Assembly (NCBI GenBank): GCA_905221615.1 | Contig: CAJNDT010001302.1 | Coordinates: 389,079-453,078, forward strand | From: Symbiodinium sp. CCMP2592 | Lineage: Eukaryota; Sar; Dinophyceae; Suessiales; Symbiodiniaceae | Reading direction: 5' to 3' | Length of the DNA: 64,000 nucleotides | The notes under the pieces: model-generated | Database searches by the model: none | What the model saw: only the letters and a program-made list of their open reading frames with translations | What the model was told of the DNA's origin: nothing | Translations under genes and position numbers: made by a program | Shown: in pieces, positions 1 through 64,000 of the stretch | How positions within the stretch are numbered: the first letter of the stretch is position 1 | Layout of the letters: each line of letters starts with the position of its first letter

Positions 1-80
1 GTGGGGGGGTGGGGTGGGGTGGGGTGGGGTGGGGTGGGGTGGGGTGGGGTGGGGTGGGGTGGGGTGGGGTGGGGTGGGCA
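1..80. repeat. GGGGT pentanucleotide microsatellite
   Basis: Almost uninterrupted GGGGT units run to about base 78 and decay into GGGC. The G-runs of four on one strand could form G-quadruplexes. The Gly/Trp-rich open frames here are only translations of the repeat. Confidence 0.9.
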
Positions 81-122
81 GGGTGGGGCGGTGGGGCAGG
101 GCGCGGGGAGTGCCTCCCACAA

Positions 123-770
123 AGTGTATCGGGTCAGCCGGGCAATCCCGAAATCGTATCGAAAATCGTATCGCCAAATCGTATCGGCTGGAACCCTCCT
201 TTAGTCTATTTGTAGTCTTCCAGCGATACGATTTTCGATACGATTTGGGGGTTCCCTCCTTTGGACCGATACGGTTTCCGATACGACTCTGGAGCACCCT
301 CCGCCAGACCGATACGATTTTCGATACGACTCCGGCACACCATCCGCCAAACCGATACGATGACACCCTCGCCGGACCGATACGATTTCTGATACGACTC
401 CTGCGCAACCCCGCTCCACCAGTACGACAGCCGACCCTGCGACTAAGCAGCCGGAGCAGGCTTGTCTGCCACTGCAGAGTTGAAACGTCTTGGACTAAAC
501 CCACTAGCTGCTGACTAGGTGACTAGCTTGACCAAGCTCAGACCCCAGACTTTGGAGTCGCTGAACTGTGCTGCGCTTGCCCGACCTACTACACGCAAGA
601 TCTGGGAGCCGCCAAGAGAATGCGTATGGGAAAGCGTTCACTGCCACTGCGCACCAACAAAAGGCACCCAAATGTGGATCCATGTATTCAAACCGAAAAA
701 CGTATCTGCCGATGGTATCGACTCAGCCGGTGTATCTACCGATTGTATTGAAATCGTATCGGAAACTGTA
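123..770. repeat. CGATACGATTT satellite, ~43-bp units with inverted pieces
   Basis: From about 223 to 420 there are five units of roughly 25-45 bp, each starting near CCGATACGATTTTCGATACG and ending in a CCCTCCGCC-like segment. Upstream (150-185) the same word occurs in the opposite orientation (AATCGTATCG), and degenerate copies recur at 700-765. Each unit contains its own inverted half (CGATACG). I see no gene here. Confidence 0.75.
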
Positions 771-823
771 ACGAAAAAATATTCATGTATGTGTCTGTTG
801 TCTACACTTATTACATCTTAAAT

Positions 824-1383
824 CTAGCTATTTGACCCAAAGCGTGCTTCACGTTCAAAGGCTGAGGTTTCCAACGTGGAGGCAGATCGTCTGGAACATG
901 AGCCTTTTTTGGCCAGCTGGGAGTGTGAATCATGGTAGCGGCAGCCTGTACAGGGTGGAAAGAGAGTTGATGGGTTTGGGCCAGCGTATAGCTCGGGCCT
1001 CTGCAATCAACCCATCAACATCCCCGGCGGCCAGCAGAGGCCAGAACCCGGTGCTGCAACAGGCACGCCACCTCTCGGCAGACCGTGCGTACACTTGTGG
1101 GAGAACACTCGATGTGAAGATTGCGGGCTTTGCGTAGCTCCACGCCGATAAGTTCGGCAGCTTCTGAACTCATCTTCAACTCCGAATAGGGCAAGATAAT
1201 CTTACCAAGAACCATGGGCGGCGACAACAAGTTTCGGCCTTCCCATGGCTTACTGCCTTTCAAGCTGAGAGTTGGAGCTAGGAGCTCTTTCGCGTAGGAC
1301 GAAAAGCGCTCACTGGCCTTGCTCAGCCCTGCTTGAATCAGGCATTCTCGTCCAAGCGACGACACGGCCTCCAACACACTCAC
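824..1383 (-). CDS. candidate exon(s), unknown protein (weak)
   Basis: A 122-codon minus-strand frame (1383-1015) has balanced, protein-like composition, with helix-prone stretches such as AVSSLGRECLIQAG and AAELIGVELRKA. It is unlike the repeat-derived frames around it. It ends close to a GC-containing possible donor, and another open frame (1006-824) follows after a pyrimidine-AG (TTGCAG). It begins directly at a CT/GA microsatellite, so its 5' part is missing or intronic. I recognise no family. It may be a decayed gene fragment or chance. The spliced-leader relic at 2277-2293 points the same way, but continuity is not shown. Confidence 0.25.
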
Positions 1384-1402
1384 TGACTCTCACTCTCTCT
1401 CA

Positions 1403-1437
<35 letters not shown>

Positions 1438-1575
1438 GCTCGCTCTTTCTTGCAAGTTCGACCAGTCCTGGGCATCGTATTTTTTGGGAGCATCGTAGGC
1501 CGCGTGGGCTATACTCCCGAGCTGGAAAGCATGACGCATCCTGTTTCAAGGTCAAGCCACAGTGCCCCCTCTCTC

Positions 1576-1628
<53 letters not shown>

Positions 1629-1636
1629 TTAACTGG
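1380..1636. repeat. two CT/GA dinucleotide microsatellites
   Basis: CT tracts lie at about 1385-1440 and 1566-1626, separated by about 130 bp of non-repetitive sequence. Nothing else is recognised in between. Confidence 0.9.
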
Positions 1637-1802
1637 GTGTGCCCAGTAACCCTGTTTTTAGCGCAGCCCTTGGGTGGGTGGGTGGGCTTCCCCCCCCTTG
1701 GCTCGAGTTTAAAAAGGAAGGAGTGCACTGCTTGTCGCTTGAGTCGTTTAGTGTTCGCTTAAGGTTTCGAAGTTTGGGCATTCCCTGTTTGATAGGCTCT
1801 TT

Positions 1803-1871
1803 GATGGTGGTCCTAAAACCAAAAACCGTTGTGTTTTGATGCTGGTCCTAAAACCAAAACCGTTGTGTTTG
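1803..1871. repeat. two-copy tandem repeat of ~34 bp
   Basis: The segment GGTCCTAAAACCAAAAACCG followed by TTGTGTTT occurs twice in direct tandem with one or two differences, indicating a recent local duplication. Confidence 0.85.
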
Positions 1872-1976
1872 CTTGAGAAATGGAATAATTTCTTTGGGAA
1901 TTCGTGGACATGTCAGATAAAGGCTTCGCCTTTCCCTGCTTCCCTTGCACAGTTGTGTGGGCATAGCGTTAACAGG

Positions 1977-2022
<46 letters not shown>
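1977..2022. repeat. CT/GA microsatellite
   Basis: Near-perfect CT dinucleotides. On the minus strand this gives an Arg/Glu repeat, which is not a gene. Confidence 0.9.
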
Positions 2023-2024
<2 letters not shown>

Positions 2025-2276
2025 ACAAGAACTCTATACCAGGCTCTGCAGCCAAAAAAGATCTGTCCTGCGCCGCATCGAGCGGGCGACATGGGACCTC
2101 GCAAATCCTCACAGAAAGGAGAAGTTAGAAAGTTTCTAAGGATTGATGTGAAGTTCCCGCAATAAGCACGGCTGCAGTGCCTTATTCGTCGCACGGCAAA
2201 TCTAAGGTTTTACCGCGGTAAACTATATATGATTGTCATAAACCTACACCTGTTTCTTGCCCAAAGAGCCAGAACG

Positions 2277-2293
2277 CTTGAGCCAAAATGGCT
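2277..2293 (-). other. relict dinoflagellate spliced leader (3' 17 nt)
   Basis: The minus strand reads AGCCATTTTGGCTCAAG, identical to the last 17 nt of the 22-nt dinoflagellate spliced leader (DinoSL); the 5' five bases are replaced. In dinoflagellates this leader is added in trans to nuclear mRNAs. A genomic copy lacking a donor site is the mark of an mRNA that was reverse-transcribed and reinserted. The copied transcript would extend towards lower coordinates. No intact ORF follows, so any retrocopy has decayed. A 17-nt match is very unlikely by chance in 64 kb. Confidence 0.8.
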
Positions 2294-4183
2294 GTTCAGG
2301 GTTTAGCGTTTTTGGGTTAAGAGTTTAGCGGTTTAGGGTGTAGGGCCGGTGTAAGGTAGAATAGGGTTCCAGCGCTCCACTCGGGAAAGCCACGCGAGGT
2401 TCTGGTGTTTCGCCGGCTGGGGGGTGAAACTTATGCAAGCTTCTTCGACTCTTATTACAGGGTTTTTCCTTAGAGTTTAGTTGAAATAGTAGACCGTGAC
2501 AGTTGGAGTAGGGTTTTGGTGTGTATAGAAAAGTCGCATCGCAACATGGGGCCAGAAGGTTGGTGATATCCGCAGTGTGAGTGCGCAGGGACATCTAGGG
2601 CGCTGAGCTGGCTCCCAAAGACTTCAACACCCCATACTTGAGGCAGATGCCTCAAGTGATGATTTGGGGATTCTTACGGTGATTTCTGGTATACTCCGTT
2701 ATGACCTACATATAGAAAGGTTTTGGGGCCTCGGGATATTCAGACTGCTGCGTTACACAATTCAATGCCTAGCCAAGGCCTGGCAGAAAGCTCGGGGGCT
2801 CATGCGAACCAGCCGGGACACGTACGTCAGAAAGATCACCACCCAAACGACGGAGATGGCTCGCAGAGGCAGAACTACCTGACAGGCCACTGAGACCTAG
2901 CAAAACCGAAAATGAAGCAAGTCTGATTACGAGAACTTGCTTGCACCAACCCGAACATACAACGCGCAGACACGCACACAGCCACCTTCGCTTGGGGGGG
3001 GCCCTTCGGCAAGCCCTGCGGTTGCAAGATCCAGGTTTGAATGTCGGGGCTCATGCTCTGGGACTTGTGCTTAAAGTTATCCGGGTCGAATACGGACGCA
3101 ATAATTTGACGATTACCACTGCTACTGTCCGTACTGTGCGTATAGTGAAGTGCAACCCAAAACCTTATTCTAATGATTAAGGCCCCTATATTTGTTCGGA
3201 TACCATTCCTAGAGAAGAAGCCTCTTCCCAGCTCACTCCACCGGCGATGCTCATGAACAGGCTGAGCATCGTTTGCCTTAGCTCATCTCGCCTCTTCTGA
3301 AGTCTCGGGGTCAAAGGTCCATGGTTTAGATAGGTCCGATAGGTGAGCACTAGCTGGACCTCAAAGGAAAGTTTGCCAGCAAAGACCCTTGATTACAAGC
3401 TCATATAGGCATCGGAATAGTGAGCATATACTCCCCCCTTAAATCCCTGTAGAGCTCCACTAAACATCTACCCAAAAAAACCCTCATTCAGACCCCTTTA
3501 CTGCACTGTTTGCAATATTCTGACACCCAAACAATACAACAAGGCCCCTTGATTCATTTCCATCCGAACAGGATGGCTGCTCCCGAACCTGTAGCCCGCA
3601 CAGGTTGGATCGACACAAAGCCGATCAAACCTGCGCGCACCTTCCACAACACATGTACAAACAACACATGTACAAACATCCTTGGTTTTAGGGCTTAGGG
3701 GTTTTTGATGACGCTCACACTGGGGTACAGGAGAGCGGCATTACCCACTCCCAGCGCCGTCATATGCTGATCCATCGTAAGCCACCAGCAGCTTAGGGGC
3801 TGAGGGTTTAGGACCTTTGTGAGTCTTACTCGCAGAAACCCCAAAGCCGCTAACCCAAACCGCCTGCACTTGAATAATGAGACTCTGAATCCTCCTGGCC
3901 ACGGTAGGTCATCGAAGTATCTTCTGGCCGCAGCCACTTCCTTCGGCTTCTTCTGGCGGGGGTGGAACACTTCGTATGTAATGTGCCTCTTATAGCTTAT
4001 AACCCTTGCAATGGTTCTACCAAAGAACACCCCAGAACCCGATGGTATCTTCGGATTTTAGGTTCAGGGTCTGGGGTTCCGGCTCTCATAGCTGAGCATC
4101 GCGGGTTTGGGGCAGATGTGGCCTCACAAAGAGGCCCGAAGCCGACACCCTAATGCCAACCTCGGACCCTACACCCTCTACCT
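2294..4183. other. gene-free telomere-like intergenic sequence
   Basis: Degenerate TTTAGGG/CCCTAAA words are scattered through this stretch (for example near 2300-2345, 3680-3710 and 3790-3810). A partial element of the ~100-bp TIR family H lies in reverse orientation at about 3090-3192. Short open frames here have no protein-like features. Confidence 0.6.
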
Positions 4184-4288
4184 TAGAAGCTGCCCCAACC
4201 CTGTATTAGTGGTATAATGGGAATATAATAGGGCCCTACTATATAATCCTTATAGTCACTATTACAGGGTGGGGGGGGCAGCTTCTAA
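4184..4288. mobile_element. MITE-like inverted repeat, family J
   Basis: Near-palindrome of about 105 bp. The left arm begins TTAGAAGCTGCCCC and continues CCCTGTATTA. The right arm is TTACAGGG, a G-run, then GCAGCTTCTAA. The centre is AT-rich (TATAATGGGAATATAATAGG). There is no coding capacity. Only this copy was noticed. Confidence 0.7.
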
Positions 4289-6925
4289 CTTCTACCCCTT
4301 TACTGCTACTGGACTCAAGTCTAGCCAGACCTCGATCTGCAATCATCTTCACACCTTCAGGCCTATCTGTTCATCCCTCAACACCCAATCCCTAAAGTTT
4401 AGGGGTTTAGGGTTTAGGGCCTAAACCCTATGAATCTGCTGCGCTGACCCCTTATACCCCTGATCCCCCGTCTTTTGCAGCTGGGACTCGCTGCCAGGAT
4501 GACAGCCCTTACCCGAAACCCTGCTAGCAGCCTACACTGTAAAGCCTGCAACCCCAAAACCCTGAAACCCTTTCAGCCCGAGACCCTGACTCCGAAACCG
4601 ACGGAGTAATTTGACCCTGAGCCAAAAGCCCCCCCCATAACAACCCTAAACCCAAACGTAACCCTAAACCCCCGAATCCGAAGCCGGATCCCTCCTCGTC
4701 GGTCAGTGGGCGAACATCTGTGTCCATCAGATGGTCATTCACTGCCTGCTTCACGGTTCAGGGCTTGAGGGTTGAGGGGTTCAGGCTTCAGGGGTTTCGG
4801 GGTTTGGGGGTTAAGGCTTTAGGGGATTAAGGTTTAGGGGTTTAGGCTTTAGGGGTTTAGCGTCTGGGTTTAGGCTTTTGGGGTTTAGGGTTTAATTTCA
4901 TCAAGAGGCAGAACCTTACGGCTCACGGTTTGGCCAAGAATTTGGGATTTCCGGTGCAGGGCTTAGCACCCTGCCTGGTCACAACCAAAAATCAAGAACA
5001 ACGGTCTATTCGCCATGCGGCCCCATATCTTCAATAATAACAATGTGTAAACATGTCTGGAGCATCTACAAGCTTTATAAGAACCGAACCGAAACGCAGG
5101 AAGACCCTTCCACAGCCTCATCTGCGACCTCTAACCCCAACCCTGAAGTGTACCTCTTACGTCACAAACCTCCCATACCTGCGAACCTTTCACCCCAAGC
5201 CTTTCGCGACCAGCACACAAGCTTTAACCTAGGAACTTAGTGCATGATCAACATCGACATCATGATGGTCATCGCAAGGCCTTCCGAAGATCTTTGAATG
5301 AGACGCAAGGCGGCACACTTCGACTCTCCGGGCCCTTGAAACTCTGATGGCACATCAGAATTAGCATGGAACTGACACAGAGTATCACGTGCAAAGTCTA
5401 CAGTTGTTTTTGGGGTCTAGGGTTGCACCATTTGCGCTGGGAACATGATAGGTTGAACCCTGGCGATGACAACAGCACCAGCATTCACAATAGCAAACGT
5501 GGAACGCTAAACCCTATACCCAGAACACTAAACTCACAACCCAAAACTTCAAACCCAAAAGCCAAAAACCCTAAACCAAAACTCAGAAATCTGACGAAGG
5601 CTTCCTCCCTGACATCCGGCCCCGGTCCTGGGCAAACAAGATGCCGAAGACGTAAACCTGCAGGCGGAATGAGAGCAGCGGTAACAACAACAAAAAAGAA
5701 ATAAACACGACCACGGCCGTGACAAAAAAAAGACGGCACCAGCAGCAAGAAAAAGAAGAACTACACGCCAGGCCAGTGCAAAACTGTGGGACAAATACAA
5801 CGACAGCAATCATGGCAAGCCATAGGTGCGTCAAACCCGAAACCATCAGCCCCGAATCCCATGTTGTCAGGGGCCGCATAAGGATTATGGTTTAAGGCAT
5901 ACTTGAGTTTTTTTGAAAAGGAACCCTAAGGATGAGGCCCCTACAGTACCTTTTTCTGCTGCAATACTCCTTAGACATATCGGTGTCTTCTTCAGTCTCC
6001 GAAAAAACCTTGGCATGAGCAACCAACAGCAGCCCTCCCTGCCAAAAGCGCCCAGGGACAATCAGGACGAGAAGAATCATCGCCTTGAGCCACTTTGATG
6101 CTTGCTTTGGATAGGCCACTTGACATGATGTGTTGGGATCCAGGCTTGCAGGGGTTTGGTCTCAGATTTGCTTTTGAGTCCTGCGCTTGCGTTGTAAGAT
6201 CACACACGGGTCCAGTCGGAGGTTGCAGCGACGGCAATGTGGACGCTCCGCACCACTGCCTGAACGTGCTAGTGATTCTGCTGTTACGGAGCACTTGCTA
6301 CTTACGGCCCCAGTTTGCTCGTGACCATGACTGGCACTTTCTGCTCGTGAATGCCCTCAGCAGTCAATGCCGGGTTTTATCGTAACCCTTGTAGTCACCC
6401 GTGTAGTAACCTTTGTCATATTCCTTACAAAAACCCTCGCGTAGGGCCTCACAGACCCCGTTCTCTACCTGAGACGATCGCAGCCAGGGTGTAAAGCCCT
6501 CGACAAAGGGGTTTCCGGGGTTGCGACAGGGCCCCTGAAACCAAACACGCAAGTCAGTCCAAATCTAAAGCCATTTGCATCGTTTCGGGTTCGAAGTTTT
6601 CGAGCTTGGGATCCGCACACAAGGTCCCACCCAAGCTGAAACACTGAACGCTTATCACCGTTGCAGCTTGTGCAGCCAGGGCGCCCAGATCAGCGACTTC
6701 CTCAATTAAGCGTTAGGCTGCCAAAGTTCACGGATTTCGGCGATTCGAACTTGAGAGCATACCGCTGGAACCCTAGACCCAATAAAGCTTCCATGCAAAC
6801 CCCAAAACAAGACTTCAGCGAAAGCACGAGCCAAAGCTGCCATCTCGATCTGGAACCCCCCAGCCCCGACCTCAACCCTCGGAGCCTCTGGGCTTCGGGA
6901 TGTTGGTTCCTAAACCCTGAACCCA
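4289..6925. other. gene-free telomere-like intergenic sequence
   Basis: Alternating patches of CCCTAAA-like (4390-4700, 5500-5590) and TTTAGGGG-like sequence (4755-4890). A dispersed repeat near 4303-4350 (ACTGGACTCAAGTCTAGCCA) recurs at about 58727-58770 and partly at 10727. I see no supported gene. Confidence 0.6.
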
Positions 6926-7030
6926 TATGGGTGGTTGTCGAAATTAGGGTCTCGTTTTTGGGTTCCGATTCCAATACGGCACCAAATATTTACCCATAAA
7001 CGAGACCATAATTTTAATAACCACCCATAT
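6926..7030. mobile_element. MITE-like inverted repeat, family B copy 1
   Basis: About 105 bp with long imperfect terminal inverted repeats. The left arm is ATGGGTGGTTGTCGAAATTA followed by GGGTCTCGTTT. The right arm is AACGAGACC, then ATAATTTTAATAACCACCCA. A second copy lies at 9716-9817. Non-coding. Confidence 0.75.
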
Positions 7031-8645
7031 AGGCAAGCTTTCAGTCGGACGGCAGGGTGTAGATGATCGACTGCGTCAGCGTCCGGAGGGCCATGATGAC
7101 GCGCAGCACGCGGGTCTCGGAGGCCGTGGAGCCGTAGACAAAATACAGTCTAGCGTTAGAGTGATATCCCTTGCGCAGTTACGGTCTAGACTAAAGCATT
7201 TAGGCTTTCCGTAGGGGTTTACTGTGTATGTTTAAGTTTTCGGTTTGGGCTTAAGGGCTTGGGGCTGAGGTGTGGGATTTCGAAAGCATGGTCCTCGATT
7301 GAACTGCCCGCTAGGGCCTTGAGAGGTTCTCTTTGTTTTTGTTTTAGGGTTTTGGGGCTTTGAGGGATGCGAGCTCCGAGAATCATGCTGCCGTTGAAGC
7401 GCTGTGCCGGGCTTGCAGCAAGGATTCTGGGCTCACGAGGATTAGGCTACGGTATACTGTATACTACTGCGCGGTCAGGGTTTAATTATGGGGCCTAGAG
7501 ATTCGGGCTCGAGGATTCAAGGCATCAGGGCTTGAAGCGAGCTTTCGAAATGGAAGATGACCTACCAAAGGTCCTTTCAGCAAGGACCGGGCTTCTGCGC
7601 TTCATCCTGGGGCACGTAAGCTTCGGGGAAAATCTGGGACCTGCGTAATACGATATAACATAATAGCTTAAGCTCTACTCTACAACGATATGCCTCGGTG
7701 ATACTATAGTATGCTATACTACGCTGTGACATACATACTGCAGGACCAAGTAAAGTAAGATAATCTTTCTTATCTTAACTAATGACACTGCAACACGCCA
7801 CTTGTTGGGCCGCGGGCGATACGGGCGATCTTCACTAGCCGAGTGATGCGGACGATACGCAGAGTACCTTGGGTTGGGTTGTTTTAGTATTGGATATTAC
7901 TTGGGCCCCTATACTACGGTTTATGGCATTAGGGTTCAAAGTCGAAGGCTTCACAGACTTCGGGCTTTCAACTTTGTGCTGAAATCCAGGCGATCCACTA
8001 TGTCAACCCTGCGCCCCAGACCGCACACCCGAAAACGATCGAGGGTTTGGGGTGGGAGTTAGGGGTGGGGCTTGGAGTTTAGGAGTTTACAGTAGGGTTT
8101 GGGGTTTGGGCGTTTGGATACTCGTACTCACGTGGGATGCAGTGGCTGCGCAACAATGAGATCGTCTAAGCTCCTACATGCATGTTCCCTAGGACGCAGA
8201 GGCCCCAAAACCATGGAAGTTTTGGGGCCTTGGGGCGTGGTGACTGCAGCCCCGAGCACCCCGGTCACTGAACCAACTACGGTTTGGGGTAGGTTCAGGA
8301 TGTTGCGTATGAGGATCAGGGGTTGGGGCAGGATCTTGCATGCAGAGGGTTTAGGATTTAGGAATGGATCGGCCGCGGCCCCCTGAACCCTATGGCTGTG
8401 ATGCGAAACTCTGACTACCCAAACCCCCTCAACTCGCACGGCAGTCAGAACACGCCGTAAACTTCGCAAACCCTAACCTCCACACCCTTGGCCGTAAACG
8501 CCTTAAACCCAACACAAGCACCCTTGGGCATCCGACAGATAACGCCCGAAACCCAACTGCAGTGCGCTCCGGGGGACGAAGTCCCGTCATCCCGCTCACG
8601 GGGTCTAGGCCTCCTGGAGCTCTTTTTTGGGGGGCTTCGGGTTCA
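7031..8645. other. gene-free intergenic sequence
   Basis: Telomere-like words, a TATA-rich patch at 7650-7800 with a small inverted repeat (AAGATAATCTTTCTTATCTT), and G-rich TTTGGGG-type decay at 8040-8120 and 8280-8360. No supported gene. Confidence 0.55.
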
Positions 8646-8650
8646 GAAAG

Positions 8651-8745
8651 GGATTCTTTTTTAAGGGCTCTCTATAGGATACTTCTTTTAAGGGCTCTCT
8701 ATAGGACCTATAGGATACTTCTTTTAAGGGCTCTCTATAGGATAC
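8651..8745. repeat. tandem repeat of CTTTTAAGGGCTCTCTATAG
   Basis: Three copies of a unit of about 27-38 bp built on TTCTTTTAAGGGCTCTCTAT then AGGATAC. The middle copy has an extra GACCTATAG insertion. Confidence 0.85.
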
Positions 8746-9715
8746 TCGAAGGGCTTCAAGTGCTTCAGGATTTGGCATTTTTGTGTTGTCAGGGTTTCTG
8801 GGTTTGGGTTGATGGGTTTGGGTTCACGGTTATGGGGCTTCGTGCTTTGCGGGTTCGAACCCTCGAAGCTAGCCATGTTCATGGTCCGAATGGAGGGGTT
8901 AGGTGGGTTTTGCTGTATGTAGACTGAAACAGCTGAATGAAACCTGCGGGGCTCTTCAACCTCCCGGACCCGTCCGTGATGCTGTGCGCTCTTTTGAACC
9001 TAGACCGCCCCCAAACCCCCACTGGCGGCCTCCGCTGCCGGGTCCCTGCATATAGATGCTGAGCTCGATGAATGTCTCCTGTTGGGTGTGGGATTTACGA
9101 TGCAAAGCAAAAACACAGACGGGATGGGAAAGCATGAACGCTCTTCTTTGAAACCAAGCTCGAGAAATCATTAAGCTCCGATACTGTTAGGTGATGACCG
9201 GTACAAAGCACAAAAACAGCTGTAGTTCCAGGGTGCGAGATTCCTACAAATACCAAGATCCCTGAAGATGATGAGATGCTGCACACCTCGGGTATCTTTC
9301 GCAATCGGTTATGAACAAGCTCGAACAGTGACAGCACCGCCTTTCCTGGAAGTCTACTCTCGCTCCTACTAGGAAGCGAACCGCTGCACAAACCCATTGC
9401 AACAATAACCGAAACGCTACACGGATGTTGACTCTGGCAGCAGCGACAACCATGGCAAAAAAAATCGCAACTCCAAAGCGGCACATGGCATAACGACAGA
9501 AAAGCAAAAATGTAGTCCAGGACCAACTCCCAAAAGCCTAAGCCCTAAATCCAAACCCCTACATCTTGAACCTCAAAGCCATACAGCCTTAACCACGCAA
9601 ACCTACTTTCTTTAGCACTCGCGCTCGAGGAGCCAAAACCTGCTTAAACCGTTTTGCCGCAAGCACTAAACCCCCTAGGCCCATAGACCCCTTACAGCAT
9701 CCCTTATGAAAACCC
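8746..9715. other. gene-free intergenic sequence
   Basis: Telomere-like decay at 8780-8850 and 9530-9680. Open frames on the minus strand at 9095-9526 have no family-like motifs and are not supported. Confidence 0.5.
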
Positions 9716-9817
9716 TTATGGGTAGTTGTCAAAATTAGGGTTCCTGTATGGATACCCTTAAATATTAGTTGCCGCATTATATTAGGGACGGACCATAATT
9801 TTGAGAACCACCCTTAT
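9716..9817. mobile_element. MITE-like inverted repeat, family B copy 2
   Basis: Same ends as the copy at 6926-7030: left TTATGGGTAGTTGTCAAAAT, right ACCATAATTTTGAGAACCAC then CCTTAT. The centre has diverged. Confidence 0.7.
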
Positions 9818-9929
9818 CATAGCCCTTAGAGCAACACTTTACAAGGAACCCCAAACTCTGAGGGTCAAGGCACCCACCACGAGCTGAGCCTCGGCTCTGC
9901 GAGAAAAATTCGGGGTGGCTTTCGGCCTA

Positions 9930-9975
9930 GGGGGGCTATTTTGGGGTCCTGATAGTAAAGATCCTAGGGGTAGTC
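9930..9975. mobile_element. family A MITE fragment
   Basis: The string CTATTTTGGGGTCCT followed by TAGTAAAGATCCTA matches one half of the family A elements (compare 10511-10610) in reverse orientation. Partial copy. Confidence 0.5.
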
Positions 9976-10510
9976 CAGGTGTACAAAAAGGGTTTAGGGG
10001 TGTGGGGCTATGCAAAGTCTAGGTTTTGGGGTGGAAGGGTTTGAAAAAAAATTTTGAGGGCATGTTTGCCGCCTGCATGGACCATCCCAGCTACGAAAAG
10101 CCCTGATTTGGTGTGTAGGGTTTGGGGTTTTGGGGGTTTGGGGGTTGGGGCTCTTCAGGAAAGTCAGTTGCATTTGTTGGCGACAGACTGCGTGGAGTTG
10201 TTGGGCTGTCTATGTTGAAGCCTTGGTGCTGTAGCCAACCTCGGGAGACTGCAACAACACCGCTCAGCTGAGGAACAGGCTTGAAAACACTGGGGATCTT
10301 CATGATGCTTGAAGGCTTATGTATGCCAAATTAGCAGGCTGTGAGGTATCTACACACTAAACCCTAAACCCTACACCCCTAAACCTAAACCCCAAAATCT
10401 GAAGGTCCTACAACACCCTAGACCTACAGTTGGGGGCTGTGGGTTTCACCCCGGGGCTCAGACCGAGAGTTGTGGTTTATGGTTTAAGCTTGAAGGCTTT
10501 GGGTTTATAT
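9976..10510. other. gene-free telomere-like sequence
   Basis: G-rich TTTGGGG decay at 10115-10160 and a CCCTAAA patch at 10355-10400. Nothing else is supported. Confidence 0.55.
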
Positions 10511-10610
10511 GGGAGTTTCCGAAGAAGGGGGTACCCTAATATAGTACCCCAAATAGTCGGATCTTTACTATAAGGACCCCAAAATGAGGTACCCCTAATT
10601 TTCGGAAGCC
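10511..10610. mobile_element. MITE-like element, family A copy 1
   Basis: 100-bp element. The left end is GGGAGTTTCCGAAGAAGGGG, the middle TAATATAGTACCCCAAATAG, and the right end TAATTTTCGGAAGCC. Ends and body match the copies at 11267, 14165, 31088 and 39559. Confidence 0.8.
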
Positions 10611-11266
10611 CCAAAAAGGGGTTCAGAGTTCGGGGCTAGGGTTGGGGGTATTGGCACTTGCTACACTTCTCCATTCGCACGTGCAGGATTTACTGTGTCG
10701 GGTTCAAGCTTTTAAGGTCGAGGCCCTTTCTGCTACTGGACTCAAGTCTACCCTAAACCCTAAGCCCTAAAGCCTTAACCCCTGAACCCTAAACCCTAAA
10801 CCGCAAACGGCCCCAAACCCTGAAGGTCCTGCAACAAGGCACACGATGACCAGGTCCAGCAGATTCCACCGCCAGTCACCGGAGCAGAAGAAGTCGCACC
10901 CAGTGGCGGCCAGGCGAAGGAAGAGCTCGACCTACAGTCACAAAGTCTTAATAGTAATATCATAATATCATCATACTAGCAATAATTTAAAGGTCTCAAT
11001 ATGAATATCATAAATACTAGTCATATTAGTAGTTATTTGAATATTCACATTAATACTCACACTATTATATTGCGAAGATGATGACTATGATAAAGATACT
11101 GGCTATGACCGTGATTATGATTATGGCAATGATTGTGATGGCGAGATGGCAATTAGTAGTCTTATTCTCATTACGACGACGACTACTACTATTGTTATTT
11201 ACACAACCAACAGAACTGATTGTAAGTATTGCTGTTGTTGTTATGACTAGTCATGTTTATCCCTAC
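10611..11266. other. telomere-like sequence, then AT-rich island
   Basis: CCCTAAA-type decay at 10740-10815 is followed by an AT-rich stretch (10940-11260) dominated by TAATATCAT/TATGATTATG-like words. Its AT content contrasts sharply with the flanks. The 75-codon Met/Ile-rich frame inside comes from the simple sequence. Confidence 0.6.
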
Positions 11267-11364
11267 GGGAGTTTCCGAAAACAGGGGACCCTAATAGGAC
11301 CCTAAAAAATAGGATCCTTATTATAAGGGCCCGAAAATATGGTACCCCCAGTTTTCGGAAACTC
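11267..11364. mobile_element. MITE-like element, family A copy 2
   Basis: Left end GGGAGTTTCCGAAAACAGGG, body AGGATCCTTATTATAAGGGC, right end CCCAGTTTTCGGAAACTC. It has a small internal deletion relative to copy 3. Confidence 0.8.
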
Positions 11365-13629
11365 TACACCCTTATAGAGCCCTCTAAAGGAACCCTGAAA
11401 GTACCCTTATAGTAACCCTTTGAAGGAACCCATGGTCATGTTCAATAATCTTGTTGGTGCCTTGCAGCCGGTCTCACGGCGCTTCGAGGGCCTTCTACGA
11501 GTATTGCTTTCCTGGCCTCTTGTTAGGGGTTTAGGGCTTAAGTGTTTTTTCCCTCCTACCTAGTAAGGACGAAGGTGTTTAGGGTTTAGGGTTAGGGAGA
11601 GAGTCTTTCCATGACTTGAAAAACCCACAACTCGGAACTCTCGGCAGCAAGCCAGCTCCGAGTTCAGATTTAACCCCAAGCCTCGCACTCCAAACCCTGA
11701 ACAGGTGGGATGATGTAATATACACAAGTATGACGCTTAGTAGGGCATAATGGAATAGGTTGTACCATTAAAGAAAGCAACGGTAAACCCCCGGCTGGCC
11801 CGAAACACAAGCAAGATTGCGCTCTCTGTGCAAGCAGCCCTCGGCCCTCGATGTAGACCCCGTGCTAAACCTTGAAACCCCAAACTTCAGCGGTAACTGT
11901 AACTCCCGCATCCCTAAAGATGATAAACTCTCAAACTTCAGTTCTACATACTTCTACCAATCGCAGATCCTATAACTTCTGCCATTGGACCGAGCCTTGG
12001 ATTCGACTATACATCTTCCATCCAGGCATCCAAGGCGCCGTAAAAATGAGGGTGTACACGTCCCGAATCACCTCGGTCAGCGGTAAGATCATTGGGACGA
12101 CTGCTCAACTCTGTCAAAGCTGGGATTTCATTGTATATCTTTAGCTGGGGTTGTCGCTTTACAGTTTGCGGAGGCTGGGCCAAGAGCTGGAGTTGAAGCG
12201 ATATGGTTTGGGGGTCAAGTGTTCGAGTTTAGGGTTTACGGGGCCGGTCCCGGTCTCTCTCGAAACCCTACATCCCATTCCCTTAACCTCTGTCTCTGTC
12301 TCCTAGGTTTGGCATTTGGGATTCAGATTCAGTCTCTCGGAAACCGGACACACTTTGCCTGACAAGATCCAAAAATCACACCCTTGCCGACAGGATGGCC
12401 CTTATTTCTTGGGGTTCACGCTACCTTTATGCTCGGCCCAAGGGGGTGAGAGCATGGATACTTTCTTATGTTGGTTTCGCTTTGGTGTCTTCTTGGCTTA
12501 ACTTTGCAAAGGTAGAACGCACCCTCCAGCTCAATCCATAGTTCCTGAATTCAGATAACCTACTACTAAGAAAGACATCCGACGCTAAACTAAACCAAAC
12601 CCCAAACACTAAACCCTACCTCCGAAAGCAAACAGTGAACAGACTAAACTAAATCCCGTGCCCTAAATGTCAAATGCTCAGCCTACTCCCTCAGGCGCCT
12701 GAAACGTGAGATGCTGCATGCCGGGGTTAGAGATGGACCATTGTACCTGCAGGGAATTGATTAGGGTGAGTCGGGTGAGTAGATTTTTGCTCAGGCTGTC
12801 AGGCTTGCTGGGTTTTTGTTATACCGCAGGGTTTACCGGCTCAGGGCTGCAAGTTGGCACGCACCCTCATGAAAGTCGAAACACCAAGTCGGCCACCTCT
12901 TGGAAAGCTGGCCGTTTCCTTTGAGGACTTAGCAAGAACTCCGAAATTCCATGTGTGTTCGATTGACGCAGGGAGCTTTCACCGTGCACGATTAATCCCC
13001 AAACCCAGTCTAGCCTTGTCAGGTGATGTGTAGTCTGTTGGTATCATTGTTACAACTCTAACAATTATTACAAGTATTACAAGTATTATAATCATTATAA
13101 CAACTTTGACTGTTAACTCTATGACGTTTCGGACACCGGGGCCCTGCGCTTCTTTCAGGGGCTCGCAACGCCGCGAACATCCTGAGCCCCTGTTCCTTCG
13201 CAGAACCGCCAAACACCGGTTTAGGGTTTAGGGCACCCCTACAACCTATGCCCCAACCCTGAAAGAAAGGACCCTAGTAACTGGAACATGGTTTTATAAG
13301 GTTTATTGCAGTGTAAGCATGGTGGGAATTCTAAGGGGACAGGATCAAAAACTCCTCAAGCCCCAGTCGTGAACTCTAAACTAAACCCTCAGGGTCTGAG
13401 CCTCCCAACGATAACTGTAACTCAGAAGCACCCTCTCAGCTGTCAACTCTCACCCCCTATAATCCCTAAACCTCTACAACCCTACCATAAACTCCAAACT
13501 CCCCAAAAAACAGCAGACCTCAAAGCCCAGCCCCACCTCCACACCAATAAAGACGGTGTTCGTAAGGATAGCTGCTGCCTCGGCTGACTTGGCAGCGGCA
13601 GCGGGAATTTTTCGCAGAGGGAGTCGCGT
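11365..13629. other. gene-free intergenic sequence
   Basis: Telomere-like patches (11520-11610, 12220-12260, 12590-12670, 13210-13260). A T-run plus CCCTCCTACCTAG at 11546-11572 is shared with 24843-24868. A small AT-rich inverted patch lies at 13050-13110. No supported gene. Confidence 0.5.
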
Positions 13630-13708
13630 CATTTTGGGGCCCTTGACAATCAGAAGAGTGCTGCTGTTCGGGGTACGATATTAGGGTCCCCTATTCTCGG
13701 AAACTCCC
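13630..13708. mobile_element. family A MITE, partial reverse copy
   Basis: The right part reads TTAGGGTCCCCTATTCTCGG then AAACTCCC, the inverse of the family A left end. The left part (ATTTTGGGGCCCTT) is separated by an unrelated segment of about 25 bp. Confidence 0.6.
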
Positions 13709-14164
13709 GTATTTGGGTTTCATGGCTTGTTCTTTCGGGTTTGGGGTTGACGAACCTTCGCCCTGATCCGATTCGGTCCATCCTGCGCTCTCTCCTGAAA
13801 ACCTGAAAACCCCCTGCACCCTTAAACCTGGGCTAAAATCCTAAGCTTCAGGGCTTTAGGGGTTTGCAGGGGTTTATGGGGTTTAGGCGTTTAGGGTCTC
13901 AGCTGAAACCCCGAGACTAAAGCCTGTGAGCTCGATCCCTCAACTCTCAGCCCCCCAAATTTTTCGGGTCAAAATCCCGAAGCTCCAACCCCTCCTTTTG
14001 AAGAATCCTAAACCCTAAACCCTAAGGTCAGGGTGTAGGGCATTTTCAGACATCTCCCAGTGCGATGGGAGAGGCCATGACCATGTCGAAGGTGCTCGAC
14101 AAGACCTAAGCTTCCGCGGCTCCCGACTCTAGGAACGAGGGGATGGGAGTTTGTAGAGGGATTT
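13709..14164. other. gene-free telomere-like sequence
   Basis: CCCTAAA and TTTAGGGG decay patches (13800-13920, 14005-14040). Nothing else is seen. Confidence 0.55.
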
Positions 14165-14267
14165 GGGAGTTTCCAAAAATAGGGGACCCTAATATAGTAC
14201 CCTAAATAGTAGGACCCTTATTATAAGGACCCCAAAATGAGGTACCCCCTAATGTTCGGAACCTCCC
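14165..14267. mobile_element. MITE-like element, family A copy 3
   Basis: Left end GGGAGTTTCCAAAAATAGGG, body CTAATATAGTACCCTAAATA, right end TAATGTTCGGAACCTCCC. One of the best-preserved copies. Confidence 0.8.
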
Positions 14268-15046
14268 ATTTGGGAATGCTTAGGTTTTAAGGTCTGGTTT
14301 AGGTTCAAGGTTTAGGAACACTGAAGGTTGCAGTTAGGGCTCTACGGGTCTCGGTCGTCTCTCTGGTTAGCGGCTCGAGGCCTAATTGCAGCTTCGAGTT
14401 TAGAGGTCGGACTGCTCTTGTCCGTCCGGAGTACTCGCCGCCGTTTAGGGTACAGAGCTCAGGGTTTGGGGACTGAGTGTTCAGGGTTGAGTGTATGTTT
14501 CTCACCTTGAGCTCGAACTTTACGTCTTGAAGCATGCAGTTTTTTGGAGAGTCTTCTGACATGTGTGCCATATTGGAGCAACCGGAATCGTTCCAGGGCT
14601 GTTCAGGATTTCTGGCTCCGTCGAAGCGGGAAGGGCTTGAATTATGGAGGCATCGGTAAACCGTAAACCCTAACCCTTGACCCTACACCCGACCCTAGAC
14701 CCCAAACCTCGATCCCCACCCTGAACCCTAAACCCCCTAACCCCCAACACCCAAAAACGCAAAAAAAGGGCCTCCCTCGGAAGCCCTCAACCGCAAGAAA
14801 ACAAAATACTCGAGCGGTCTGGAAGCCGAAATTCAAGCTTTGGGGATTTAGGGGTTTAGGATTTAAGCTTTGGGGCTTTACTCTACGAACGCTTAAGGAC
14901 TGAGGGAAAAGGACCGGAAGTTCAGGGTTCAGGCCTTCAGCCTCCGGGGAGTCTTTTCTGTGAGCTCCATCTAAACCTTAATAATAATACTATAATACTA
15001 TAATACTATAATACTATAGTACGAAAAAACTATGATACTATAATCT

Positions 15047-15084
<38 letters not shown>

Positions 15085-16465
15085 GATCGGAATCTCTCTT
15101 GGCAACCCGGGTGCCATATTCTGCAAGCAGTTCCTGTAGGTAGTGGTCTCCGTTCGCATCATCATGGCTTCCTGCTTGGCCTGGCCAGCTCTGCGTGTTC
15201 AGACCTACTACAAGACTATCATTCTTATTTATTGTTATTTTCGTATTCTCATTATTATAGTACTATTATTATCGTATTACCGTATTGTAGTATTATAGTA
15301 ATATAGCCTTTAGGGCTTGCGGCCTCGGTGTGCGGAAGCGGAAAGGCGGGTTCGAGCTCGCTGCAGTGTTATCACATGCCCGCACTTCTGTTGAGAACGA
15401 CTGCTGCGAGTTCAGAGCCATGGCATTGGTTCATTTCTTTCGGGCTGACTTGTCTTGGTCCATGGGTCAATGACACTGCTCACAGTCAGAACACCTACGC
15501 TACTTGTAACACTCCCAGCTCTGCTACGAAACCGGGGAGGCTTAGTGTCAAGGGACAAGGGTTAATGGTTTTCAACGTTTCTCGATTTGTGGGGGTTTCG
15601 GCGCTCACATTTGTGTGGTTTAGGGTGTGGGTGGTTGGCTCCAAGCTTGCAATCGCTTATATTTGGATCAGCACTCACAGATCCACCCCCTAAGCCCAAC
15701 CCTAAAGCAGCAAGCAATGGCTAACCCCACAGCTCACATCCTATCTCCTCCCTACGCTTTCACCCCATTTCTCAACCCGCCTAAGATTTCAACCTCCCAA
15801 AACACCAAAACACAAAGCACCTCCCAAGAACAGTATATACAATAATCCAAGTTTAGGATTTCGAGTTTAGGATTTAGGGGTTGGGAACCAGGAGTGTCTG
15901 AACGTGCGAGGCAAGGGCAAGGGCCCCGACGTGGAATCCGCCCGTCAGCCCCGCATGCCGGAGGCATCCGGGATTCAAGGTACTGTGGGGGCCTCAATAA
16001 TCGTGGACTCGTGTTACACGGCGGTCATTTCAAGTTTCAGGATGTAATGACCTGAAGTTTCTACAATCTAAAATCTCAACTAAATCCTTGTAGTAGCCGT
16101 TATAGAACCCTTTAAAGGAACCCATTCCAATTATTAAGGCCCCAAGCTCTACGCCCCAAAGCGTCGGAACTCCGAAGACGGAAACCCCAGAGGTTGAGGC
16201 TCCAAACACTCAACCTCTAAGGCCTTGAACCGGGAGGGAGGAGGGGAGGGAGGGGAAGGAGGGGGGAGGCGAGAGAGGGAGGGAGGGGGTGAAACCTTAC
16301 CCCCAACTACGGTTTAGAGTTTGGGGCTTTGGGTTTAGGGGTTTAGGGCTCAGGGTTTAGGGGCCCTGAGCTGTTCAAAACCCTCAACAGCAGAGCCGCC
16401 TTGAAGTGACCCGCATCCACCTCGGCCGCCCCCTTCTTGAGCATCATGTCGGTCTGAATCCAGCT
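14268..16465. other. gene-free sequence with AT-rich arms and a purine tract
   Basis: Telomere-like decay at 14455-14490, 14650-14760 and 14845-14880. Two AT-rich trinucleotide/TATAG stretches (14980-15085 and 15220-15305) are roughly inverse to one another across about 140 bp. A GGGA/GGAGG purine tract runs at 16228-16290. No supported gene. Confidence 0.55.
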
Positions 16466-16563
16466 ACTTTAGAGGCCTTATTAAAAGAATAGGGTTTGGG
16501 GTTTCTTTATAGTATAAATAGAAGAAGGGCGCCTAAGGAATAATATTGGCAATAATTCAGGCT
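16466..16563. mobile_element. family H MITE, decayed copy
   Basis: Begins AGAGGCCTTATTAAAAGAAT then AGGGTTTGGGG and ends with AATATTGGCAATAATTC. It matches the family H layout but has diverged. Confidence 0.5.
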
Positions 16564-17175
16564 CAGGAGAAGCAACCAAAGTCTCTGAAAGTGGGCGTGA
16601 CAAGCAAGCAACACGCTTTCAGCACGGCACCCTTTTGCATCGGGCTTGCCTTGTCGCCCGGGGGCTCCCTCTGCACAACCCTGAACCCTGCAAACTTCAA
16701 CCCTTTCTGCAACCAGGCCCGGGTTACGTATGAACCCCGAACCTGAAGGCCCAAGTGAGCTTCGCTTCGGGATGCTTCGATAAGCCACCCTTTCTCCATG
16801 CCCCTGCACTTCTGGCAAAACCACACAAAGAACGTTTGCATGTGTGGGCATGTGCCACGATGGTTTCCGAAACAGTTGCGCAGAGCATCAACCTGCTTTA
16901 ACCTGCCTCCAACCGCATCTGCCTTCCATCGAACCCTTACCCCAAAATCCTTCGAAGAACTGAATCTAGACTGCATCGCCTCGGAACAAAGATACGAGCC
17001 TGCAACCACGATACCAACCAGTTACCCTAACGATTCCCTGATGCATATAGCTGCAGGTAAGGACCAGCATTTAGGATCTGCAATTTCCGCAAACAGCCTT
17101 GGCATTGATCGCACGTCCGCTTTGAGCGGAGTGGCAGCAGATACATGGGAAAAACCTGCAAAGATTGCGGTGTCG
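16564..17175. other. 3' flank of the EEP gene
   Basis: About 600 bp downstream of the minus-strand EEP gene, free of telomere-like words, unlike most intergenic sequence here. Open frames exist on both strands (minus 17009-16563, plus 16798-17190) without recognisable motifs. It could hold the 3' UTR or a decayed exon. Confidence 0.4.
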
Positions 17176-19833
17176 TTAGCCATCTTGTGACCTCGACACA
17201 TCTGCGTTTTGCTCAATGGTTGTCAACAAGCCCAGGTGGTCGCTTACGAAGGTGGCATCGGTGTCCACCTCAGGCTTGAGATGAACGAAATTACTGTACA
17301 TCGACGGGAGAACGTCGAGCAAAAAAGGTCCCGGCAGAAGCGGCTGATCAAACATCAGCTGCATATCCACCGGCTGCCACCACGGTAGCTTCGCTAGGGC
17401 CCGGCCTGTCCTTTTCGTCCCCTTGCCTTTGCCCTTGGAGTGCTCTTTCTCCTTTCGCAAAGTAGGCCACAGATCGGTAAAGTCTGGCAGTTGATTTTGC
17501 AATACGCACCGGTGCAGAACATCTTCATCCATGCTGAAATCACCCACCAAGAGCATGTTAGACCATTGCTGCATCACCTTGCCGCGTATAAACAAGCGAA
17601 AGTATTCACGACCCGGGGGAACGTCCTAGCGTGGGAGTCTGAAGAACTAATTAATTACGACTATCGTTCGTCCACAAACGCCCTCAGTACATATGCAGCA
17701 TCATAGATATTGTAGACTATGCCCGTATCCTATTCAGAGACATTAAAGCCCGGCATGGTGGCTTCAACACCAAAGCCCCCACCTTAGCGCAATCTGCAAG
17801 CTGCCTCTCTCGAAGCTCCGGGCTGCTTGACAGGTGCACATTGCCAACAGCAAGACCCGGGAATTCCGCCACAAGCAGCTTGCAATCTTTGGACTGCAGA
17901 AGGCAGCTGGAAAAACGAACATCTAACTCCGGCGGGGCCATAATCCTGGGTTGGAAGAAGCACCGACATGACCCAAAGTTCATCCGAAGTGCCTGAAGCT
18001 TTCTCAGGAGCTTTGGCCTAAGTTTTTGCAAGCAGAAGCCGAGCATCAGAACGCCGTGGCCTTTTGTCGACGATCCATCTCCAGGGTCTGAAGAGTCCCA
18101 TGTGGGAAGCGCGCGCTGGAGGTCCTTGGCCACCTTGGGGGTCACCTGACGGCTGCTGGAAATCAGGACTCCAGTTTTGACGAGCTTCCTTAATGTGTAC
18201 ATCCAGAAGGCCCCACGAGGTACGCAGGACCCTAAGTCAGAACAGTCCTCACCTCCTGCAAGCAGCAAACAACGGGACCAAGTTGTTGGAGAGCTGACAG
18301 GAGTGCGGCCGTGCGAAGTTCTCGCTGCTTCGCGTCAGAACACACATTGAGGCTGAGAATGCTGAGCCGCGAATGTGAGCTGACCTTGCCATCCTGCACG
18401 AAGGAGTCGAGGGATCGGCTGACATTCGGGTGTGAATCAGCCAGCCTTTGCGCCATGTCGCCAAGGTTCTGCAGCACAAACGCCCAAGTCGAAGGCGGAG
18501 GCAGCCTGAAACTGTCGATAATTAGACATCGCTCCATCTCCTCAGGCAAATACGTCACCGACCTTGTCCCTGTCATCAGCCCGTGCACACAGAGATCCGC
18601 CAAAAGACCAAAGTTGGCCATATGCATGCGCTTGAACTCAGGATAGGAAAACACAAGGCTTCGTCTACCGAAGATGAAAGCCGCATCCGTCTCTACAAGA
18701 CCTGCCATCATCTTCAGGATCCTGGCCAGGAGGTACCGGAAGCTCTTAGCTTCCTTCAGCATGGCACACATTCTCACCAAGGGGAGATCCCCAGCACTGG
18801 GATGCAAAGCAATGGCATGAAGCGAGTCTAGCAAAGCGACCCGGGAGTCAGCCGCCTCGAGGATTGGAAGAAGTACTTCGACAGACTCTTCCTCCACAGC
18901 CTGCAGAAGTGGAGCAAGTTGACATCGGTCGTGATGAGAATCGTCCCGTAGAACTGGGGCTGCTTGCACACTCTCCCCTCTCGCGGCTTGCACCTTGCAG
19001 GAAGCCAGAGATGTCGACAGCTTCCAAGGGTTAGATCTGTATATCCCGCAATAACTATAAGCATCTGGCTTCAGGAGCAGCTCCACTCTTGCCACTAGGC
19101 CCACAAGCAGGTCGTGCAGGCTACTTCGGAGACTTTCGACCTCTTCAGGGTCGAAACAGTTCCTCATGAAGACGCAGCAGACATACTCGGCGCCGCCCCC
19201 AACTTTCATGGAATCACATTTTCCCAGGGCCGCCTTACTCAGCGCCCATACGAGGGCCGGCCAGACGCGATCCATTAAAGCCGGCTTCAGAAAGAAGAGC
19301 CACTTTCCTGCTTGAACGCCGTGGCGAAGCGCGAGCTGCTTGAGGCCGTCCGCAAGGTCTGTCCTGGAAAGATCACGTCGTGATGAAAGCTCCTTCCAAT
19401 CTGCTCGTAGTTGTTGGACGTTTTTCTCTCCGCCACCGGCTCTTTCCTGGCTACCCTTGGCATAAACCCATCCGAACGTCGCCCAGTCAACAGCTGATGG
19501 CCTGATGCGCATGAATCTCCGCGTCGCAGCCTCGCCGTCTGAGCACTTGTGTCCGATCCCTGGCTTGTCGTCTGAAGCCGTTGCCTCCGATACAATCTCC
19601 TGGTATACTTCCTGTCTGGGCATGGCATTCTGACCGACTCCTCTGCCGCGTCCACCTGCAGTGTCTCCTCCCCTCTTGCCGTGCCCCTTGAAGATGCCCC
19701 CCTTACCTTCTTGAGGTCCTTGGCGGTCGCAAGACCGAGAATCCTGACGGTTCGGACAATGCGCCGTCAAGTGTTCGTTTGCAGCCCCACAGACTCCGCA
19801 GATGATGGGCATGGCTCCCGGGACGCGGGTCAC
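17176..19833 (-). CDS. TDP2-like EEP phosphodiesterase with zinc knuckle, 3 exons
   Basis: Probable nucleic-acid phosphodiesterase of the endonuclease/exonuclease/phosphatase (EEP) fold, closest in layout to tyrosyl-DNA phosphodiesterase 2. I join exons 19833-18253, 18145-17783 and 17577-17176 across GT-AG introns of 107 and 205 bp. All three are phase 0 and give about 781 residues. The N-terminus has a CCHC-type knuckle (CGVCGAANEHLTAHC) and a Gly/Arg/Lys-rich stretch (residues ~45-67), then a long helical region of unknown fold. EEP motifs: LSLNV (~494), CLQE joined to VTPK (~524-531), VGNVHLSSS, ERQLADC, VGDFSMD (~659-665) and VSDHLG (~760). The usual GDxN asparagine is serine here, so activity may be altered. 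The first in-frame ATG is at 19812. An overlapping frame (19918-19790, MSLAPATPKLELLKHPQ) may be an upstream exon. No known TDP2 has this N-terminus to my knowledge. Confidence 0.7.
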
Positions 19834-19918
19834 TCCTTTTCAAGGTTGCTGCCCAGTTGTCGTACGGCTGAGGGTGTTTAAGCAGCTCAAGCTTTGGGGT
19901 GGCAGGTGCAAGAGACAT

Positions 19919-20524
19919 AGTTCATATAGTTCATGCGCGAACAGCCGTCTCTCCTGTCGGGCATTGAGGCGTCGGGCAAGTTCCTTGCTTTAGCATAGAA
20001 ACATCCAGAACATATTACTTTGTACTCAAGGTTCTCTGGACGTGCCACAAACCCGGAACCCCGCCTGCTGGGGCTTGGGGACCAGGAGTTCAAGTTGTTC
20101 GGTTTTTATGGGGCTCAAAATTCCATGAAAAACTCTTTGATCACGCCCTGAACCATCTAATCACCGCCTCGCGGCTTTTTCCGCGACCCGTCGCTGTCGG
20201 CGCACTTGCCCCAACAGGCTTCGAGAGGCCAGGGCTTCCCCAAACACGAAAAAAAAACGAGTTTTTTCGGGCTGCCTAAACCCCAATTCCTGCGTTTCGG
20301 GTTTAGGGTTAAGAAACCTTCATTCCGAGGTTTCCTATCATGATTTCCTTTAAGAGTTCCTGGAGACGGTAGGTTCGTTGAGGCTTAGGTCGGGCTTGCA
20401 GGTTTAGACATAGGGAGTTGAGGATCCGTGGATCCAGACGACAAACTCCTAGGTTGAGGATTTATGTAGCATGCAAAGCTCTACGTAACCCGAATCTCAA
20501 ACCCTGAAACCTGAATAAAGAACA
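19919..20524. other. 5' flank of the EEP gene, then telomere-like sequence
   Basis: The upstream region of the EEP gene has no recognisable promoter elements. Telomere-like words resume at about 20275-20420. An intact upstream exon is not evident. Confidence 0.4.
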
Positions 20525-20603
20525 TGGTATTGTATTGTTATACTCAATTTAATTTGCAACCCCCAAAATAGTACAGATAATTATTGAGGCCCCTATAGCA
20601 CAG
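20525..20603. mobile_element. family H MITE, 5'-truncated copy
   Basis: Matches the right half of family H: AACCCCCAAAATAGTACAG then ATAATTATTGAGGCCCCTAT and AGCACAG. Confidence 0.6.
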
Positions 20604-20786
20604 CCCACCCTGAACCCCAAGCCAAATAAACTGAATCCCCCTTTCCGTCAGACCTTACCTCCTAAACTCTGAAGCCTCAAACACCTGAACCTGAACCCTA
20701 AACCCTAAACCTTCGCCGCCTGCGTCAGAGAGCTGAAAAGCTTCGGCGTGAAGGTGGGCTTCCGCGGGACCAGCGCTTGAGCCTCT

Positions 20787-21001
20787 CCAGAGACTCCAAT
20801 ATCCCTTAATTAAGGATGATACCCCAAAGGGCTCCTTAAAGAGATCTAGAAGGTTCCTTTAAAGGATCTATAAAGGATCTATAGGGCTTAGGGTTTAGGG
20901 GGCTCCAATGTTCACTAGTTTAGGAATATACTGAAATTAAAGTAAGACCCCCAATATGATTCAAGGCATATTCCCGAACGAAGGAATATTGGAGTCTCTG
21001 G
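20787..21001. mobile_element. MITE-like element, family G copy 1
   Basis: 215-bp element. The left end is CCAGAGACTCCAATATCCCT, the right end GAATATTGGAGTCTCTGG. These are exact inverted repeats over the outer 15 bases. The interior has AAGGATCTATAAAGGATCTA-type direct repeats and a telomere-like word. A shorter copy lies at 60797-60911. Confidence 0.8.
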
Positions 21002-21582
21002 GTCCCCATGACAAAACCGGGGCTTTGGGGGCTCCGTTCACCACCGCGGTTCTGTCAAGGCTCTTCATGCGCTTTATGGGGTCTAAACTTCTAAACTCGG
21101 CTCTGCAAGGGCTCTGTTGGGGCCGAAACCCTAAACCTTGTACTCGGCTTGCTGAAGAATCAAGCCGGATTGATGGTGTCAGGGCATGAAGGCTGTCCTT
21201 AGTTCTAACCTCCGCTGGGGCGGCTTCTGGTTATCCTAAACTCCTGAAAAACCTACCTTCTAAAGTAACGAAATGAGGAACTGAAAACTTATACCTCGTG
21301 GGGATAAGCAGATCTCTGGAAATCTTAATCCTGCAGCCCTAAACCCTTAACCTTGTAGGGCTCTGAGGAACCTCAAACCCTAGACTCTTTAAACCCCAAA
21401 CAACCCTAAACCCTCAACCCCAAAAGAAGAGATGGTCTCGCCGCTTTTTGGAAACTGAGCCCTCAACGCCTGCGTGTCTTAGGCCCTTAGTAAGAATTGG
21501 GGTTTTGCGATTAAGGGGGCGTTGGCAGGTTCAGTGGTTTGTAGGGCTTGGGGTTTGGGCTTCGTGATTTCGGTGTTTGACT
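21002..21582. other. gene-free telomere-like sequence
   Basis: CCCTAAA decay at 21330-21425 and TTTGGGG decay at 21535-21560. No gene is supported. Confidence 0.5.
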
Positions 21583-21695
21583 ATAGAGGCCCAGGGCCTA
21601 CAGGGTTACCAATACTCGTTTGGGGCTCCTTCTTTCACCTGTATTATGGTATATAATATACCCCCAAACCCTAGTCCAATCATTAAGGCCCCAAG
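21583..21695. mobile_element. family H MITE, diverged reverse copy
   Basis: Starts GAGGCCCAGGGCCTACAGGG and ends CCAATCATTAAGGCCCC, the reverse of the family H left end. The centre is TATTATGGTATATAATATAC. Confidence 0.5.
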
Positions 21696-21855
21696 GAGAT
21701 TTAGGGCTTGCTGGGCTTGAGGTACCACTTTAGCCCTTACACTTTTTTTGCATCCGGTCTGCAGTAGCACTTACACTGAAGTTCTAAGCCCCTGCTAAAC
21801 ATTTTGTAGTTTTCAGCCCGTCCGTCAAAGCCCTGAAGCCCAGACCTACACAGCA

Positions 21856-21898
21856 GTGGCCTTAATAATTACCGATACTATTTTGGGGGTTCCTTCTT

Positions 21899-21932
<34 letters not shown>

Positions 21933-21997
21933 CAGTAGTAGTAGTATAATCGGCCCCAAAACCCCATTCTAAGAAAAAAGGGCCCTAGATTACACAG
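21856..21997. mobile_element. family H MITE carrying a TAG triplet expansion
   Basis: Reverse-orientation family H. The left part is GGCCTTAATAATTACCGATA then CTATTTTGGGGGTTCC. The right part is TATAATCGGCCCCAAAACCC then CATTCTAA. The central short spacer of other copies is replaced by about 16 TAG/TAGCAG triplets (21899-21947). Confidence 0.65.
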
Positions 21998-22140
21998 TAG
22001 GGCTGGCCTCAACATCGTGCAAATCGTACTAGCCTCGTTTGGAAGTCCCCGAAACTGAAACTTTTTAACCCCAAACCCTGCTAAACGCCTGTTTTGGAAG
22101 CTGGAGGCTCACGCGCTTGCTCTTGACCTGCGGGTGAACT

Positions 22141-22248
22141 GTCTGGTGCTCAGTAGGGAATGGGGGAATGGATCCCTAAAGTAGTCCCTCTATGATCCGA
22201 ATGGCAGTCTCCATGATCCATTCCCCCATTCCCTACTAAGAACCAGAC
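22141..22248. mobile_element. MITE-like element, family C' copy 1
   Basis: 108-bp perfect-ended inverted repeat. Left GTCTGGTGCTCAGTAGGGAA then TGGGGGAATGGATC; right GATCCATTCCCCCATTCCCT then ACTAAGAACCAGAC. Its inner arm (TAGTAGGGAATGG) is shared with family C. Confidence 0.85.
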
Positions 22249-24536
22249 AACGAAGGCGGACTTTGTGCCAAGGATTTAGACTGAAATGGCTTTACGCTTT
22301 CCAGATTTGGGTCTTGAAGGCTGAGGGTTTGTGCATGTAGCGCTGATGCTGTAAGGCTGCAGGATTTGGTTCAAAATTAGGGATGTGATGTAGGGTTTGG
22401 GGGTTTGATCTTCTCTTACAGCACGCAAGTCAAGGTAGCTACCGGATGCGATTTTCGGCTCAGGTCCGAGTTTTGGGGTCTCGGGCTTCGACGGAAGGAA
22501 CTTCCTGGCCTCTCTTTGCTGGAAAACAAGGCCAGGACACTCCCAAAACCAACGACTCCTTATTCGCAGCTGGGACTCTCTTTTTACCAAACTGGGACTG
22601 CCTCAACCCAAACCCCAACACTCCTAAACCCTGGCGGTAGCCCAGAATTTGCAATGCACACTGAAGAGGATGCGATAGATCACTGGCGACCCTAAGTGCT
22701 ACGAACCGACCGACACAGAAGCGGTTAGAGTCCTGTACAACAACACGAAGGTAAAATTCGCTACAGGTCCTGCTGTAGCCAGGCAAGACATATCGCCTCC
22801 CTGTGGCTTTGAGCTTAAAGTCTCAAGCGCTTGAGGATTCCAGGGCGTCAGGTCTTGGACTTCAAGCTTACAAGTTTGAGACATTCTATTCCCAAACCCG
22901 ACGCCCGTACCACAGATGCCTGAACCCGAAGCTCCAACCAAGAGAGAGGGCACCTTCCTAACCGAGTTCCGGCGCGAAACCGCCGTGGAGGCCAATCCTC
23001 CAGGAGAATGCGGGTTTCGAAATTACAGCCTAAGGGCCTAAGGTCTCTATAATATAGAGGCCTGAACAAGTAGGACGACGCTAAGGAAATTATCAAAAAA
23101 AGAAAGGAACCTTTAAAGAACCAAAAACATTCGAAAACAAGTGGGGCTTGAGGCTTGGGGTTTCGGGCATAGGGCTCTAGGCTTGGCTCAGCCAGCCTGA
23201 TACACTTGCTATGCTGGCTGAGTCTTGACCGTGGAAAAGCCTTTCGCAGCCCAGCACCGTGGAAAGGCCTTTTCTCAGTCACGGGCTGGGGCTGCACGTT
23301 TGAATAAGCATCGTATTGCGTGGAAAGGCCGAAACCCCCGATCCGTTCGAGGCAATGGCTCGGAAGCCAGCCTCATCGATTTTTGTTGGTGGCTCGGGGT
23401 TTATGTGCTGAGTCCGCTGAATTCGCGGCTTAGCGTTTATACTGGGTTTTCAAGCTCAGGGATGCTCACGGAAGAACCCTTCCCCAAAATTTAGATGGGC
23501 TTCGGGTTTTGGGTTCAAGGCAGCGTCGACCGGCCAGAGAGTTGGTTTCGGACGAGCTGAGCTTTGAAGCTTCCAGCAGCTCCCCCAAGCTTGTGTGTGG
23601 GCAGTTGTCATGAGATTTTAGCAAATCTTGAGGGCTAGGCTTTGGGAGTTGTGTCTTGGGGTTTTGGGGTTTGGGGCTCATGGTTTGGGTGTTGGGGCTT
23701 TGGTTTTGTTGCTTCGAGTTATGCTTGCAAGGTCGTGCTGGTTGCAGGATCTCCCGCGGGTGAGGTGTTCCGTGGTGTTCCCTACCTCTTCATTTTGGGA
23801 GTCTTCACGGTTGGGTAGGCTGAGGAATCAGAAACGAATAGGAAACATCATAATCTCATATCTTCTCGACCGTATACTAGAGATTACCGATTTTCAGGTC
23901 AAACCAAATTCAAACAGTGATGAGGTTTTACTGCTGCCCTACCAACGTCACAGCACTCGAGTCTTGACGTTTGGTTTGGGGGATCTTGTTTTCTTAGTGG
24001 CGGGGGGCAGGGGCGGGCAGGGTTGCGGGGCGAGATAGACACGGTGCTAGCGGAAGGGCGGCTGGGATTTATCCAAAGCTACAGCAATACCTGCGGCGAT
24101 CTGGGGAGGGAGACCCGGTGCTGGGGACAGGGTGGTTGGGGCAGTATGTAGCAGTAAGCGTAATCCATAGTAACAGTAATAATGACGGCAGAAGGCAAGT
24201 GATTGTAGCAAGAACAAAAATCGTATTTGAGCTTTCCTTCGTTCCGCGCTTTGGAGAGAAAAGCCATTTTGTGACTGCTCACAGTCTGAGAGTGCCATAG
24301 TTTACAGCAGTTGAATGTTTGATATTGTGTTGATTCCTACCTGATTTAGATGCCTGCTTGATTTATTTGGTCCCTGTTTAGTTGTTTGATAGTGTAAGTA
24401 CAATGAGGAGCCTAGCAAGTCTTGAAGCCTTTATACTGACATGCCTTTGCAACAGGCTTCAAGAGGACACCCTCCCAAAGCATGCACCCAAAAACGCAAA
24501 CGTGGTGATGGAACGCTCTGCCTTGGACTCTACTCT
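22249..24536. other. gene-free intergenic sequence
   Basis: Telomere-like decay at 22385-22410 and 23640-23700. Three copies of a CCGTGGAAAGGCC-like word lie at 23228, 23261 and 23318. No family motifs appear in the open frames. An AGCCATTTTG word at 24262 is too short to call a spliced-leader relic. Confidence 0.5.
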
Positions 24537-24653
24537 GATCGGAGGCCTCCAAAGGTGGGATGAAGGTAGGTAGGATTAAGGATCCCTTCTATAAGGACTC
24601 CTATTTGGGAATATCCCACCTACCTTCATCCCACCTTTAAGAGGCCTCCGATC
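24537..24653. mobile_element. MITE-like inverted repeat, family D
   Basis: 117-bp palindrome-like element. Left GATCGGAGGCCTCCAAAGGT then GGGATGAAGGTAGGT; right ACCTACCTTCATCCCACCTT then TAAGAGGCCTCCGATC. The outermost bases are GATC on both sides. Single copy in the window. Confidence 0.8.
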
Positions 24654-25217
24654 TGACCGTAGCCCTCTTTTCTGTTGTCCGTGGGGGCGCCTGTGTTCTC
24701 CCTGAGGTCTCGCAGCAGCTGCTCATAGCGGTCGAAGCGCTGCAGGACCTCTCGGTCAGGCTCTCGTTAGCTTTGAGTTGCTTTGGTGAGGATTCGTAGG
24801 GTCTGAAGGTGTTCCGCAAGGCGGGTTCGACAAAAGGTTCCTTTTTTTTTCCCTCCTACCTAGCAAGAACCTTTTGAGGATTCTGTTTGGGGTTGGGGCT
24901 TGCGGTGTTTAGGGTTGAGTGCTGCGGCCCAGCAGCAACCCGCAAGCAAGAGTAACGGAGCGGCGTCCGAAATCTATGAAAAGCCGGCCCTGAACCCTAA
25001 GCCCTTGATTCTAAGCATCCCTAAACCCCAACCCTGAAAACCCAAAAGCTATGCAAACTTCAAGCCCTAAAAAAACCACCAAGACACCAACCACAGCCCT
25101 ACAAGCCTCAAGCTCCCACTCCCAAAACCTATGCCCAAAACTCCTCAGCCCTGAACCCTCCTCCGACCTTCAACCCTTGCGTCTCAGAGCCGACGTGTAA
25201 TGAAGATGCCTGATTAT
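24654..25217. other. gene-free telomere-like sequence
   Basis: Contains a T-run plus CCCTCCTACCTAG at 24843-24868, shared with 11546-11572, and CCCTAAA-type decay at 24990-25150. Confidence 0.5.
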
Positions 25218-25308
25218 CTTACCGTTGGTTAGTAGGCAATGGAGGAATGGGGTACAAGTATAACTACTGTTACCACCATTCTTCCATTCCCTACTAACCA
25301 ACGGTAAG
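25218..25308. mobile_element. MITE-like element, family C copy 1
   Basis: 91-bp element. Left CTTACCGTTGGTTAGTAGGC then AATGGAGGAATGG; right CCATTCTTCCATTCCCTACT then AACCAACGGTAAG. TTATC is found directly outside both ends, a possible target-site duplication. Confidence 0.85.
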
Positions 25309-25594
25309 TTATCTGATCAATGAGCTCCCTCACCTTTGTAAGGGCCATGATCGGGATCCTAATTACTAACGGACTTGAAGGAGGTTGATTAATCAGAGGT
25401 CTGCATTCTGCCCTAAACTAGATAAACCGTCCTAAACCCGTCGGCAAGCAAATCCTCGAAACCTGATTATCTGCACCCCACTCCCATCGGGGCTCTTCGG
25501 CGCCTCTACGTGCTGCATCTTCATCATGTTCTTTAACCTCAACATGCTTGGGCATTCCGGACTATTCACCTCCAAGCCTGAAACTCCAAACACA

Positions 25595-25597
25595 TGA

Positions 25598-25634
<37 letters not shown>

Positions 25635-25905
25635 CCAGTACGTATGTATGCATGTATGTATTCATGTATGTATATATGTATGTATGCGCATATAATACTA
25701 ACATGCATACCTACATCCATCCATCCCTCCATCCATCCACCCCATCCCATGCCATCCCATTCTATCCATCCATCCACCCACAGCCATGCATGCATGCATG
25801 CATGCATGCATCCATGTATGTATGTCGGCATGCACATATACATATTTATGATGTACAGATGTGTGTACATGTGTATGTGTATATAAATATGTATATACAC
25901 ACACT
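25595..25905. repeat. compound microsatellite block (TG, TA, ATGT, ATCC, ATGC)
   Basis: TG then TA dinucleotides at 25598-25634, TATG/ATGT tetranucleotides at 25640-25690, ATCC tetranucleotides at 25710-25780, ATGC at 25785-25812, then TGTA-rich sequence. His/Met/Tyr-rich frames across it are repeat translations. Confidence 0.9.
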
Positions 25906-27678
25906 CGGTCTTGGAAGTGTCCGCTTGGGACTTGGGGTGGCTTTGGTGCAAGTTCTGGGCATTCGGGTTTAGGGTGATACTCTGTGGGCTTCACAGAAGA
26001 ACGGCTCGGGGCTTAGAGGACGGCTCAGGTTTCAAGGTTTGCGGTTTTCGGGACTAGGCTCTGGAGTTTGGGGTTTGTTGTACATGTTTCTTGCTATCCT
26101 GCGGCCATGACAACCGTTGGTGCAGGGGACAGAGGGATGCTAATCCCCACAAGCCACAGGCCTATGGGTCAATGTGGGTCTTGAGGCCTCGGGTTTCCGA
26201 GATGAGATATGCTCCAGCCCCTCAAAGGTGGTCAGGTGCAAGATTGGACAAAAATGAGCCTGAAGCCCTAGAATTCCATAGCCCCTACAAACTCCTCCAA
26301 GATCCGAAACGAAGCGAAACGAGAACGTGGCTTTGCTGTAAATGGGGTGTCTTACAAACAAGAATGCCTTATGCAGAGGCACTTATTCGAAAAAGTCCTA
26401 CCATCGGAAGATCTATATTGAGTGTCCGAAGGTTGATGTGAACAAAGCAGCTCCTCATCGTCGAACTCCTTGGTTCTGTGGATGGTCCCGAAAAGCGGCA
26501 CGCCTGACCACCCAGGGTTCTGACTGGCTTTTCAGAGTGTTTAGGATCTCGGTTTTGGGGATCTAGAACTTTGGGGTTCTTGGGCCAATACAAAACATGT
26601 GGAGGCTATTGGGATTTCGACTATGACAATAATGAACAGACTTCCGAAGGAACGGCCAAGATTAACCAAATAGAGAATGAGAAGTTCCAAGACGCCTCGG
26701 CACTGCTCTTGCGCTGCAGGACTGAAGTAGTGGCCGTAATGATTAAAGCACGGTTTTGGCATCACTATAATCCAGAATCCCAACTTACGCAACAAGGAAC
26801 CCTAAAGACAATCTATACAATATATTTAGGGCAAGGAACCCTGAAGCAATTTATTCGTGAGGGCTCTAAAGCGGGGGACCCTGGGCTCGCCTGGCTTCGC
26901 CGGCATTGCGCGCTTCGGACACTCGACTTTTTCCAGGCCTTCCTGGAGTGGTCCCATAACAGCAGGGTAGGGTTTAGGGATATGGGTTTAGGGATATGGG
27001 TTCAGGGTTTAGGGTTTAGGGGCAGGGCTGTGTAACAGTTTTGATGTGATGAAGAAAGAATTTCCAAGGATCTGCACGACAATGGGTTTTTAAGGTTTTA
27101 TCAGGTTCGGAAGGGAACCAAAACTATGGTATTTTGAAGGGGTCTTATGGGGGCTTCTGTCAGGAGTGTTCAAAGCAGCTTCCAACGGCTTTACGCAAGC
27201 GTGATACGGTCTTATGAAAGGTTGTGTGTGGTGTTCGAGAGCTGGATGAACTGGATTTCATGGGATTTTAACAAAGGCTGTCTACGGTGCTAATATCAGG
27301 CTTTAGACCTCCCCGAGGTTGCGAAGCTGGCGCAAGCTAGATGGATGGGCGAGACTCCGCGAAAATTCAAAGCTTCGGGATTGCGCGTCGGGTTTGCATT
27401 TGGAGGGTACAAACTCGGGTACCCGGGACTGCCATACTATTGGGATTTGTGCTTCTGTAATCAGCTCGAGTCAGAATCTTTGGACATTGTGATCTTCAGG
27501 GGGCTACTCTGAACCCTGGTGCCATGTTGGAAGCCTGAGATACACGCGATACACAGCTTCAACCCTAAACTCGAAGCTACACCTATAGGTCTGAACCCCA
27601 AACCTCACCCAAGTTCTACCCCTAATCGCAGAAAGCCTAATTCTGACCGCACCCGTAAACCTCAACCTGCCCCTACTT
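25906..27678. other. gene-free intergenic sequence
   Basis: Telomere-like decay (25960-26070, 26965-27030). A heavily diverged family H-like stretch lies at about 26730-26850. The 154-codon plus-strand frame at 26571-27035 runs through both and is not protein-like. Confidence 0.5.
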
Positions 27679-27762
27679 GTAGCCGAAGAGACCTGCCTTT
27701 TTAGGGCTCCTTCTTATTGTTTCTGCATTTAGTTCCTGAAAAAGGTAGGTCTTTTCGGCTAC
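27679..27762. mobile_element. MITE-like inverted repeat, family E
   Basis: 84-bp element. Left GTAGCCGAAGAGACCTGCCT then TTTTAGG; right CCTGAAAAAGGTAGGTCTTT then TCGGCTAC. Arms of about 27 bp with two mismatches. Confidence 0.8.
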
Positions 27763-28266
27763 AGTAAACCCTAAACCTCCAGGGCAAGCCGATTCCCGAT
27801 GTGGACGCAGCGGCCTCCTCGTCTTCGCTATCCAAGCTGAAGAGGCCTTCATCGCTTTCCTGCGCTGAGAACTAAGGATTAGAAATTGAGGGCCAACCCA
27901 TCAAATGTTGTAGCACTTTTTCTAGGGATTCAATAAAGGCGTTGTTTGTGGGGGTTGTGCAAGAAAGGCTTGAGGGCTTCTCAAGATCATCTGGGCACAA
28001 CTGTTCGGGTGGTCCTCAATCTAAAGATCCTTCTGTCTGGCGTCCGCACAGCAGCGCAGAGGAGCACTCTAACTCATCAAGCATATCATGACTGCCCCCA
28101 AACCCCTCTGTAAATTTGCACAAAAACCGGGGTGAAGGCGGGCATCTTCCAGAAGGGCCTCCGCCACTGGAGCGAGCTGCGATGACTCCGAGATCATTTC
28201 GCCGTCCATGGCTGCCGTGGGCCCCACCGTCACGAGCCGTGATGCTACGAAGCCTAGATCCTATTG
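27763..28266. other. intergenic, nothing recognised
   Basis: A short CCCTAAA word at 27765. Otherwise no repeats or coding signals. Confidence 0.4.
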
Positions 28267-28361
28267 TTGATGATATAAATCCCGCATTGCCTTACGGACC
28301 CTAAACTACGGGAAATAAAGCATATTCCTTATTATGGGTAATGCAGAACTTATACCATCAA
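28267..28361. mobile_element. MITE-like element, family I copy 1
   Basis: 95-bp element. Left TTGATGATATAAATCCCGCA then TTGCC; right GGGTAATGCAGAACTTATAC then CATCAA. A second copy lies at 30656-30748. Confidence 0.75.
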
Positions 28362-29268
28362 GCGTAGGACTATGGTCTGCCGCCTGAGGGCTGTCATGGG
28401 CGGCGAGAGCTTCGGGCTGCGCGGAACTGGACATCAGTGGGCTGTAGTGGGCTTGGGGTTTACTCGCGCAGCTTTCTTGGAGCACTGAGCAGCTTCTCAT
28501 CTTCCAGTTGCTATTTGCTTTCGAGCTACTAGCTGATTGGGGCTTCGGGGGAGGGGTGAGGCATGTCTGAAGAAGTTGGATGCACAGACCATCTGCTTGA
28601 AACTGTAAGGGCAGAGGCACAGTCACTCAAAGCCATGAGAGCTGGAGATCCCTGCGCTCCGAGTCTAAAGTATACCCCACCTCAGACCTGACATCAACCC
28701 TAAACCCGAAACCCTACAAGGGGAAGCAGAGCCCTCAACCCGAAACCCAAGCGGCCCCCTAACCCTCAGAAACCAAGGCACCCCAGTCCCCAGGCGGGGC
28801 GGCAAAGGCACCTGTCTGCTTCTGTCACCTCTGGCTGCGGCCAGAGGTTGTAAAAGGGCCAGTGTCATCTCTTCATAGTAACTTGCTCCTGTTTGAGTAA
28901 GGCAAGCACCCCTAAGTCAGATACCCCTACATTCCTGAAATCCCCCAGTGGTTGAGGGGTTGCAGGTTCTTGTGCCGCGCCTTGGGGATTCCTATGCCTG
29001 GCGCTTTGCCGCGGACGCGACACCCTGAAACTTTCGGGAGCAGTAAACCCTAAACCCTGAACCCCGCCGTGCGGTTTAGGATGCGGGGATCAAGACTTTG
29101 CAGCTACGTGGAAGAAGAAATCCGAAGCACCTTTAACCCGAAGCCCGAAACCAAGAAAAAGCTCTTGAGGCCTCAGCAAAACACCAACACTGTGAACGCT
29201 TTGATCCCTTTCGAAGCCTGCGGGCCGAAACACAGAACCCGGCGCATGAAGACTTTGGCTTCTTTTGT
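28362..29268. other. gene-free telomere-like sequence
   Basis: CCCTAAA/CCCGAAA decay at 28690-28780 and 29040-29070. No supported gene. Confidence 0.5.
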
Positions 29269-29356
29269 CTTACCTTTGGTTAGTAGGGAATGGAGGAATG
29301 GGGTACAATTATAACTATTACGATCATTCTTCCATTCCCTACTAACCACAGGTAAG
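29269..29356. mobile_element. MITE-like element, family C copy 2
   Basis: 88 bp. Left CTTACCTTTGGTTAGTAGGG then AATGGAGGAATGG; right CATTCTTCCATTCCCTACTA then ACCACAGGTAAG. Confidence 0.85.
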
Positions 29357-29460
29357 CTGTCCCAAGGCCAGGGCCCAGTATGGCAGTGCTGATGCAGAGT
29401 CCTCTGCGATCGGCCGGGGTCTTATGGGGTTGAACCCTTTTTGCATCCAGGCCTATTGTG

Positions 29461-29564
29461 GGGTTGAACCCAAAACCCCTAAACCCGTAAACCCCTAAAC
29501 CTCTAGACCCCTAACCCCTTAACCCCTAAACCTCTAAACCCCTAAACCCCAAACCCTAAACCGT
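29461..29564. repeat. CCCCTAAA-type telomere-like array
   Basis: About 12 consecutive CCCCTAAA/CCCCTAAC variants. It is preceded by CCCTTTTTGCATCCAGGCCT at 29437, one of the recurrent junction motifs. Confidence 0.85.
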
Positions 29565-30655
29565 TGAGGGTCTGTGGAAAAGGGCTTCTGGTCCAGAATG
29601 CTCCAGGGCTTGGGGGTTGTTTCTGGGTTTACGGTCTAAGGCAGAGACTTCAGAGTGGCGGGTGCAGCGTTGAGGCCTTCGGGTAGCTCTGGGTTCGCCA
29701 CTGGCTGCGGAAAGGCGTCTATCTGGAGATCTGAAATGTTCCAGCATCTTCGTGAGCAGCTCAGGCGGCCCTGAACCCCGAACCGAACTCACGGAGCAAA
29801 GGCTCGTCTACCAGATTCTAAACCCAAACCGCACGCGCTAATCCCAAGCCCTCTTACTCAACCTCATCCCAAGCCCTAAAACCTAAACCCTACACCTACA
29901 CCGTAAACCCAAAACTCCAAACCCTAGAGCCCAAATAGATGCTTTTTTGAACCCAAAAAACTCCAAACCCTTAGCCCAAGTCTAGTCCCGCTTAAATGCC
30001 AAGCCGGAAGACCCCCTTCGTCCTGAGGGAGCGCAGAGTGGGAGAAGATCAGCTTTTGCTCCTGGAACAAAGCTTAGGGTAAGGTTTAGGGTTTCGACTC
30101 GCACACTCGCACAATGCAGGCACGGCTTCTGTGGTCCATTTCTACTGTTACTACTGTAGGCTTGGCAGAGGGTTTAAGGGTGCCAGGGCTTAGGGGGAGG
30201 TTTCAGGGTCAGGTGTCATATTAGGGTTTAGGGCTCCCGGAATCAAGCTTACTCGGAGACTTCTCTACCTGCAACTCTAGCTCAACTATCACTCCCCAAA
30301 TTTTGTCACCTAGGCTTGGGCTACAAGTACAAGTGTAGTTGGGCTAGAAGCACCCCAAACCTCCAGGCAGACATTGAGGCCAACGGCTTCAGCTGGGAAC
30401 TTTGCATCTGGAACTACGGGCAGGTTTATAAAGGGTTTAAGGGACGGGAAGCCCAAAAAGAGCTGTTGGGATAGTTTTTACGGTGGTTACAGCTAAGCGT
30501 TTCTGTGCATCGACGGTTGTAGTGCAACCATTACAAGGAAACCGAAGGGATAATGTTGGCAATTACTCCGGCTTCTATGGTAGATGACTTACAACCTGAA
30601 CCCGAGGAAGACTCTTAAACTCATCCAAAACCGACATCCTAAAACCATTACGGCT
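29565..30655. other. gene-free telomere-like sequence
   Basis: CCCTAAA decay at 29815-29960 and TTTAGGG decay at 30060-30240. No gene supported. Confidence 0.5.
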
Positions 30656-30748
30656 GCTGATAACACTCCTGCATTACCTTAATCACCCTAGACTGTGGGA
30701 ATTATGGCATGGGTAATGAAGTACTTATATCATCACTTATATCATCAA
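30656..30748. mobile_element. MITE-like element, family I copy 2
   Basis: Left CTGATAACACTCCTGCATTA then CC; right GGGTAATGAAGTACTTATAT then CATCA. Layout matches 28267-28361. Confidence 0.65.
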
Positions 30749-30885
30749 CCGTACCACCCACCCAATCCTCAAAGCCCCTGGCGCGGCCCGATTTTCCACC
30801 CCTCTCTCCGGAAGCAAGTAAGATGAGTTGATGTAAGTCCCTCGTTCAGCTGTCGTACGGCAGTGCTTCAATGACGGGGTTTTGG

Positions 30886-30961
30886 GTTTAGGGTTTCGAG
30901 GTTTAGGGTTTAGGGTTTAGGGTTAGGGGTTTTGGGTTTTGGGTTTTGGGTTTTGGGTTTA
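30886..30961. repeat. TTTAGGG then TTTTGGG telomere-like array
   Basis: Four TTTAGGG units pass abruptly into five TTTTGGG units. The homogeneous variant block suggests local amplification rather than random decay. Confidence 0.85.
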
Positions 30962-31087
30962 AAGTTCCGGGGTTTAGGGCCTTTTTTGGGCTTAGGGGGT
31001 CAGGCTGCCGGGCTTCGGGTCCGCAGACGTGGAGTTCAGGGCCCCTACCAGGCCCTGCCCCAAACATCTGGGACCTTAGCCTTACAT

Positions 31088-31189
31088 GGGAGTTTCCGAA
31101 AATAGGGGACCCTAATATAGTACCCCAAATAGTAGGATCCTTAGTATAGGGACCCCAGAAAAAGGTACCCCTAAGTTTCGGAAACTCCC
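31088..31189. mobile_element. MITE-like element, family A copy 4
   Basis: Best-preserved copy. Left GGGAGTTTCCGAAAATAGGG, right CTAAGTTTCGGAAACTCCC, body CTAATATAGTACCCCAAATA. ACAT/CATG flanks both ends (ACAT on the left, ACATG on the right). Confidence 0.85.
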
Positions 31190-31277
31190 ACATGGATACA
31201 GGACTCAGAGCCAGTTTAGAATAGAGGGTTAGGAGCTTCGGGCAGAGGATTTCGGGTTTTGGGCCTTGGCACTGAGT

Positions 31278-32276
31278 TCACGGCCGCGCTTTGCCGTAGC
31301 ATTGCGGGTACCCCTTGGGACCGATGGGAATGGTGCCGTTGCCGGTGCGCCCGAAGTATCCTTGCTTTGCGTGGGCGAGAATGCCTTCATGAACCACACT
31401 CTCGATTCCAGGAAGGGCCATCATCCGGCCCATCCATTTCCAGACCCCGGCATACTCGAACAGGAAAGCCTGGTTGAGCTTCATGCGGTTGTGATAAACG
31501 GGATCATGGCGCCAAAGCGTCGTGAAGGCACGCAAATCACACTCTGTTACTGCGCCGAGGATGAAGTCCTTGCCCTCCAGCAATCCATTGAGCCGGTCCA
31601 GGGCGGCGAAGTAGGCCGCAAAAGCCGTCTCGTAGACGTCTTGATTCGAGGAGAAGCCCGCCTTGTACGCCCCGTTGTTGATATCCGTGTACAACCAAGT
31701 GTTGGTATCCTCGACTTCTTGTTGCAGTGATGCCGGGTACAACTCGAGGGGGCGCTTTGCATACGGCAACATCACGGTCTCAAACATGCGCATGATCTCT
31801 GCACTTTCATTGTTTACCACCTTCCGAGACACCTTGTCGTACAAGATGGGTATGGACTTCTGTTCCAGCCCCGACTCGGCGTAGATGTCAACGATGTACT
31901 TCTTTCCACCCACGGTGTCAGCTGTACATTCTGGGAAGGTGACATGGCGACCGTTTTGCCCTGTGGCGCCTTCCGGAGCAAAGCGCCAGAGGTTCTCACC
32001 TCGCTCGTCTGCGCTGGTGGTGCGCCCCGGAAAGCACACATCCATGGAGATCGCATCCTCGAGACCCAAGACCGCCCGAACCAGCGCAACCCGGTGGCAC
32101 CAGGGACAGTTGAAGGCAACGTAGAGGTGGTATCGGCCAGATTCTGCCGGAAACTCTTCGCTGCCGATGAAGGACCGGGCGCTTGAAACCCCACGGACAA
32201 ACTCTCCTCCGGCACGGCGCTCCGCTGCGTTCGTCTGATCGTCAGTGGTGACACCTGCGGAACCCACCACGGCCAT
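31278..32276 (-). CDS. glutathionyl-hydroquinone reductase (Xi-class GST)
   Basis: Thiol-dependent reduction of S-glutathionyl-hydroquinones, releasing the quinol and glutathione disulfide; presumably cytosolic, since no signal peptide is seen. The single 332-residue frame matches the usual family length (about 320-330). The thioredoxin-fold N-terminus has RYHLYVAFNCPWCHR, with the catalytic Cys at ~57 and a second Cys at 60 where many bacterial enzymes have Ala. SIPILYDK and VVNNESAEI (residues ~141-160) form the glutathione-binding cis-Pro/NES region. The all-helical C-terminal domain includes TECDLRAFTTLWRHDPVYH, the family signature. No intron interrupts it, which fits a retroposed dinoflagellate gene, although no spliced-leader relic is seen just upstream (32277-32330). 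No stop, frameshift or missing motif. Nearest neighbours are a family A MITE and plain intergenic DNA. Confidence 0.9.
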   Translation of the reverse strand: MAVVGSAGVTTDDQTNAAERRAGGEFVRGVSSARSFIGSEEFPAESGRYHLYVAFNCPWCHRVALVRAVLGLEDAISMDVCFPGRTTSADERGENLWRFAPEGATGQNGRHVTFPECTADTVGGKKYIVDIYAESGLEQKSIPILYDKVSRKVVNNESAEIMRMFETVMLPYAKRPLELYPASLQQEVEDTNTWLYTDINNGAYKAGFSSNQDVYETAFAAYFAALDRLNGLLEGKDFILGAVTECDLRAFTTLWRHDPVYHNRMKLNQAFLFEYAGVWKWMGRMMALPGIESVVHEGILAHAKQGYFGRTGNGTIPIGPKGYPQCYGKARP

Positions 32277-34660
32277 GCTTCAGGACAAGACCGATACAAG
32301 AAAAATGAGATGAAGGCATCGAAACACTCGTAAATCCTAAACCTGACGCTCCCAATCAATATGCTCTTCTTCCTGAATAGCAGTGTGTGTGTTCTCTCTC
32401 CGGCTTTAGAGTTCCAAGTTTCTGTTCTTGGGCACTCCACCTGAAGTTTGGAGCCACACAACGCAGGAATCAGGCATTCGCGTCTTGGTTGAACTCAGCA
32501 CATGCGCAGTGAAACAACCGACATGAACATGTCCTCGATCCAGCATTGCCCTACAGAAGTTCCTGTGTAGCAGTAAAAGACAGTATAAGCCCTCACAACC
32601 CTAAACCCTAAGACCCTAAGCGCCCGTTTCCCGACGCCGCTCCCAGACGCCGCGCGAGAGCCCGGTGAAAGTCGCAACAGCCGCCTCACAAAGAATTGCA
32701 GTCTATGGGAGTTCTAGTAGGTTCCGGAACATAGGGCCCAAGTCCAAGGCCTTAAACCCTAGACCTTAATCGTAACTAAACACTAAGCCTTCACCCCAAC
32801 CCAGACCCGAACCCTGAACCCTAAACATCGAGGCTTGTGGAGCTCCTCCATTCGGATAGCTAGAAGCGAGGACCAGAAAAGAGCGAACGACGCCGCTTGA
32901 AGGCTCTGGGGTTTAAAGGTTTCACTTGCGGCCTTTTGGAATGAGGATCCCCATACCACCCGCTTACTTTCCCACTGCCTTATGCTCACATTCAGCTGCC
33001 ATCTTCTCATTCGTCGAGCGCTTCTTATGTCGGTAGATGATTCGGCTCAAGGCCACTGAGAAGCCCGCCCAGCGGTTGCCGTTCCACTTGTCCAAACTCA
33101 CGTGCCCAGTCCACCTGCGAGGCAACTCTCACTTCACAGTGAAATCCAAGCAAAGAGGCATTAAGTCGCATAGCGTCTCGGGGTGTATGATGGCAAGCTC
33201 ACCGTGATGAACCCTTGGGAATAGTATTTGTAAGTATCGATGCTTATTTTAACAAATCAAAGACAGCAAAGTGCAAGCCCAGGTATCCTCGAATATTTTT
33301 CGTTCCTTGTTTACGGATTTCTTCCCACATCCTCCTCCATGTGGAAACTCTCAGTATCCCATAATTATGAGGAATAGTCCTTGAACTTGTAGTAGGGATC
33401 GGATCCCAGGCCTTGAATTTCGAAAGCTTCCTAAACCTATAGCAGGGCTCCTCAATAGAAGTTATATTCGAGGGAGTTGGACAGGAGCGGAATACGCTCT
33501 TGCGAAGGGCTAGGCGTAGGCAAATCTGAGAGGTGCCGTTCGAGTTTACTCAATAATAAGCTACATTTTCAGGGTTTCGCGCTTAAAGCTTAATATAGGG
33601 CTTTTTGCGTCGCAAAGAGTCTGAAAAGTAGAGTTTTTGTTTTGTGAAGTGCAGTGGCTTCTTTCTCTGCTCCGCAAGCAAAGCAGCAGGGAATTGGCCT
33701 GCTCTCTTCTTTAGGGTTTAGGGCTTTTTGGCTCCCGCATGGCGTGTGGTGCTGGCTTTCAGGTGCACAGGGCTGGAAGGTTTCGCAACGACGGGCATGA
33801 AGGTCTTCTCCTCACTCTGTCATTACATTGATTCTGCCGAGGGTGCTGGGTGACCACATTCTCCAAGAGTCAGTGGCGGCACTTTTGCTGAATTACATGT
33901 CTTGTAATCACGGAAGGGAAAAGAATAACGCTCTGCCGACGACTGAGGAGCTGCCAACCACTTTTCTGTGCAGTTACAGCCTACACCTGCTTGGCTCGTT
34001 AACACGACGTGCTGACTGCTAGCGTACTACTTCAAATAGCTTCTAACGTAAACACCAAGGCAAAGATGCAGAACGTTTTGACCAAGAGCAATCCACTGCA
34101 AAAGTGGCCCACCAATAGCCTGATCGCCGCTACAACCCCAAACCGCAATCAACCGTCAACCGGGCTGAGAGCCAGGAGCTTGTACTCCAAACCTTGAACT
34201 CAACTAAGGCCATGGGCCCGAAAACGAAAAGCCTCAAACCGAGCCAGGGGCCAGGGAGCATCTGCGTTGCCACGGGCTGGGAGACTGGACTGGAACCTTC
34301 CCAGAGGTTACGGTGCAGGGTTAAGCGCTGAAAGGCTTCCGGGTTCGGGGTTGCAGCGTCACAGTTAAGTAGTTCACAGTTCTGGGGTTGAAGGGGTGTA
34401 GAGTTCGCGGCACTTCAGGGTGTGCCGAGGATCTGCCGGCAGGAACCCTCGTTGTAAAACTTCGGTAAACTTTTCAAAATCCTTCAACCCCAAATTCTCG
34501 CTTGGGCCCTTTTTTTGCCACTGGACTCCTCCCTTGGACCCTAAATCCTAAACCTGGGCCCCCGGGCAGCCGGAAGCAGCGGATGTTCCTCGCCCGTGGC
34601 AGTGCCTGAAACGCTTCTTTTAAGGGGCTGCATGGGGCTTGGGCTTCAGAAATCATAATA
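32277..34660. other. intergenic, sparsely telomere-like
   Basis: Short CCCTAAA patches at 32600-32620 and 32750-32830. The rest (33000-34450) has fewer telomere-like words than most of the window. No recognisable coding region, although this is the 5' side of the reductase gene. Confidence 0.45.
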
Positions 34661-34766
34661 GAGGGCCTTAATAACTAGAATAGGGTTTTGGGGCCCATTA
34701 TACTATAATTACAATAAGGAACCTCCAGAATAGTATAGGCAATTATTAAAGGCCCCTATAGTACAG
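34661..34766. mobile_element. MITE-like element, family H copy 1
   Basis: Left AGGGCCTTAATAACTAGAAT then AGGGTTTTGGGGCCC; centre ATTATACTATAATTACAATA; right AATAGTATAGGCAATTATTA then AAGGCCCCTATAGTACAG. Confidence 0.8.
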
Positions 34767-34843
34767 ACCTCAGCCTGGGAGGTGAGGCCGCATTTCGTTG
34801 CTGATGCCAGGGCGGCATACTGCAGCTTCGCAAGACCCTGTTC

Positions 34844-34918
34844 CTTACCTTTTGTTAGTACGGAATGGAAGAATGGCAGTAAAAGTAGTTATAATTGTAC
34901 CCCATTCCCAAAGGTAAG
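34844..34918. mobile_element. family C MITE copy 3, internally deleted and inverted
   Basis: Left CTTACCTTTTGTTAGTACGG; the right end keeps AAAGGTAAG but lacks the CTACTAACC part of the arm. The centre reads in the opposite orientation to copies 1, 2 and 4. Confidence 0.75.
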
Positions 34919-34929
34919 GTTGTGATGCT

Positions 34930-36840
34930 GATTGTGCCTGCTGATGCTGAGTCCTACAAGGTCGATCCGAAACACATGCCACACGCGTCTGATTCTGATG
35001 ACGCTCGGCTGCCTTGCATCGTGGAACGGCACCGCGGACCGTTGATGTTGATATTCTCAGTGCAATGTCCGATCTGCCCACGCGTACACACAGGAATCCA
35101 GCCAGGAATCATCAGCATCAAGTGCTGTTGGGACGATCGAACCCAGGATCATCAGCATCAGCAAGCTTAGGCTATGTGAGAAAACAGCCGGGCACCGCTG
35201 CACCACAACCCGGTTCACAGGACCGGCCTTCCTGCCAGATGAAAAAGCAATTTGATGTCGTGCTTGCGGAAGCCTTCTCATGCCTGATTGCCAACCACCG
35301 GGGCTGGGTTCTCGTGCACCAAGCGAATGCTCACGATGCTCGGCCGTCCCTTGGGCTGGCGAAGCCCCAATCTAGTCAGTTGAACATTCTGCAAAATCGT
35401 GAAGCCCCAACCCACTGATGCTGGTGATGCTCGGCTGCCCGGTAGCTCATTGAAAACTCTGCAAAAGGTGAATCCCATCATGTTGGGCAGGTGAAGCCAG
35501 AACCGGCTGATGCTGGTGATGCTCGGCTGCTCGCTGGCAAGTTGAAAATTCTGCAAAAAGGTGAACCCAACCCACTGATGCTGATCATGTTCGGCTGTCG
35601 TCCTGCCGGGTGAAGCCAGAACCCGCTGATGCACCTTTTTGTTTCACTGAGCAACCGAGCAGCCGAGCATCACCAGCATCAGCGGGTTCTGGCTTCACCT
35701 GCTCAGACGGCAGCCGAGCATCCTTGCAGAATGAGCCACCGAGCAGCCGAGCATCACCAGCATCAGCGGGTCGTGGGTTCACCCGCCCAGACGACAGCCG
35801 AAGTCAATCAGCATGAGTGGGTTGGGGTTCACCTTCTTGCAAAATTTCAACTAGCCAGCGAGCAGCCGAGCATCACCAGCATCAGCGGGTTCTGGCTTCA
35901 CCCGCCCAGACGACAGCCGAACACGATCAGCATCAGTGGGTTGGGATTCATCTTCTTGCTGTTTCAATGAGCCACCGAACAGCCGAGCATCACCAGCATC
36001 AGTGGGTTCTGGCTTCATCCGCTCAGACGGCAGCCGAACTCGATCAGCATCAGTGGGTTGGGGTTCACCTTCTTGCAGAATGTTCACTGAGCAACCGAGC
36101 AGCCGAGCATCACCAGCATCAGCGGGTTCTGGCTTCACCTGCTCAGACGGCAGCCGAGCATGATCAGCATCACTGGGTTGGGGTTCACCTCCTTGCAGAA
36201 TTCTCAATGAGCCACCGAGCAGCCGAGCATCACCAGCATCAGCGGGTCGTGGGTTCACCCGCCCAGACGACAGCCGAACTCGATCAGCATCAGTGGGTTG
36301 GGGTTCACTTTCTTGCAAAATTTCAAGTAGCAAGCGAGCACCCGAGCATCACCAGCATCAGCGGGTTCTCGCTTCACCTGCTCAGACGGCAACCGAACAT
36401 GATCAGCATCACTGGGTTGGGGTTCACCTCCTTGCAGAATTCTCAATGAGCCACCGAGCAGCCGAGCATCACCAGCATCAGCGGGTCGTGGGTTCACCCG
36501 CCCAGACGACAGCCGAAGTCGATCAGCATGAGTGGGTTGGGGTTCACCTTCTTGCAAAATTTCAACTAGCCAGCGAGCAGCCGAGCATCACCAGCATCAG
36601 CGGGTTCTGGCTTCACCCGCCCAGACGACAGCCGAACACGATCAGCATCAGTGGGTTGGGATTCATCTTCTTGCAGAGTTTTCAGCTAGCCAGCGAGCAG
36701 CCGAGCATCACCAGCATCAGCGGGTTCTGGCTTCACTCGCCGAGTTGGCAGCCGAACATGATCAGCATTAGTGGGTCGGGGTTCACCTTCTTGCAGAATC
36801 TACGTCGATGAAGCCCCGACCCCCTGATGCTGATGTCGCT
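34930..36840. repeat. ~120-bp minisatellite with inverted blocks
   Basis: From 35645 to about 36800 there are roughly ten plus-orientation units of 118-120 bp (starts near 35661, 35744, 35863, 35981, 36101, 36221, 36340, 36460, 36579, 36699). Each unit has two related halves, one with AGCATCACCAGCATCAGCGG and one with GATCAGCATCANTGGGTTGG. From about 35370 to 35640 two to three units run in reverse, more decayed pieces extend back to about 34930, and a short reverse piece ends the array at 36808-36835. Period lengths are not exact multiples of three, and long frames on both strands are repeat translations. Confidence 0.9.
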
Positions 36841-36996
36841 CGGCTACTGTTCGTCAGAACCACAGCATGCGGCTGATGCATTGATGAGCTCATGCTTGCG
36901 CACCTCTGTTTCGCATATCCCTGGAACCCAAGCATCGTGCCCCCGCCTTCAATCAGAGAGTTGTTCCACATGTGGTCACAAACACCAACCCCGAAA

Positions 36997-37047
36997 TACT
37001 ATACTATACTATACTATACTATACTATACTATACTATACTATACTCT
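36997..37047. repeat. ATACT pentanucleotide microsatellite
   Basis: About ten perfect ATACT units. Confidence 0.95.
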
Positions 37048-37195
37048 ATATTATACCATATTACCCTACAGTTTACTAGACTATAAAATTCAACACCCAA
37101 GCTGCCGACCTTCAACACGCAAGCCCGAGGCGTGGCCTTGCCAATCCACGCAGCTCCCTTCAAGCATCGAGTGCACACCTGAGGGGTCCGGTTTA

Positions 37196-37300
37196 GGCCC
37201 TAAACCCTAAACCCTAAACCCTAAACCCTAAACCGTAGGGTTTAGAGCTTAGGGCTTTTTTGGGGGTTTAGGGTTCAGGGTTTAGGGGTTGAGGTTTAAA
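37196..37300. repeat. perfect CCCTAAA array facing TTTAGGG
   Basis: Five perfect CCCTAAA units (37198-37232) meet TAGGGTTTAG at once and then TTTAGGG-type decay to 37300, giving an immediate orientation switch. Confidence 0.9.
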
Positions 37301-38701
37301 GTTTTTTCTTGGAAAGACTGGAATAAGGGAGTACCTTAGGGTTTCTTTGAAGGGCTCTTGAAGGGCTCTAGACGGTGTTCCGCTTGGCCAGGGACTGGAG
37401 CTTTCAGCGAAATCTTGGTTTTAGGGCTTACTATGGTTTGGGGTTTCGGGTTTAGGGTAAATCAAGGTTTAGGGTTTATAGTCTTTTACCGGCTACCAAG
37501 AGTTGCACCCAAGCGACAAAGGGCTCAGGCATCGTTTTTGTTTACAGGATTGATGTGAAGCTCAGGCCCCAATATCATCCGGGTGATTGACAAAAACCTG
37601 GTTGTGCTGTCTGGCAGTCAACCTAAGCACCGTCAAGCCTAACACCCCGAACCCCTATTTTCGTTCTGATTCTGTCATCCTTAACCCGAAACCCATTTAC
37701 TAAACCCTGAGTTTTGGGGCTTCGATTCTAATTCCTGTGTCTTTTTTGTTCTCATGGCTTCGGTCTGGGGTTTTCGAGTCTGTGCTCCAGGCCCAGGAAT
37801 TCGGGTCCGAGCTTAGAAAAACCCATCAAATTTGTTTTCTAGGGTTTAGGGTTTCAGGGTTCATTGCTTTTTTGATACTCACACTCGGACAAAGCCTGGC
37901 AAGGTCTGCAGCGATACTGGTTTAGGGGTTAAGCATAAAACTTTTATGTCTTATGCACTGCCCGGATATAGGGACTGTCAGGGAACTGCACTACCATCCA
38001 ATAAAGCACCTAGAACTTTGGACTCACGGCTGACTTCAGCGGAGGGTTTGTTTGCTTTTGTGACTGGGCGTGTTCTGAGGAAAGGAGTATGAGTAGTATC
38101 AACTGCACCGCAAGAATTCGATGACCTGGACAATACCCCACGCAGAAAAAACCTTAAGGTTTTGGGGTTTTTGTTCTAAGGACCCAACTCGGCATGACAC
38201 AGGCACCCCAAGCCCAGCACGGACCACCAATCGGTGAGCTGGTCTTGGTCAAAAGCCAGGCTAGCATTTCGAGAAGGCCTGAGTGGGCTCCGCGGCTTCA
38301 TTGCGAGTTCACGGCTTTGTGGCAGTGGTGGCGTTGCTTCTCCATAATAAACATCAAGGACGTACCCACTACAAAACCGATTCCTACCATGGGTGTCTTT
38401 AGAAGAAGGGGTAGCTCTGGAGTTGAAGATTTGGGCTGTGATATCGGCGCATGGCCAAAAGGGCCTAAACATCCAGACACTGACTCGCCAACCGAAACAA
38501 GACGCAACAGACCATGCTCCCAATCCCATTCACCTGCACAATCAGACCAGAGGCGAAAAACACACACACTCAACTTTTAAACACTCTAAACTCTAAACCC
38601 TGAACCGGAAACCCTTGAACCGTCAGCTCCCTCTTTTGGGTCCGCCCACTGCAGCGGATCCTCCCCTGCTGCAATGTACAGCCCCTCCACCTGCAGGAAA
38701 T
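37301..38701. other. gene-free telomere-like sequence
   Basis: TTTAGGG decay (37430-37480, 37835-37860). A ~75-bp dispersed repeat at 37845-37920 (ACTCACACTCGGAC core) recurs at 40340-40403. No supported gene. Confidence 0.5.
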
Positions 38702-38757
38702 CAGTAGGGCCTTAATGATTAGAAGAGGGCTTTGGTGTTGTTTATGCTGCACATATC
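38702..38757. mobile_element. family H MITE, left-end fragment
   Basis: AGTAGGGCCTTAATGATTAG then AAGAGGGCTTTGGTG matches the family H left end. The right half is absent. Confidence 0.5.
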
Positions 38758-39016
38758 ATGGGAAGCCGTGAAGAACCGTACCACTACTTATTCACGCCCC
38801 TCCATGACCGTGTTAAAAGGTTTCTTTCACAAGGGTTGCACGAGCTACGTGTAGAGTCTACATTAGAGTCTCTCGGTTTTGAAACTCGCAGGTGGACGCT
38901 GCCACTTCACGACTGGCCCTTGAGCATTCAGCCAAGCAAGACAGCCAAAACCTTAAACTCTAAAACCCTTGAACCCTAAAACCCTTTTTTTTTACATCTG
39001 GACTTGATGAATACCA

Positions 39017-39293
39017 CCCTAAAACCCTAAACCCTAAACCCTAAACCCTAAACCCTAAAACCCTAAACCCTAAAACCTAAACCCGGACCCTGAACGCAAG
39101 CCTTAGACCTCTGCACTTTCAATTACCTCGGCTCTTGGCCTTTAAAATGGCTTGGGATTCAGGGTTTAGGGGGTTTAGGGTTCAGGGGTTTAGGGTTTAG
39201 GGTTTAAGGTTTAGGGTTTAGGGTTCAGGGTTTAGGGTTTAGGGTTTTAGGTTTAGGGTTTAGGGTGTAGGGTTTAGGGTTTAGGGTTCAGGG
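39017..39293. repeat. paired telomere-type arrays, CCCTAAA then TTTAGGG
   Basis: 39017-39083 has about nine CCCTAAA/CCCTAAAA units. After an 80-bp spacer, 39160-39293 has about 18 TTTAGGG units with single-base variants. This is the richest telomere-type block in the window. Confidence 0.9.
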
Positions 39294-39558
39294 CCAAAGG
39301 AGGCCTAGGATTCAGATCCGTAGGGCTTTAGGGTCAGTGTTGAAATTTGAGATGAGATCTAACAAAAGCAAGTCGGACGAAGGGGGTGTTAAGATAAACC
39401 CGACAAAGCCTCTAAAGTCTTTGCAATACCTTGCAGAAAACCCTTTGAGGGCTTGCTGTAAGGTTCCATTAAGGGTTCCTTTAAGGGTTTAGGGTTCTGT
39501 TGCTTAATCCTCAACCTCCAAATCCTGCAAACGCTCAGCAGCAAGCCTACCGCAATAT
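39294..39558. other. intergenic, nothing recognised
   Basis: Only short TTTAAGGGTTCC-type words near 39465-39495. Confidence 0.4.
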
Positions 39559-39658
39559 GGGGGGTTTTCCGAAACAGGGGACCCTAATATAGCATCCTGA
39601 ATACCAGGATCCGTGTTATAAGGACCCAAACCAGGTACCCATAGCTTTCCGAAGGTCT
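39559..39658. mobile_element. MITE-like element, family A copy 5
   Basis: Left GGGGGGTTTTCCGAAACAGG then GGACCCTAATATAG; right AGCTTTCCGAAGGTCTC. More diverged than copies 3 and 4. Confidence 0.7.
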
Positions 39659-39673
39659 CATATACCGTGCAAT

Positions 39674-39777
39674 GTACGGGCCTTAATAATTAGAACAGCG
39701 TTTGGTGCCCAGTATATTATAGCTGTACTGAGGAACCCGCAACACAGTATAAGTAACAATTATGGCCCCTATAGTAC
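39674..39777. mobile_element. MITE-like element, family H copy 3
   Basis: Left GTACGGGCCTTAATAATTAG; right ACAATTATGGCCCCTATAGT then AC. It lies only 15 bp from the family A copy at 39559. Confidence 0.75.
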
Positions 39778-39850
39778 CGCCATTCACCTTGGTAGAAGCC
39801 CCCGCCTCCTGCTGGCAGTCGACGGTTTCGTAGAGCTGCAGCTCCTCTGC

Positions 39851-39884
<34 letters not shown>
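39851..39884. repeat. GA microsatellite
   Basis: About 16 GA dinucleotides. Confidence 0.95.
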
Positions 39885-39885
<1 letters not shown>

Positions 39886-40979
39886 GGCCTAATTCGAGAT
39901 GTGTGCGGTCTGGATTAACAGGGTTTTTTTTGAAGGACCCTTTTCCGTCTCGCAAGATTCAGAAACAGGGTTCAGGGTTTACGGTTTAAGGGTGTAGCGG
40001 TTAACGGTTTGTGGTAAGATGCAAAACCCTAAACTCTGCCCTTGAACCCGAAAGAAAACCTAAACTAGAACCTGCTACATGCCATGCGAAGCAACTCCCT
40101 GAACCCTGAACCACGTCCTTCAACTCTTTCTCTATAGCAGATTCCACCATGTTCCCCCAGTAGGACGCGGCAGACATACAACAACAGCTTCTTACAAAGA
40201 CGCCCAAGAAGCAATTACCTTGCTTTTGTATAAAAGCCTTACACCCCCGAACCTCGACTACAGCGCCGGGCAGAGTCTCTAACACGTAGGTTCTGAGCTT
40301 CAGGGCTTTATGGGTTTGGGCTGCAGGTTTAGGGTTTACGGTTCAGGGGTTTTTTTGACACTCACACTCGGACTAAGCCTGGCAATGTCTGCATCGATAC
40401 TGGTCTCTTCGTTAACAAGCGACTGGCACGCATCACCAGATATTCATGGCATGTCCACCCAGCAATGTTTGTCCGATAGGGGTTTAGGGGTTTAGGGGCT
40501 TAGGGTTTACGCTGTCACAACTCGGACAGGCCAGGCGAGGGGTTTGGAGTTTAGGGTTTATGGTGTTGGTCTTGAGGGTTGCATGTGTAGGCGTCAACTT
40601 TTCCAGCGAGCGCCCGCGAAACCATCGAGATAATGCCTGCGGGCTCGCGGGTTGCAGACGCACTTGCCATCAAGGGTTTAGGGTTTAGGCTACAGGTTGC
40701 AGATCTCGCGTCAGAGAAAGCCTTGGCGAAGGCTTGGGCTGTCCGGTTTGGGCTGAGCTCACATTTTTGGCGAAATAATTTGTGTTCATTGTAGCCAATA
40801 ATCGTACTATCAGTATCACTACCAGTTATAACTTATAACATAAGTAACACCAATGATATCTTGTCTATGCTTCGGGGGAGGAGTCGGGGCCTGCACAGTG
40901 GACTTACAGCTTCAGGCAGATTCGGATCGGTCTGGGTCCAAACGTCGGAAGCGTGTTTGGGGATACATTGTTGTTGTGC
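39885..40979. other. gene-free telomere-like sequence
   Basis: TTTAGGG decay at 39965-40010, 40325-40350, 40480-40510 and 40545-40570. A dispersed repeat at 40340-40403 is shared with 37845-37920. A short AT-rich patch lies at 40790-40860. Confidence 0.5.
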
Positions 40980-41103
40980 CAATATGACAAGGAAGCATAC
41001 GGAATATTGTGAAAATAACAAGGAAGCCTACGGAATAGTGTCAAAGTAACAAGGCAGCCTACGGAATAGTGTCAAAATACCAAGGGAGCCTGCGGAATAG
41101 TAT
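40980..41103. repeat. ~33-bp tandem repeat, four copies
   Basis: Four units based on ACAAGGAAGCCTACGGAATA then GTGTCAAAATA, each with a few changes. Confidence 0.85.
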
Positions 41104-41356
41104 TATTTACGGCTTCTGCAAGATATGCAAGCGGAACAGAACGACAAACTCGAGCTGTTAAGCGCTATAGCTTCCTCTCAAGATGTTCCTAATAGCTGGC
41201 TTAGGCCGTGTTGCGGCCTATGAGCCTGAAACCCCAAACCTAGACACCCCCGAATTCAAAGCCATAACCTATACCCAAGCAAACACCCCTAAGACCTTTT
41301 TCAACAAAGCAAACTTGCCCTAAACCCTTTGGCCATCAATCAGCCCTCAACACGAA

Positions 41357-41457
41357 TACAGGGGCCTGAAAATTACCAAAACTATTCTCGGGGTTCCTTA
41401 AGAATCGTACTAACATATACCTCACAACCCTCTTCTAAATATCAAGGCCCCTACATT
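41357..41457. mobile_element. family H MITE, reverse copy
   Basis: Left TACAGGGGCCTGAAAATTAC then CAAAACTATTCTCGGGGTTCC; right CTCTTCTAAATATCAAGGCC then CCTACA. Confidence 0.65.
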
Positions 41458-41902
41458 AGGCTTCACTACTGGGGGGGGGATCAGAGGGAGCCTTGCTCAA
41501 GGCTTCTGGGCCTCACTTGGCCGCGAGCTCTGCGTTCCGGCGCAGGTGCCGGTAGAGTTGGAAGCCCAGAGCTCCCAGAAGAGGCGATCTCGGTTTGGGC
41601 TTTGAGGTTTTGGGTTGAGGGTCCTAAAGAGGGTCTTCTTGATTTTTGGGGTAGAGAGCTTTTTTTGGCTTAGGGTTTAGGATCTTCTTGGTTTAGGGCT
41701 TTGGGTTGAGAGCTTTTTGGTGTAGGGCTTTGGGTTGAAAGCTTTAGGTTTAGGTTTTAGGTTTTGGGGGTCTTCTTGGCTTGGGGGTTCAAGGTTTGGG
41801 GTTGAGGGCCTACGGGTCAGGGTTTCGACTCTCACAGCTTGGGCAATCCAGGCGAGGCGAATAAATGCTAGAAGTTCCATGAAAACAGAACGCCTCCTTG
41901 CG
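41458..41902. other. telomere-like decay 3' of the SDR gene
   Basis: TTTAGGG/TTTGGGT-type decay with AGAGCTTTTT and AAGCTTTAGG words at 41630-41820, then a junction motif (GGGCAATCCAGGCGAGGCGA) at about 41841. Confidence 0.5.
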
Positions 41903-43553
41903 CTAGTCTTCAATGGGGTTAAGCATGATACAGAAATACATGCAAGCACGCAACAGATCTTCCTCTCTCCCTCGCTCTCTCGCAGACTCAAGGTCTGTCA
42001 GCCGTATGAGCGAGCCCACACGAAGCCCCGAAACCGGCCAGGGCGGCGTCAGCTCCCAGATCTCAGGGAAGCAGGCAGCAATGGCAAAGAGGGGCTGCAG
42101 AGGAACCGAGTTCACAAGGATCTGTGCCTGAGGGAGGGTGTTCTAGGCAGATTGGGGTTTAGGGCTCAGGGGCTTCGAGGTTTCGCTTCTTTTGGATTCT
42201 ACCGGGTTTCGTGCCTGGGGGAGTTTAGGGTTCGTTTTGGATGCCTCTACTTGAGCTGCAAAACCAGTAGATTCCGTTGAAGGATCAAACATTGAGGCTC
42301 CAAATGCTTCAGGCCTCCTGCAGCCGCGGGTTCCCGAAGCAAAGTCGTGGAGGGCTCAGGGGTGACACTACTCAGGGTTTATGCAGGGAATGAATGCATC
42401 AGTTCTTTTGGCTCTGAGGTTTTTCCCAGAGCAGCGAGGCCTCATCGTACTGGATCGCCCGCACCACGGCCTTGGCGACCTTCGTGGGCGTCGTATATCC
42501 GAGGTGTCTGCCCGTCTCAGACACGGTGGCGCCGATCCTACCCGAGGCAGAAGCGGCCATCCCGACGTCCTCCACCAAGCCGGGGCTAACGCAGTGAAAC
42601 GTCACGGGTTTCTTTTCCAAGCGCATCTCCAGGCGGAGAGACATCGTAAAGCTGGTCAGGGCGGCCTTTGTGGCGGCATAGATGCCACCATATGCCACGC
42701 AGCAGCCCCCTGCCGTTGAAGAGATGTTGACCACATGGGCTCGCTTCTCTTTCAGCAACTCCGGCAAGAAGCTCTTCGTGAGGTGGAGAGTGCCTGAAAG
42801 GTTGGTCTGGAGCATTGCATCCATGGCCTGGTTGTCCATGGACTCGAAGAAGGCGTACCTCATCATGCCCAGAACTCCAAGAGACAAGTTGCACACCTCG
42901 GGATCCACTAACCTGGGGTCTCTGGGTTGGGAACAAGGGAAAGCTGGACAGGAAACAAAGGAAAATGAACTGCAAGGCCGCCGAAACACGCAAGGACTCC
43001 CGCATTGTTGATGAGGACTTGGCACGGGCCGAAGGTGGTGGCCTGGCGTAGGAAATCGTTTCGGCTCTCACCGTCCGTCACGTCCAACTTCACCGTCAGG
43101 ACCTTCACCTGGCAGCTTCTCCACAAGAAGAAAAGGCTCTAGCTTTGCAAATTTCACTGCCCCCTGCCCTCTGCCCTGCCCTGCTTGCCTTCGGGAAGTG
43201 TTTCGCAAGGTCGGCCTTGACCTCTTCCAGCTTCTCCACGCGCCGGGCACCCAAGACAAGCTTCTCCGCGCCCTCAGCCGCCAGCGCATGCGCGATGAAC
43301 ACCCCCAGACCATCGGAGGCGCCGGTGACTGCGCAGCACAGCCCCTTCAGCTCGTGCACACGCTTTGGGAAGAATGTCACGTACAACAACACCGCCAGCA
43401 GTGACAGCAAGAGAGCCCCACCTGCCACCGATGAACATCGAAACCTCTACACCTAAAGGGCAGTGATCCCCTGAACCGAGAATTCTAGCCTACCGCCTCT
43501 TCTGCACACCCGGGCAGGCCTGTGCAGCATAACAGCCACAGGAGCAGCCACAT
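41903..43553 (-). CDS. membrane-anchored short-chain dehydrogenase/reductase, copy 1
   Basis: NAD(P)-dependent oxidoreductase of the classical SDR family; the substrate is not predictable (DHRS7- or ketosphinganine-reductase-like layout). Reconstructed exons: 43553-43520, 43421-43189, 43108-42998, 42896-42441, and 42127 onward. The introns are GC-AG (98 bp), GC-AG (80), GT-AG (101) and GC-AG (313); all but the first are phase 0. The protein begins MWLLLWLLCCTGGALLLSLL, an N-terminal membrane anchor, then TGASDGLG (cofactor loop, ~44-51), NNAG (~123-126), NISS, and the catalytic Y-x-x-x-K as YAATK (~199-203). The last exon supplies AQILVNSVPLQPLFAIAACF, whose start aligns with the paralogue. 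The true stop is uncertain: the frame closes at 41903, but alignment with copy 2 fails after the WE near 42053, so a further small exon may exist. Intron 3 is absent from copy 2, and its acceptor choice is tentative. Confidence 0.75.
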
Positions 43554-45498
43554 GAAGGCTCAGGCTACAGAGGTCATGTGGGCACACCACACGACATCGG
43601 AGAAAGTTTTGCTGGTCCTACAATCCCCTTTTGAACCTGTTGAAGCCCGAAACCCTCAACTTTGCCCTAAACGAATCCTGAATCTAATTGCAGGGCTCGA
43701 AGCTGCTGGAAGCTTCAAAGCAAAATGTTACAAGCCCGGATACAGGTACTCTCGTTGGGGTTATGTCCACATCTTTATTCTTGCACACCCAGATACCATG
43801 GAACAGGGCATCAGCATGGACAACCCTGCACCTTAAGCTGTGGCAGAAGACGGTTCATAGCACTGAAGTGGTTAAGCTTAGAAATGCTTAGAATAGGGGC
43901 TTTGGTGCTCACACTCGGACTCTTCAGGGCACATATCCACAGATGTGCTGGGGCATGCTTAGAGTTTCGGGTGTCAGGCTTTATCAGCAGGCCTCCAACA
44001 AACGCAATGGAACTGCTGAGGGAGTGCAATGGCTTATTTTATATTCGCAAAACAACGATGAAAGGAGCCACCGACACATGGGGGGTAGGTCTTTGGGTCT
44101 TTGGGTTTCGGGCTCTTGGGCTGCTTGGGCATGTAGGTCTTCATATACAGGCCGATATGAATAGAATCGAATTTCGAGGTAAGACCACAGTGTCATTCCC
44201 TTTAGGATAGAGGCTTTTGGTGCTTCAGGGCTATCAGCTCAGAGATGTTTGAAAACTACGTTTCAAGTGCTTGGCTAAAGCCGCGGTACATCGCAAATCC
44301 TACGCCCGACACCGTTTTGCAGCTGGGCTCTTAGTGTCGGTCACTCTACACCCTAAACCCTACACCCTAGCCCATTTTAAGCACTGACTTTGAGTGTACG
44401 CCGGCAGCCATAGCCCTCAACCCCCAAACCCAAAACAGAAACCCAGGGCTTCTGAAATCCTCGGGGCTCGGGTTCTCCACTTAGTACATAAGTGCGTTGA
44501 GTGAGGGCCTTGTGGTTTCGGTGCTCAAGCTCGGACAATCCAGGCGAGGCGTATGGTTCGGAGGTCTGCTGAGTGAGACAGTTCTAACAGGAGGAGCCAG
44601 GAATGGGGTTTAGGGTTTTAGGTTTACGGGTTTTGGGTTTTGGGCCTAGGGGGTTTTAGGGTTGAAGGTTTAGGGTGGTCTTGGGGTATGGTTTGGGGTT
44701 TGATGGCCATTGCTTAGGCAGTAGTATCTTCACATTCGACAAAACAAGTCCGGAAATGGTCCATCCGGCTCCGACAGGCTGAGGGGTAGGGAGTACTACA
44801 GGGGCCTCCGCAACTTTAATAGGGCCTTGCCGCCTGATTTGAAGTACATTGCCTTAAATTAAAGGAACCGCTCGGAAGGATGTTGGTAGTTCAGTTCAGG
44901 AGGGGGGTTGTGTCTAAAGGCTTTTAGCTCACGGTTGCTAAGGTTTCAGAGTTCACAGGGCATAAAGACTTTTTCGGGTTGAGCGCATCAGCATAGTTCT
45001 GCTAAGGTGAAACGGAACTGATACCTCACTTGCAGATACCCAGCAACGTCTGCTCTGCCCCTTTCCGGAGATTCTGCGTGGATTCCAATCCGGCATTCTC
45101 CATCATCGGGGTTCTTAGGGTAGGACACTGGCGAAATTAATCCTAGCCGAAATCAGGGTTTCGAGTACGAGGTGTAGGGTTTATGGGTCATAGTTTACAG
45201 ATAGTGAATAGTGAAGAAAACCCTGTCAAAAAAGAAAGATACCAGGCACGGATTCAGGCAACAGGTCCTCTCAACCAGCTTGCTACAGGGAAATGTGACG
45301 TCAACCTCACCCGAACCTCAATCCCAGAACCCTGCGTGATGGATCATGGGTAGCTAAGTCATGCTATATATGCTTCGGAGCAAGGCAACCAAACTTGTGG
45401 TTACTTAATCGCTTAACATCATTTAACATGCGGAAGACACTGTCTGCATGAGCCCTCAAACTCGCCTTAACTCGTTCTGTGGGCAGGGCCGCAGTTCA
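43554..45498. other. spacer between the SDR paralogues
   Basis: No gene is supported. TTTAGGG-type decay at 44605-44700, a junction motif with a ~65-bp repeat at 44521-44585 shared with 57181-57245, and GGGGCCT/TTAATAGGGCC words at 44800-44830 resembling a ruined family H element. Confidence 0.5.
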
Positions 45499-46990
45499 CT
45501 ACGTCCTCACTAAACCCTTTTGCATCAGGACGTGCGCGATGCTAACTCCACAAACAAAACCGCGAACCCTGAATCTCAAAACCCGAACCTCCGCTGCCCT
45601 GTACGCTAAACGCGAAACCCTGAAGCCTTGAAGCCCTAAACCCAGGCCCAGCATCACGATCTCCCAGAAGCTCGGGAAGAAGGCTGTGAGAGCAAAAACA
45701 GGCTGCAGTCGATTGGAGTTGACCACAACCTCGGCCTCTCTGGTGGATCCAGAATGCGAATATCTGTCTACACTAGTTCAGGCTCGTGATGGGATTCTAC
45801 AGGGTTGGGGGCTTTGCACTTAATAGAATGTGAGCGGTCTTCATACCGTTTCTATAGGGGGTCATAGCGCACGATGGGGTTTCCTATTCAAGTTGTCAAG
45901 TGTCGAGCGTGGATATGTAAGCGGTGTCGGCCAACCGACGCAGCAGGGCTTAAGCATTGGGTTGCACAGGTTAAGACGGTTAAACCAAAAAAACGGTTAG
46001 GACTTCACAGGTGCAGTTTCTCCGGCCTCATCGTACTGAATTGCCCGCACAACAGCTCGTGCCACTTCTTCCGGCGTCGTGTAACCCACATTTTTACCAC
46101 TCTCCTCAATGGTGGTTCCAGTGTTCTGGCAAGCCCTTTCTGCTAGCCCTGTGTCTTTAACAAGACCAGGGCTCACGCAATGAACTGTCACGGGGCTCTG
46201 CTCTAGAAGCATCTCTAGGCGAAGAGACAGCGAAAAACTGCTCAGCGCCGCCTTCGTAGCGGCGTAGATGCTGCTGTAGGGGACGGGGAGCTTCGAGGTG
46301 ATGGACGATATATTCACCACATGGGCTTGCTTTTGCTTGAAGAGCTCTGGCAAAAAGAGCTTTGTGAGGCGCAACGTGCCACACAGGTTGGTTTGCAGCA
46401 TAGCGTCCAATGCCTCTGTGGGGAACGATTCGAAGAAACAAGAGGTCATGACCCCTGCATTGTTGATGAGGACTTGGCACGGGCCGAAGGTGGTGGCCTG
46501 GCGTAGGAAGTCGTTTCGGCTCTCACCGTCCGTCACGTCCAACTTCACCGTCAGGACCTTCACCTGGCAGCTTCTCCATAAGAAAAGGCTCTATATAGCT
46601 TTGCAAACTTCACTGCCCCCTGCCCTCTGCCCTCTGCCCTGCTTGCCTTCGGGAAGTGTTTCGCAAGGTCGGCCTTGACCTCTTCCAGCTTCTCCACGCG
46701 CCGGGCACCCAAGACAAGCTTCTCCGCGCCCTCAGCCGCCAGCGCATGCGCGATGAACACCCCCAGACCATCGGAGGCGCCGGTGACTGCGCAGCACAGC
46801 CCCTTCAGCTCGTGCACACGCTTTGGGAAAAACGTCAGGTACAGCAACACCGCCAGCACCGACAGCAAGAGAGCCCCACCTGCAACTCCAGGGGCAAATC
46901 CAAGAGCTTCAGCTCAAAGGCCAAGCAAGAAAACCCGATTGCAGACACACCCGCACCTGTATAGGCCACCAGCCGCAGAAGCAGCCACAT
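45499..46990 (-). CDS. membrane-anchored short-chain dehydrogenase/reductase, copy 2
   Basis: Tandem paralogue of the gene at 41903-43553, same strand. Exons: 46990-46957, 46879-46647, 46563-46027, and 45735 onward. The introns are GT-AG (77 bp), GC-AG (83) and GC-AG (291). The N-terminus MWLLLRLVAYTGGALLLSVL is a membrane anchor, followed by TGASDGLG (~44-51), NNAG (~123-126), NISS and YAATK (~189-193). The region corresponding to copy 1 exons 3 and 4 is one uninterrupted exon here. The final exon gives AEVVVNSNRLQPVFALTAFF, aligning with copy 1. Exon 2 is nearly identical to copy 1 while the catalytic half has diverged clearly. The C-terminus after FWE is unresolved: the open frame runs to 45499 through telomere-like sequence and is probably not all coding. 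Confidence 0.77.
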
Positions 46991-47099
46991 TAATTCTTGT
47001 CAGGTAAATCCCTTGACAAGAGCTACGGCTACAGCTCGTAGCCTGAAGTGCTGAGGGCTTGTCAACATGATGCCTCATTCGCACTGACTGTGGCAACAC

Positions 47100-47240
47100 G
47101 CCAGCAGTGGTCGTGGTAGTGGCCGTGGCAGCGGCAGGTGGCCGTGGCGTTGGCGATGTGTGGCGGCAGCAGCAGCAGCAGAGTAGTAGTAGTAGTAGTC
47201 GTCGTCGTCGTCGTCGTAGTAGTAGCAGTAGCAGGCCGTC
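47100..47240. repeat. compound triplet repeat (GTG/GGC, CAG, TAG, GTC)
   Basis: GTGGTAGTGGCCGTGG-like sequence passes into CAG, then TAG (47185-47200), GTC (47199-47215) and TAG triplets. It nearly duplicates the array at 55497-55580. Confidence 0.9.
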
Positions 47241-47309
47241 TCATGACTGACTTGTGCCGTCACCGCCCAAAGGGCATTTCAGAAAAGACGACTTATGACA
47301 ATGCTACGT

Positions 47310-47490
47310 AGGTCGTAGTCGTCGTCGTACTAGTACTGGTACTGGTACTGGTACTAGTACAAGTACTAGTACTAGTACTCTAGTACTATAGTACTAGTAC
47401 TAGTAGTAGTAGTAGTAGTAGTAGTAGTACTACTACTACTACTACTACTAGTACTAGTAGTGGTAGTAGTAGTAGTAGTAGCAGCAGCTT
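47310..47490. repeat. TAG/GTAC triplet and tetranucleotide array at the retroelement 3' end
   Basis: GTC triplets, TACTGG/TACTAG hexamers (47330-47400), TAG triplets (47400-47428), CTA triplets (47428-47450), then TAG and CAG triplets to 47488, where the retroelement 3' UTR begins. On the element's own strand its 3' end therefore runs into CTA/GCT triplets, not poly(A). Confidence 0.9.
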
Positions 47491-47570
47491 CGAGCTTCGA
47501 TCGCAGCGGATGTCCGATCCACCAAGCGTCGGTTTGGAGCAAGCTCACATGAGCCCGGTGCCTTGTGCAC

Positions 47571-47586
47571 GCAGCCATTTGGCTGC
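47571..47586. other. palindrome in the retroelement 3' UTR
   Basis: GCAGCCA-TT-TGGCTGC, about 75 nt past the stop codon at 47657 and before the terminal triplet repeats. It could form a stem-loop in the RNA 3' end, the part LINE reverse transcriptases recognise; this role is inferred. Confidence 0.4.
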
Positions 47587-47656
47587 CTCAAAGAGAGGTA
47601 CTCTCTACCCATCACCGTTCCGAGGAACCAAGCATGATGGTTGAAGTGGTATCACA

Positions 47657-48487
47657 TTAAAGTTCGATGCACTCGATGCGTTCAGTAACCCGTTGGTAGA
47701 GCAACAAGTAGCAGCACTTGTGGAGCCATGTGGGCAAACTGGTGATGCGTTGAGCTGCCCGTCTATCGTCACAGAGCCAGTATTCAGAGCCGAGGCGTAG
47801 TAGGACCTGATAGTGTCCAGATCTCGGGTGAGCACCATGGTGACATACGATAGCAACACAACGATAGGCCTCCTGCTGCATTTGAACACCAGAGCCGCTG
47901 AAGACAGGCACCTGTATCATCGCATCCACATCAATGGACGTGTGTAGTTTGGCCACTCGGCCAGCTCCGGCACTGAATCGTCCAAGCTGAAGCATGAGCA
48001 CCGAGGGAGCCACCGTGAGAGCATGTGCATTCTCTTGAGTCATCCACTCATTGACAAGCTTCTGCACCTTGATGATCACAAGTCCCGGTGGGTAGGCAGG
48101 AAGTGGCAGCAAGATTGGCTGAGTGGTGAGCCCCATATCCACTTGTACAAAGATCCCCTCGCAAAGCTTTCTGGACACCCAAACGCCTGTGACCAAGGAA
48201 ACATGGTACTTATTACAAAGAAAAGCAGCGAATTCCACAACATCATGTTGACGATGAGGATCCGACCAGTCGGCAATGAGGTCACTCCAAGTCATATCCC
48301 TTGTCAGGTGCATCTCAACAGCTCGAGGTCGAACGAGGAGCTGACGAAACCAGTAAGCGCACTGCCCCAGACAGGAAAAGCTTGCATCCCCAGAAAGTTC
48401 AGCCGCCCATAGCAAAGCCTGCACAAAGCTGTTCATGTAGCATGCATTGGTGTGATTACCAAGGACGAGCCTGAGTGTACCATACAT
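47657..48487 (-). CDS. C-terminal USP (peptidase C19) domain of the retroelement
   Basis: About 277 residues from the ATG at 48487. The Cys box reads GNHTNACYMNSFVQALLWA (catalytic Cys ~2334 of the long frame), matching the family pattern N-x-C-Y-M-N-S. HDVVEFAAFL is the usual Q/H-D-x-x-E-F box. The His box is SGHYQVLLRL followed by YWLCDDRRA, giving the catalytic His and Asp, and the domain ends in a YLLLYQR-like strand. USPs cleave ubiquitin from proteins; here the enzyme could protect element proteins from proteasomal turnover (inference). It may be made as part of the long frame, after a frameshift, or by reinitiation, because the overlapping ORF stops at 48499, 11 nt before this ATG. Shorter than many cellular USPs. 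Confidence 0.8.
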   Translation of the reverse strand: MYGTLRLVLGNHTNACYMNSFVQALLWAAELSGDASFSCLGQCAYWFRQLLVRPRAVEMHLTRDMTWSDLIADWSDPHRQHDVVEFAAFLCNKYHVSLVTGVWVSRKLCEGIFVQVDMGLTTQPILLPLPAYPPGLVIIKVQKLVNEWMTQENAHALTVAPSVLMLQLGRFSAGAGRVAKLHTSIDVDAMIQVPVFSGSGVQMQQEAYRCVAIVCHHGAHPRSGHYQVLLRLGSEYWLCDDRRAAQRITSLPTWLHKCCYLLLYQRVTERIECIEL

Positions 48488-51400
48488 GGACTCCTCATTC
48501 ACTTCGGTCGAAGAAGGTCGCGAAGCTTCTGGATGGCAGGGCTGTCCTTGAGGCTTTCCTTTCGGTAAGCTACTCCAACAAGCTGCCAGACGCTGTTGCC
48601 CTGAAGTTCGAGCATCTTGTTCCAGGCCTTGATCCCCTCGCCCCTTGTTGAGATATCCATTTTGAACACCGCTTGCGACTCCATTGTTTCTGTGAGTCGT
48701 CGTGTGCACTTGAACCGGGTGACCGTCTCGCCTTTGAGAGCCGCATATATCTCCTCCAGCAGTGGAACCAGGGCTTCTGTGGTCAGAGCTGCCCTGTCTT
48801 TGTCCTCTTCGAGACAACGCAAACGCGGATTCCAGCGTTGGTAGCGCCATTTGCGCTGGCTGTCCAGCCAGCCTTTCTCCGTCACCGTCTTTAGGAGGGT
48901 CTCGTCCTTCATGGTGGCCTCGAGTCTGTTGGCCAACTCTCGTATCATGGCCAATGCCATGACCGTGCGTAGCGGTTGCCATCCCGGGCCCCATTCCGGG
49001 TTTTCCTCCTGTTTCTTTTTGAAGTGCGCCGCTGTCCTGTGAAGAAACGGCATGATCGAATCCGCACCTGCCGTCAGCCAAAGGACCAGTGAGTGATCTT
49101 GTTTGATCACTCTTATCTCCTCGTCCTGCCTCAGCACAACCCTTGCGAGAGAAGTAAGAGTCAAGCCGCCCGCTCCGAAGGTTGATTGGCTCGCTGCTGC
49201 CTGCTGGCTGGTATGTGCATCTCTGGCTTCCGGCCTCCTCCTCTTGGGCTTGTTCTCGCGGAGCTCCCCGAAGAACTCGGTCAGCTCGTCGTCTTCGAAC
49301 ATCCTGGTCCATGAGCACCAAGACTGCACATTGCCATGCCACCGTACATTTATTGAGATGTCCCCGCCAGTCCTTGCACGCGACTCCACAGTAATGGCAC
49401 GTCGGACTAGCCGTGGCTGTGCGAACAACAAGCTTCTGAATGCTGGTATTCAGGGTGTCAAGAATGTCTTTGTGGGAGTACTGATAGTGTCGTTTGAGAG
49501 TTCGATGCGAAGCGACCCACTGCCCACAAATGGCACATGTTTGCAGAAGCTGTGTTGTGACGGCCTTGAGCGGGATGAATGCATTGATGCCCTTCTGCAC
49601 TGCAACCAACACTTCAGGTAGCTGACAAATGGTCAAAGTGGTGTTTTGATCCGGCGGTGCCGGCTCAGCCAACAGCACTGGTGGAGGCTCAGCTGGTGTG
49701 TTTGCAAAGTCAGGATCTTCATGATCAACCATGGAAACAATCAGCACAGGACAGGAATTGTTGTTAATGTGGACCGCCAGCGATTGCCACTTCGAAAATT
49801 TGCGATCACAGAACTTGCAGATCGGCAAGCCGTTCTTGGAGTGTCGTGCTTTGTTGAAGATTTCTTTTTGTTCGTCCACAATGTTGTGTGACCGTCTGGC
49901 GTGTGTTTTCAGCGCCGCAGAGGTAGTAAAGGATTCGTCACAGACAGGGCAAGCCCACACAGCGGACTCAATACCTTCAGGCTCAGGCTCACTCCGTTGC
50001 GACAACCTGTCGGAGACATGTTGGAACCATGGTTCATCTCGCATCCAATCCGGTTCTGAGGTGTCCGCTTGTCGTTCACGATCATGGGTTTTCTGCAGGA
50101 GGCTGACCATCATCTGCACACCAAACTTATCCATGATGGTTGCATGCGAATCGCCAGTGATATGAGCCTGATTGTTGGTGACGGCCCTGACGTGTCTCAT
50201 CATGTGTCGCTGTGCTTCCTGCAGCTGGTCACCGGATAAGCCACAACAGTGGAGACCGTAGGTGAGAGTGCTGAGTACGCAGCTGCGCCAGACCTGCAGC
50301 TTGTAACCCACGCTAAGCCTGCGAGAGTGAAGTACCGATGCCATAGCCCACCGCCGCTTGTTGGCCTTGGCAATGCGATGCCTCATGGACTGGAGTTCGA
50401 AGGCCCCGTACGATATGATGAGTCCCAGGTACTCAGCTTGTGGCACAAGTGCAACCCAGGCCGAGGGATCTCGCGGCGAAAGCAGCAGTCGCCTTTCCTG
50501 GTCATGTTTTCGAACATATTCTTTGTGAACTCGACTCCGGAGACTCCCCACCACCTTCAGGATGGCTTTGGTCTTCTCGTAGTTCACCTTCATATGGAAA
50601 GTCTTGAAGACACCCAGGGCTACGCGAACCTCCATCATGCATCGCTCAAGCTCGACGTAAGTTTCGAACCTCCACTTCAAGTGTGAGTCGTCGGCGTACA
50701 AAGTAGCATGTTCCTTCGACCAGCGTGGGCCAAGTTTACGGTCAAGAGACGCACACATGAGTGAGGTAAACAAGCTCCAGAGTATGGGAGACGCCACGCA
50801 TCCTTGCCTCCATCCCCATTGAGGTTGGAGGGAGCCCGAACAGTCTCTATGATGAAAGATGTACCGTACTTGTGAGAGCCAGACCAGTAGTATGTCTTGA
50901 ACACAGATCGGGATGTTCGCAAAGTCCATGGCTTCCTTTAGGAAATCCCAACGAACTAGGTCGAAAGCGGCAGACATGTCGAGGCTCAGCTGCAGTCCTC
51001 CACTGCACTGTTTCTTTTGTTCTCCAGCTCGTTGTTGGTGTGGATTCAGTCGATCATTTCCGCATTCAGCTCGCACCAAAGCACAGTGAGCAAACACTCG
51101 TCTGAGTGCCGTGCTGGTGCCACGCCCCTGCACATATGCAGTCTGAGGATATTGTTTGATCAAAGTCTCTGCTGCAGAACGGGCCTGTCGAAGAAGTAGC
51201 GTCATCACGCACTTGCCCAGAGGATCCTGTAGCCCAATGGGTCGAAGATCCAAGGGCGATTGCATCCTCCCATGTGCCTTGGGGAGTAGCGAGACAGTGG
51301 CCTCAGACCATCCTTCGTCCACCTGAGGCGGCAAAGGATACTGATTCCAGCCATGGTTGACTTCCTCGGTCACGGTCGGGGCAATCTGTTGTGCACAGGC

Positions 51401-54400
51401 CTTCCAGAGGATGGCCGCCGCCTTCCCGCGAGGGACAGCCTTACCAGGGTGGATCCTGAGCATTTGATCTCGAAGTTCCGAAGCATCAATGGTGTCCGAG
51501 ATATCTGATCCAATCGGACCCTGCCATCCTCCGTCCACAGCTGAGGTTCCGTACCGATCACCGTAGGCCTGCAGTATCCAATCCATTTCCTCGGTCGTGC
51601 TAATGATGTGCCCATTTCGATGCAGCTGCAGACGTTTGCGCGGAACCTTGGGCGTCATCTGCTTGACAATTCGCCAAAGGCCGGAGTAGTGCCCCTTGTC
51701 AGCGGCCTCCTGAGCTTGTTGTAAGAGGTCGTCACGTTTCTGCTTAGTTCGCTGTCTCGACCGGTCCTTGTGAGCTTTGTGTGCTCGCTGAAAGCGAACC
51801 CATAGCTTCCATGCCGTAGCAATGCCCTGCATGGTAAATTTCTGTTTCCGCATTTCACGGAAAATTGCCCACATGTGCCTGGCAGAGTTGGCCAGCTCGA
51901 GGGGTTGATCCGGAGGAAGACTGGGTCGTGGAGGGGCCGGGTAATGTCGGACCGCAACCTGTAACAGGAGATCATTGAGGTGGCTGATCGGTGTAGGCAT
52001 TGATTCTTGTATATCCTCTCGGAGCTGAACAAGGGAGGTGGGCGCCTTTGGTTGCCGTAGGTCTTGCAGTAGTCGATCCCTGTCAAAAGCAGGCTGGGTC
52101 TTCCGAGCTTGAGCAAGGATTCTTCGAGGCACCGGCACATACGCCACCACAGGATGGTGGTTGCCGCCTTGTCGCCATTGGGCTACAGGAAACTTGTCAA
52201 GGATAGCAGCCTTCTTGGCAACGCGATTAGCCTGTCTTTGTCGCACCACTATGTAGTCAATCTGAGATGCCAGAGAGCCAAAAGTGAAAGTGGCTAGCTG
52301 ACCATGCTTAGGGCGCGTCCATGTGTTAAGTATACACACGGGCAGGGCTCGCAGAACGTCTTGATGATCCTGCAGGTCTTTGTACTGGAGAGGGTTGGCA
52401 GGTAGAACGCAAGGCCCACAAAGGGCCTGATGCGGAATCATCCCGCAGTTGAAGTCCCCTGCGAACACCAAAGGATTTCGTTGAGGCAAAGCAAGAAGGC
52501 ACTTCTGCAATTTCACTAGCAGTTGGTGGCGCCTTTCGTAGACTCCTTCAGCAGTGCTGCTGGAGTATTGATACCAAGTGATGATGTCCAAGTGAACTTG
52601 CCCGACCGGTAACCTAACGTGGAGAATGCGACCGGGATGCACAATGTTAAATTGGATGTCATCGGCCTTGGCGTGCTTTGCCGCAATCATCACCAGCAGT
52701 CCTGTCGCTCGGTCTTCTTTCTGGATTCCATGACAATGCACATAATGAAAATCACGAGTGCTCCAATTTGCATCAAAAGACCATTTAGTCTCCTGGACCA
52801 GTACGAGGTCGTACTGGTGGAGGCGCACATAGGTCTGCAGTTCTTGGTACACTTGTGCCGTGAGGCCACCTGAGTTCCATGTGAGAATCTTCCAAGAATC
52901 GGGTCCTGGTTGGCTGCTAGCCGTGGTCTTAGGCACATGCTGTGGTGGTACATGTCGTGGCTGGAACCAGGTATGCGGACGCCAGCGACCGCGAAAATGA
53001 GCTCCACCTTCTCTACAAGAGCGGGCATACGCCCTAGCATATGATCTCTTACCACTTCTCGAGAGTGTACTCTCAGCTTCGGGCGGCAAAGCCCTCCGAG
53101 AGCTGACTGGCTTCGCCGGTAGGTTGAGCCCACCGACTCCAGACATCGCGCCAGCTGAGATGTCAACCCTCGCATCTGTGTTCACAGAAAGTGTAGATCT
53201 GACGCTAACCAGGAGAATCAGCAGAAGAATTTTGTGATGACTGCTGCCTGGCCTGTGAACACCACCGGACTTGGGACCGGTGCGGCTGAGCGAAGTTCCC
53301 CGTGAGGTAGTGGAAGTAGTTGCTGGGCCTGAATGTTCGATTGCAATTGAGGGTCTCTGTGGATCCATATCATAGAGGTTGACAATGCTAACCAAAAGGA
53401 GAGCTGCCTGCATGTTCAAGAGCAAGAGAATCAACGAGAGCCGGAGCTGAAGCTGTTGGCTGCCGGTGTGGTACCTGTCCAGTTGAGGCGTGTACACTGA
53501 AATCGGCCAAAGGAGATAGCAATGTACCTCACTGTGTTGTAAGTCACCCGCCGTCCGTGCAGTGAGGATCATCTTGTGGTACCTGGCCAGCGAAGTGGTA
53601 AAAGCTGACAGTGATAAAACCATGTATGCTTCACCCTGCTGGTACACCGTCTCGCGCAGCAGTCTTTTATCCAGCAAGCCCACATGCTCGGTCGATGCCA
53701 GTATATCAGGCATGTCAGGCACAACCCGGTACCAGGGACTTGTTCCCATCAGGGGGTGAGGGCTTTTACAAGTCCTACTCAGGTCTATCGGATCGACGGT
53801 GCCTAAGCGAGAGCAAGGGCACTCCAGGTTACTTGACTCGAAAGCATAAGACATGCAAAGACAGGTGGTGATCAAATGAGGCTCAAGCTTCCGGTTCGTG
53901 GGAGTCATCTCATTCGTAGTCACCGTGTTGGCCCGCTTTTTGCGCCATGGAGCCTTGGCGATCGCCTTGGAAGTTGGCCGGAGAGGGGGCGTTGTAGGTG
54001 CCGCTGAGGTCGTAGCTGCAGAAACCGAGGTCAGATTTGTTGTCAGAGGCATCGCAGTGGAAGTCGTGGTTGAGGGGGCTGCAGTGGAGAGACCTCCACC
54101 CGGCTCGTCATCATTGGCCTCATCCTCCTCGTTGACCACGAGAACATTGGGATGTCGTCGGAAGTCTCCACTCAGCGGCTCAATGCGTACCAGCATGTCA
54201 CCCATGGTCCTGTAGTGAAAAGGCACTAGAACCAGCATCTCGCCCACGTTGACTCCGTCCTCCGCAAAGGCCTGTGCCAAAGCCCCCGCAGCCCGGTGCG
54301 AAATGAGTTGCACCGTTTGTACTGCCTGTGGTGGCGGCGGTCCTCGTGGCTCTGGTGTGCCACCTGGTGTATGCGGGGCTGACGTTCCCTCCGGGGGTCC

Positions 54401-55450
54401 ATGTTCGGCAGTGATGTCGTCCGAGTCGATGTCCCCTATGTCGTCCGACTCTTCTATGCCCTCCGAGGCTTCCATGGACTCCCTGTCGAGGTTCTGGCCA
54501 TCCGCCCTACCTGTGCTCGGCATGTTGATCTGGCTCGTGCACCGAGCCTTTCGCAGAGCGAACCAGCTGTGAGCCGAGCTTCCCTGGAGCATTCCCCTCA
54601 AGCTTGCATACTGCCAGACATGTCGCACAAGTTGCAGAAAGTGCATGTGCTGTCTCCTAGAGCTTGCAGTCACTTGCAGAAGAATGTGCAAGGGGCACTT
54701 GACATGTGTCCAGAGCCCATGCAGTGCAGCCAGGTAGGTCCTGTATCCAAGGCTGAGAAGTCTGAGAAGTCTCCCTTTAGCCCTGCGTCTTCGGTAGCGC
54801 CTGCGGCTCGCCGGGGCAAAGCGGAAGCGCCATCTTCTACTTGATCTACCCAGGCATACGGTCCCTCCACGGGTGTTGTAGGGCAGGTCAGGGGTCCATC
54901 TGGTTAAGGTCCAGTGTCGTGGGCCGCGGTTCACCTTCAGGCCAGAAGTTGGGTAGCCAGCTGGGGAAGTGCAGTCGTACCCATATGTATAGTTCGCGCT
55001 CATCGGGAGGGAAAGGTGATTGCCGGGCTGCTTGCAGTGCCCGTCCGGGGTGGCAGTTTGCAGTCCACTCCATGTCCCACCTATTAAAGAAGGTGAGGTT
55101 GTCAATATAACCTCCATGTGCTCTGGCCCGTTCAAGCATGAGTTGGCCCATGGCCGACAGAAATTGCAGTCGCTGACGTGGCCTAGCAAAGAGCTCCCTG
55201 GCGTAAGTGGCCTCCAAGTCCACTGTGATCTTGTTATGGTTCGGGATCCATGTGTCAGAGCATTCGCAAGAATATTCAGGTTCAGTTGCTGGGTCCAGCC
55301 AGTTCGCCATACAGCTATCAGGAGCAGCAATGGAAACATTCGAGAAGTCGTAGCAGTAGCCTCAAACGCAATGCCGGAAAATCTTGGTTTTCCCTGGAAC
55401 ACGGCAGCGCCTGAGCGTGCTTCGGCAGCCTGCTGCCAATGGCTGGCCAA
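47657..55450 (-). CDS. retrotransposon polyprotein: EN, RT, zinc fingers, USP
   Basis: 2597-codon open frame; the first ~310 codons are probably not all translated, and the ATG at 54523 (MPSTGRADGQN) is a credible start. An acidic patch lies at ~325-355. Endonuclease ~850-1105: ILTWNSGG, LVQETKW, FAGDFNCG, SQIDYIVV and NHHPVV; the usual SDH pair reads NHH. Reverse transcriptase ~1390-1760: PLDLRPIGLQDPLGK, LSLDMSAAFD, GWRQGCVASPIL, LYADDSHLK, EKTKAIL, AEYLGL. Four Cys2His2-like fingers (~1833-2035): CPVCDESF...H, CKFCDRKF, CAICGQWV...H, CHYCGVAC. Codons ~2050-2315 are low-complexity Gly/Arg/Gln and look out of frame, because another frame there is protein-like (48499-49302). A USP domain fills ~2320-2597. 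No stop interrupts the frame. Confidence 0.85.
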   Translation of the reverse strand: MASHWQQAAEARSGAAVFQGKPRFSGIAFEATATTSRMFPLLLLIAVWRTGWTQQLNLNILANALTHGSRTITRSQWTWRPLTPGSSLLGHVSDCNFCRPWANSCLNGPEHMEVILTTSPSLIGGTWSGLQTATPDGHCKQPGNHLSLPMSANYTYGYDCTSPAGYPTSGLKVNRGPRHWTLTRWTPDLPYNTRGGTVCLGRSSRRWRFRFAPASRRRYRRRRAKGRLLRLLSLGYRTYLAALHGLWTHVKCPLHILLQVTASSRRQHMHFLQLVRHVWQYASLRGMLQGSSAHSWFALRKARCTSQINMPSTGRADGQNLDRESMEASEGIEESDDIGDIDSDDITAEHGPPEGTSAPHTPGGTPEPRGPPPPQAVQTVQLISHRAAGALAQAFAEDGVNVGEMLVLVPFHYRTMGDMLVRIEPLSGDFRRHPNVLVVNEEDEANDDEPGGGLSTAAPSTTTSTAMPLTTNLTSVSAATTSAAPTTPPLRPTSKAIAKAPWRKKRANTVTTNEMTPTNRKLEPHLITTCLCMSYAFESSNLECPCSRLGTVDPIDLSRTCKSPHPLMGTSPWYRVVPDMPDILASTEHVGLLDKRLLRETVYQQGEAYMVLSLSAFTTSLARYHKMILTARTAGDLQHSEVHCYLLWPISVYTPQLDRYHTGSQQLQLRLSLILLLLNMQAALLLVSIVNLYDMDPQRPSIAIEHSGPATTSTTSRGTSLSRTGPKSGGVHRPGSSHHKILLLILLVSVRSTLSVNTDARVDISAGAMSGVGGLNLPAKPVSSRRALPPEAESTLSRSGKRSYARAYARSCREGGAHFRGRWRPHTWFQPRHVPPQHVPKTTASSQPGPDSWKILTWNSGGLTAQVYQELQTYVRLHQYDLVLVQETKWSFDANWSTRDFHYVHCHGIQKEDRATGLLVMIAAKHAKADDIQFNIVHPGRILHVRLPVGQVHLDIITWYQYSSSTAEGVYERRHQLLVKLQKCLLALPQRNPLVFAGDFNCGMIPHQALCGPCVLPANPLQYKDLQDHQDVLRALPVCILNTWTRPKHGQLATFTFGSLASQIDYIVVRQRQANRVAKKAAILDKFPVAQWRQGGNHHPVVAYVPVPRRILAQARKTQPAFDRDRLLQDLRQPKAPTSLVQLREDIQESMPTPISHLNDLLLQVAVRHYPAPPRPSLPPDQPLELANSARHMWAIFREMRKQKFTMQGIATAWKLWVRFQRAHKAHKDRSRQRTKQKRDDLLQQAQEAADKGHYSGLWRIVKQMTPKVPRKRLQLHRNGHIISTTEEMDWILQAYGDRYGTSAVDGGWQGPIGSDISDTIDASELRDQMLRIHPGKAVPRGKAAAILWKACAQQIAPTVTEEVNHGWNQYPLPPQVDEGWSEATVSLLPKAHGRMQSPLDLRPIGLQDPLGKCVMTLLLRQARSAAETLIKQYPQTAYVQGRGTSTALRRVFAHCALVRAECGNDRLNPHQQRAGEQKKQCSGGLQLSLDMSAAFDLVRWDFLKEAMDFANIPICVQDILLVWLSQVRYIFHHRDCSGSLQPQWGWRQGCVASPILWSLFTSLMCASLDRKLGPRWSKEHATLYADDSHLKWRFETYVELERCMMEVRVALGVFKTFHMKVNYEKTKAILKVVGSLRSRVHKEYVRKHDQERRLLLSPRDPSAWVALVPQAEYLGLIISYGAFELQSMRHRIAKANKRRWAMASVLHSRRLSVGYKLQVWRSCVLSTLTYGLHCCGLSGDQLQEAQRHMMRHVRAVTNNQAHITGDSHATIMDKFGVQMMVSLLQKTHDRERQADTSEPDWMRDEPWFQHVSDRLSQRSEPEPEGIESAVWACPVCDESFTTSAALKTHARRSHNIVDEQKEIFNKARHSKNGLPICKFCDRKFSKWQSLAVHINNNSCPVLIVSMVDHEDPDFANTPAEPPPVLLAEPAPPDQNTTLTICQLPEVLVAVQKGINAFIPLKAVTTQLLQTCAICGQWVASHRTLKRHYQYSHKDILDTLNTSIQKLVVRTATASPTCHYCGVACKDWRGHLNKCTVAWQCAVLVLMDQDVRRRRADRVLRGAPREQAQEEEAGSQRCTYQPAGSSEPINLRSGRLDSYFSRKGCAEAGRGDKSDQTRSLTGPLADGRCGFDHAVSSQDSGALQKETGGKPGMGPGMATATHGHGIGHDTRVGQQTRGHHEGRDPPKDGDGERLAGQPAQMALPTLESAFALSRRGQRQGSSDHRSPGSTAGGDICGSQRRDGHPVQVHTTTHRNNGVASGVQNGYLNKGRGDQGLEQDARTSGQQRLAACWSSLPKGKPQGQPCHPEASRPSSTEVNEESMYGTLRLVLGNHTNACYMNSFVQALLWAAELSGDASFSCLGQCAYWFRQLLVRPRAVEMHLTRDMTWSDLIADWSDPHRQHDVVEFAAFLCNKYHVSLVTGVWVSRKLCEGIFVQVDMGLTTQPILLPLPAYPPGLVIIKVQKLVNEWMTQENAHALTVAPSVLMLQLGRFSAGAGRVAKLHTSIDVDAMIQVPVFSGSGVQMQQEAYRCVAIVCHHGAHPRSGHYQVLLRLGSEYWLCDDRRAAQRITSLPTWLHKCCYLLLYQRVTERIECIEL
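48499..49302 (-). CDS. overlapping ORF inside the retrotransposon, 267 codons
   Basis: Starts at ATG 49302 (MFEDDELTEFFGELRENKPK) in the +1 frame relative to the main frame, just after the fourth zinc finger, and stops at TGA 48501-48499. Its composition is protein-like: an acidic start, a basic KPKRRR patch, then amphipathic helices (EEIRVIKQDHSLVLW, MALAMIRELANRLEA, LVPLLEEIYAALKG). The overlapping stretch of the main frame is low-complexity. Either this is the true continuation reached by a +1 shift, with a -1 shift back to the USP, or a separate internal ORF, or the result of two compensating indels. No family recognised. Confidence 0.65.
   Translation of the reverse strand: MFEDDELTEFFGELRENKPKRRRPEARDAHTSQQAAASQSTFGAGGLTLTSLARVVLRQDEEIRVIKQDHSLVLWLTAGADSIMPFLHRTAAHFKKKQEENPEWGPGWQPLRTVMALAMIRELANRLEATMKDETLLKTVTEKGWLDSQRKWRYQRWNPRLRCLEEDKDRAALTTEALVPLLEEIYAALKGETVTRFKCTRRLTETMESQAVFKMDISTRGEGIKAWNKMLELQGNSVWQLVGVAYRKESLKDSPAIQKLRDLLRPK
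54888..55310 (-). CDS. candidate upstream ORF of the retrotransposon, 140 codons
   Basis: ATG at 55310, reading MANWLDPATEPEYSCECSDT and ending LDLNQMDP at 54888. Its frame differs from the long frame that overlaps it, and its composition is more protein-like: Cys pair CEC, helices LEATYARELFARPRQRLQ, and aromatic-rich FNRWDMEWTANCHPG and FPSWLPNFWPEG. It could be a small ORF1. The opposing long-frame stretch is Arg-rich and irregular. No family recognised. Confidence 0.5.
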   Translation of the reverse strand: MANWLDPATEPEYSCECSDTWIPNHNKITVDLEATYARELFARPRQRLQFLSAMGQLMLERARAHGGYIDNLTFFNRWDMEWTANCHPGRALQAARQSPFPPDERELYIWVRLHFPSWLPNFWPEGEPRPTTLDLNQMDP

Positions 55451-55496
55451 TCTACCTTCACGGTTTGGCCTGGGGTGGCCTTCAGCCGAGATGCTT

Positions 55497-55582
55497 GTAG
55501 TAGCAGCAGTAGTAGCAGTAGTAGCAGTAGTAGCAGTAGTAGTAGTCGTCGTCGTCGTCGTAGTAGTAGTAGTACTAGTAAT
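55497..55582. repeat. compound TAG/CAG/GTC triplet repeat at the retroelement 5' end
   Basis: TAG-CAG triplets, five GTC triplets, then TAG and TACTAG. The TAG-GTC-TAG core closely resembles 47185-47225, beyond the opposite end of the element. Confidence 0.9.
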
Positions 55583-56343
55583 ACAATACTGGTGGTAGCA
55601 GTGGCAGTGCCAGTGGCATAGCCGTGCTTAACTTCTAAACCCTTTTACAACTGGGGCTATGCCCTGGCAAACCGAGGCGCCGACGAACCCCAGACCCGAA
55701 ACTCATCACAAGCTCTCCAAATCCTGCAACCTGAGACCTCACGCAGGCCTGAAGCCCTATGGCCCTAAGTATTTCAAGTGCCCTGCAGTCGGGCAGAAAA
55801 CCACGAATCCCAGAACCTCAAGGCACACATAGCCACCATAGCCTGAAAATCTGCACACGAATAACACCCCAAAGGGGTCGAAGTTGTAGTTAGTAGAATT
55901 TGTGGTGCAGGGTCAGGGGCCGACGAGACTATGACCCCTGGTGGCGCAAGTCCTTCAAAGCCCAAGAGTTCAGCATCACGTCGAGCCTTCGGGCATAAAG
56001 GCTGCGCACGGGGTTTGTTTAATGGGACTCAGAGTTTAAGGTAGAAAGTTTTAAGGCCAAAGGTTGGGGCTACTGTAACAAGTTTAGCATGCGACTACTC
56101 TGTCTGCGGGTGGGAGGTCTCTTTGGTGCTTCCAGCGGCACCGAACGTTTTGCATGATTTTTATGCCTTCTGGCAGGACTCTCTGGGTGGAGCCGGAGGG
56201 CTGAAACTGGTGAAGTCCTTGGGGCTCTGACGTGATTGTGCCTCAGCTCAGGAAGGTGCGGTTGGTAGAGAGACTGACTCATTTCCTTGCTGACTACCAT
56301 GACCAAAAACATGCTCGAGCAATTGCAGAGTTCAACTCATCTC
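55583..56343. other. gene-free intergenic sequence
   Basis: CCCTTTTACAACTGGGG junction-type word at 55639 and weak telomere-like decay. No gene supported. Confidence 0.5.
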
Positions 56344-56399
56344 CCTGGTGCTTAGTAGGCCCCATAATCCATTCCCCCATTCTCTACTAAGAACCAGAC
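56344..56399. mobile_element. family C' MITE, partial copy
   Basis: CTGGTGCTTAGTAGG, then a deletion, then ATCCATTCCCCCATTCTCTA followed by CTAAGAACCAGAC. Ends match 22141-22248; most of the centre is lost. Confidence 0.7.
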
Positions 56400-57458
56400 T
56401 CATGTAGTTTTGGAAGGAAGATACAGAAGGCCCACGGGTCATGCATAGTCAAACGGTGGAATCAGCGACAACTTGACATTTAGGATCTTCCGTCCGTGGC
56501 GCGATTCACGCGAGACATCACGAGACCAAAACGGTAGGACCACCGACAAGTCTCAGATGATTGAGACACGGTTTCTGTGCCTTTCCTAGTCTGCGTATGC
56601 AGAAATGAAGCTTCTGCTTGCTGAAGCTCGCGACTCGCAGCTCCTGCTAAGCCCGCCTGAACCCTCAACCCTAACAACACCCCAAAACCATCCTAAACCA
56701 TCCTTTTGCATCCAGGCCTGTTCGCACTGCCGGGTACCCCTAAAAGATCAAACCGAGAAATTCTCATCCTAAACCATCTTAATTAAGCCCCAAAACCCTG
56801 AACTCCCGACCCTATCCCACCCCTAAACCCTTGTGACTCGTATCGCAGCCCGTATAGGCAACCTACAGTAACTGCTTCACCCAAGGAAACGTCGGCCGAG
56901 CACCACGCGCTTGCACCCGCCACTGCAAGCGATCGAGGAAGGGCATCCGCGCCCAGGTCTCGGGGAGATAGCTCAAGCCTTGAACAAAGGGGCAGATATC
57001 CAGGTCTTTATGTGGCGCCAGGGATCCTTTCAGGGCTTCTTCAAGGGTTTCAGAGGGATGCTATGGCTATGGGGTCGGGGATTAGAGGAGTAGAATTTAA
57101 ATCCTGGGGCCTCGAGGCACCAGGGCTGGGTTTGAGTTTTCCATGGTGCCTAAACTACACAGTTTGCGGGTCTGGAGTTTCGGCGCTCACACTCGGACAA
57201 TCCAGGCGAGGCATGTGGTTCGGAGTCATACAAAGTGAGACGTCTCTACGAGGAGGTGTCAAAGCCACTATAACAATCTGCCAACAGCTGAAATGACTGG
57301 GTCTGGAGTTTAGGGTGTAGGGTTCAGGGTTCAAGGGTTCGAAAGGAACAGCTTGTGGGCGTTTTAGGGGGTTAAGGGTTGAAGGCTCCGGGCTCCTGGC
57401 CACCTCCAAGTAAGCCGCCGGTGGTTCAGGACTTGGGCTTACGCTGTAAGGCTTTAAT
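56400..57458. other. gene-free telomere-like sequence
   Basis: CCCTAAA-type decay at 56660-56840, a CCTTTTGCATCCAGGCCTG junction word at 56701, and the ACTCGGACAATCCAGGCGAG junction motif with its ~65-bp repeat at 57181-57245. TTTAGGG decay at 57305-57340. Confidence 0.5.
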
Positions 57459-57561
57459 GTAGGCGCCTTCATGATTAGAATCGGGTTGTGAGGCTCAGTA
57501 TACTATGATTACAACAAGGAACCCCCAAAATAGAATAGGTAATTATTAAGGCCCCTATATT
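57459..57561. mobile_element. MITE-like element, family H copy 2
   Basis: Left TGTAGGCGCCTTCATGATTA; centre AGTATACTATGATTACAACA; right TAGGTAATTATTAAGGCCCC then TATATTA. Confidence 0.75.
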
Positions 57562-58904
57562 AAGCCTTGGATGTGCCGACATTAAACCCTGAGCCGCAAA
57601 GGCACGACGTGGAAAAACGTGAAAGCTGCCGCCCAACAGGTGGAGCCCAAAAAGTTCAAGGGTTTCAAAGCCAAAGTTTGAAGATCTGAACCTGAAACCG
57701 ATGATAACTCAAAGAGAACTCAGTCATTGAACATCGAAACTAAAGAAAAGTCCCGAAAGCACCATGTGTTGATACCGATTTCGGCTCGGGATAACCCTGA
57801 AGACCCGATGCAGGTGCCTGCCTACACCCAGTTCTGTAAAGTGCGGCGCAATCGTGCCGATGCCGCTCAAAGACACCTGTTGCAGGTTGGAGACTTCGAT
57901 TCCCAGCCAGTATAGGAACCTGATTAAGAAACCCTGGGTCTTTATTGGGGTTCTCTGTATGCACCCTACTATTTGGGGGTTATACTAGCACGGCCAGGGC
58001 TTCTTAATGAGGTTCCGACATTAGCATATTCGACCTCTATATAAGCAGGGTTTCAAGGTTTCAGTGTTCAGGCCTTGCCGCGAGGTTGGCAGTGTCTGAG
58101 GCTTCAGGGTCAAAGCTTACGGGGTTTAGGGACTACACTGTTTGGGGTTTTAGGGTTATGGCCCTTCACTGTTGCGTGAAGCAGCTTGGGTTGAGGCCTC
58201 AGCGACGGTGGACATGTTGAAGGCTAACGGCAAGCGCCTAGCCGCCTAGCCTTCCGATGAGCCCTGACCACTTTACGCGGTCCTTCCAGAGACGTAGTGC
58301 TTCTGACTGGATGAAAGCCGAGCACGCATGTTGTCCTAGTCCCGCAAGCCCCGGTTATCCCAAATTTAACCCTGAACCACGAAACTCTGAACTCTTACAG
58401 CAATTAAAACCCTAAAACCCCTAAACCGCTAAAACCCTAAAACCCCAGAAGCCTAAATCCCCGGAAGCCCTGAATCCTACAATCCCTGAACCCTGAATTC
58501 CCCGAAAGGGCCGGAGCGCCTGATAGTCGAGCCAAGCGGAACCGCTCCAACGTTGAAGGACGAGGTCGTTGGCAAAGTGGAGACTCTCGTTCGCCTGAAG
58601 AAAACCAGAAAAGATGATGTACGGACAGTCTAGAGTCAGAGTTCGAGATTGCGGTGGGATCTCTGATTCCACTGACTATAAACCTGCAGCCCTAAATTTG
58701 CAAGATAACACAACATTGTTTTGCCACTGGACCCAAGTCTAGCCAGTCTACGACCTGCAACCATCTGTTTAAACCCTAAACCGCAAAGATAGTAATAACC
58801 CGACACGGTGGAATCGGACCTGGAGCAGTCGCAGGCATAGGGGCATAACGCCGTCCGCCGTGCTGAGCCCCAGCCAAGGCCACGCCAGCCTTACAAGGCT
58901 TCTG
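57562..58904. other. gene-free telomere-like sequence
   Basis: TTTAGGG decay at 58115-58170 and CCCTAAAA decay at 58395-58500. A dispersed ~45-bp repeat at 58727-58770 is shared with 4303-4350. Confidence 0.5.
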
Positions 58905-59228
58905 CTGCACTCATACATACATACCGTACCATACCATGCCACGCCATGCCATGCCGTACCACACACATGCGTGTAGTGAATATGTGCATGCATGCATGGG
59001 ATTTTTTGTATAGGTCTGCCTGCAGGCATGATTGCGCAAGCGAGTGTATGAATGAATAAATGAATGAATGGAAGGGGGGGGAGGGAGGGAGGGAAGGAGG
59101 GAAGGAGGTAAAGTGACGGGAAGGGAAAATGAATGTGCATATGTACTGTATGCGTGCATGCATGGTTGTTCTCATGTACGTATGGATGGATGGATGGATG
59201 GATGGATGGATAGATGGATGCAGGCATT
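58905..59228. repeat. compound microsatellite block (ATAC, CATGC, GAAT, GGGA, GGAT)
   Basis: CATAC/CATGC words at 58915-58970, GAAT tetranucleotides at 59048-59070, GGGA/GGAAGGA purines at 59072-59110, and GGAT tetranucleotides at 59182-59222. Confidence 0.9.
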
Positions 59229-60200
59229 CATGTGTGTAGTGCTCCTTGTAAACATGATAACGGAATTCCCGACTGAACCCTCCCTGAACCCAAACCCTAA
59301 ACTAACCTAAACCCCCAGAAGAACGGATTCTCTCCCTCCCAGGCATTCGAAGCCTGAATTCTACCATCCCAATCCCTGACCCCATGAAGTCGAAGCCACC
59401 TGTGCAAGGTCTCCGTGCCCTCGTAGCGCCCCAGCCAGGTCCCGGAGGCTACCAAAGTCGCGGCCTGCGAGTCTCTTCGTGGGTTGCTTTCTGTGTTTTT
59501 GAGCTCCTTTTTGGCCTGATCCTGTTTGGGTTTAGGGTTTAGGGTAAAGGAGTTGGATGACAAGGCATAGGATTTAGGGTTCCGGGTTCAGGCGAAACTT
59601 TTTTCCTCGAGGTTTAAGGGTCAGAACGTGAGTGAAGAAAACACACTTTCGAATGCATACTAAGAAGCTTGCATGTGGGTTGCATGACCCTTCTTTCCTT
59701 ATTGCAGTGAAAACATAGCTGGTGCCCACAAGAACAACACCATTAAGCAAATTACGTTCAAGATGCCTGTGGCCGAAAAGTCTTCGGTACGACTGTGGCC
59801 GGCTGTATACTTCGGGCGACTGTTTTAGCCTGCTCAGACTCTGTGGGCTTTAAGGCTTTAAGTCTTCAGGCCTCTGAGGACCAGAGCTTCGGGTTTACTG
59901 GCCTCAGCCGAGTTTCGGGCGGGAGTTGAGAGCTATAGGTAAAGGCTCCTCCAACCTTGACTGCGGGAATTCTGCATCAGCAAACTATACCGGTAGTCTG
60001 ACAGTGTACAACTCGTGGCTTTCCTGTTCTAATTTAGTTCCTGCCCTCGCCCTCGTTCCTTCGTTCCCATCTTCTTTGTCGTGATGGTACAGCACTCCGA
60101 ACTCGAAACAGGTGCCAAGGCGTACTGTTTTTTTGCTAGGGCCATGCGCGCGGTGCTGCGCGCTTTGGCGCCCTCTCTGGGGATTGTCGCTCAAAGCGTA
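59229..60200. other. gene-free intergenic sequence
   Basis: Telomere-like words at 59290-59320 and 59528-59550; otherwise nothing recognised. Confidence 0.45.
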
Positions 60201-60306
60201 CTGTAGGGGCCTTAATGAAAAGAATAGGGTTGGGGCCCATTATACAATGATCATAAAAAGGAACCCCCGAAATAGTATAGGTCATGATTTAGGCTCCTAT
60301 AGTACA
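60201..60306. mobile_element. MITE-like element, family H copy 4
   Basis: Left CTGTAGGGGCCTTAATGAAA then AGAATAGGGTTGGGGCCC; right AGTATAGGTCATGATTTAGG then CTCCTATAGTACAG. The outer ends CTGTA/TACAG define the family termini. Confidence 0.8.
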
Positions 60307-60796
60307 GGAGACATTCTTGCTCTTCTGCCTCCCGCCGGAGCCCCGTCTCGATCGCTTTGAAACCCAGGATTCTGAACCAACCCGAAACCTGGAACTGTGA
60401 AGTAACGTCATAGCAACCTTGCACTCTCCCCAAAATGGCCCTCAGCAGCAACCTGAAAGCAAACCCTACAGTACCAGTAGTACCCTTGTAGTGACCCTGT
60501 ATGCTAAACCTATATACAACAACACCAAATCCTCCTACTAATGGTACTCTTCTCGCGACTCTGTATATCCCTATATGGTGAGAACCTATACGTTGAAACC
60601 GAATCGCTCCCCCTAAACCCTGATCCCAAAACCCTTTTTGGAACGTCTCTCTGAAATGCCCCCATAAGCCCAAGACCCCAAACGCTAAACCCTGCTCCTG
60701 CCACGCGCTGGCGAGATCCCCATCGCCCGCCAGGGCCATACCGAAGCCACCCGAGGCGAAGGTCTGGAAGGCCAGCGGGGAGGAGCCTCAGGGTTC

Positions 60797-60911
60797 CCAG
60801 AGACTCCAAGATCCCTCAGTTAAGGAATGCCTAGAGTCCCTGTAAGGGATCTATAAGGGTCTACGATGATTTAGGGCATATTCCGTAATTAAGGTATATT
60901 GGAGTCTCTGG
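60797..60911. mobile_element. MITE-like element, family G copy 2
   Basis: 115 bp. Left CCAGAGACTCCAAGATCCCT; right AAGGTATATTGGAGTCTCTG then G. It lacks about 100 bp present in the copy at 20787. Confidence 0.8.
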
Positions 60912-61039
60912 ATTCAGGGTTTTGTTCCCACCTGTTCGGGGTTCGGGGTTGAGGGTTCAGGGTTCAGGATTTTGGGTGGGTTGCTTTCCACTTGGGGTTC
61001 GGTGCTAGGAGCTGCAAACGGTGGCATCAGCGACCCTAA

Positions 61040-61132
61040 CTTACCTTTGGCTAGTAGTCAGAATGGAGGAATGGGTTACAAATATAACCACTGTTACTTC
61101 CATTCTTCCATTCCCTACTAACCAAAGGTAAG
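61040..61132. mobile_element. MITE-like element, family C copy 4
   Basis: Left CTTACCTTTGGCTAGTAGTC then AGAATGGAGGAATGG; right CATTCTTCCATTCCCTACTA then ACCAAAGGTAAG. Confidence 0.85.
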
Positions 61133-62658
61133 CTGAGGGCCCGATGAGAAACCCATCCGAGGCACAGTTTTCTGCTGAGAAGAGCTCGATCTGGACGATC
61201 CGCCAAGCCTCCGGCGCGACTCCTGGCAGGGCTCATGAACGCTTCATAGTTAGACAGTTAGATGGGGTTCGTTTAAAGTGCATCGGCCTTTTCTCCTGCA
61301 GCCTGCCACATCGTGGCTTGCACTCAGAAAACAAAATCCTTCAGCATGCCGCTGAGCGGCACATCCCAACACAACACTCTCACCCCACGACCTCAAACAC
61401 ATCCCTGCAGTGTCACATCATGTCTGATCAGCTCCATGCTCACTGGACGGCTTCTCAGAAGTGGTAACAGAGGGTTCAGGAGCTTCCATCCCGGAGTGCT
61501 GGACGTAGATACGGTTTAGGGTTGCGGGTTTAGGGAGTTCGACAGTTAGATAAGGACGATTCGAGGAGACTGTTCACACTTCTATATGGTCTGGCGTCTT
61601 TGGTTCAGGCGTTGTTGCGTCAGGACACCCGTAAAGCAGTTTCTCCAACGTAGCAGGAGGGTCGAAGACCTCAAACGGGAAAACACAGCCTCTTCGTCCC
61701 CCTAAGCCCAACCTCGGCGCCCCTCCCGCAGATGAATGGCACCCTGAACTCCAAGACGTACTTCCTGTGCCAAAACTTTTCTGAATCTCTCTCGTGGGGT
61801 CCCCAAAATCACCTAAGCTCATCAGAAGCCCCCAAAAGGGGATCCCCCGTTTTGACACGCGCAATCCCGAACCCTACCCAAAACTCCGCTGCTTCTGCAG
61901 AGGCTTCTTTTGCAGAGCCATTTTTGCTACATACCCCAAACCCCTACTGGCCCTACAGAATCCAAAACTCCGAAACCGCTCAATCCTAAGCGTTCTGTGG
62001 AAATGTTGGCAGTTTCCTCGAGAAATGCGGAAGGTCCTGTCGGCACCAGCCGCCACATACTGCCCAAGGCTTTGTTGGCCACCTGTCAAGACTTCAGGAT
62101 TTTGGGGTGTGGCCGTTCAGGGCGCCGGATGTTGTTCCAACCCTTTTGCAACTGGCTTGCAACGTCACGCCAGGGAACAACCCTAAACCCTAAACCCGAA
62201 ACCCTAAACAAGATGTTGAGTGTAGATGCAAAGATTTGGTGTTTTTGCTGACTTAGGGTTTGGTAATTCGCTTGTGAGCTCCGCTAATAAATCTGTGGAC
62301 TTTTCTTGAGGCGCTGGGTTTGCAACAATCCTAATACTAACGCCCGAAACCCCCAAACCCTCCAAACCCATCACGATATCCTCAACCTGAAAATTTTGGA
62401 CCGCTGAAAAAAACACTGGCTCGGAGGCTAGACAGCAAGCCCAAGCCCAAAATGTCAGAAAAGAAAAGATCAAATCCCGAAATTGCAGAAAAGAAAGATC
62501 AACTCCACGAACTGCACCCCGAGCTTTTCAACCGCCAGAACTCCAGTGAGCCAGACCTATCATCCGCTTCCCAAAGATCGAAACAAGCTTCTCAAAATCC
62601 TCAACCCTGAGCCTCAGATGTCTTAGCCCTAACCTACTTGTCGGGTATCATGGGGAAC
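61133..62658. other. gene-free telomere-like sequence
   Basis: TTTAGGG words at 61514-61535, a CCCTAAACCC array at 62178-62210 preceded by CCCTTTTGCAACTGGCTTGC at 62141, and CCCGAAACCC decay at 62345-62375. No supported gene. Confidence 0.5.
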
Positions 62659-62731
62659 TAAAGGTTAACCTTTTTGGTTATAGAGAGATTGTACAGGGAC
62701 TATACTACCCAAAAAAGGTTAAAGGTTACCT
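62659..62731. mobile_element. MITE-like inverted repeat, family F
   Basis: Left TAAAGGTTAACCTTTTTGGT; right ACCCAAAAAAGGTTAAAGGT then TACC. 73 bp, single copy noticed. Confidence 0.6.
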
Positions 62732-63870
62732 ACTCTACTACTGGGCTAAAACCCTAGGCCCCACGCCCTGGAAACACACAGACCGAGGCTGGCGGCCTCC
62801 CACCGGGCTAAGTGCTCCCAGGAACCCCCTGACAGCTGGGAGAAGCGACCTCAAGGCTTTGTTCTACGCGGGTTCTGCATGGATTCTGCAAAACGGTGTA
62901 GTGGTTGTGATGATGAGTCTGGGACATTTGGCTTTGGGGCTTGAGGGTTAGGGCTTGGGCTGCCAGGGATTCTAGGGTCTCGGTCGTAGCCTTTGGGGCT
63001 ATTCTGGTTAGTTGCAGGGATACCTCAGCTGTGGGACTTGATAGCCTCTGCAAAGATCAAAGCTATCGGGCCTTGGGTTCGGTTTAGGATTTCCGACTTT
63101 CCCGTTGCTCAGCTAACGCCCTACTCGTTGCGAAAGCTTGCTTCTTGGGATTGTCCTCGTCCCCTGTACCGTACGTAAGTGCTTTTTGGTAGGATACATC
63201 CATTGCGTGAGGGAGGCCCAGAACTTACTGTAACCTTAGCATAACCTTATGCCAACCCCCTTAGCCCAATCTAGTAACCCCTAACTCTGCCGACCAACTT
63301 CCCGCTCCTCACGGAAATCCCCGCCACTGCCACTACAGCACTGTGAGCCCTGCTGCTTCGTGCTTCTTGGGAAGCCCTTCGGTCAGTAGTGTAGGGCTTT
63401 GGGTTTCGAGTTTAGGCTTGAGGGCTTAGGGCCAGGGTATGCTTTGGGATTGACATAGAATCTAACTGCAAGACAAGGGGCTGACGTTGGTGTAGACCGT
63501 CCCACTTCCCGATTCAAGCGAGATCACCGCGGAGGGCCAGGCTGTGGATTGGAAGAGCCTTCCCCCCAAGAAGGCTCACAACAACCATGAAAGGCCGCCC
63601 TAGATATAAACCTCAAAACCCCAAAACTTCTACCTCGGACTCCAAGCCCAACCCTCCACAATTTCAACCGCCGAGGCTGGGGCCCTAAATCCCAAGACCC
63701 CCCAAAAGCCTGATCATTGAGGAAGAAAAGCGAGCTTCAAACTCGAGGACTCTGAATCCACGCCGTGGCTCCTTACGGCTTACTACGACGACTTCTGGTT
63801 TTACCAAAAGCTTTGATGATAGATAAAGCGTATGCACGGATACGAAGAGAAACATCTACACATGTGCAAA
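62732..63870. other. gene-free intergenic sequence
   Basis: Weak telomere-like decay (62925-62960, 63390-63430, 63610-63690). No gene supported. Confidence 0.45.
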
Positions 63871-63876
63871 ACCTGG

Positions 63877-63925
63877 GTGAGAGAGAGAGAGAAAGAAGAG
63901 AGAGACAGAGAGAGAGAGAGATACA
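63877..63925. repeat. GA-rich microsatellite
   Basis: GAGAGA tracts interrupted by AAAGAAGA and GACA. Confidence 0.9.
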
Positions 63926-64000
63926 AAAACAAACACACACAAAGAGAGACGGTTCTCACCACAAGTACGGCGGAACGAAACATGATCAGAAGAACATAAG

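Follow-up and report, generated by a model that had tools for sequence, protein, structure and literature searches.

A long open reading frame on the minus strand of a 64-kb window (the whole stretch of DNA analyzed here) ends in what a preliminary description took to be a ubiquitin-specific protease (USP), carried in the same frame as the endonuclease (EN) and reverse transcriptase (RT) of a LINE-type retrotransposon. Does this USP belong to the element, and, if it does, what might a retrotransposon gain from it? The stretch that raised the question, 47657-48487 on the minus strand, comprises the final 276 codons and the stop of the frame, here called frame A, which in the ORF listing stays open for 2656 codons (47657-55627).

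Organization of the element

Frame A encodes, in order, an N-terminal part, the EN, the RT, zinc fingers, a linker, and the USP; ORF3 and ORF0 overlap it in other frames. The features are as follows.

47480..55496, minus strand: LINE body, approximate; the 3′ end is where homology stops and the 5′ end is the microsatellite edge
47657..55627, minus strand: frame A, 2656 aa; the first ~45 codons are mostly microsatellite
54888..55310, minus strand: ORF0, 140 aa plus stop, +2 frame relative to frame A
52238..52885, minus strand: AP-type endonuclease, Exo_endo_phos, residues 915-1130 (Pfam, 42.6 bits, cut-off 24.5)
50423..51250, minus strand: reverse transcriptase, RVT_1, residues 1460-1735 (Pfam, 50.5 bits, cut-off 29.6)
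49346..49951, minus strand: zinc-finger region, four Cys/His clusters, residues 1893-2094 (zf-C2H2, 28.5 bits, cut-off 25.2, for the best stretch, the first cluster; the other three clusters come from sequence inspection)
48494..49300, minus strand: linker of frame A from zinc fingers to USP, dual-coding with ORF3; stop-free, against 8.4 stops expected here from shuffles that preserve ORF3
48499..49302, minus strand: ORF3, 267 aa plus stop, +1 frame relative to frame A
49151..49168, minus strand: PIP-box-like RLDSYF, frame A residues 2154-2159 (motif scan)
47696..48460, minus strand: USP (peptidase C19), residues 2390-2644 (Pfam UCH and residue conservation)
about 47480..47656, minus strand: 3′ untranslated region with predicted RNA structure (alignment of 10 copies)
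47315..47481, no strand: trinucleotide (GTA/TAC) microsatellite at the 3′ boundary (tandem-repeat scan)
55497..55580, no strand: trinucleotide (GTA) microsatellite at the 5′ boundary (tandem-repeat scan)

By its coding content and its relatives, the window locus is a member of an endonuclease-type LINE group that is both large and old. Exo_endo_phos and RVT_1 lie in one frame, the RT motif YADD is present (50687-50698, minus strand), and many dispersed copies share a 3′ end; nucleotide homology with L002, L003, L031, and L032 stops at 47471-47480, L003 and L031 being one element. The counterpart of frame A is open in all five further full-length elements that were fetched (2665-3224 aa; in one element the length spans Ns), and in all five the window polyprotein aligns in a single open frame from the EN or earlier through to the USP, with USP identity of 36-85%. 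The window RT gave no match at E 0.01 among solved structures, and Rfam at its gathering threshold gave zero matches in the 64-kb window.

The USP domain and its predicted catalytic residues

The boxes of peptidase C19 named in the preliminary description can all be located in the window frame on the minus strand: the Cys box NACYMNS at 48428-48448, the D-x-x-E-F box as DVVEF at 48230-48244, and the His/Asp box as SGHYQV at 47804-47821 and CDDRR at 47759-47773. The first holds the predicted catalytic Cys, and the last two the predicted His and Asp pair. When the C19 profile comparison suggested there was run, the last 276 codons matched Pfam UCH at E 1.1e-19 with 71.5 bits, far above the cut-off of 23.9, over profile positions 4-254 of 254, and 25 of 25 aligned USP copies match UCH at E 0.001.

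Is the domain likely to be an enzyme? Among 37 USPs picked as readable, the catalytic Cys is present in 36, and the oxyanion-position Asn, the His [GH(Y/N)], and the Asp pair (DD) are each present in all 37, including copies down to about 25% identity. Outside this set are two near-duplicates (L004 and L025) and L006, L008, L013, L015, L017, L021, and L028, which have stops or are truncated; several of these have their stops within the USP. In the window Cys box, NHTNACYMNS, an Asn that we take to be the oxyanion residue of USPs lies five residues before the Cys; the distance is six in four copies (L009-L012). The single copy lacking the Cys, L038, and the reduced middle region of the domain are what one would expect of a dead ubiquitin-binding module, but the retention of the catalytic positions at such divergence makes that reading very improbable.

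A profile of the 25 USP copies, compared with solved structures, matched USP46 best (E 1.7e-16) and then USP12 (E 9.6e-16), followed by USP7 and USP2. The LINE USP is ~265 aa long; its two boxes align with those of the solved USPs but lie closer together than in USP46, by about 50 residues. No zinc-binding CxxC pair was found in the window USP or in 23 of the 25 copies. Such a pair in the USP fingers is common, not universal, and we take the USP without it as a variant, CxxC being no defining feature of C19. The short domain and the missing CxxC suggest that ubiquitin binding may differ from the textbook case. We infer that the USP is an active deubiquitinase.

Recurrence of the USP in the genome

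Copies were sought in the window's own genome, the one genome covered (1.098 Gb). The 21-base dinoflagellate spliced leader has 429 exact occurrences there, and its reversed control has 0, which shows the host to be a dinoflagellate, in keeping with the preliminary description and its proposal to search dinoflagellate genomes; the exact 12-base end of the leader was found in 0 of 64 loci, and once in the window, distant from the element. The USP search yielded at least 140 scored matches, window included, from 2154 first-look candidates. All 140 score at E < 1e-25, and a good number lie in frames of 2000-3800 codons; some are near-duplicates, and LINE membership is established for part of them.

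The pairing of USP with RT was followed through the best-scored matches (100 for RT, 145 for ORF3, and 140 for USP). Among the matches listed, 42 of the 48 close RT matches (RT identity of at least 47%, two being fragments of one broken copy) have a USP no more than 4 kb downstream, and 44 of the 48 are paired with ORF3. One of the six close RTs without a scored USP, C5207, has a decayed UCH match. At RT identities of 32-40%, a USP accompanies at least 12 of 52 matches and ORF3 at least 18 of 52. We considered that the members of this more distant group without a scored USP might truly do without one, and rejected the idea: of five such elements opened, all five have the USP, in the RT frame in four and frame-disrupted in L039. 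In twelve lower-ranking USP places (32-36% identity), chosen by eye at steps down the list and including several close relatives of each other, ORF3 was found upstream of the USP each time, at a spacing of at most 50 bases in eleven and at most 270 in the broken L050. In these counts L031-L035, which are longer fetches of the elements in L003, L005, L009, L011, and L026, were counted once.

The window by itself would fit a host USP having become joined to a LINE at a single place, by chance or through misassembly, and the preliminary description had allowed that a USP missing from other copies would point to such an accident. The search for further copies found it in many, with the same order and frame; given at least 140 genomic matches, this recurrence, and the purifying selection described below, we reject an accidental one-locus fusion, to which we give next to no credence.

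Searches of a viral contig collection with the USP sequence and with the USP and ORF3 profiles found no relatives, nor did a search of a separate genome-contig collection with the RT. By eye, L036 (bases 3427-3843) shows another USP-like 3′ fragment behind the first element, as though one truncated copy had landed beside another.

Selection on the USP and its descent

In the 12 of 13 copy pairs for which it could be computed, dN/dS of the USP is 0.09-0.34, and by this measure the USP is under purifying selection and selectively maintained. Over 40 of 46 candidate loci, distances between USPs and between ORF3s are strongly correlated (Mantel r 0.93; 0 of 999 permutations), so the USP is inherited along with the element. 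In a small tree, 21 LINE USPs separate from five USPs found elsewhere in the genome, and these five cluster together (support of 0.99). The tree is unrooted, its deep nodes are weak, and the split host USP genes L054, L055, and L058 were left out of it. As drawn, it would suit a single capture. Profile scores, recurring order, catalytic residues, and purifying selection thus bear out the original proposal that a LINE carries a USP in frame with its EN and RT.

Other USPs of this genome sit in different company. On other contigs, in L056 with L063 and in L060 with L064, a different USP starts long ORFs with AAA/PIF1-type helicase matches after it; at the two USP matches the frames measure 1631 and 1813 aa. 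Weak matches to Helitron_like_N (19.3 bits, cut-off 28.9) and Rep were found in L063 as well. These USPs group away from the LINE USPs, and theirs is apparently a second, independent capture, by a Helitron-like element. Further UCH matches in frames of ~1750-1870 aa sit in tandem on some contigs.

A second gene nested in the linker

The single frame of the preliminary description stands, but an overlapping conserved gene between the zinc fingers and the USP, ORF3, had been missed. ORF3 lies wholly within the zinc-finger-to-USP stretch, in the +1 frame relative to frame A. It was matched in 46 of 47 distinct loci, the exception, L013, being at a contig edge. The profiles for the second set of loci were built with the help of L036-L040, whose E-values are flattered accordingly, and without L041-L052. 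ORF3 is in the +1 frame at 38 loci (23 of the 29 first-set loci and 15 of the 17 second-set loci). At the other eight it is in the frame of the USP (L006, L008, L030, L039, and L050) or at +2 (L007, L012, and L021), as expected for decayed copies; these eight were kept in the denominators and left out of the +1 shuffle test.

Over the aligned ORF3, frame A has zero stops in 37 of the 38 +1 loci and one stop in L014. Shuffling the synonymous codons of ORF3 predicts 4.8-10.3 stops for loci of the first set and 3.7-12.5 for those of the second, and a stop-free result came up in no more than 0.7% of shuffles. The control was the pair of alternative frames over the EN and RT of four elements, which carry 2-18 stops per 270 codons; they are mildly stop-poor (z of -2.7 to +1.2, mostly below zero) and never empty. 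ORF3 itself has dN/dS of at most 0.20 in the 11 of 13 pairs where it is defined. Read in frame A, the linker changes mainly at its own first codon position, which is the third position of ORF3, and it is therefore the sequence of ORF3 that selection holds, while the amino acids of frame A in the overlap are nearly free to drift. The simplest reason for a frame that is kept open and is otherwise free is that ribosomes read through it to the USP. Thus, the USP is probably translated as a fusion of RT, zinc fingers, linker, and USP. With both frames kept open, we rejected the idea that the zinc-finger-to-USP stretch is frame-shifted coding of one protein.

One can also envision that, in some copies at least, the USP is made separately, by re-initiation or frameshift after ORF3, and that frame A is open for some other cause. 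The aligned end of +1 ORF3 lies 3-57 bases before the aligned USP start, which would suit termination-reinitiation, and 17 of 38 intact loci have a Met no more than 15 codons upstream of the USP (in the window, MYGTLRL at 48467-48487). The other 21 of the 38 have no Met within that distance, however, the stop depletion of frame A over ORF3 goes much beyond that of the EN and RT control, and a conserved frame-A motif (see below) lies inside the overlap. We consider separate production distinctly unlikely and continue with the fusion.

Pfam gave nothing above its cut-offs for ORF3, and no solved structure was a credible relative; matches to HAD (15.1-15.6 bits, cut-off 27, in one of 14 members), RstA (17 bits, cut-off 330), and a Tudor solved structure (E 0.16) were judged to be chance. 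By eye, a basic, NLS-like KPKRRRPE lies near its start, and distant copies have GKGKGK- or RGG-like basic stretches, which suggests nucleic-acid binding. Whatever its product, the arrangement is a same-strand overprinting both long and old, in which two frames have been kept over about 270 codons in elements whose RTs share about one third of residues.

Ends of the element and surrounding sequence

ORF0, near the 5′ end, is conserved ("WIPNHNKI..YARELFARP") in the five full-length elements examined, L034 having been left out of the stop test for its unreadable 5′ part. Frame A is stop-free over ORF0 in 5 of 5, where only 1.0-4.0 stops are expected; the depletion is significant in three (P of 0.000, 0.0025, and 0.043; 0.20 and 0.31 in the others). 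Codon-position counts indicate that ORF0, not frame A, is the held frame over this overlap. No Pfam match to ORF0 was found at E 0.1.

The 5′ part also has its own history, the window element being a 5′-module chimera. Homology to L031, the closest other full-length relative fetched (85%), ends at 53189; from there upstream to 55608, parts match L035 at 74-77% nucleotide identity, and the RT of L035 is only about 50% identical to the window RT in protein.

At the 3′ end, the predicted fold of the untranslated region has 28 pairs, 12 of them with changes on both sides among 10 sequences, and is perhaps the structure by which the RT recognizes its template. By eye, 14 of 17 copies run directly from their 3′ end into CTN-type repeats; of the other three, two have very short repeats and one has none. 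The microsatellites at the ends may reflect either a target preference or a repeat-like 3′ tail, and, lying on both sides of the element, they would mask any target-site duplications.

Elsewhere in the window, 42995-43425 and 46450-46883 are 95% identical in DNA, and beside them lie minus-strand frames (42399-43067 and 45997-46590) that look short-chain dehydrogenase-like by eye. At 35730-36819 there is a tandem array of ~118-base units, 86-94% alike, with several frames open on both strands.

A PIP-box-like motif in the linker

Within the first third of the ORF3 overlap, the frame-A linker of 18 of 21 near relatives carries the pattern [ILMV]xx[YF][FY], once each, where shuffles that preserve ORF3 expect 0.55 of 21. 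The third, non-coding frame carries it in 2 of 21 near and 1 of 15 distant elements. The 18 copies are related and so not independent; their linkers can share as little as 21-32% between subfamilies. The PIP-box consensus is Q-x-x-(I/L/M)-x-x-(F/Y)-(F/Y). The hydrophobic and double-aromatic core is found in the 18 of 21; the leading Q is present in some (QGRIGSYF) and missing in the window (SGRLDSYF). Variants include RLDSYF in the window and QGRIGSYFGK, QQRPLAVYFGK, AQGSIALYFGK, and SISSFFGA elsewhere. Among distant elements the pattern occurs in 1 of 15, with 0.28 expected. With the motif missing from 3 of the 21 near relatives and from 14 of the 15 distant elements, a link to PCNA is unlikely as a role of the whole group.

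Possible roles of the USP

Our preferred reading, taken with moderate confidence, is that a working deubiquitinase is tethered to the retrotransposition complex and counters ubiquitin-dependent restriction. We imagine that the USP would cleave ubiquitin while joined to the RT, travelling with the RT complex, and that its presumed substrate would be host-attached ubiquitin, either on proteins of the element or on insertion-site factors. The benefit to the element would be escape from ubiquitin-dependent loss or block of the complex. Host pressure of this kind is real elsewhere: in the cited part of PMC5570191, L1 ORF1p is polyubiquitylated and then degraded by a host pathway.

In the window's subgroup, the PIP-like motif might in addition keep the USP close to PCNA, the sliding clamp. 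There the USP could lift ubiquitin restriction, clamp-linked or of the Rad18 type, while target-primed reverse transcription proceeds. The best-known Rad18 substrate is PCNA. The fuller scheme, in which a PIP-tethered deubiquitinase would reverse Rad18-type restriction and ORF3, perhaps an RNA-binding substitute for ORF1p, is overprinted in the linker, is tentative and on balance doubtful. If true, one piece of DNA would combine a nested gene, a clamp tether, and an accessory enzyme, and both the enzyme and the nested arrangement would have survived deep divergence. For L1, the excerpted text of PMC6203705 reports restriction by Rad18 that needs its Rad6-binding (E3-related) domain, and that of PMC10830420 reports a PIP box in ORF2p that binds PCNA, an interaction required for retrotransposition.

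Might the USP instead act mainly on host proteins at the target site, such as chromatin or replication factors, opening the site or steering repair? Dinoflagellates have a low histone content, which makes histone ubiquitin a weaker target, and the PIP-like motif upstream of the USP, which would suit such a role, is nearly confined to the near group. The preliminary description had conjectured that the domain could shield element proteins or change host chromatin marks. Where present, the motif directs attention to the replication clamp or the complex of the element itself at least as much as to histones. In favor of a host-directed role, protease domains of transposable elements may activate DNA-repair factors, as the cited section of PMC2836005 suggests. 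We regard a mainly host-directed USP as unlikely.

The single, very long, multi-module frame might also suggest a processing protease that cuts a giant polyprotein, or a ubiquitin-like fusion, into parts. USPs, however, cleave after ubiquitin-type C-termini, and the Pfam matches of the polyprotein, taken up to E 1, include no ubiquitin-like domain, which makes processing quite improbable. Returning to the tethered deubiquitinase, the LINE group appears to have fixed a counter-enzyme in its own replication protein, and the implied arms race could be tested with the purified domain. In mammals, host ubiquitin systems restrict LINE-1, according to the parts of PMC5570191 and PMC6203705 cited. Dinoflagellate genomes are described as very rich in retrotransposons (PMC12014239, in excerpt), and the USP-bearing group may be one of the larger LINE groups in dinoflagellates.

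Comparison with known systems

Ubiquitin- and SUMO-pathway proteases in mobile elements are already known; a LINE with a USP is apparently undescribed, none having appeared among the papers listed in searches of the open-access literature, which does not take in Repbase or subscription papers. Dualen/RandI LINEs carry a cysteine protease. OTU or Ulp1 proteases occur in Ginger1, Mutator, and some Helitrons, as stated in the cited section of PMC2836005. These elements resemble ours in bearing a cysteine protease of the ubiquitin/SUMO pathway and differ from it in protease family, which here is C19; leaving aside the Dualen/RandI LINEs, the cases cited are DNA transposons.

Closer in protease family is the Trichomonas vaginalis protein XP_001314237.1, which combines transposase_11 with Peptidase C19 (PMC2836005, in the section cited). 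Compared by that description only, it shares the fusion of C19 to a mobile-element enzyme; the enzyme is, however, a DNA transposase in one named protein, with no LINE. The catalytic domains of USP12/USP46 and USP7 have the Cys and His boxes and the overall order of the LINE USP, whereas the latter is compact, with fewer residues between the boxes and the CxxC mostly absent.

LINE-1 ORF2p is not known to carry a protease. Human LINE-1 ORF2p is nevertheless like the window element in joining EN and RT in one protein and, in the excerpt of PMC10830420, in a PIP box that recruits PCNA. The L1 PIP box lies between EN and RT, whereas the motif found here lies between the zinc fingers and the USP, and of the two, only the window element has a second gene nested in its linker.
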